32,810 nt of DNA from a virus: positions 1 to 32,810 of the IMG/VR virus record IMGVR_UViG_3300017770_000074; one strand, written 5' to 3'. Shown here piece after piece: positions 1 to 32,810 of the stretch (its first letter is position 1; the number at the start of each line of letters is the position of its first letter). Both the position numbers and the translations under genes were made by a program. The notes below the pieces were generated by a model. That model had not been told where the DNA came from, searched no databases, and worked only from the letters and a program-made list of their open reading frames with translations.

Positions 1-638
1 AAATCAACCTGAACTTTCTTAATAAGTCCATCAGTGCTATCTGCAACAGGACCGAATATATAAGTTTTTGCAGTAAATCTTAAAGTATAAATTAATGCTC
101 TGCGAGTTTGAAATGATCCTTCATAATCATCTTGAAAATCTATACTATCCAAAACAATAGGAACATCTTTTTTTTCACCAATAGATTCTACCAAGTCAAC
201 TGTAACATTAAATGATGGTTGAAAAAAAGGTAGTATTTGCTCAACTATTTGAAGAGCATCATCATTTAATTTAGTAAAAATATTTAATTCAAATCCAATA
301 TCATAAGGAACTGGCATGAAAACTTTTTTTACTCTTCCTTCATCATCACATGCCTTAAAAGTCTGTACTATTCCAGTTTTTCTATCACCATCATATCGAA
401 TACTAGTCATCTCAAAAGACATTCTAGGAAGAGTGATTGCAATAGATTTCGTTAACTGCTCTTGTTCTTGAATTTTTGCCAAAAACTTCTGCATTGGTCC
501 ATAAGAAAGACCAACTTTTGTTTCATCTAAAATACTACCATCACTTTTTGCGTGTCGAATAGAAATATCATTAAATAAAGTTCCAAAACTAATAATAGTT
601 TTTCTAATTATTTCGTTATAATAGTATGTTCCTAACAT
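1..638 (-). CDS. 15: Tail sheath stabilizer gp15 (partial, 3' end outside window)
   Basis: The reading frame starts at the ATG at 638-636 and runs off the left edge after about 212 codons without a stop. It begins MLGTYYYNEIIRKTI, resembling the start of T4 gp15, which caps the finished tail and connects it to the neck. T4 gp15 has 272 residues, so roughly the last quarter is missing here. Its ATG shares one base with the TAA stop of gp14 (TAATG), so translation is probably coupled; no clear Shine-Dalgarno is seen. The position directly after gp13 and gp14 is the usual order in T4-like phages. Role and identity rest on the N-terminal motif plus synteny and are fairly secure. Confidence 0.9.
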   Translation of the reverse strand, partial: MLGTYYYNEIIRKTIISFGTLFNDISIRHAKSDGSILDETKVGLSYGPMQKFLAKIQEQEQLTKSIAITLPRMSFEMTSIRYDGDRKTGIVQTFKACDDEGRVKKVFMPVPYDIGFELNIFTKLNDDALQIVEQILPFFQPSFNVTVDLVESIGEKKDVPIVLDSIDFQDDYEGSFQTRRALIYTLRFTAKTYIFGPVADSTDGLIKKVQVD

Positions 639-2074
639 TAATATGTACCAAATGGATTTGATTCTGTGAAATCTAAAATATCATCTGCCTCTAATTCTAT
701 TTCTTCATTAGTGTCATACGGATTATCATAACTCTCTGTATCGTAACTTAAAACAGTGTACCTAGCAGATGAAATTGTCCCTACAATTGTTTCGCCAGGA
801 CTAAACTTACCAGTATTTAGTGAAACTCTTAAGTTGATTGTTGGATTTATTATGCTAACGGAAGTATCTGCTCTAAAATCTCTAACTACAGCCGTCACAC
901 CAGATGTCTGACCAACAACTTCTTCATTGTATATAAATGTTCCAATGCCAATGGTAGAAAATCCAGTAAAAGATACTTCCGGTGCTTGTGTGTATCCAAT
1001 TCCTGGATTTAGTATTCTTAAAGAATCAATTTCCGCATTAGAATTAATTCTAGCAATTGCTGTTGCAGTAATACCTATACCAGGACTACTAATAATAACC
1101 TCAGGTGTAGTTGCATATCCAGATCCTGAATTAGAAATACTGAGAGAACTGACACTAAATTGGGTTCCTCCAATTGAGCATGTAGCAGATGCTCCAATTC
1201 CACCACCTCCAATTATTGTAATTGTTGGAGGTTCTATATATCCTGATCCGCCATTAATTAATTCCAATCTGAGAATTGAATGAACATTTGATACAGAAGT
1301 TGTTATTGCAACTGCTTCAGCAGCAAAACCTCCTGCTAATACATTTGGAGGAGGTGAAAATATTACAGTTGGTGTGGAAGTATATCCACTACCATCATTA
1401 TTCAAAAATATTTCACTAACTGAATCACTAGAAATTCCTGCTGTTGCAGTGGCAGTAACAGCAATTCCAGCAAGAACAATAGATGTAATATATCCTTCGT
1501 CTTCTACAGTATTGTCAACTTCTTCAATGGCAGTATCAATAAGTTCATTTTCATACTCATAGAGTTCGCAACTCAATTCGTAAGTATAACTTGAACCTAA
1601 TTGATAAAAAGGTTTTTCTGATTCTACTCTCTTAATTTCAAATAATCTTTCTCCGAGAGGAAAATAAACTAAATCTCCTTCTTTTGGTCTTGTGATTAAA
1701 TCTGCAAAATCATAGTCCGTAATTATACCTTCCCGAATACCTGCACTAATACCTTCTAGAAATGGGGCAATAAATTCTTCATATCTTTCTCTTGATATGG
1801 TTAAACTTATTTCATTTTTCAATCTTAATCCAAATTTAGTCATGATATCACTATCAGGAGCGTATCCATCATAATTATTCAGATATGCTTCTATCAGAAA
1901 ACTATCATCAAATTTGGAGGATTGTATTTCACGAATTATATTATCAGTTTTAAAAATTTTTCTTGGTAAGTAATAAACTTCTATACCATAAATTTTTAAT
2001 TGCTCATTGATTATATCTTGAACAAGAAATTGTTCATTTGAAGATCCTTGAAGAAAAAATGGATTCAATGCCAT
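638..2074 (-). CDS. 14: Neck protein gp14, enlarged by an internal GSGY repeat block
   Basis: The protein has 478 residues and opens MALNPFFLQGSSNEQFLVQD, the characteristic start of cyanophage gp14, a head completion/neck protein that acts with gp13 when the tail joins the head. T4 gp14 has 256 residues. Residues 1-200 and the acidic C-terminus ending DFTESNPFGTY look like the conserved parts. Between them lie four repeats headed GSGYTSTPT (residue 228), GSGYIEPPT (276), GSGYATTPE (317) and GIGYTQAPE (358), spaced 48, 41 and 41 residues apart. A second motif, VGQTSGVTAVV, at residue 387 also occurs in nearly the same form in the 2467-residue baseplate protein. gp13 ends five bases upstream and gp15 overlaps the stop by one base. 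The repeat block is probably an inserted surface-exposed beta module; its function is unknown. Confidence 0.93.
   Translation of the reverse strand: MALNPFFLQGSSNEQFLVQDIINEQLKIYGIEVYYLPRKIFKTDNIIREIQSSKFDDSFLIEAYLNNYDGYAPDSDIMTKFGLRLKNEISLTISRERYEEFIAPFLEGISAGIREGIITDYDFADLITRPKEGDLVYFPLGERLFEIKRVESEKPFYQLGSSYTYELSCELYEYENELIDTAIEEVDNTVEDEGYITSIVLAGIAVTATATAGISSDSVSEIFLNNDGSGYTSTPTVIFSPPPNVLAGGFAAEAVAITTSVSNVHSILRLELINGGSGYIEPPTITIIGGGGIGASATCSIGGTQFSVSSLSISNSGSGYATTPEVIISSPGIGITATAIARINSNAEIDSLRILNPGIGYTQAPEVSFTGFSTIGIGTFIYNEEVVGQTSGVTAVVRDFRADTSVSIINPTINLRVSLNTGKFSPGETIVGTISSARYTVLSYDTESYDNPYDTNEEIELEADDILDFTESNPFGTY
964..1390 (-). repeat. Coding repeat block in gp14 (four GSGYxxxP units)
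   Basis: This stretch encodes residues of about 228-370 of gp14. Four units share the pattern hydrophobic-x-asparagine/glycine-x-G-[SI]-G-Y-x-x-x-P followed by a run of beta-prone residues, with a period near 41 residues. Similar units occur in gp8, gp7 and the 2467-residue baseplate protein of the same window. The strand opposite gp14 is free of stops over most of this block, which is a by-product of the repeat composition and not a gene. Confidence 0.8.
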
Positions 2075-2079
2075 AATTA

Positions 2080-2919
2080 TTAACCGATACAGTCCAAAGG
2101 TGGTAGTTCATACTCAGAAGACATTTTCTGTTTTATATCCTCCAACTCTCTTTGACCGTCTTCAAATATTGCACGACCATTGAGTTCAATGCCACCCGGA
2201 AGTTTTACACCTTGAAATTTAATTAAGTTTTGTCCCCATTGTCTTTTTATCAATGCAGTCAAGTATTTTTTTACAAATGAATCATTATACACTTGAGTAA
2301 ATGATTCGGGATCTAATGCTCTATAACAATCAATTACGAAAAAAGTATCTTTAGATTGTGCTCCCCAGTCTATATCTAAGTATAATCTATCTTGCCTTTT
2401 GTTATATCTTATCTGTTTATCTGTGGTGAGTAAAAAATCAATATCTTCAAGATATGTTTTTGTCATTGCATAAGTTAGTAAGTCAACAGAACTAAAGTAA
2501 TAAAGATCATTTAAGAAAAGTTGATATTTAATACTAAACATTCCTCCAGAAATCGCACTAGTATCAAACTTAAATATTTTTTCAACTCCTATTACAGAAT
2601 CTGGAACTTGTATATAATTAGAATTTTCGTAGAAATTAAAAGTAGTTGCAGTTCCTACAATATTTGAAGTTCCAGTAGTTGTTACAATTCCTACACCATC
2701 TGTTCCACTAGATTTTCCCCTATCAATATCATCTTGAGATACTTTATATTTTAAATACATTCTCTCGACACCATCATAATGTCGTTCATTAAAATATTGA
2801 ATAGCATCATCAACTAAATCATCAATCTGTTCATCAGCAACATTTATTTCAAGAACTGGTGCTCCAAGTTGTCTCAGGCAATAATCAACAAGTTCTTGTC
2901 TAGTATTAGGTTTTGCCAT
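2080..2919 (-). CDS. 13: Neck protein gp13
   Basis: The protein has 279 residues and begins MAKPNTRQELVDYCLRQLGA, the typical cyanophage gp13 start; T4 gp13 has 309. gp13 and gp14 form the head completion/neck ring between portal and tail. The N-terminal 60 residues (helical, ending in an acidic DDLVDDAIQYFNERH region) are the most recognisable part. A strong ribosome binding site GGAGGAGA precedes the ATG, and the ATG shares its A with the TGA stop of the upstream fibre-like gene (TGATG). The C-terminus is Glu/Leu rich and ends in ELPPLDCIG. No GSGY repeat is present, unlike its neighbour gp14. The identification is well supported by sequence and gene order. Confidence 0.94.
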   Translation of the reverse strand: MAKPNTRQELVDYCLRQLGAPVLEINVADEQIDDLVDDAIQYFNERHYDGVERMYLKYKVSQDDIDRGKSSGTDGVGIVTTTGTSNIVGTATTFNFYENSNYIQVPDSVIGVEKIFKFDTSAISGGMFSIKYQLFLNDLYYFSSVDLLTYAMTKTYLEDIDFLLTTDKQIRYNKRQDRLYLDIDWGAQSKDTFFVIDCYRALDPESFTQVYNDSFVKKYLTALIKRQWGQNLIKFQGVKLPGGIELNGRAIFEDGQRELEDIKQKMSSEYELPPLDCIG

Positions 2920-3944
2920 CAGTATTCTCCTCCATCAATTACAGAAGTCCAAGTAGGAATTCCTACATTGTTAGTTGTTAATACGAAATAACTTTCGGTT
3001 AATGCATTTTCTGTACTGGCAGCACCAATTAGTTTTCCAGTATTATCAAAATAAGCAATTCCATTTGGTCCATCATAGTCATTAGCATCATAATATAAAC
3101 CTTCAGTAACACTTGCAAATCCGGCAATTATTGCATTACCTTTAATATCTAATTTTTCATTAAAAGTAGATATTCCAGAAACAAATAAATTAGTTGTAGT
3201 TACAAGACCAGAGAACTTTCCATCTCTCCATCTTTGTGTTGTAATACCAATATCATAAGTATTGTCAACATCTGGAACTAAGTTGGATACAAATTCTCCT
3301 ATAACATCAATATCATCACCAGTGGAATCTCCAATTCCAATTGTGCCTCCTCTGAATATGACATCACCCACAAATTCGGAATTGCCTTGAACATAAAAAC
3401 CATTTCCAACTGTTAGGTTTTTATTAATTCCAACTCCACCATCGATCTGAAGAGAACCAGTATCTGGATCTCCTAAAATATTATTTACTCCACTTGTGAG
3501 AGTTGTTATACCACCAACTCTCAAATTATCTTCAATTGTTACTGAATCTTGTACATTTAAGTTATAAAGAATATCAACAAGAGCATTTATATCAACATTA
3601 GATGAAAATGTTGATAATCCAGCAACTGATATATTTCCACCAATATTAACTGCTTTACCAATTCCAATTCCTCCATCAATAACTAAAGCGCCGTTAGTTG
3701 GAGCAGTAGAATTGGTAGAATTTGAAAAAGTAACAATACCAGTAATATTAAGGGATGACGAATCAATCGTATCCGTCATATAGAATGTTTCTGTATCAAG
3801 ATCCCATACAAGGATCATACTGTCTCTAGTTTTTAGAGTACTATCTACATCACTTAAATTAATAAGTTTTGTTGGTGGAGCAGAGGAGTTGGATAAAACA
3901 CGTATTACATTCTGCGAACCAATTCTATCGTTAATACTAGGCAT
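2919..3944 (-). CDS. Short fibre-like virion protein
   Basis: The protein has 341 residues. From about residue 65 it carries repeated shaft-like units of the form GxLxIDGGxGIxKxxxxxxxxxVxGxSxF (for example GALVIDGGIGIGKAV and GSLQIDGGVGINKNL), followed by LVPDVDNTYDIG and RWRDGKFSG, a pattern seen in many cyanophage fibre and structural proteins. The regular alternation suggests a trimeric beta-structured fibre. It is coupled to neighbours on both sides (TAATG upstream, TGATG downstream) and preceded by a GGGGGAG ribosome binding site. It sits where T4 has gp11, gp12 and fibritin, so a short tail fibre, whisker or collar fibre role is plausible; I cannot choose between them from sequence. No enzymatic or chaperone domain is seen. 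Confidence 0.75.
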   Translation of the reverse strand: MPSINDRIGSQNVIRVLSNSSAPPTKLINLSDVDSTLKTRDSMILVWDLDTETFYMTDTIDSSSLNITGIVTFSNSTNSTAPTNGALVIDGGIGIGKAVNIGGNISVAGLSTFSSNVDINALVDILYNLNVQDSVTIEDNLRVGGITTLTSGVNNILGDPDTGSLQIDGGVGINKNLTVGNGFYVQGNSEFVGDVIFRGGTIGIGDSTGDDIDVIGEFVSNLVPDVDNTYDIGITTQRWRDGKFSGLVTTTNLFVSGISTFNEKLDIKGNAIIAGFASVTEGLYYDANDYDGPNGIAYFDNTGKLIGAASTENALTESYFVLTTNNVGIPTWTSVIDGGEY

Positions 3945-4279
3945 TACCTGGTGACTCCCCCTCTTATTAGTGCTGCACCTTCTACAGCTTTATATTCTGC
4001 ACCGGAACTTATGAGTTTTACATCAAAAACATATCTTCCAGGTTTTAGATTGGCACTTTGAGCAGCAGTCAATGATATTGTCACAATACCTTCTTCCGAA
4101 TTTGATATCGTTGATGCAAATGAAACCGAAGTAGATGCTCCAGTATGCTTTCTCAATTGCGATTCTGTAGAAACATTATCCAATAACAATGGAGAATTAG
4201 TTCTAGTATCTTCTAATTGGAAAGAAGCATTAAAATCATATCCCTGTTCAATCACAATATTTGATACATAAACCGACAT
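3944..4279 (-). CDS. Small virion protein resembling BppU N-terminal domains
   Basis: The protein has 111 residues and is all beta by appearance. The layout 'GYDFNASFQLED ... SQLRKHTGAS ... EEGIVTISLTAAQSANLKPGRYVFDV ... EGAALIRGGVTR' matches the pattern of small phage proteins related to the baseplate upper protein N-terminus: a first strand ending in DF.., a polar-substituent strand, then an 'xxLxPGRYVFDV' hairpin and a terminal 'VTR'. Such domains attach fibres or receptor-binding proteins to the baseplate. It is the first gene after a late-type promoter and is coupled to the fibre-like gene by a one-base overlap, which fits an adaptor role for that fibre. The fold assignment is by motif only. 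Confidence 0.6.
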   Translation of the reverse strand: MSVYVSNIVIEQGYDFNASFQLEDTRTNSPLLLDNVSTESQLRKHTGASTSVSFASTISNSEEGIVTISLTAAQSANLKPGRYVFDVKLISSGAEYKAVEGAALIRGGVTR

Positions 4280-4308
4280 TATTGTATGATGCTAATATAT
4301 CTCTTAAA

Positions 4309-4316
4309 TATTTATA
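4309..4316 (-). promoter_or_regulatory. T4-type late promoter box before the neck/fibre operon
   Basis: The minus strand reads CATATAAATATTTAAG; the octamer TATAAATA is the perfect T4 late -10 element recognised by the gp55 sigma factor family. It lies 30 bases upstream of the ATG at 4279 in the only non-coding gap between the gp10-like block and the neck genes. It would drive the 111-residue gene, the fibre-like gene, gp13, gp14 and gp15. Confidence 0.72.
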
Positions 4317-4333
4317 TGAATTATTGATAGTAA

Positions 4334-4537
4334 CTATTTACTCAAGAAATCTTTGAGTAAATTTTTTATTTCTTCAATATCTTTTTTCATATTATTCAAC
4401 TCTTCTTTCTCAGAATTTTTTCTCTTCACCTTATTCATATATCTGTCATAAGCAATATCGTCACAATTGACAATTGCTCCAGTATCCTCATCTCTGTAAA
4501 GATGAGGATGATCTTTAACTTTTATTAGATTCTTCAT
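4334..4537 (-). CDS. Conserved small protein with C-terminal coiled coil
   Basis: The protein has 67 residues and starts MKNLIKVKDHPHLYRDEDTG, followed by AIVNCDDIAYDRYM and a Lys/Glu-rich helix (residues 36-67) with a heptad-like spacing of Met, Ile and Leu ending IEEIKNLLKDFLSK. Its ATG overlaps the TGA of the 2467-residue baseplate gene by four bases (ATGA), so it is probably translated from the same message by re-initiation. Small proteins with this opening and placement are common in cyanophages, but I know of no assigned function. A baseplate or fibre assembly cofactor is possible from context; this is inference. It precedes the late promoter at 4309. Confidence 0.8.
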   Translation of the reverse strand: MKNLIKVKDHPHLYRDEDTGAIVNCDDIAYDRYMNKVKRKNSEKEELNNMKKDIEEIKNLLKDFLSK

Positions 4538-7500
4538 GCGAGTGCGATTGTTCTTAGATCACTGATAATTGGTGCATTTGCTTGGTCAGTTCCTGACATA
4601 ATAATCTTGATTGAATAACCACTAAATTTTCCTAAATTATCAGCACTAAACTCATATTCTAAGAATTGATTAGCAGAACTTGCAGGAACTTTAACATCAG
4701 ATTTTCCGTTATTTAGAGATGGATCAACAACTCTAAATCCACCATCAGAAGTTAAAACAAGATTCTCATATCCTGGGAATAATTCAAATTCCTGTTCAAT
4801 TTCAGATGAATCATCTCTAACAAGACTATAAAGAACCCTAATATCTGCAGATGCAGGTCTATATGCTCCAAGTATAACCTTCAAAGAAGATGCTGGTTTA
4901 GAAAGACTAACAGTATCAGAAACATAGATTGCTGAGTGTGGATCATCTAAAATAGAATTTACTCTAAAATCTGAAGCAAAATCAGTAACAGGTCTATTCA
5001 AATAGTTTGATGCAAATTCGATGGTAGAATCTTCAAGATTTATAATTGGAGATAAATTTTCATCCGTACTATTTAATGTAACTGCCGTAGTAAATGATCT
5101 TCTTCCAGAAACATTATTAAATGCTGGTTGCTGCAACTCATTCACTCTAGAACATACTATTCTGGTAGATTTTAGATTATTAAAGGAGTTCAATTCTACT
5201 GGTTCTACTTCATTCAGAAGTTGGAAAGAAGTTTCAGTGCCATCGATACTAGTTCCGGTTGTCGTTCTAACGACAGCACTTACTGAAGTTGAATCTCCAG
5301 GTGCCTGAACAAAGAATCTTGGATTTACTGAATTGAATTGAATATTCTCAGTCGCATAGACATTATTTCCACCACCAACAAACTGTCTATTAAATGATAA
5401 TTGTAAAGGTGTATCCACAATAGTATCTGAAGATCTGTCAGTGCCATTAACACTTCGATCTATTTCGATATAATATCCATTAGAGTCAATACCAGTATCA
5501 GAAATATCATGAATTACATTATTAATTCTTCTTAAAGATACTCCATTAAACTCATATTTTTCGACTTTAGAACCAACTTCATGCGATTCAGTTTTTCCTT
5601 CAACACTTCTACCAAGAGTTCCTAATTCATTTGAAGATGCTGTTTCGTATGAGATAACTTCATCCCCAATTTTCACATATCCTGGATTAGAATTACTAAC
5701 AGGAAGTCCTTCAAACGTTTCAAAGATGGAAGAATCTTCAACAAATATTGTATCCGAACCTGCTGTTAATAAATTTGCAGTAAGAATTGATGGTGAAATA
5801 TCAGATTCGATACCACTCAATTTCAATTTATTATTATTGGCATACATTCCATGATTGAAATGACTTACCTCTAAGAAATTACCCGAATTTTTACCTGACC
5901 CTTCGGTCACACTTGTAATTTGAGTAGTACCTAAAGATACGATAGTTGTATCAGAACTATAATAACTTACTCCAACTCCGGCATTTTCTCTAAATGCTTT
6001 TCCTGCACCTTTTTCACCTTGAACATTAGTCAAGTAAAGTGTATCTCTTCCGGTAATTGCGCTAATAGTAATTAATGCATCTCTTCCGGTTGTGCCACTA
6101 TTGATAGTTACTACATCACCAACTTCATATCCGGATCCATTATTAGTTATAGTTAAACCGGTGATTGTACCATTTCCATCTACACTATCGATAGTAAGTT
6201 TCAATCCATTATCACGATTAGTATCTCCAGAAACAAGAGTTGTTGCTAAATCCGACTGAGTTGTATAATTTACACCACCATTAGTAGTTGTAATACCACT
6301 GACCGGTCCACCCGCATATTCAATATATCCATAACTATTTGGAATAGAACCAGCAATTTTTCTGCCAGTATTCAAAATGTCAATCAGACTAGAATCTGTG
6401 AATGTTGTAACTCCAAGATTGACAGTTTTTGGTAGACCTGTAACTGGGTTTGCAAGTAAATTATTTACATATCCATTACTTTGATCTAAAGGTGGATTTC
6501 CAAAATATGCTATACCCGTATTTGCTGTGAACTTTGCTTTATAGAGTTTAAATTTAAGGTCTAATTCTTGTGTAGGTGTCCAAATAGATCCATTTTGAGA
6601 CTTAAACAAACTACCAAGTGCGAATTGCTTGGTGTAAATTACTGCTTCTGCATCAGGTAGAGATTGTGTATTAACAGTCCTCTCTCCCATTTTAGCAATC
6701 CAAACTTCATATTCATCTGAAGTAGGTGCAAGTAAAACTACAGCATATTCATTTCCTGGAGCAAGATATTTTGGTTCATCGAATGTAACTCTTGTTGCAG
6801 TTTCTCCAGTTTCTGATGTTGTAATTTGATCGGGATATAATGTTTTTGATTCACCAACCAGATTTAGAGTTGGAATACCAAGTTCCACTGTTCTTATTTG
6901 GACTTCAAGAGGTTCATTCCCTGCTGGTTTATTAGCAAAAAAGATATCCAATTCAGTAAGAACTACACCTTTATCATCACTACTAAATCCATTCAAATCT
7001 GGAGCATCAATATCTCTACCAACAACAAATGATTGTGCAAGAGGGTCAGATCTTCTTGCTCTCACAACCTCACGTCTAGTTGTTGTTATGGTTGTAGTGC
7101 GTCTTAATATATTTTCAATAGTTCTGGTTATTGTATTCTGTATTAGGGTTGTTGCTGTAGTTTGTATTTGTCTTTTTAGGAGAGTTCCAACAGCACTATA
7201 AGATCCTTGTCCGGTAGAAATTAACTTATTTCCGGGTAATGGTTTCTTATTTGTAGAGCTACTAGTTAATAAGTATGTCTTTTTACCAGTAAGAAGTCTT
7301 GGATTTGGTGCTGGATTTGTATGTGGATTCTTAATAAAGAATGATCCAAAAAGATCTCCATAATTATCAGTTATCAATCTTAAATCTTTTACATATGCAA
7401 TTGCACCACTCGTTTGTCCAACAATTTTTGCTCCTTTGGTAACATATCCAAAAAATCTTCCCTGTGCTTCATCAGATAATGAATTCAAATCAATATTTAA

Positions 7501-10500
7501 TGTTTTAGATGATTGACTGTAAGAATTTGGCAAATTCTCCTTTCTTACATATGGATTAATGTTATAAGTTCTTGATGGTGAATTGAAGGGACCCTCTTTA
7601 TGATTTGATGATGCAAGTCTAAAACGACCTTTTTCTTTACCTTCTTTATATACTTTTACTGTTTCGCCTGATGTAAATGATCCCTGCAGAGTACCATATG
7701 TATCTAAAGATGTGCTATTAGCAATTTCTAAAAGTTTCGGTGTAAAATCTACATTACTATGATTATCTAAGAACTGATAATGTCTTGTTAAAGGTTTCAG
7801 TGATCTTCCAAAGAAAGAAACATTTCTAGATCTGATATACTGCTCATCACCACTTGAGATTAAAACATCTCTAGATCTTACATCAACTCTAGTTCTAGAA
7901 GTTCTAGAAGTTCTAATACTAGTACTGGTACTGGTACTTGTTCGTGAATCCCTTGATACATCAACTCTAGTTCCAGTGATGGTAACTATGGCTCCGCTTC
8001 CAGAAAAGATAACCTCTCTACTAGAACTGTTATTTCTTATAGTGGGAAGAGTTATGGTATTATTAATAGTGTTTGTAACAGTATTTGTAGTTCTTCTTGT
8101 TATATTCCTAACGGATGGTGGAATATAAATGGTTCTAATCCAAAAATCATTCTCTGGGGATAATTTTACACTTCCAACATATTCTATTACGTGGAATGGA
8201 TTAACATTTTCAACACGAGTAGCAAGTGGTTGTTCTAACCAACCAATAGAATCATATTTTAGAGTAACAACATTCCCAGTTTTTTGGATATTTGGATCTA
8301 ATAATTTAAAGTTAGTTGTCAAATCTAAATCTTCTTCAGAAATTTCGGAAGAAGGTAAAACTCTTTGCCTTAATGAATTAGAAAGAAGTCTTGGTCTCAA
8401 TTGACCTTCACTAATATCTGCTGATGTCAAATTTTGATCACTATTTGTCCCATCAGTAAAATTATCTACAAAGAAACCAGACTTAAATCTATTATTACCA
8501 TCTTCATCTTCAATACGCAATGCTTCAGTACTTACTTCCAATAAATTTAAAGATGTAACTCTTTCTAAGTTTTCTATTCTATCTTCAAGTTGACCAATAT
8601 CCCTCATGGTATATCTTCTATTATCAACCAAATTAATAGAAACATCATCAGGATCATAAAGATATGGTGGAAGTAAAATAGTTGCCAATTCCATCAAACT
8701 TTGATCATTACTTGGAGATGCTTTTGGATCTTTTGCCGAAACACCTTTACTAACAATAAGATTTTCAAACTTATCAAGATATAATTTATCAATTCTAGGA
8801 AGATAAAACTCATATCCAAGTATTGAACTCTCACCAGGTTTTAAATTATAATTTGTAGTAAATATTCTTGACCCAAAATCAAATGGTGACGCAGTTGTTA
8901 AAGAATAATCGACAACTCTTGGTCTAAAATCTAAGGTATCAGAAGCTCTAATATTATTAGGTCCAATTGTAGGAATATCATTTAAAAATCTATCAGAATC
9001 ATAACTTAAAACAGTAAATACATCTCCAGTATCTGATGCGGGAACTATATAATGATCAAAAACGACCAATAGTCTCTTAGATGGTTCTGAATCTGTTGTT
9101 CTGATTAATCTTGAATAATCATAATATTCATTTTTTTGTCCACCATCAAGAACAAAATTATCTGTTACATTATTATATTTTCCTAATGTAATCGACTGAA
9201 CAGTAGAGGTAATATTAGATTCTTTAAATTTTACAGTTTCTCCAGCAATAAAGGTGTTTTGGTTCAGATAAACTACACCTAGTTTATCGTCCTTAGGGGT
9301 ATCAAAATATGATTCTGTAGAATTCTGATTTGTTACAACTCTTGCAACTGCTCCACTCTCAGACCCGATGATATTTTCACCAATAATAGCATCTGTTCCA
9401 ACATTGGATATTGAAGAAAACTCAATTGCATCTAGTGTAGGGTCTGCAGTATTTGTTGATTCGTATACTACAAGAACTTTTGAGACATCTGGAACATTTA
9501 ATGAAATTTGATCATCTTGAACTCTGAGTCCATAATATGGATTATATGTTAGTCCATCATTGATTGATATACTAGATGCAGATCCAGATTGTGCTAATTT
9601 TGATAGTTCAACTACTTCTATTGCACTTCTAGTAAAGTTTTTAATTTTACTTTGTATTCCGTTCTTTTTAAGAGTCGTGTTAACAACAACATTTAATCCG
9701 TCGTCCAATCCTTTAATGGTTACATCATTATTTGTTAAATTAAAAGAATCGGATGTGATTGTTCCAATTCCACCACCTGAAGCAGTAGTATAATGTATAG
9801 AATATCTTTCTTGATCAAATGATTCGAAAAATGCACTTGTAGTACCTGTTTTAGAAATATCAAAAGTTAAAGTATTACCAGATACATTTAAATTAGCACT
9901 TTGATCTATTTGTTTAGATATTGCTAACTGTGAATTAGAAAGATCGACAGAAGAAATATTAGTTTCTGGAAGATTTGCATAAAGAAATCCATTTTCACTA
10001 TTCTTTATTTCTGCTTTTCTAAGATTTACTGTATAATCTCCATTAGAAATTGCGGTTCCAGTAAATACACCATTAACACTAGGAATATTAGTAATAGTTA
10101 GTGATGCCAGATCTGAAGAAACGGTTACAACTCTATTATACCTCAAACTATTTCCTTGCACTACACTAATTAAATCACCTTCTTTAACTCCGAAGAATAA
10201 TTTTCCTGGACTTGTTACAGTTGTAGAAGCAACATTAATTTCTGAAATTCCATTAGAGAACTTTTTAGAAATTAATACTGCATCTGCAGAGAACTCTGGA
10301 AAGTTTGATATTCCTGTTTGATTAACGGATTTGAGTTGGTCAATTGTATTTTGAGTAACACTTGCAATTGTTAATGCTGTTTCAATTCCATTAACAATTA
10401 GTTTTTCTCCAGTTACAAAAGTTCCCGAAGTTTGGCTGAGATCAAAAGATGTTGAAGAAGAACCAGCAACAACAAAACCACTCGCACCACTACTCTTTCC

Positions 10501-11937
10501 TTTTATAAAAGCAGATGTTAAGAGTGTTGTACTTACATTAAAAGTTACATTTGTATAAGTTTGAATATCATAAAGATATAAGTCCCATTGAGTTGCTGCA
10601 CCAGAATATGCAGCATCAGTTAGATTAAATGTATAAACTCTAGCAGCACCAATTTTTGTTCCTGCCGTCCCATCATCTTGAAGTTGATTATATAAATCTA
10701 AAGTTTCATTTTCTTTTGGAGCACCACTGACATTATTAACTCTTAGCAAATGTCCCATCTCAAATGGAATATTTGCACTATTAACAGTTTCAGTATCTCT
10801 TGGTTTTTCTACATCTATAGCAGTTTCTGTATCTAAAGTAACATCATAACCATCAACATATGCTCTTCCAGGACTTACCTGCAAACACATTAGGTCATCT
10901 GATGGAGTATTTCCTTGCTCTGTGGTCTCACCTTCCAAGTATAATCCATCATTATCGATTTGATCGTTTAATGAATTGAGTGCTTTAACACCAAACTCAT
11001 CTACGGCATAATGACCAGATTCATCAAATGTTCTTTCTGCAATATAATCTCTTATTAAATTATAAACAGGTTTATTTTCAATTTTTTTAATTTTCCCTTC
11101 ATCTACTCTCAATATCTCAACAAAATCAGTATCTGTATTATTAGATATTTCTTTTTTTATAAGTGTTAGTGATATTTTTAATCTATCTGCTCCTGGTGCC
11201 GCAAAATTAGTAAAACCACTGGCATTATCATATAAAGATGGATCATCTTTTGCATTTACAATAGTTTCTGATATTTTTAATCCTACTCTATAAGAAGGAG
11301 TATTTGTATAATAGTCTAATATAAGTGTTTGCTTGGAAACCTCTACAAATGTTCCTCTAATAAAGTAAACTCCGTTATCAATAAATGCTGCTGAACCTAT
11401 AGATGTTGCATTTTGGGAAATTAATGATGCAAATACGGTTCCTGCATTAATTGTAGTGTTACCATATGCAACATTTTCACTTGCAAATAACTGTTCCCCA
11501 TCTTGGAATGTGTCTACTTCTGCATCCTCTCCAGATTCACCATATTTTACATAAATTGTAATGTCAGTTACTAAATCACTATCAGATGTAAGTGCAACTT
11601 CTTGAATAGATGCTGTTACACCCGAAAGTTGTCCTGTAATCTTCTTTCCAATAAAATTTTTAATATAAACAGAGACATCTATACCTAAATTGACCGCATT
11701 TAATTTTACTGCAGAAAACTGATTATCAAAAGTTACAGATCCTGGAAGAACCATAGATCCTTCTTTAAAAATATTTCCACCAAAAGACTCTACTTGATTC
11801 TGTAAGATGGACTGGAGAGTTGTTAATTCTCTAGCCTGAACTGGATATCCTGGTTTAAATAAAACTTTATAAAAGTTTTTATCCCCATCAAAATCATCAT
11901 AGTATGGGCTGATATTTAAGTCGGTTTTTTGTGCCAT
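4534..11937 (-). CDS. Giant baseplate wedge/virion protein, gp10-like, DUF4815 type
   Basis: The protein has 2467 residues. The N-terminus (NISPYYDDFDGDKNFYKVLFKPGYPVQARELT) is the DUF4815 signature of large cyanophage structural proteins found next to gp8; T4 gp10, at the same position, has only 602 residues, and equivalence is by synteny. Around residues 1325-1360 and 1595-1625 are Arg/Thr/Ser-rich low-complexity stretches. After the second come SDPLAQSF and a region with LFKSQNGSIWTP, typical of this family. A GSGY unit lies near residue 1935 and a module 'VKIGDEVISY ... GRSVEG' near residues 2065-2125, both shared with gp7. It starts six bases after the gp8 stop with only an A-rich leader, and the last four bases overlap the next gene. 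It is probably a peripheral baseplate component that anchors fibres. Confidence 0.85.
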   Translation of the reverse strand: MAQKTDLNISPYYDDFDGDKNFYKVLFKPGYPVQARELTTLQSILQNQVESFGGNIFKEGSMVLPGSVTFDNQFSAVKLNAVNLGIDVSVYIKNFIGKKITGQLSGVTASIQEVALTSDSDLVTDITIYVKYGESGEDAEVDTFQDGEQLFASENVAYGNTTINAGTVFASLISQNATSIGSAAFIDNGVYFIRGTFVEVSKQTLILDYYTNTPSYRVGLKISETIVNAKDDPSLYDNASGFTNFAAPGADRLKISLTLIKKEISNNTDTDFVEILRVDEGKIKKIENKPVYNLIRDYIAERTFDESGHYAVDEFGVKALNSLNDQIDNDGLYLEGETTEQGNTPSDDLMCLQVSPGRAYVDGYDVTLDTETAIDVEKPRDTETVNSANIPFEMGHLLRVNNVSGAPKENETLDLYNQLQDDGTAGTKIGAARVYTFNLTDAAYSGAATQWDLYLYDIQTYTNVTFNVSTTLLTSAFIKGKSSGASGFVVAGSSSTSFDLSQTSGTFVTGEKLIVNGIETALTIASVTQNTIDQLKSVNQTGISNFPEFSADAVLISKKFSNGISEINVASTTVTSPGKLFFGVKEGDLISVVQGNSLRYNRVVTVSSDLASLTITNIPSVNGVFTGTAISNGDYTVNLRKAEIKNSENGFLYANLPETNISSVDLSNSQLAISKQIDQSANLNVSGNTLTFDISKTGTTSAFFESFDQERYSIHYTTASGGGIGTITSDSFNLTNNDVTIKGLDDGLNVVVNTTLKKNGIQSKIKNFTRSAIEVVELSKLAQSGSASSISINDGLTYNPYYGLRVQDDQISLNVPDVSKVLVVYESTNTADPTLDAIEFSSISNVGTDAIIGENIIGSESGAVARVVTNQNSTESYFDTPKDDKLGVVYLNQNTFIAGETVKFKESNITSTVQSITLGKYNNVTDNFVLDGGQKNEYYDYSRLIRTTDSEPSKRLLVVFDHYIVPASDTGDVFTVLSYDSDRFLNDIPTIGPNNIRASDTLDFRPRVVDYSLTTASPFDFGSRIFTTNYNLKPGESSILGYEFYLPRIDKLYLDKFENLIVSKGVSAKDPKASPSNDQSLMELATILLPPYLYDPDDVSINLVDNRRYTMRDIGQLEDRIENLERVTSLNLLEVSTEALRIEDEDGNNRFKSGFFVDNFTDGTNSDQNLTSADISEGQLRPRLLSNSLRQRVLPSSEISEEDLDLTTNFKLLDPNIQKTGNVVTLKYDSIGWLEQPLATRVENVNPFHVIEYVGSVKLSPENDFWIRTIYIPPSVRNITRRTTNTVTNTINNTITLPTIRNNSSSREVIFSGSGAIVTITGTRVDVSRDSRTSTSTSTSIRTSRTSRTRVDVRSRDVLISSGDEQYIRSRNVSFFGRSLKPLTRHYQFLDNHSNVDFTPKLLEIANSTSLDTYGTLQGSFTSGETVKVYKEGKEKGRFRLASSNHKEGPFNSPSRTYNINPYVRKENLPNSYSQSSKTLNIDLNSLSDEAQGRFFGYVTKGAKIVGQTSGAIAYVKDLRLITDNYGDLFGSFFIKNPHTNPAPNPRLLTGKKTYLLTSSSTNKKPLPGNKLISTGQGSYSAVGTLLKRQIQTTATTLIQNTITRTIENILRRTTTITTTRREVVRARRSDPLAQSFVVGRDIDAPDLNGFSSDDKGVVLTELDIFFANKPAGNEPLEVQIRTVELGIPTLNLVGESKTLYPDQITTSETGETATRVTFDEPKYLAPGNEYAVVLLAPTSDEYEVWIAKMGERTVNTQSLPDAEAVIYTKQFALGSLFKSQNGSIWTPTQELDLKFKLYKAKFTANTGIAYFGNPPLDQSNGYVNNLLANPVTGLPKTVNLGVTTFTDSSLIDILNTGRKIAGSIPNSYGYIEYAGGPVSGITTTNGGVNYTTQSDLATTLVSGDTNRDNGLKLTIDSVDGNGTITGLTITNNGSGYEVGDVVTINSGTTGRDALITISAITGRDTLYLTNVQGEKGAGKAFRENAGVGVSYYSSDTTIVSLGTTQITSVTEGSGKNSGNFLEVSHFNHGMYANNNKLKLSGIESDISPSILTANLLTAGSDTIFVEDSSIFETFEGLPVSNSNPGYVKIGDEVISYETASSNELGTLGRSVEGKTESHEVGSKVEKYEFNGVSLRRINNVIHDISDTGIDSNGYYIEIDRSVNGTDRSSDTIVDTPLQLSFNRQFVGGGNNVYATENIQFNSVNPRFFVQAPGDSTSVSAVVRTTTGTSIDGTETSFQLLNEVEPVELNSFNNLKSTRIVCSRVNELQQPAFNNVSGRRSFTTAVTLNSTDENLSPIINLEDSTIEFASNYLNRPVTDFASDFRVNSILDDPHSAIYVSDTVSLSKPASSLKVILGAYRPASADIRVLYSLVRDDSSEIEQEFELFPGYENLVLTSDGGFRVVDPSLNNGKSDVKVPASSANQFLEYEFSADNLGKFSGYSIKIIMSGTDQANAPIISDLRTIALA

Positions 11938-11943
11938 CTTTTT

Positions 11944-13479
11944 TTAAAATTCTAGAATGATTTTGATGTCTTCTTTTTGTCTAGAGTCTCTCTCGACAAT
12001 GGGTCTATTATCAATATAAATTATATCCCCCGTCTTTTTATTTATCTCTGGATTTGCAAGTCCATCCGTGAAATTAACTCCCAAATTAATCTGCTTATTA
12101 TTAACAACTACAACACTACCATCTAAGTTAGTATTAATATTTGCGGAACCAGTGGATGGGTTAGGTCCTTCTATAAAGGAAATTGGTGGTGGATTACCAC
12201 CAGAAATAAATGGTACTATATTTTTTGTACTGTTACTAAGTGTTTGATCTACCTTATTTCCAAAACACAATGATCTGTCTTGATAATATTTCAGAACTTT
12301 AGTATCACTATCAAATGATGCAACATAACCTCTTGCAATAACATTATTACCTTGATCTTGCGTTATTATTTCTCCAATATTCACATTTCTAGACTCTGAT
12401 AGTCCGATACCAGAAAGAGATGAGAATGTATTTCCAGTAAAAGTTACTCCTGCTCCAGAAAATGTTTCAGGATTCTTTATAATTCCGACCTGAGCAAATT
12501 TAGTGTCTATTGGAAAATCTTTAGTTGAATCATCAAATCTTGCATACATTAAAACTTTATCTGTTCCCAACTCCTCATAAATGTTATAACCATGACCTTT
12601 TGATGGAGGAATTATGGGTATTAATTTAGCCGGATTACCAGTTGCAGGTAGATCAATAATTCCATAAGTATAACCTTTTCCACCATTTGTCACTGTAACA
12701 TCTGTTATAACACCATCAGGTGCTGTAATTGAAACTTTACCTCCAGTTCCATCTCCTAAAATATCTGCGGTCGCACCTGTAGTATATCCTGATCCCCCAT
12801 CTTCAATATATACTGCCTTTATTTGATTATTATTAGTATCAGAATTTCCTCCTTCTCTAATGGTTTGAATACTAGAATCCGTTGTGGTTAACCAATCATT
12901 AGGAACTGTAATATACTCTGTAGAATCAAATTTAATTACATCTGATGGAGGAATACTGAATAGATATTTCCATCTATATCCATCAGACCCTGCAACAGAT
13001 GGTTCTACATCAGTCTGTGTTGGTTCTATTGTCGATCCTGTAATCGTGGGATTAGTTCCAGAAGAACCATTATCTATACAAATATAAACTTTAAATTCAC
13101 TTGTAATAATATAATAATTTGCATCATATAATCTTACTGTTTTAGATACGGGAGATTCATTACCTTGACGATAATCATGACGATACATGTCGTAAGGAGT
13201 ATTTGCAACCCATTCAACTTTTCTTATAACTCTTCTGGCATTTTCTGTTGTAATTTTCTTGCCAAATAAACTAGTATCTCTATAATGAGACAAATATTGA
13301 AAATTATCTACGGGATTATTAGTTGTGCTTGTATTCCAATTGTCGGTTCTTCCAAATCCAACTGATCCTGTAGTTGGATTTGATAACCCCAAGAAAGCAT
13401 AATAAGAATTATTACTGATAGACTCTACAAAAGAACCAGCATTCAATATTCTAAATTGATCTGTTACGAATGCGGACAT
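11944..13479 (-). CDS. 8: Baseplate wedge subunit gp8
   Basis: The protein has 511 residues, against 334 for T4 gp8. It begins MSAFVTDQFRILNAGSFVES and contains YYAFLGL, the NTPYDMYRHDY motif (residues 93-103) and DGYRWKYLFSI (166-176), all features of gp8-like wedge proteins. Part of the extra length is a repeat segment with GGSGYTTGA (residue 228) and GGKGYTYGI (266), the same kind of module found in gp14 and gp7. gp8 binds gp7 and gp10 in the T4 wedge, which fits its position between those two genes. A perfect late promoter box lies 18 bases upstream of the ATG. No strong Shine-Dalgarno is visible (AAAAAACTATTAATATG). Confidence 0.93.
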   Translation of the reverse strand: MSAFVTDQFRILNAGSFVESISNNSYYAFLGLSNPTTGSVGFGRTDNWNTSTTNNPVDNFQYLSHYRDTSLFGKKITTENARRVIRKVEWVANTPYDMYRHDYRQGNESPVSKTVRLYDANYYIITSEFKVYICIDNGSSGTNPTITGSTIEPTQTDVEPSVAGSDGYRWKYLFSIPPSDVIKFDSTEYITVPNDWLTTTDSSIQTIREGGNSDTNNNQIKAVYIEDGGSGYTTGATADILGDGTGGKVSITAPDGVITDVTVTNGGKGYTYGIIDLPATGNPAKLIPIIPPSKGHGYNIYEELGTDKVLMYARFDDSTKDFPIDTKFAQVGIIKNPETFSGAGVTFTGNTFSSLSGIGLSESRNVNIGEIITQDQGNNVIARGYVASFDSDTKVLKYYQDRSLCFGNKVDQTLSNSTKNIVPFISGGNPPPISFIEGPNPSTGSANINTNLDGSVVVVNNKQINLGVNFTDGLANPEINKKTGDIIYIDNRPIVERDSRQKEDIKIILEF

Positions 13480-13496
13480 ATTAATAGTTTTTTATA

Positions 13497-13504
13497 TATT
13501 TATA
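13497..13504 (-). promoter_or_regulatory. T4-type late promoter box before gp8
   Basis: The minus strand reads CTTATAAATATATAAAAAAC, containing the octamer TATAAATA followed by a second AT-rich box. It lies 18 bases before the gp8 ATG, in the 44-base gap after gp7. A short leader of under 15 bases would result. It would drive gp8, the gp10-like gene and the 67-residue gene. Confidence 0.75.
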
Positions 13505-13523
13505 AGACAATCTTAGTTTTCAA

Positions 13524-16500
13524 TTATACTTCTCTTTTAGGTAATGCTCCGGTTTTTCTAATACCAATACCTCTTCTCTGAATTGTTGGATATGTTGTCA
13601 ATCCAGATACAGTATTGCCAGTAACTCCGATTGATATTGGGTTTGCAGATCTTGTTCCTCCTTCTAATAATCCCCATGAGTATTTTCCAACTGGATTTAA
13701 TATACTTCCAGTAGTTCCAAGACCAACTATATTAGAATTTGAATCTACATTACATGTAATAATTCCAATTGCATCATTATTAGATATGGCAGAAACGTAA
13801 TAAACATTATCTAAGAAAGTAGTTCCAATTCCAACAACTGCAGAATTTGAATTGTCGATTGAGGTAACTCCACTACCAATTTGAGTATCATAGATGTAAA
13901 TTGGATATCCTACGGATAGTCCATCAAAATATTGATCAGTAACATTATGCTGTAATTTAAATTCTAGTGCTAAAGGAACACCAATTCCAGTTGTTGTCGT
14001 AATACCAGTTACAATTCCCGAGAAACCTTTAATATTATTGAATCCTGTGATTTTTTCAATAGATCCTGAAGATATTGTAGAAATTCCATTAATAATAACC
14101 ACATCTAAAGGAGTGGAAGAATCGGTGTATCCATTATCAGTTTCATAATTAAATAATTCTGAATTATCAACAAATATTTCAGTGTCCGTTGTAGATACAT
14201 CTTTAATAATTTTTGCGGTTGGGAAGATTAGAGGTTCTAATACATCTCTTGATTTATAAACATATTGACCATTAATTTTCTTATCTGTTTTTTGCTTAGT
14301 CCAAGATAAAGGTTTGTAATTGGTTTCATCAACTCCTAATCCAGTATAACGATTAGTTTCAAATTTATCAGAAGTAGTTATGTTGTAAACTGTTCTTTCA
14401 TCTTGTGTTATTGTATTTGGATAGATGTTATTACTTATAACTTGAACAATATCACCAGTTTCTATGGTTGGTATAATATCATCAACTAATGTTGAATCAG
14501 TTCCATCAACACCTTTATAGAAGTAAATTTCAACTTCATCTTGAGGTAGTGGTGCTCTTGTAAATGCAAATGATGTTCCACCCTCAAAGACATAATTTTC
14601 TACTGGTTTCTGTAACACTCCATTAATAAAAATTATAAGAACATTGTTAATATTTTTTTCGATTGGAGAATTTTCTTGAGGTTCAAAACTCAAAAGTGCT
14701 GAATTGTAATTAAGTGGGAATCTAACTCTTGATCCATCTTGTAAGTTTTGAATTGAATCAATATAATCAAGTTCACCAAATTCCCAAGCAGCAAAATTAT
14801 CAGAGTAAGTATCAACTACTGTAATCTCAAAATCTGATATTGGAGAAGATAGAGAACCATCAGTGACTAATCCAACTGGTTTGAATACATCACCTCTTCT
14901 GAAATTATATCCTGTTCTTGAGAATTTAACTTCACTTACCTCGAATAAAGTAGATCCTATTCCCGTAGATCCACTAACTTTTAAATCTACTAATAATCCA
15001 TTTCCTGTATCAGTTGTTGCTCCAATTCCTAATCTAGAAACACCGACCACGGGTAGATTTTTATATGATGGGTCTGAAACAAATATTTCTGGATTACTAT
15101 ATCCAGTTCCTCCACCAACAACATTGAATGATAAAGTTCCTCCAACACCAATATTTGCCGTAATTGTTGCTGCAGCACCAGAATGTCCACTTTCATATAC
15201 AGATATTCCAATAGAAACTAAACCATTGTATCCAGAACCAAGATTATCAGTAGTTCCTAGTCCAACAGATACAATAGAACCTCCAGCACCAACAACAGCA
15301 GTCACAGAAGCACCTACAAGTGGTGCAAACCCAAGTCCAGGTGTAGATCCATAAGAAACTATAATTCCACCTCTAGGAACTTCATTTAAATTAACATCGT
15401 AATCAGAAACAATATATTGAAGTGGATCATTGAAACTTGTAATACCTGAGAATTCTACAGTTGTTATTCCTGCACTGGAGTCTTCTAAGATTTGATAATT
15501 GAATCTTGTCGGATTATTATCAGTTTTGGGTGATTGATAAATGTTATTAATGAATACTAAACCACTTGCACCTTCTGTTCCAATTCCTGTAGTATTAGCA
15601 CCTCCAACTTTTAGGGTAAATGTTCTTCCAATTCCAGTAAATTCATCGGACAAATCATCATAAACTTTATTATTTTCATAATTAGATTTTAAAAACACTC
15701 TACCAGTAAATGATGAGGTTTCGAAATCTAAATTGTTTTTTGTTTTTGCGAGTTGTGGATTACCTCTTGGTGCTTCTGTAAAATAAATTTCACTATCTTC
15801 AATATTAAATGAACCTTTATGAATTCTTACTAAGGTAGAATCTGTATGAGTTGATGCAGAAGAACCTACAAATCCTCTCTTGACCTCAACTAAATTTATA
15901 CTCCCCTCATTTGTAATCGGTCCTACATTGGTTGTTCCCAATCCAACATTAGTGACACCCATGTATTCATCATCAACTTTCAATATATCTCTTGGATTTA
16001 TTGTTGAAATGCCACTTAGTGATACAATACTTGTACTATTGTTTAAAGAACCACCAACATTTCCACTCAAAGTATGTGTAATCTTAGTAGGTGCTATTGG
16101 ATATTGAACCAACTCATCAACAGTTAAGATGCACTTGGTGTTTCTTTCTTTCATAGTGAATCTATGAGCATTACCTTCTCCAAGAGAAGTAAATGTTGTT
16201 CCAATTCCTGCAGCAGCTGCTGTAGTTGTTATTGCTACTTTGAAAGTATTTTTAGTTAATTTGATAGCATATACTGTTGATGGCAATTCTCCACTAGAAG
16301 TAACTACTGCACTAGTTCCAACACCAACGATTGTAGAGTTTGGAGTATATATTAATTCTTCTCCAGTTACAAAGAAGTGATTTTGAATTGTAAATATTCC
16401 AGTAGATGCATCTAATGCAGATGAATTTGGATTAAATTTCTTTGAGAAAATTGGAATACCATTATCAGTCAATTCAAAACTATCTTTATTGATTCTACTA

Positions 16501-19500
16501 AGATTAAGAGCATTATATAATTTTTCATCAATACTTTCAGTTACAGCACCATAAGATAAATCTAAAGGTTCATTAACAACATCTACTTCAGAATAGAACG
16601 ATTTGCTGAATACTTCAATATCAATTTGACCTGTTTGATTTGAATCTGGGAAGAATTTAAGTATCAAATCACTTCCAGATATTTCTCCACCAAATGTTCC
16701 AATACCAGAAGCATCATCCAATTCACTATCATCATTAGATACTGAAAGGAAAGGTAATTGTTGAGTATAAACATCAGATCCTTCATCAATTAACAAAACC
16801 TGATGGAGTGCTTTTGTAGAACCTATACTTACTTGAATTAAAGATTTTGATGCATTAAATAAAGATTTATCCAAGGATTGAATTATTGTAGAAGAAGCAC
16901 CTACTGTAGAGTAATAACTAGAATCGTAAATTATGCTTCTTTCTTGACCATCAAATTGATCGGAAGATTTAAATCTATATGTACCAATTCCAGTAGATGT
17001 TGTTCCAAATCCAACAATATTAGTTCTTATCTTAAGTTGATCAGAAGAAGTATTTTCGTGTATTAGTGATAAAACTCCACTTCCCAAGTCAGTGCAAGTG
17101 AATATACCTATTTGATTACCTGTCGAAGAACTCAAAACATTGCTATCAATATAGTATTCTGACATGAAAGTGTTTGTTCCTGCAATAGAAACATACAATC
17201 TTGCATAATTCATGTCATTGGTTTCCGTATTGATCACCTGTGCATTAACATAAAGAGATTTGAAATTGTTAACATCTAAAGAAATAATTGTTGTAGTTCC
17301 AATTCCCACACTAGTATTTTCTATATCTACAGAACCTGTCAAATCGACAAAACCTACAGACTGTGTTCCAACTCCCGATATATCTGTATTAAATATTTGC
17401 TTAATTACTTTCAGATCATAATTTGTATTCAATGCATCATTAGGAACGAATCTTAAGAAAGTTTTTTCAGTTTCGTCTGTAAATAAATCAAAAATACCAT
17501 AATTAAATTCTTGTCCAGATATGGTCTCATTTTCAACAATGACTGATTCAAATTCATTTTTTAAAATAGTAATATCTGTTAACTGAAGTTCATTACCATC
17601 TTCACTAGACACTCTCATTAGATAATTAAAATATGTCCTATTATCAAGTTCATCTACCAATAAAAATTCTGTAGATTCAGATTCTGAGTTTGAAAATTGA
17701 TTCTGCAAGTCATCAATTGTTAATACATTGAGATTTTTTAATTCTGTATAATTTGTAAGTCTTTTGCTTTTTAATTTTGAAAATTTTGATTTTGAATCTA
17801 CAACATCAACATCAATAACATTATCAAAATTATTGATAGTGTCTACTCTTTTTTTATCAATTACATCATAAATGATAGTAATTCCATCATTACTAGTAGA
17901 TAATCCCGCACTTGTATTTGATGTTATTCCAGTGTCAGCAAAATTCTTTAATCCACTTGTATGAACTAAACTTTCTACTGGAGATTGCTGATCTCTATAT
18001 GTTATTGAACTCTTTACGGAATATGATAAATTTTGATAGTAGTCATTATCTGGAGTAACTTGAAAATCTTCACTTAATTTTCCAGTTTCAGTATCCCAAC
18101 CAATATCTTTTATGTTGGAATATCCAACATTAAACGTACCTTCATTTAAATTCAAAGATTTAATTGTAGCAACATTACCAGATTCATTTCCAATAACAAC
18201 TTCACCTACTGATAACTCATATGATCCTAAAACTTTTAAAGAATCTCCATCACTTCCTGTAACTTCCAAATCTCTTATTATCTGATTTGAAGATAAAGTT
18301 TCTCCAATAAAAAATTTAGATGGTTCTTGAACTACCTTAAAAGTAGGATAATCATTTTTATTAATTATTACCCCACTAAAATCTTGAATTGTTTTTGCAA
18401 TTCCAGTATTTGTAGTGAATTCAGATACATCAATAGAGACTACATCATTAAGTCCCTTATTACCATAATCAGTTACTTTAAAGAATCTAAATCCATAATC
18501 TGAGGAATTAAATCCATCACCATCTGAACTAAATTTTGAAATACCTTCAATGAATACTTCATCTCCCTTAGCAAATGGTGGAGTATTGAAAGTATTTCCA
18601 ATACCAGGTGTTGATATTGTGCATGTGAAAATGCCCGTATTTGACGACTCTACCTTTTCAATCGCAACACCATTATTATTATTTGTTGCGAAAACTTCTA
18701 CAGTTTCATCAGGTAAACCTTTTGGTTGTATTTTAATATCTAAAGAAGAAATTGCAGATCCTGTTATTTTTGGTTCAATCAATCCAGAATCTATTATACT
18801 TCTTGTTGTGGGATTGATGAGAGTAATAAATGGTGGAGATACATAACCTTCTCCTCCACTAATTATTGATATCTGACTTAATGTATTTGAATTTGTTATT
18901 ACAATATTTGGTGAAACGTTGGCCTTAGGTCTTAGAGTTTTGTCTGAAGAATAAGTAAATCTATTATTAATAACTCTACTTTCTTTTATAGAACCTACAT
19001 CTATTGATTTTGCATTTGCAATCAAATCTATTCCTGAAGTAGAGTTTGTGGATTTTAAAGTAGGCAATTTTTTATATCCAGTTCCTGAAGATACAATACT
19101 TAAAGATTTGACTGGGCCAGATGAAGAAGTTGAAGTTGTTGAGTACTCTAATATATCACACTCTGTTGAACCATAAGAAAGTTTTTCTGGCTTTTTGTTG
19201 ATATTTACATTGAACGTTGTTGCAGCAACACCACTTATAGTATATGAATTATTATAATCACTATTGACATACTTGATACTTGAGTAATTATTAACATCAG
19301 TATCAGATTTAATTAATACTCCATCTTTCTCTAGGGTATAGAATAATTCACTAATTTGTGAATTGTAATCTAATGTAAGAGTTGCTGTAGATGTTACTCC
19401 AACAGTTCCTACTCCAGATACACTGAAAGTATTTGTAGAACCAGTAGAAACAAATTCATTATTAAACTCTTTGTCCTGATATAATCTCAGACTATAATTT

Positions 19501-22500
19501 ACCAATGAAGAATCTGAAAGGTCAAATACTAAATTATTATTTTTGGCTGGTTGTAATTGTGGATTAATTAATGCTATTGATTGTGAAGAACTTCCAGTAG
19601 AAGCAAAACTTACGACTGTTGGAGGATTTTGCTGAGAATCACTGTAAGTCTCACAGAGATTAATTTTATTTCTATTAATTTTATAAACAAAATATTCGTT
19701 ATGTCCACTATCTTCATAAAGAACTTTATCACCAGTTACTAACTCATGATCTGTAATTGTGATTTCATTAGTTACTGTATTAATTCCTGTAGAATTAAAT
19801 CCAATTGGATTGATTACAATATTATCAATTTCTGATTTATAGAGAACACGAACTGCTGTTGAGGTTCCAATACCTACTGAAAGATTTGGTTGAACATCTA
19901 ATGTTACTGTATCTCCATTTTGAAGTTCATGAGATGTTGATACCGAAACAGTCACTACATTCTTATCTACATCTCCCAATATTTGAGTATAATTGGATTC
20001 TAATGAATACTTATCACTATCATCTCCATTATCATGGAAGAACAACTCTTCCCCTGCAATTTCAGTCTTTAATCCAATAAGACTTGGACTTTTCTTAACT
20101 ACAAAAAGATTAATTGGTATACTTACTGGGACAGATGTTCCATCAGTAGAAACATTTAAGGTTATTCCCCCATTGGTATTAAATCCAACCGGTTGATTCG
20201 TTACAAAAGGATGATTTTCAATGTAAATTCCTTTTGTAGGAATACTTCTAGTTACAGATGAAATATTACCAAATTCAAATGATGTACTATATCCAACCCC
20301 ACTTATAGTTCCAACACCAACAGACTCTCTAGGATTGAAAAATACTTTATCATTTACTTTTGAATCAAATTTATCTACAGATTTGGCAATTGTAAACGAA
20401 TCTGGCAAGAAATATACTGATGTTCCGACAGTATGTGATACACCTGCTAATCCTCTTTCAATTCTAAGAATGTTTTGATTTTTAAATACTTCAAGAACTT
20501 TTAAAGTTTCTGTCCCAATACTAATGCTACTACCAACAGATACTTGTTCTGGAATTGGAGAAACATAAATTTCTGTCGTAAATCCTACAGATGCAGATGT
20601 TATAGTAGAAAGACATCTTCCATTTGCATAAGAAGGAACTGTGATTTGATGTGTTCCATTTAGAGATGAAAGATTAGTCGAAAATCCAGATATATTTACA
20701 TAATCTAGATTTAAAAGATTATGATTGGGTAATATTGATACTTTTACTCTACTTGTAGATTCCCATGTAAAAATGGAATTTAAGTATTCGGACGAATTTG
20801 TATTTAATTCTAAAATACTCTTTCCTTTAATAGAAGCAATACTAACATCCAAACCACTTCCTGATGTATCTGTATTGTCAAATATTAATCGATCTCCAAC
20901 TTTGTAATTGCTACCAGAATTTTCAATCTTTATAGATTTTACAGAGTCTGATGTTACAGACACTACTTCTATTTTTTGATCTAAAACATCACTAGTTTCA
21001 TTAATAAAATCATAATCAGCCTTTAGTTCTGATACTTTGTATGGTAGTGTATTCCTTAATAAATTTGAATTGTTAAAATCAAATGACTGATTCAAATTGG
21101 AATTAGAAATTAATTTTGATTTATACTTATTGCCTATAAAATATGGGAATTGATCTATCGTAGCATGATATGCATAAACACCATTTGGATACTCTATATT
21201 TTTTTCATATCTACCATTATATTCATCTAAATCTCCATCTCCTTCAAACTTATAATCTTCGACAAAAAATCCAGCATCAAATCCTGATGGTCTATCTTCA
21301 ACATTCGATGTATTTAAAATATATCCAGATTCTAATAATCTCTCTCCAGAAGGTACATTAGGATCTGAATATCCGTATGGACCATAAATTGGATTTCCAT
21401 CATAAGCCCACCCAATTATATGTGAAATGTTTGTAGATGCGGATCCAACGGGACTTTCTTTAAAAGAATTTCTCAAATTCTCAAAATACTTTGATACTGA
21501 ATATTGAAGTTTATCTTTACCTTCTAATAAAACTTCCCCAGTAGTAAATCTTGCAATATTATCATTTAAAGTTAATTTTCTTATTTGTGGATCGATAAAG
21601 GAATTTTTTCCTGATGAAACAACATGAATCTTTGTATTTGATGTTGAATATCCAATACCAGTATTCAGAACCTTAACTTCTGATATTTGACCATTATTAA
21701 TTACTGCTCGTAATTCTGCACCGGTTCCAGAACCAGAAACAATCAATTCTGGAACAGAATAATATTCACTCCCAACAAAACTTGTAAAAACACTAATTAT
21801 TCTTCCATCAACAATAGATGGTGTTAATTGAGCAGATTTTCCGTTTTTTATAGTAATTAATGGTTTTTTCTCTAAGTTTAAAATTGTGGATCCATAACCA
21901 GTTCCTGCTTCGTAAACATAAGCATCAACAATACTTCCTTTTACTACTGGAGTTAATATTAAATCATTATCCTGTTGAGTAGTATTACCAAATCCTACAG
22001 AATTATATTTAATTGAAACAGAAATATTAGGATATTTGAAATATTGATATCCACTTCCCGTACTATTAAATGTTTTATAATCTTGTCTTTCATAATTTGA
22101 AGTAACTGTTCCTCCAATTCCGGCATCACACAATCTAAATGAATCATCATCAACTTTTAAAACAAAGTATTGATTTGTAGTTGTAATTCCAGATATTTTT
22201 CCAGATTCATAATTATATTCTACAATTTCACCACTATTAAATCCATGATTTTTGAAGGTAACAGTATTATTTACTGTAGATATTCCGGTAGGACTTACAA
22301 TCAACTTTCTGTTTGTATATCCTTCACCTTTATCAATTACTTTTATATAAGAAACTTGCCTTGAAGATGAAAGAGTTGAGAACTTATGTGTTCCAACAGA
22401 ACCAGTATAGATTCCTACAACATTGATGTCTAATTGCTGATCACTTAAATTGTTATATAATTTTATTGCTTTGTTGTTAGTAACACCGATATAATATACA

Positions 22501-25136
22501 GAATTGGTAGGAAGATCAATATTATTTCCTGCCGTTCCAATTGATATTGGATTATTACCTAAAGAATTATAAACTACTTCTTGTCCATTAACAAAGTTAT
22601 GATCTGTTAAAAATAAAATTTGATTAGTTGATTCACTAACTCCACCACCATCAGAAAATTCATCTGCATTAAACAAAACTTCTCTTGGTCTTTTGATTAA
22701 TACAGGTTCGATTACAGCACCACTGCCATTTCCTCCCGAAATATTAATAGAAGTTATCTCTCCAATATTATAATCTTGCGAATCTACATATACTTTTTCA
22801 AAACCTCCCCTAATGACTGGTTGAATTTTTGCAGTGATACCAGCTCCAGTAGAAACTTCAACTAATGGTGGATTAATTATATCAAAATCTTCTCCACCAG
22901 AAAGAATATTCACTTCCTCAATTGGGCCATAATAAATTGCATCTTTAGATTTATAATTATTAATTTCAACACCATTAATCAACATTCCAGTAGTTCCTGG
23001 AATTGTTAAAGTTCCAGAACCATTTTTAATATTTTTTTCTAATGGAAACTTTTTTAAAAGTTTTTGTATTCCTAGATCAGTTTTTATTTGGGAGTTTAAA
23101 GTAAAAGTGTGAGTTCCTATACCAGAATTTGGTAATTGAAATGTTACATTATTGTCAGAATCTAATAAAGAAGGTGTAGTATATAATTTAAATTTATTTG
23201 TAGATGTTACTTTTACAAAATAATTACCAGTTTGCAATCCAACTAAAGGTTCATCTTGTGGAAGATAATATATTTTATCTCCCGTTAAGAAGGGAATAGA
23301 AGGATTGAATTCAATAAAGTTATAGATATCATTACTTTCAGAAAATTCTGGAATATTAAAAGTGCTAGCAATACTTACTTTTTTAATACTAGTTTTAATA
23401 TCAAGACGATAATCTACAATCTCCTCCTCATCTTCGTTTAAAATTACTTCTGATGGTAATGAATTTGATGCAACATATGCATAATCATCTTTATCAACAT
23501 ATACATTAAGAATGTCTGATAATAAAGAACTGCTCCCAAAATCTGAACCGAAAGATTTAGTTTTATTTAATTTTCTTCTTACATCATATTCTTTGCCTGA
23601 ATCTAAATTTGGTCTATTTCCTAATTCTAAAGAATTTTTAGATTCATCAATATTTTGGATATAAGTCGTATCATTAGAAAATACTATATTTTCACTTCCT
23701 CTTTCTAATATTTCAACCTCATCTCCGATTTTTAGACTGGATCTATCAATAGTGGATCCTAACTTAGTAGAACGATTATCTACAATTTCATATCTCGCAC
23801 TTGTATTGTAGATAAAAGAATTTGCAAAAATTTCTTTCCAATTTGAATTTGTATTTTTAATCTTATCCCCAAGATTTTTAACTACAATTATATCATTTTC
23901 GTTTACTTTAAAGTCTTCATTTTCTTCTACTAAATCTTGTATTACACCAAGTAATATTAATTCAACTTTTTTTGAAGTATCACCATTTTCATAGGAGAAA
24001 TAGGTATCATCAGATCTAATATTTGATGCTACAGAAATTATATCACTGATACCAGTACATCCAAAAAATTGATTAATACTTTTTCCAGTATAAGAAATAG
24101 TATTAGTTCCTGAAATTAATGTTCCAGATTGCGGAAAACTTACCGTCGAATCTACTGTTAAAATAGAAGATCCTATAGATACACTTTCAATTAATTTTGT
24201 ATTTGGTGTTATCTCAAAATTTCCTTGAACTGAAGAAGAATCGTCAGTATTTCCAATATAAAATTCGATTTTATGAAATGTTTTTCCCTTTCTCGAAAAT
24301 GGTTCTATTGCTGATATTGAAGCAGTTGTGTTCTCATCAGTAGTCTTTATAAGAGTTTGACCGACAATCTTTGAGGGTTCTCCTGAGATTACTTCTGCCA
24401 TTGCAACTTCTCTTCTTACGTAATTTGCAGAAGATGGTTTGATTAAATAATCTTCTAAATTTATAATTGAAGAAGTTTCTCCAAAAATAACTTTAAAAAG
24501 AATTTTTATTGCTTCATCCGTTCCTTTAGACGCATAAAAATCTTTTGCTCTTCTGATGAAGTTTCCAACATCAATTTCATCTACAAATTTAATATCTTCT
24601 AATCCTGGAGTAAAAGTATACTTCAGTTTTTTATAAAAATCTTTTAAAAATAAAGAACTTAAATTCTGAACAGATGAACCATCAGAATGCTCTGCTGATG
24701 TCGATGTAGAAAAAACAAGTTCTTCACGATTTAAATCTTGATGATAATCAGTTACTCCACTAAATCCACGAACACACCCAATAAAACTATTCGTAGTAAT
24801 TCCAGTATATGTGATGATTTCATCGTCAATTTTAAGAAGTCCATACTGATTTGGAAATCCTTTTGTACTAGAAACACTAATTGTGGTGTCAGTAAGAGTT
24901 ACACTAGCAATAGTTGTCGTAATATCAACAATAACTTCGGGTTTTAAATTATCTAATTTTAAATACTGATCCAGATTATCACTGATATCAATAGGACCGC
25001 CTTGATATTCTTGAGAAATATAATATTGCTTTAAAAATTCTACTGCATTCGGACTTTCTTCCAAAATAAACTCTGGAAGTTGATGATCAATTAAATCTTG
25101 TAATTTGATTCTAGATTCAAAACCAGTTTGTATCAT
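13524..25136 (-). CDS. 7: Giant baseplate wedge initiator gp7 with YHYH domain
   Basis: The protein has 3870 residues; T4 gp7 has 1032. Identity comes from its place between gp6 and gp8 and the cyanophage-type N-terminus MIQTGFESRIKLQDLIDHQL. Visible modules, in order: a 'GLLKIDDEIITYTG ... FIGCVRG' unit near residues 105-140 and a related one near 330-360; many G[SET]GY units (for example near residues 755, 940, 1080, 1165, 2015, 2097 and 3345); and a YHYH-like domain near residues 1235-1340 with GWAYDGNPIYGPYGY, LDEYNGRY, EYPNGVYAYHATI and FPYFIG. gp7 in T4 nucleates the wedge by binding gp10, then gp8, gp6 and gp53. Here it starts one base after the gp6 stop, so it is read on the gp25-gp6-gp7 message. 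The frame is intact throughout; I see no frameshift or selenocysteine-like interruption. Confidence 0.9.
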   Translation of the reverse strand: MIQTGFESRIKLQDLIDHQLPEFILEESPNAVEFLKQYYISQEYQGGPIDISDNLDQYLKLDNLKPEVIVDITTTIASVTLTDTTISVSSTKGFPNQYGLLKIDDEIITYTGITTNSFIGCVRGFSGVTDYHQDLNREELVFSTSTSAEHSDGSSVQNLSSLFLKDFYKKLKYTFTPGLEDIKFVDEIDVGNFIRRAKDFYASKGTDEAIKILFKVIFGETSSIINLEDYLIKPSSANYVRREVAMAEVISGEPSKIVGQTLIKTTDENTTASISAIEPFSRKGKTFHKIEFYIGNTDDSSSVQGNFEITPNTKLIESVSIGSSILTVDSTVSFPQSGTLISGTNTISYTGKSINQFFGCTGISDIISVASNIRSDDTYFSYENGDTSKKVELILLGVIQDLVEENEDFKVNENDIIVVKNLGDKIKNTNSNWKEIFANSFIYNTSARYEIVDNRSTKLGSTIDRSSLKIGDEVEILERGSENIVFSNDTTYIQNIDESKNSLELGNRPNLDSGKEYDVRRKLNKTKSFGSDFGSSSLLSDILNVYVDKDDYAYVASNSLPSEVILNEDEEEIVDYRLDIKTSIKKVSIASTFNIPEFSESNDIYNFIEFNPSIPFLTGDKIYYLPQDEPLVGLQTGNYFVKVTSTNKFKLYTTPSLLDSDNNVTFQLPNSGIGTHTFTLNSQIKTDLGIQKLLKKFPLEKNIKNGSGTLTIPGTTGMLINGVEINNYKSKDAIYYGPIEEVNILSGGEDFDIINPPLVEVSTGAGITAKIQPVIRGGFEKVYVDSQDYNIGEITSINISGGNGSGAVIEPVLIKRPREVLFNADEFSDGGGVSESTNQILFLTDHNFVNGQEVVYNSLGNNPISIGTAGNNIDLPTNSVYYIGVTNNKAIKLYNNLSDQQLDINVVGIYTGSVGTHKFSTLSSSRQVSYIKVIDKGEGYTNRKLIVSPTGISTVNNTVTFKNHGFNSGEIVEYNYESGKISGITTTNQYFVLKVDDDSFRLCDAGIGGTVTSNYERQDYKTFNSTGSGYQYFKYPNISVSIKYNSVGFGNTTQQDNDLILTPVVKGSIVDAYVYEAGTGYGSTILNLEKKPLITIKNGKSAQLTPSIVDGRIISVFTSFVGSEYYSVPELIVSGSGTGAELRAVINNGQISEVKVLNTGIGYSTSNTKIHVVSSGKNSFIDPQIRKLTLNDNIARFTTGEVLLEGKDKLQYSVSKYFENLRNSFKESPVGSASTNISHIIGWAYDGNPIYGPYGYSDPNVPSGERLLESGYILNTSNVEDRPSGFDAGFFVEDYKFEGDGDLDEYNGRYEKNIEYPNGVYAYHATIDQFPYFIGNKYKSKLISNSNLNQSFDFNNSNLLRNTLPYKVSELKADYDFINETSDVLDQKIEVVSVTSDSVKSIKIENSGSNYKVGDRLIFDNTDTSGSGLDVSIASIKGKSILELNTNSSEYLNSIFTWESTSRVKVSILPNHNLLNLDYVNISGFSTNLSSLNGTHQITVPSYANGRCLSTITSASVGFTTEIYVSPIPEQVSVGSSISIGTETLKVLEVFKNQNILRIERGLAGVSHTVGTSVYFLPDSFTIAKSVDKFDSKVNDKVFFNPRESVGVGTISGVGYSTSFEFGNISSVTRSIPTKGIYIENHPFVTNQPVGFNTNGGITLNVSTDGTSVPVSIPINLFVVKKSPSLIGLKTEIAGEELFFHDNGDDSDKYSLESNYTQILGDVDKNVVTVSVSTSHELQNGDTVTLDVQPNLSVGIGTSTAVRVLYKSEIDNIVINPIGFNSTGINTVTNEITITDHELVTGDKVLYEDSGHNEYFVYKINRNKINLCETYSDSQQNPPTVVSFASTGSSSQSIALINPQLQPAKNNNLVFDLSDSSLVNYSLRLYQDKEFNNEFVSTGSTNTFSVSGVGTVGVTSTATLTLDYNSQISELFYTLEKDGVLIKSDTDVNNYSSIKYVNSDYNNSYTISGVAATTFNVNINKKPEKLSYGSTECDILEYSTTSTSSSGPVKSLSIVSSGTGYKKLPTLKSTNSTSGIDLIANAKSIDVGSIKESRVINNRFTYSSDKTLRPKANVSPNIVITNSNTLSQISIISGGEGYVSPPFITLINPTTRSIIDSGLIEPKITGSAISSLDIKIQPKGLPDETVEVFATNNNNGVAIEKVESSNTGIFTCTISTPGIGNTFNTPPFAKGDEVFIEGISKFSSDGDGFNSSDYGFRFFKVTDYGNKGLNDVVSIDVSEFTTNTGIAKTIQDFSGVIINKNDYPTFKVVQEPSKFFIGETLSSNQIIRDLEVTGSDGDSLKVLGSYELSVGEVVIGNESGNVATIKSLNLNEGTFNVGYSNIKDIGWDTETGKLSEDFQVTPDNDYYQNLSYSVKSSITYRDQQSPVESLVHTSGLKNFADTGITSNTSAGLSTSNDGITIIYDVIDKKRVDTINNFDNVIDVDVVDSKSKFSKLKSKRLTNYTELKNLNVLTIDDLQNQFSNSESESTEFLLVDELDNRTYFNYLMRVSSEDGNELQLTDITILKNEFESVIVENETISGQEFNYGIFDLFTDETEKTFLRFVPNDALNTNYDLKVIKQIFNTDISGVGTQSVGFVDLTGSVDIENTSVGIGTTTIISLDVNNFKSLYVNAQVINTETNDMNYARLYVSIAGTNTFMSEYYIDSNVLSSSTGNQIGIFTCTDLGSGVLSLIHENTSSDQLKIRTNIVGFGTTSTGIGTYRFKSSDQFDGQERSIIYDSSYYSTVGASSTIIQSLDKSLFNASKSLIQVSIGSTKALHQVLLIDEGSDVYTQQLPFLSVSNDDSELDDASGIGTFGGEISGSDLILKFFPDSNQTGQIDIEVFSKSFYSEVDVVNEPLDLSYGAVTESIDEKLYNALNLSRINKDSFELTDNGIPIFSKKFNPNSSALDASTGIFTIQNHFFVTGEELIYTPNSTIVGVGTSAVVTSSGELPSTVYAIKLTKNTFKVAITTTAAAAGIGTTFTSLGEGNAHRFTMKERNTKCILTVDELVQYPIAPTKITHTLSGNVGGSLNNSTSIVSLSGISTINPRDILKVDDEYMGVTNVGLGTTNVGPITNEGSINLVEVKRGFVGSSASTHTDSTLVRIHKGSFNIEDSEIYFTEAPRGNPQLAKTKNNLDFETSSFTGRVFLKSNYENNKVYDDLSDEFTGIGRTFTLKVGGANTTGIGTEGASGLVFINNIYQSPKTDNNPTRFNYQILEDSSAGITTVEFSGITSFNDPLQYIVSDYDVNLNEVPRGGIIVSYGSTPGLGFAPLVGASVTAVVGAGGSIVSVGLGTTDNLGSGYNGLVSIGISVYESGHSGAAATITANIGVGGTLSFNVVGGGTGYSNPEIFVSDPSYKNLPVVGVSRLGIGATTDTGNGLLVDLKVSGSTGIGSTLFEVSEVKFSRTGYNFRRGDVFKPVGLVTDGSLSSPISDFEITVVDTYSDNFAAWEFGELDYIDSIQNLQDGSRVRFPLNYNSALLSFEPQENSPIEKNINNVLIIFINGVLQKPVENYVFEGGTSFAFTRAPLPQDEVEIYFYKGVDGTDSTLVDDIIPTIETGDIVQVISNNIYPNTITQDERTVYNITTSDKFETNRYTGLGVDETNYKPLSWTKQKTDKKINGQYVYKSRDVLEPLIFPTAKIIKDVSTTDTEIFVDNSELFNYETDNGYTDSSTPLDVVIINGISTISSGSIEKITGFNNIKGFSGIVTGITTTTGIGVPLALEFKLQHNVTDQYFDGLSVGYPIYIYDTQIGSGVTSIDNSNSAVVGIGTTFLDNVYYVSAISNNDAIGIITCNVDSNSNIVGLGTTGSILNPVGKYSWGLLEGGTRSANPISIGVTGNTVSGLTTYPTIQRRGIGIRKTGALPKREV

Positions 25137-25137
25137 A

Positions 25138-27057
25138 TTACTTACTTACTAAATTTCCGTTTGAATAACTTGATGTATAGAAGTCGGCAACAAATCTGGT
25201 TCCAGATATTTCATCCCCAGAAGCAATCACATCCCTGACAATATTTATTGTACTTTTAGAAATGTTTAATGAGATGTATAAGTCCCTTAAACCAACAACA
25301 TCATTAGATTCTGGGAATGCTTGTATTTCGATTAATCCATTACTTAATGAAGTTGAAGTGATATTAACAGTATTTAAAATTATTTCTCCTTTTAAATAAT
25401 CTACAGTTCCTGCCGATTTTACAACCACTCTAGTTTCATTAGATACTTGCTTTACAATCGATAAAGTTCCTGTTTTTAAATCTGTATCAGGAATATCTGT
25501 CAAATAAACTGTATCAGATTCACCTGAAATTTTAAATCCAGTAGATTTTATATTAAATCCGCCAGATTTTACATTAAATCTATTTCCATAACATAGTTCA
25601 TATTGTGCAAACTTATTAAGAATAGGTGATAAATCTCTACGAATAATAATTTTTGTAATATTTGATGTAATTGCATTATCCGTATTGTCAATAACTTGTT
25701 GCAATTTACTATATCTAAGTCTTCCTCCGAACTTATTTAAATCCAAAGATTCTGAATATTTTTGGAGTGAATTTGTAACTGAAGTTTTTAATGAATCAGC
25801 ACTCGATACTTGGGAGTAATTATAATAGACAGAACTATCAATCTCAACATAGAGAATCTTAAGGTCAGTTATGACTTGATTTATTCCAGATACTGTAAAT
25901 TGTTTTAGTTTTGATAAAATCTGAGTCTTATTGAAATCTGATACAAAACTTCCGTTTTTTGGTTTAATACTAATCTGAACCGTACCAAATTGTGGAGGAT
26001 CCATTTCTTCACCGCCAACTACAGATACTGATTCAGTATCTGGATATATTCTTTTTATAATTGCTTCATAGTCTCTTGATGTGACTGCTCTATACTGAGA
26101 AGAGTATAATCTCGGAGCATAATATTTAATTGAATCTATAGGTTCAATATCACCACCATTAATTGATGATTGATTAGTCGTAATCGTAATAGTTCCTGGA
26201 TCAATAATTCCACCAATTGCAGTTTCTAATGTTCCAGAGAATGAAAAACTAGAAGCACCATTGCCATCTCTACCATCTGTAATAATATAGTTGGCAGTGA
26301 TTATAGTCCCATCAGAACCAACAGCATCTCCCAATTTTTTACCAATAAGACCATCACCAAATCTTAATTCGTATTTTTCATCTTGAACTTCATTGATGAA
26401 GAAAATTCTAGAGTTTTTATCTACATCAAAAATATTTTCTGCAAGAAAATATTCAATACCAAGTCTAGATTGTTCTGTTTTTTTAATGTATACCTTAAGT
26501 GTCGATGTATCAATAAAAGAATTATTCAGAACAAATCTTTGATTCAAAGAACCATCATATTGAAATTGTTTGGTTAAAAATATTCCCTGATAAACATTGA
26601 GGTTATTAAAAGATGCTATACCATCCACAACGTTTGCTGTAACGTCCTCTGGAGTGGCAAAAGTATATGTAGTGTCATTATTACTCCCTACGCACACTAT
26701 ACCTGCCTTCAGGGTCAATGTGGGAGTTGTTGAAGTATTATCACCATCTACTGGTGCTGTTACATTAAAGGATATTTGTGCTGTTGATGCGACTCTGGAA
26801 CGAGGAACATATCCAATGTTACCTGCCAGAGAAACTACATTCTCTCGAAGAGTTGCCGAATCCAAAAAGGATTCATTCACAACCATATTCGAATTGAATG
26901 CAGTAATGTAAGTATTATATGCTAACGTATCAATTAAAACTGAAAAATTTGATCCTTCAAAGTCAAAGTCCGTGAATGTAGAGTTAGCACGGAGATAATC
27001 TTTGATAGAAGTTTTTATCTGATCAAAATCTAAATTTGTATATTTTGTAAAAGGCAT
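25138..27057 (-). CDS. 6: Baseplate wedge subunit gp6 (J-like family)
   Basis: The protein has 639 residues, close to T4 gp6 (660). It starts MPFTKYTNLDFDQIKTSIKD and continues with DFDFEGSNFSVLIDTLAYNT, the conserved N-terminal core of gp6/phage Mu gp47/P2 J-like proteins. Around residues 210-235 the motif 'ELRFGDGLIGKKL' is a hallmark of this family, and 'RAVTSRDYEAIIKRIYP' near residue 325 is another. gp6 dimers connect neighbouring wedges into the baseplate ring around the hub. The ATG lies one base after the gp25 TAA, with AGAGG inside the gp25 end as a likely ribosome binding site. Sequence and order make this a secure call. Confidence 0.96.
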   Translation of the reverse strand: MPFTKYTNLDFDQIKTSIKDYLRANSTFTDFDFEGSNFSVLIDTLAYNTYITAFNSNMVVNESFLDSATLRENVVSLAGNIGYVPRSRVASTAQISFNVTAPVDGDNTSTTPTLTLKAGIVCVGSNNDTTYTFATPEDVTANVVDGIASFNNLNVYQGIFLTKQFQYDGSLNQRFVLNNSFIDTSTLKVYIKKTEQSRLGIEYFLAENIFDVDKNSRIFFINEVQDEKYELRFGDGLIGKKLGDAVGSDGTIITANYIITDGRDGNGASSFSFSGTLETAIGGIIDPGTITITTNQSSINGGDIEPIDSIKYYAPRLYSSQYRAVTSRDYEAIIKRIYPDTESVSVVGGEEMDPPQFGTVQISIKPKNGSFVSDFNKTQILSKLKQFTVSGINQVITDLKILYVEIDSSVYYNYSQVSSADSLKTSVTNSLQKYSESLDLNKFGGRLRYSKLQQVIDNTDNAITSNITKIIIRRDLSPILNKFAQYELCYGNRFNVKSGGFNIKSTGFKISGESDTVYLTDIPDTDLKTGTLSIVKQVSNETRVVVKSAGTVDYLKGEIILNTVNITSTSLSNGLIEIQAFPESNDVVGLRDLYISLNISKSTINIVRDVIASGDEISGTRFVADFYTSSYSNGNLVSK

Positions 27058-27058
27058 T

Positions 27059-27460
27059 TTATCTGGTTGCCTCTAAGAGGAATGAATATTCTTGTGTCGG
27101 AAACTCTTGACCAATAATATCAAATATGACTGTTACATTAAATGTATTTTCGTCTGCTATTGGATCTACCTGAACGATCAAATTATCGACTCTATCTTCA
27201 AAATTATTAATCGCAATTTCAATTTGATCCTGAATGACTGAGGCAGTACCAAAATCAACGAACTCAAATAGACTTCTTCTTACATCAGAACCCAACAAAG
27301 AGTTAAAAAATCTCTCTGTTGGGATAGTTTCTACTATATTTCTTACGGAACGACGAATTGCGTTCTCATTTTTAAGAATTGGAAGGTCTTTTGTCACAGG
27401 ATGAGGCACAAAAGACAAACTAATGTCCTTGAATGACCGTGATATCCTCTGAATTGCCAT
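27059..27460 (-). CDS. 25: Baseplate wedge subunit gp25
   Basis: The protein has 133 residues; T4 gp25 has 132. The start MAIQRISRSFKDISLSFVPHPVTKDL, the 'AIRRSVRNIVETIPTERFFNSLLGSDVRRSLFE' core (the EIPR-type region of gp25-like proteins, here with ETIPTERF) and the C-terminal beta hairpin ending FPTQEYSFLLEATR fit the gp25/W-like family. gp25 joins gp6 and gp53 at the inner baseplate and contacts the first sheath ring. In T4 gene 25 is far from gene 6; here it is directly upstream of gp6, the usual cyanophage arrangement. A perfect late promoter box is 23 bases upstream of the ATG. Confidence 0.95.
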   Translation of the reverse strand: MAIQRISRSFKDISLSFVPHPVTKDLPILKNENAIRRSVRNIVETIPTERFFNSLLGSDVRRSLFEFVDFGTASVIQDQIEIAINNFEDRVDNLIVQVDPIADENTFNVTVIFDIIGQEFPTQEYSFLLEATR

Positions 27461-27482
27461 TGTTAAAGAGTTTTCTTAATTT

Positions 27483-27490
27483 TATTTATA
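27483..27490 (-). promoter_or_regulatory. T4-type late promoter box before gp25-gp6-gp7
   Basis: The minus strand reads GAGTATAAATAAAATTAAG, a perfect TATAAATA octamer, 23 bases before the gp25 ATG and just after the stop of the 58-residue gene. It would start a message of about 14 kb covering gp25, gp6 and gp7. Confidence 0.78.
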
Positions 27491-27492
27491 CT

Positions 27493-27669
27493 CTATTCCT
27501 GAAGATTCTTCTGTTCTTTCTTTAAATCATCGTGCATAATCTCTTGAATCACTCTTTCTTCTGGATCATTCGTTCTTTTAGGTAATGACCAGTAATCTGT
27601 GGTCAAACTTGTTGTTCCCCACACTTCTTTCATGTAACTTGTAATTCTGTCAACCGGTGAATTTCCCAT
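27493..27669 (-). CDS. Small conserved phage protein, 58 residues
   Basis: An ATG at 27669-27667 opens a frame MGNSPVDRITSYMKEVWGTT that ends DDLKKEQKNLQE before a TAG at 27495-27493. It is preceded by a good ribosome binding site, CAGGAG, five bases before the ATG. The protein is helical and charged toward the C-terminus, with no membrane segment. Short proteins of this type sit before gp25 in cyanophages as far as I recall, but no function is known to me. A 17-base inverted repeat CTGATT..AATCAG at 27677-27693 overlaps the edge of the ribosome binding site and could affect its access. It is not covered by any larger gene. Confidence 0.78.
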   Translation of the reverse strand: MGNSPVDRITSYMKEVWGTTSLTTDYWSLPKRTNDPEERVIQEIMHDDLKKEQKNLQE

Positions 27670-27723
27670 TTTTCTCCTGATTAGTGAAATCAGAACTTTT
27701 TAAGGGGTTACTATCCCTATTTT

Positions 27724-27731
27724 TATTTATT
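27724..27731 (-). promoter_or_regulatory. Late-promoter-like box AATAAATA before the 58-residue gene
   Basis: The minus strand reads TTAAAATAAATAAAAATAG, with AATAAATA differing by one base from the T4 late octamer. It touches the stop codon of the upstream 222-residue gene and lies 55 bases before the 58-residue gene. A short GGG..CCC inverted repeat follows in the leader. Confidence 0.45.
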
Positions 27732-28400
27732 TTAACCCTCTTCGGATGAATTTTCACGTTCCTGTGCAGTCTTCCAGAAATATTCGTCCTCACGTCCCAT
27801 TCCAAGTCGTTCAAATCCATTTTCAACCTGATAATATTGAGTTGAAACCTTAAAATCTGGCATTTTTGGTTCGACAGGTGTCAAACTATTATCAAAAATA
27901 CGTAATCTATTGTTTGGATACAGTGCATACTGCCCATTCTCAAGTTCAATCAGGTTATGAGACTTATGTTCGGCAGGATTTTCACTGGTAGCCCAATCAA
28001 CATAGTCCGGATCATGATGATAGTTATCAATAGTGCAGACATAAGTGCCTTTTACATTACCATAGTCCCGTGTATAACATTCAAAGTCCATTGACCCAAT
28101 GAATTTCTTATCCACCGATACGACTCCATAGTCCATACAATTCCAAAACTGTAGATTCGGTAGGTTCATGTCTGGACTTGGAGTCTCAGGATCTGCTACA
28201 AAGGCACTGATGGGCAATTTATCATACATCGCCGCATATTCTGGTAGATAGGTCTCAAAATAAAAAGCACGTCCAGGAATCGATTTAACCGACACCCAGA
28301 CGCCCTTTACAAATTCACCATGTCCACTTTGATGGTCCGTTAGATATTCTTTACGAACCCATACTTCCTGTGATGGAAGATTTGCAATCAAACATGCCAT
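27732..28400 (-). CDS. Conserved cyanophage protein, 222 residues, function unknown
   Basis: The protein starts MACLIANLPSQEVWVRKEYL and is rich in aromatic residues, Asp and Pro (AFYFETYLPEYAAMYDKLPI, NYHHDPDYVDW, NLIELENGQYALYPNNRLRI). It has no signal peptide, membrane segment or catalytic motif that I recognise. The mixture of beta-like stretches with many Tyr and Trp suggests a compact soluble domain. I believe proteins of this type are conserved among T4-like cyanophages, where they are annotated as hypothetical. The ATG has no clear Shine-Dalgarno; an AT-rich TATATAATT lies about 25-30 bases upstream on the same strand and could be a promoter. It ends right at the late-like promoter before the 58-residue gene. 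Confidence 0.85.
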   Translation of the reverse strand: MACLIANLPSQEVWVRKEYLTDHQSGHGEFVKGVWVSVKSIPGRAFYFETYLPEYAAMYDKLPISAFVADPETPSPDMNLPNLQFWNCMDYGVVSVDKKFIGSMDFECYTRDYGNVKGTYVCTIDNYHHDPDYVDWATSENPAEHKSHNLIELENGQYALYPNNRLRIFDNSLTPVEPKMPDFKVSTQYYQVENGFERLGMGREDEYFWKTAQERENSSEEG

Positions 28401-28429
28401 ATGGTGACAATAAAAACTACAATTATATA

Positions 28430-28582
28430 TTAACCCCGTCCTTGTCCACGATATACTTTACGCTTCCCGTTACGAGAAGTCGCGGCATACTTTGTGTGCT
28501 TCCCACTCCCCTGACGAGTCTTTTTCGGTTTGGCTTCCACAAAACCATTGCCACTTAAACCAATCTTTGAACGCACTGCCAT
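28430..28582 (-). CDS. Small highly basic protein, 50 residues
   Basis: An ATG at 28582-28580 with a good ribosome binding site (AAGGAG) opens MAVRSKIGLSGNGFVEAKPK and ends GKRKVYRGQGRG before TAA at 28432-28430. About a third of the residues are Lys or Arg, there are almost no acidic residues, and Gly/Ser/Thr make up much of the rest, so the chain is probably flexible and binds nucleic acid or an acidic protein surface; that is inference from composition. It lies between the 53-residue and 222-residue genes in the same direction. Small proteins with this composition are found in cyanophage genomes, but I do not know a function. Confidence 0.8.
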   Translation of the reverse strand: MAVRSKIGLSGNGFVEAKPKKTRQGSGKHTKYAATSRNGKRKVYRGQGRG

Positions 28583-28591
28583 AATAACTCC

Positions 28592-28753
28592 TTAATACTT
28601 TGTGATTTTTGTTTCTAGATCTTGTGGTCTTGGAAAACCTTTCTGATAATACTCTATCGAAAGGTCTTCCATCCTATCAAAATATTTTTCCTCTGTCAAG
28701 TTCTTATACAGAACTTTCCCCTTATGGAGAATTGTATATTCTGTCAGTGCCAT
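28592..28753 (-). CDS. Small conserved phage protein, 53 residues
   Basis: The frame is open further upstream (to an ATG at 28804), but the start at 28753 is preferred: its ATG overlaps the TGA of the upstream glycosyltransferase-like gene by one base (TGATG), and the product MALTEYTILHKGKVLYKNLT is of the kind seen in cyanophages. It continues EEKYFDRMEDLSIEYYQKG and ends DLETKITKY. The mixed charge and short beta-turn-helix look suggest a small folded domain. Function is unknown. Translational coupling ties it to the glycosyltransferase-like gene. Confidence 0.82.
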   Translation of the reverse strand: MALTEYTILHKGKVLYKNLTEEKYFDRMEDLSIEYYQKGFPRPQDLETKITKY

Positions 28754-29511
28754 CAGATCACTCTTGTCTTCTCGTGTCCAACTCTGATACGTGGATCGCA
28801 CCAAATCTCAAAACCTGCTTCGATAGCATCGAGACAGAATGATACATCCTCCCCACACATATCCTGCACTTCTCCACTCTCACAGATCTGCATCTTAGGT
28901 GCAAACCATGGATACTTCATTTCTTTGTGCTCAAAGACTCCATTCTTAATCAATACCCATCCGAAACCTGTATAATCTACAGTAAACGGTTTGCGGCGCT
29001 TTGAAATACTCTCCCCCGTCTCATGATTCATGACTCCACCACTCTTACGGAAATCATCCTCTTCTAACCAGTGTGCAACTGAGGTCGTCTTACCATCTTC
29101 TGTCATATACCATCCACTTGCAATATCTTTATCCATTAGAACCAATTGCCAAAACTTCTCTGTGTTAAACACAATATCACTATCAATCCATAATTGCCAA
29201 TCATACTTTAACTTACCATCCCATGGAATTTGATCCGGTCCTCTCAATACATTCGCACCTAAACATTTGCATCTTGCAAAGTTTACCATCGATGAATAAT
29301 CCTGAGAAATCTGAATGCTGGCACCAGCCTGCACTAAATCGAAACAAAGTTGCACAAAGTTTTTGAGATACGTATAAGATACTCCTCTACCAGGTAAACA
29401 AAAGACAATGGACTTGCCTCTTACCATTTCCTTTGCTTTCGCATAGTCCCATTCTTCAACACTCTCAGTTGCTTTGGGTGTCTTTGCTTTTACCGTAAAT
29501 CCTTTAGCCAT
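28753..29511 (-). CDS. Glycosyltransferase-like protein (GT-A type fold)
   Basis: The protein has 252 residues. After a Lys-rich N-terminus, residues 33-40 (KSIVFCLP) look like the first beta strand of a nucleotide-sugar binding fold. Residues 106-115 (QLWIDSDIVF) contain a DxD-type motif (D110, D112) that in GT-A glycosyltransferases binds the metal and sugar nucleotide. Residues 219-224 (CGEDVS) match the 'GED' of the acceptor/catalytic region and H246 in VGHEK may be the usual terminal metal ligand. Together they fit a full-length GT-A domain, though donor and acceptor are unknown. Possible roles are modification of virion protein, of phage DNA or of host surface sugars. Its stop is coupled to the 53-residue gene. 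I see no membrane segment. Confidence 0.7.
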   Translation of the reverse strand: MAKGFTVKAKTPKATESVEEWDYAKAKEMVRGKSIVFCLPGRGVSYTYLKNFVQLCFDLVQAGASIQISQDYSSMVNFARCKCLGANVLRGPDQIPWDGKLKYDWQLWIDSDIVFNTEKFWQLVLMDKDIASGWYMTEDGKTTSVAHWLEEDDFRKSGGVMNHETGESISKRRKPFTVDYTGFGWVLIKNGVFEHKEMKYPWFAPKMQICESGEVQDMCGEDVSFCLDAIEAGFEIWCDPRIRVGHEKTRVI

Positions 29512-29563
29512 AACTTTAAATGAACTACTTCACTATCATAACACTCTATCTATACGTCGTCAA

Positions 29564-29734
29564 TCACTCCACTTCTTTGATAATAATACAATCATTCTCT
29601 ACCTCGATGTTTACTTCTGTTCCCTCATACCACCCCTTTTCATCACATACCCATTCTGGTATCGTTACATAGTGTTCTCCACTTACTGGATCGATCTCTA
29701 TAGTCGTAAAATTTTCTGCGGAATTTTTTTGCAT
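29564..29734 (-). CDS. Small AbrB/MazE-like protein, 56 residues
   Basis: An ATG at 29734-29732 opens MQKNSAENFTTIEIDPVSGE and continues HYVTIPEWVCDEKGWYEGTE and VNIEVENDCIIIKEVE before TGA at 29566-29564. The pattern 'YVTIP..V....GW.EGTEVNIEVEND.IIIK' is that of SpoVT/AbrB or MazE swapped-hairpin domains (xxxIPxxxxxxLGxxEGDxVxIxxxxxxIxIxK). Those domains are usually dimeric and bind DNA or a toxin partner. Here it might be a phage transcription regulator or a structural relative without DNA binding. No toxin gene is adjacent. An AAGG about 12-15 bases before the ATG is a modest ribosome binding site. It lies upstream of the glycosyltransferase-like gene in the same direction. Confidence 0.75.
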   Translation of the reverse strand: MQKNSAENFTTIEIDPVSGEHYVTIPEWVCDEKGWYEGTEVNIEVENDCIIIKEVE

Positions 29735-29757
29735 ATCTTTGAACCTTGATGTCGTTT

Positions 29758-29765
29758 TTTATATA
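29758..29765 (-). promoter_or_regulatory. AT-rich promoter-like box before the AbrB-like gene
   Basis: The minus strand reads CATATATAAAAAACG. The box TATATAAA is two changes away from the late octamer, and the ATATAAAAAAC part also follows the gp8 late promoter. It lies 24 bases before the ATG at 29734. It is weak evidence on its own. Confidence 0.35.
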
Positions 29766-29790
29766 TGAAAAATTTTTTTTTTGTGGGGGG

Positions 29791-29870
29791 GGTCTTGGAG
29801 ATTCTTGGTTAGTCTTGGTGGGTCTTGGTGGGTCTTGGTGGGTCTTGGTGGGTCTTGGTGGGTCTTGGTA
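29791..29870. repeat. Tandem 10-bp repeat, eight in-register units
   Basis: Eight consecutive 10-mers in register: GGTCTTGGAG, ATTCTTGGTT, AGTCTTGGTG, four perfect GGTCTTGGTG and GGTCTTGGTA. The core TCTTGG is invariant. A run of G and then T/A tract precedes it (29773-29790). Its unit length is close to one helical turn, so every core lies on the same face of the DNA. No gene covers it. Confidence 0.95.
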
Positions 29871-30030
29871 AATCCTTAGAGGTTTATATCTAAAGGTCGA
29901 TCTGGGTCGTTTATAGCTTCCAGGGACCCATTGGTTTTATATACGGCACCCCATAATACCCCACTAACTGTCATTCACGAACGAATGGGGGTGTCACTTA
30001 GGGGGATGATTAGTCCCCCCTATGTGTTAA
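29871..30030. other. Intergenic stretch with a short inverted repeat
   Basis: Non-coding DNA between the 10-bp array and the 85-residue gene. It holds an inverted repeat CATTC-ACGAAC-GAATG at 29972-29987 and, at its right edge, the G/C hairpin described separately. I see no convincing gene or RNA here. Confidence 0.6.
29999..30022 (-). terminator. G/C hairpin after the 85-residue gene
   Basis: TAGGGGG..CCCCCCTA forms a stem with a loop of about nine bases, starting nine bases after the stop codon on the minus strand. There is no T-run after it, so it may act as a weak terminator or as an mRNA 3' end stabiliser. It belongs to a family of four such hairpins in this region. Confidence 0.55.
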
Positions 30031-30288
30031 TCAGGCAGGGATTTCTGACCCCCACCAATTGTCACCATCGTAAGCAGATTTCCAGGTTTCATAGAAACTA
30101 TCCCAACAATCGTCATCTGCCTCACACATAGTCTCTTCATTAAGAAGAGAATCAATCTGTAACTGATCACATAACCAATCATGCGAAGTATCAAGATCGG
30201 ATTGTGTGTTACTCACAAAATCAAAGAGACCTGTCATAAGGTGGTCCCATGTTGCTTGCATTTCGGGGGAGTTGGGGAAGATTGTCAT
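30031..30288 (-). CDS. Small acidic protein, 85 residues, unrecognised
   Basis: The protein starts MTIFPNSPEMQATWDHLMTG and is rich in Asp, Glu and Trp, ending WKSAYDGDNWWGSEIPA. Residues 50-70 (EETMCEADDDCWDSFYETW) are strongly acidic with two Cys. Strong acidity is common in phage proteins that mimic DNA or bind host basic proteins, but nothing here proves it. The start is fixed by the 114-bp leader cassette, which ends a few codons into the gene and is repeated identically before the 107-residue gene. It has no purine-rich Shine-Dalgarno; the leader before the ATG is CA-rich (CAACCGACACCGAACCG). A G/C hairpin follows the stop. Confidence 0.72.
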   Translation of the reverse strand: MTIFPNSPEMQATWDHLMTGLFDFVSNTQSDLDTSHDWLCDQLQIDSLLNEETMCEADDDCWDSFYETWKSAYDGDNWWGSEIPA

Positions 30289-30393
30289 CGGTTCGGTGTC
30301 GGTTGCGTTGACTCTGTTAGTCTATAGGATCGGAACGGGCAACCGTGACAGAATGCCCGACTTGTTACACTTTGAAATAATGTAACTTAAGGG
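30280..30393 (-). repeat. Leader cassette copy A (114 bp)
   Basis: The sequence is identical over 114 bp to 31194-31307 and similar to 32288-32359. On the minus strand it holds, in order, a GTTACA..TGTAAC inverted repeat, a CGGGCA..TGCCCG inverted repeat with a 12-base loop, a TATAGACT box that could be a -10 element, a GACT..AGTC inverted repeat, a CA-rich leader and the start codon of the 85-residue gene. It is probably a promoter plus 5' leader reused for several genes. Confidence 0.85.
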
Positions 30394-30414
30394 GAGGATT
30401 TCTCCCCCTTAAGT
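30385..30414 (-). terminator. Palindromic hairpin after the 135-residue gene
   Basis: ACTTAAGGGGA pairs with TCCCCCTTAAGT around a loop of about eight bases, giving a stem of ten or more pairs. It begins two bases after the stop of the 135-residue gene (minus strand). It is followed by an A/T-rich stretch with only short T-runs, so termination efficiency is uncertain. It lies directly upstream of the leader of the next gene and overlaps its first nine bases. Confidence 0.65.
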
Positions 30415-30415
30415 G

Positions 30416-30823
30416 TTAGATAAGATCCGACACTATCTCATCCCCTGCCAGTGTAAAAGGATCACCGTCAAAATAATCTACGGGTACGAAAGATGGACAC
30501 ACTGCCCAATTCTCAGTTTCAATGAAGTGATTTAGTGCAAACTGAGAGAATAATTTAGCACCTAGATTATTGTTAAATTGTCCAAACGCATAATGTCTTT
30601 TTTCGATCCATTTTTCTGGGGTGGTAATAACAACTTCACAGAATAAGATCCCCAATTGTCTCCCCTGACCAACACGGAATGTCACTGCAAAGTGATAATC
30701 ACCTACAGCATCAAAGTGTATGTAATCAGTGTAAATTCCACCGATTTCATCATCTTTCGGTGCAAACTGTGAATAACAGTCCCATTGCAGAGTATACTTT
30801 GAAAGTTGACGGGTGATAGCCAT
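30416..30823 (-). CDS. Unrecognised protein, 135 residues
   Basis: The start at 30823 (MAITRQLSKYTLQWDCYSQF) is chosen over an in-frame ATG 33 bases upstream, because that upstream ATG lies inside the hairpin that ends the previous gene. The protein is rich in aromatic residues and has a beta-rich look (YHFAVTFRVGQG, LGILFCEVVITTPEKW) with an acidic C-terminus (VDYFDGDPFTLAGDEIVSDL). There is no signal peptide or membrane segment and no motif I recognise. It follows the 107-residue gene by 55 bases and may share its transcript, since it has no copy of the leader cassette. Its leader (CACCACACTAAAATT) has no Shine-Dalgarno. Confidence 0.75.
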   Translation of the reverse strand: MAITRQLSKYTLQWDCYSQFAPKDDEIGGIYTDYIHFDAVGDYHFAVTFRVGQGRQLGILFCEVVITTPEKWIEKRHYAFGQFNNNLGAKLFSQFALNHFIETENWAVCPSFVPVDYFDGDPFTLAGDEIVSDLI

Positions 30824-30848
30824 AATTTTAGTGTGGTGAAAGAATAGG

Positions 30849-30866
30849 AGGGGCATTGCTGCCCCT
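30849..30866 (-). terminator. Perfect G/C hairpin after the 107-residue gene
   Basis: AGGGGCA-TTGC-TGCCCCT, a perfect seven-pair stem with a four-base loop, lies 12 bases beyond the stop of the 107-residue gene on the minus strand. It is followed by CCTATTCTTTC, a modest T-rich tail. It is the most terminator-like of the four hairpins. Confidence 0.6.
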
Positions 30867-30878
30867 AAGTGTAACTTA

Positions 30879-31202
30879 TCAGGAAAGATAAGTTCCTACG
30901 ATGACACTGCCATCGTAACAGTTCTTCACCACAATGCCACTGAAATAAGAATCGGAGAAATATCCATCCCACTTATTTCCAAAGAGGGAGTTATGCTCAA
31001 GACGCATAAATTCACCCAAGTCATACCAAACTCCCCGATACTTAAAGAATTCCCTCTCATCGAATTCTTCCTCACTAAGATAATCAAACTCTTTGCGGAG
31101 TTGGTGATATAAACTCCCTGAATTAAGTCCTCCAAATCCTTCTAACCACATTCCAGTGATTAATTCTCTAGGGGTCCAATTGGTCTTGATTGTGATTGTC
31201 AT
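30879..31202 (-). CDS. Unrecognised protein, 107 residues
   Basis: The protein starts MTITIKTNWTPRELITGMWL and continues EGFGGLNSGSLYHQ, then a charged segment (LSEEEFDEREFFKYRGVWYDLGEF) and a beta-rich end (WDGYFSDSYFSGIVVKNCYDG). I recall similar 'RGVWYD' and 'SDSYFSG' patterns in cyanobacterial and phage hypothetical proteins, without a function, so I assign none. The start is fixed by leader cassette copy B, which reads through the ATG exactly as in copy A. The first nine bases of coding sequence are shared with the 85-residue gene because of the cassette. It is followed by a perfect hairpin and then the 135-residue gene. Confidence 0.75.
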   Translation of the reverse strand: MTITIKTNWTPRELITGMWLEGFGGLNSGSLYHQLRKEFDYLSEEEFDEREFFKYRGVWYDLGEFMRLEHNSLFGNKWDGYFSDSYFSGIVVKNCYDGSVIVGTYLS

Positions 31203-31307
31203 CGGTTCGGTGTCGGTTGCGTTGACTCTGTTAGTCTATAGGATCGGAACGGGCAACCGTGACAGAATGCCCGACTTGTTACACTTTGAAATAATGTAAC
31301 TTAAGGG
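31194..31307 (-). repeat. Leader cassette copy B (114 bp)
   Basis: Identical to copy A at 30280-30393, with no mismatch that I can find over 114 bp, including three inverted repeats, the TATAGACT box, the CA-rich leader and the start codon region of the 107-residue gene. Beyond the shared block the upstream side differs: copy A is preceded by a hairpin, copy B by ATGCAATTTTTTC. Confidence 0.85.
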
Positions 31308-31356
31308 ATGCAATTTTTTCTTTAAGTAACATTTAAGGTTATGGCATGGGAGAGAC

Positions 31357-31489
31357 TGTGCCGGTCGGCAAACTGGATTTTTTGACCCCAATAGGTGCTC
31401 AAGATCGATTAGAATTTAGGAAATCAAACGAGGTGCGGGGTAGCACTGTAGACGACAATACATCGACACTCATCCTGCCATAAAATAAT
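31357..31489. repeat. 133-bp dispersed repeat, copy 1
   Basis: Matches 32655-32786 over the full length with about a dozen differences, in the same orientation. It opens with a GTGCC..AAACTGG element and contains GATCGATTAGAATTTAGGAA, GGTGCGGGGTAGCACTGTAG and CATCGACACTCATCCTGCCA as long identical blocks. A 24-codon open frame lies inside on the minus strand. The strong conservation of blocks without a long gene suggests an RNA, leader or regulatory element. Confidence 0.85.
31399..31473 (-). CDS. Possible 24-residue small ORF in the 133-bp repeat, copy 1
   Basis: The frame MSVDVLSSTVLPRTS..., ATG at 31473-31471, ends at TGA. The matching copy at 32696-32770 keeps the frame and length: its stop is TAA, one synonymous change and two replacements separate them. 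That hints at coding but is also expected in a conserved non-coding element. No good ribosome binding site is visible (GGCAGG overlaps the start too closely). Confidence 0.25.
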   Translation of the reverse strand: MSVDVLSSTVLPRTSFDFLNSNRS

Positions 31490-31516
31490 GTTAAATTTCA
31501 TTTCAATTTTAGGGGT

Positions 31517-31747
31517 GTGCCAATCCACAAAGTGTCCACTCTACCGGCACAGGTCTTAAAATATGCTAGGATGGAGGTAGAATCTATTTTTAAGGTGGAC
31601 AGTTGAGAAAGTGTCCACTCTACCGGCACAGGTCTTAAAATATGCTAGGATAGAGGTAGAGTCTAATGTGGTGTGTGCCAGTTTGTAAGGTGTCCACTTG
31701 ACAATAAAAAATCTACCTGTGACGTGGTAGGATGGAGGTAGAGTCTA
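31517..31747. promoter_or_regulatory. Three palindrome plus promoter-box units in tandem
   Basis: Three units with a period near 79 bp. Each starts with a partial palindrome (31517-31539, 31595-31618, 31675-31697) of the form GTGsmCA..TT...AA..TGTCCAC; the middle one has perfect GTGGACA and TGTCCAC arms. After 27-30 bases each unit has TGnTAGGAT (31564, 31643 and 31725), resembling an extended -10 on the plus strand, then GGAGGTAGA or AGAGGTAGA. Units 1 and 2 differ by two bases over 57; unit 3 diverges in the middle and holds TTGACA. On the minus strand units 1 and 2 also offer TAGACT or TAGATT plus 17 bases and TATTTT, so direction is uncertain. Probably a repressor-controlled promoter array. 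Confidence 0.6.
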
Positions 31748-31768
31748 AAATTTAGTAAAAGTAATTAA

Positions 31769-31783
31769 AAAAAAAAAAAAGAA
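31769..31783. other. A-tract next to AT-rich spacer
   Basis: A run of about 14-15 A bases on the plus strand followed by about 60 bases of nearly pure A/T. It lies between the palindrome array and the iteron-like array. Such tracts bend or unwind DNA. Confidence 0.6.
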
Positions 31784-31838
31784 TTAAATTAAATTGATAA
31801 TATAAAGAATTAAATAGTGCTATTTTATGTTATATCTC

Positions 31839-31965
31839 GTGATGTTAATCTCGTGTTATGTGATGTTAATCTCGACTAGATTTTAATTAAAATATGTGAT
31901 GTTAATCTCGTGCTATGTGATGTCAATCTCGTGATGTTAATCTCGACTAGATTTTAATTAAAATA
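31839..31965. repeat. Iteron-like array (five 15-bp units and two 21-bp units)
   Basis: The 15-mer GTGATGTTAATCTCG occurs at 31839, 31860, 31896 and 31931, and once with a T to C change at 31917. A second, palindromic AT-rich 21-mer with core GATTTTAATTAAAAT follows units 2 and 5 (31874-31894 and 31945-31965). Unit spacing is 21, 36, 21 and 14 bases. Repeats of this size next to an A/T tract resemble plasmid or phage origin iterons or a protein-binding array. Confidence 0.85.
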
Positions 31966-31969
31966 GGGA

Positions 31970-31984
31970 GGGGGATTGTCCCCC
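31970..31984 (-). terminator. G/C hairpin after the 99-residue gene
   Basis: GGGGG-ATTGT-CCCCC with five bases in the loop starts six bases beyond the stop codon on the minus strand, followed by CCCTATTTTAATT, a moderately T-rich tail. It shares the TAAGTGTTA flank with the other hairpins of the cluster. Confidence 0.6.
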
Positions 31985-31990
31985 TAAGTG

Positions 31991-32290
31991 TTACTTTTTA
32001 GAGTAAAATACCCCCTCTAAATCATCTTCGAAGAAAATGTAACCATTAGATAACAGTGTTATCTGTCTTGCAGGTTTACGAATAACCCACTCAATTGCTC
32101 CCCTTATCTTAGAATTTAAGGGATCATACTTTACCCCTTTCTCGCACTTAATGCAGGATCCCTGCGCGAAATGGTAAGCAAACGCAGTTTGCTTAGACCT
32201 TCTTTCAGATTTAGGATCGCATGATTCTAAATCAGCGCGGTCAACTGCTTCCATGTATAGGGCGATAGTGCGGTGGAAATTGCTGATCAT
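31991..32290 (-). CDS. Unrecognised protein, 99 residues
   Basis: The protein starts MISNFHRTIALYMEAVDRAD, with DLESCDPKSERRSKQTAFAY after it, a Cys-x-x-Cys pair (SCIKCEKG) near residues 45-52 that could hold a metal or disulfide, and a basic then beta-rich end (RKPARQITLLSNGYIFFEDDLEG). A single CxxC is too little for a zinc-finger call. The start sits at the end of leader copy C, as for the other two cassette-led genes. A G/C hairpin follows the stop codon and then the iteron-like array. Function unknown. Confidence 0.72.
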   Translation of the reverse strand: MISNFHRTIALYMEAVDRADLESCDPKSERRSKQTAFAYHFAQGSCIKCEKGVKYDPLNSKIRGAIEWVIRKPARQITLLSNGYIFFEDDLEGVFYSKK

Positions 32291-32359
32291 CGGTCGGTGT
32301 CGGTTGCGTTGACTCTGTTAGTCTACAGGATCGGAACGGGCAACCGTGGAAGATTGCCC
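32288..32359 (-). repeat. Leader cassette copy C (diverged)
   Basis: Matches copies A and B from the start codon through CGGTGTCGGTTGCG and GACTCTGTTAGTC to GGATCGGAACGGGCAACCGTG on the plus strand, with one base deleted (CGGTCGGTG for CGGTTCGGTG) and TATAGG changed to TACAGG. Its right arm then differs (TTGCCCA for TGCCCG) but still pairs with GGGCAA. The outer part of the cassette, with GTTACA..TGTAAC, is absent. Confidence 0.8.
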
Positions 32360-32377
32360 ATTTTGTGTGCCAGTTAA

Positions 32378-32590
32378 TTAATCGTACATAGCAGCAAGCA
32401 ATTCCTCCCACGTATGGTAGGGAGTAGGGTTTGCAGGTTCAGGATCTGCTTTTGGAGCATCTGACAACAAACATGCCCAAGCATAGACGTGGAACGTGTA
32501 TGGGGTAAAAGTATTGTCGTCTTCACATAGTTCCAGACCTTGACGGGGAATCAGACTGCCGTGCTGTGATGCAAAATTGAAGAGCGTCAT
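32378..32590 (-). CDS. Unrecognised small protein, 70 residues
   Basis: The protein starts MTLFNFASQHGSLIPRQGLE and ends PTPYHTWEELLAAMYD. The middle (FHVYAWACLLSDAPKADPEP) has a short hydrophobic run followed by a Pro-rich linker; the last eleven residues look helical. It has no cassette leader: the bases before the ATG are CAAACCAACCCACCAAC, again CA-rich and without a Shine-Dalgarno. No hairpin of the cluster type follows; its stop is 19 bases from the outer end of leader copy C. I cannot assign a function. It is the last clear gene before the right edge. Confidence 0.62.
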   Translation of the reverse strand: MTLFNFASQHGSLIPRQGLELCEDDNTFTPYTFHVYAWACLLSDAPKADPEPANPTPYHTWEELLAAMYD

Positions 32591-32654
32591 GTTGGTGGGT
32601 TGGTTTGACTTGTGCCAATGATGCCTCAGATTTCAGGATCCCGCAACTGGGTCT

Positions 32655-32786
32655 TGTGCCACTTGGCAAACTGGTTTTTTCGATCCCATAGGTGCTTAAG
32701 ATCGATTAGAATTTAGGAAATCAGATGAGGTGCGGGGTAGCACTGTAGACGAAAATACATCGACACTCATCCTGCCATGAAATAAT
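32655..32786. repeat. 133-bp dispersed repeat, copy 2
   Basis: Second copy of the element at 31357-31489, same orientation. It starts TGTGCCACTTGGCAAACTGG, a cleaner palindromic opening than copy 1. Differences concentrate in the first 40 bases and at a few third-codon-like places. It lies between the 70-residue gene and the window edge, where another ACTTACCAAACTG half-element begins at 32798. Confidence 0.85.
32696..32770 (-). CDS. Possible 24-residue small ORF in the 133-bp repeat, copy 2
   Basis: The same frame as at 31399-31473, ATG at 32770-32768, length preserved and stop changed from TGA to TAA. Protein is MSVDVFSSTVLPRTS... Evidence for translation is weak; listed because the frame survives in both copies. 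Confidence 0.25.
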   Translation of the reverse strand: MSVDVFSSTVLPRTSSDFLNSNRS

Positions 32787-32810
32787 ATAAAAAAACCACT
32801 TACCAAACTG

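Follow-up and report, generated by a model that had tools for sequence, protein, structure and literature searches.

The promoters nearest in mechanism to those described here are the middle promoters of phage T4, served by MotA and AsiA, and the Ogr/Delta promoters of phages P2 and P4. A T4 middle promoter contains a sigma70 -10 element and a phage-specific upstream element that replaces the -35; this MotA box is non-palindromic and is centred at -30. The P2 Ogr/P4 Delta promoters similarly contain a sigma70 -10 with a poor -35 or none, and carry a phage-specific dyad centred near -55. The nearest genomic concept is the PeSL cassette of T4-like hyperplastic regions, a stem-loop terminator joined to an early promoter, which lies between small variable genes and is associated with gene shuffling. 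In contrast to T4, the cyanomyoviruses lack motA and asiA, as well as alt and modA, and published accounts leave the control of their middle transcription unexplained (PMC2984593; PMC5780444). For P-SSM4 and Syn9 a 'putative middle promoter' upstream of homologues of T4 middle genes was reported, and reported to be absent from P-SSM2 and S-PM2 (Weigele 2007, as cited in PMC2984593).

The window, by which we mean the whole stretch of DNA that was analysed, is a 32.8-kb linear IMG/VR record of a T4-like cyanophage. Its baseplate genes lie on the minus strand and are followed by a small-gene region upstream of gp25. A non-coding stretch of about 790 bp is flanked by two minus-strand genes, one of which starts at 31202 while the other ends at 31991; the neighbouring minus-strand ORFs match PHROGs of unknown function or have no match. 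The plus strand of the non-coding stretch contains three tandem units, each formed from a 24-bp dyad followed by an 18-nt box, TGnTAGGATnGAGGTAGA, that includes the hexamer TAGGAT. The features of this region, and of a second region further downstream, are as follows.

31357-31380, plus strand: operator TGTGCCGGTCGGCAAACTGGATTT, degenerate in sequence, belonging to a fourth promoter that lies upstream of the three, with the -10 TAGAAT at 31410-31415, 29 nt on
31411-31490, plus strand: copy 1 of the pseudoknotted small-RNA element 'D2', with transcription predicted from the -10 at 31410
31516-31539, plus strand: operator 1, a 24-bp dyad (TGTGCCA...TGTCCAC), TGTGCCAATCCACAAAGTGTCCAC, with 1 mismatch to the family pattern KKKGMCANTTNNNNAANTGKCMMM; 0 in 20 shuffles at ≤1 mismatch
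31564-31581, plus strand: promoter box 1, TGCTAGGATGGAGGTAGA, with the -10 TAGGAT at 31567-31572, 27 nt past operator 1, and a predicted +1 at about 31579
31595-31618, plus strand: operator 2, with perfect arms GTGGACA/TGTCCAC, GTGGACAGTTGAGAAAGTGTCCAC, 0 mismatches
31643-31660, plus strand: promoter box 2, TGCTAGGATAGAGGTAGA, with the -10 TAGGAT at 31646-31651 and a predicted +1 at about 31658
31674-31697, plus strand: operator 3, TGTGCCAGTTTGTAAGGTGTCCAC, with 1 mismatch to the family pattern
31725-31742, plus strand: promoter box 3, TGGTAGGATGGAGGTAGA, with the -10 TAGGAT at 31728-31733, 30 nt past operator 3, and a predicted +1 at about 31740
31750-31965, plus strand: repeat tract of 78% AT that follows the promoter array; it contains ATCTCG six times (iteron GTGATGTTAATCTCG), as well as ATTTTAATTAAAAT palindromes, at 31834-31945
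32655-32785, plus strand: region of D2 copy 2, with a degenerate operator at 32655-32678 (4 mismatches), the -10 TAGAAT at 32707-32712, 28 nt on, and D2 itself at 32711-32785

The initial annotation had claimed three tandem units at 31517-31747, and they are present there on the plus strand. It had also given box distances of 28, 28 and 31; the near-constant spacing stands, but the values are off by one count, the distance from the end of the palindrome to TAGGAT being 27, 27 and 30 nt in units 1, 2 and 3. Successive units are spaced 79 and 82 bp apart, box to box. Units 1 and 2, described as nearly identical over 57 bp, are indeed near-identical over their first 52-57 or so, and share 82% identity over 79 bp. 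An exact 22-mer of unit 1 has no match in IMG/VR. The three operators are not chance occurrences, as the rest of the 32.8-kb window contains nothing with ≤1 mismatch, and neither do 20 block-shuffled versions of the window.

The dyads belong to a wider class with the pattern TGTGmCAsTT-N4-AAsTGkCACA and its variants. Its geometry was established with 341 non-redundant dyads from phage loci, among the IMG/VR matches listed. A TATAAT-like hexamer lies 28, 29 or 30 nt downstream of the dyad in 24, 112 and 47 cases, respectively, against a background of about 3 at any other position. When 213 oriented sites are aligned on the -10, the dyad, centred at about -53.5, is followed by the -10 and then by a purine and a T at +1/+2. 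The same alignment contains no -35 element and no conserved block where a MotA box would lie: from the dyad as far as the extended -10, conservation stays at or below 0.21 bit. An ATG ORF begins on the same strand within 160 nt downstream at 173 of the 213 sites, compared with 69 in a mirrored control, and the distance to its start peaks sharply 20-29 nt past the -10. The fixed-distance -10 together with this strand bias means that, in all likelihood, the sites are genuine promoters with short leaders.

The dyad and the -35 tend to exclude one another. Among boxes of the window type, a TTGACA-like -35 accompanies 1 of 23 boxes with a dyad and 10 of 19 boxes without one (TTGACA-N19; p = 8e-4, an optimistic value since the sites are related by descent). 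In several spacers of S-CRM01 and DSL-LC03 the interval between operator and -10 is filled by a complete terminator hairpin while the 28-30 nt spacing still holds, so that no -35 is possible there. The dyad thus takes the place of the -35, and the description of the loci as operator-promoter units draws strong support from the fixed-distance -10, the alignment of oriented sites and this exclusion. The possibility that the box serves the minus-strand genes as their promoter was dropped, since its direction, as given by both the dyad and the -35 (TTGAC-N19), is that of the plus strand. At 27 nt, units 1 and 2 of the window lie at the edge of the spacing optimum. The three units of the window are probably members, arranged in tandem, of a class of promoters peculiar to T4-like cyanophages.

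In its layout the class resembles the P2 Ogr/P4 Delta promoters, with an upstream dyad (at -53.5 here and about -55 there), a sigma70 -10 and little or no -35. It differs in the sequence and length of the dyad and in the phage family concerned. Similarly, it shares with the MotA/AsiA promoters a T4-like phage, a sigma70 -10 and a phage-specific element in place of the -35, but the element is a palindrome further upstream.

The PeSL concept would make the dyad an RNA stem-loop, and each unit a stem-loop terminator with an early promoter that serves gene shuffling. A promoter adjoins a dyad between small variable genes in ORFan-rich regions (the S-PM2 ORFanage, the ORFan/tRNA region of S-CRM01 and 43-53 kb of Syn9), and the dyad-plus-promoter is sometimes merged with a terminator. 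The S-CRM01 record (locus L379, 118000-162000) annotates one dyad operator as a Rho-independent terminator, and true terminators elsewhere in S-CRM01 and DSL-LC03 sit within the 29-nt spacer between operator and -10. The dyad itself, however, is conserved in sequence and not in pairing, and holds a strict 28-30 nt to the -10. Its halves anti-covary at both informative paired positions (odds ratios 0.13 and 0.23), a perfect 10-bp stem occurs in only 10 of 254 sites, and no T-run follows the dyad in the 213 aligned sites. The paired positions avoid pairing, as would be expected of a protein site that avoids a hairpin. Judged by this pattern of variation the dyad is a DNA operator, that is a site for a protein, and an RNA stem-loop or terminator was rejected on the anti-covariation. 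A PeSL-type stem-loop as the function of the dyad is therefore largely refuted, and the PeSL reading of the units as a whole is highly improbable.

Scanning isolate genomes for the dyad at ≤2 mismatches, with a reversed-pattern control, places the class in all 13 cyanomyovirus isolates scanned, most of which have 4-18 sites per genome. On the forward strand S-CRM01 has 18, P-SSM2 13, S-PM2 10 and S-SRM01 10. T4 and the podovirus P-SSP7 have zero sites in the same scan, and the reversed pattern gives zero in every genome scanned. A scan that also requires the -10 finds about 15 sites in P-SSM4 and about 10 in Syn9, the latter including sites at 43-53 kb. In almost every P-SSM4 site the TATAAT-like hexamer is 29-30 nt away from the dyad; the predicted promoters of this phage include those at about 48,074, 128,854 and 151,264, with starts expected about 7 nt past the -10. 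The genes downstream are mostly small ORFs without an assigned function, plus one helicase; in S-CRM01 the sites directly precede ORFan and tRNA genes, and several S-PM2 sites fall among the small ORFs that surround the 'ORFanage' (PMC4503421). P-SSM4 and Syn9 are the same two phages in which the putative middle promoter was reported, whereas P-SSM2 and S-PM2, reported to lack that motif, carry dyad sites. The dyad class may or may not be the motif of Weigele 2007, and an earlier description of the dyad is possible.

The cellular hosts give a different picture. Only 6 of 201 picocyanobacterial host-family genomes contain any site at ≤1 mismatch, which is essentially chance, and a host regulon was rejected on this basis. 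The suggestion that the units could bind a host repressor is for the same reason unlikely to be correct. Capture of a host transcription factor by the phage is documented for cyanophages, in the use of PhoB by S-PM2 and P-SSM2 promoters (PMC10976474), and other cyanobacteria, as well as a Pyrinomonadaceae genome, contain occasional TGTGACA dyads of a similar kind. Set against this are the scarcity of sites in host genomes compared with the numbers per phage genome, and a dyad that is neither a Pho box (CTTA-N7-CTTA) nor an NtcA site (GTA-N8-TAC) as these are defined in PMC3037559. That the binder is a borrowed host factor is accordingly quite improbable.

The Pyrinomonadaceae case is a single acidobacterial genome (SSF56, G015) with eight TGTGACAGTT-N4-AACTGTCACA dyads, most of which lie between genes, upstream of, for example, outer-membrane and glycosyltransferase genes. 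They presumably mark an unrelated regulon with a look-alike site. The ends of IS elements or transposons were also considered for the TGTGACA dyads of cellular genomes and rejected, because the adjoining genes are not transposases.

The initial annotation had compared the layout with immunity operators and regarded it as unusual for a lytic T4-like phage. The first comparison finds no support, given that the operator-promoter is scattered through lytic T4-like cyanophages; the second statement is true for coliphage T4 only, the layout being typical of T4-like cyanophages. What is unusual in the window is that three such promoters stand in tandem and are aimed away from the neighbouring genes, into the 78% AT repeat tract.

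This arrangement recurs. A total of 47 IMG/VR contigs contain the box pattern of the window, often several times over in an array; about 9 of these contigs hold single, chance-like copies within long ORFs. In the remaining contigs the orientation of the box opposes that of the surrounding genes at 33 of 38 loci, as judged by ORF length. The module of array, AT-rich repeat tract and 118-bp repeat ('D2') is present in its entirety at about 95% identity in three further loci (L016, L026 and L044) with 3, 3 and 4 units, respectively, and with some differing flanks; a looser form with 2 units is seen in L039. The marine Prochlorococcus phage P-HM2 has one dyad-plus-box on the minus strand (operator at 38254, box TGCTAGAATGAAGGTAGA), which runs in the direction of the genes. 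A longer array occupies positions 12-400 of IMGVR_UViG_3300008113_001711 (L313); it comprises seven or more operator-promoter units with a spacing of about 58-62 bp, and TTGACA and TGTAG occur at the usual distance. In L008, L011, L014 and L042 the place of the dyad is taken, at other boxes of the arrays, by direct repeats similar to GTTACAAAACATTACA, which resemble the cyanobacterial HLR1/RpaB site.

The presence of the class in T4-like cyanophages and not in their hosts points to a viral regulator in the role of MotA. A phage-encoded dimeric protein, made during infection, would bind the 24-bp dyad and recruit host sigma70 RNA polymerase to the -10 with no need of a -35, a role comparable to that of MotA or P2 Ogr. 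Activation is favoured over repression because the dyad lies just upstream of the absent -35 and because boxes tend to carry either a dyad or a -35, seldom both. A weak -35 is common in picocyanobacterial promoters, however, so that a missing -35 is no proof of activation. A second counterpoint is that the genes of the regulon are small ORFans. Such genes are often taken to be expressed early, and early promoters that fire as soon as infection begins cannot depend on an activator that the phage has yet to make. A search of ten conserved P-SSM4 proteins without assigned function revealed no DNA-binding domain, and no Ogr-type zinc-finger protein among them.

The same promoters might instead be shut off later in infection by a phage repressor, for example through cooperative binding at tandem sites. 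The early-type ORFans of the regulon would suit this, as would the tandem arrays (in the window, and the ~58-bp array of L313) and the TTGACA also present at some sites (L313, L099). The position of the dyad argues otherwise: it ends about 6 nt upstream of the would-be -35, with no overlap with the -10 or +1 seen among the 341 dyads or the 213 aligned sites. A repressible promoter would also be expected to keep its -35, yet the dyad boxes are without the -35 that dyad-less boxes have. Repression is thus rather unlikely. The reading that we tentatively prefer is a single phage-encoded activator, a functional replacement for MotA, whose dyad at -53 would substitute for the -35 and whose regulon across T4-like cyanophages may comprise ORFan genes, tRNA genes and a pseudoknotted small RNA.

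The small RNA is the D2 element. The two copies in the window are 90% identical, and about 96 non-redundant relatives occur in cyanophage contigs among the loci retrieved; Rfam gives no match even at E ≤ 1. In a 22-sequence alignment the D2 hairpin has double changes at all five pairs. An RGGG hairpin loop pairs with a 3' CCCT(GC) to form the pseudoknot, with 98.5% of cells paired compared with 54-65% when slid, and some members end in a T-run. The operator (≤3 mismatches) is found at the canonical distance upstream of the D2 -10 in 13 of 36 cases, compared with 0.45% at random positions, and is better preserved in copy 2 and in relatives than at 31357. On these comparative grounds D2 is a new pseudoknotted small-RNA family, predicted to be driven often by the same operator-promoters.

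Two other repeats were noted in the window. A 114-nt repeat (30280-30393, 31194-31307 and 32281-32394) immediately precedes three small minus-strand genes that are unrelated to one another; two copies are 100% identical and the third 72%, the repeat has CGGTTGC/GCAACCG arms, and it looks like a shared promoter/leader cassette. A seven-copy 10-bp tandem repeat, GGTGGGTCTT, at 29787-29886 is non-coding and lies near the gene at 29564-29734.

The array and the neighbouring genes are on opposite strands, and no convincing ORF is present on the plus strand downstream of the array, which would yield a non-coding transcript of about 200-400 nt across the AT-rich repeat tract. Rightward transcription from the predicted starts would run up to the terminator region of the opposite gene. 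The array and the tract could together form a replication origin of the T4 oriF/oriG kind, at which replication is primed by transcription through an R-loop; the primer RNA would come from the operator-promoters. Such an origin would fit an array that faces a repeat-rich, non-coding tract with six iterons and no gene on that strand, and the arrangement is kept in relatives despite differing repeats: the position of the tract is conserved in L016, L026 and L044 with variable sequence, and L039 has different repeats. Nevertheless, in DSL-LC03, where a D2 RNA and an AT-rich tract are found at the corresponding locus, the cumulative GC skew has no turn there, and many other boxes are without such a tract. 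An origin at this site is therefore doubtful.

A precise operator-promoter with predicted starts in cultured phages offers a direct, testable handle on how T4-like cyanophages, which have neither MotA nor AsiA, time their transcription. If the proposal is correct, the ORFan regions of these viruses, which abound in oceans and lakes, would gain their first shared regulatory logic, and that logic would be linked to D2, a small-RNA family not described before.
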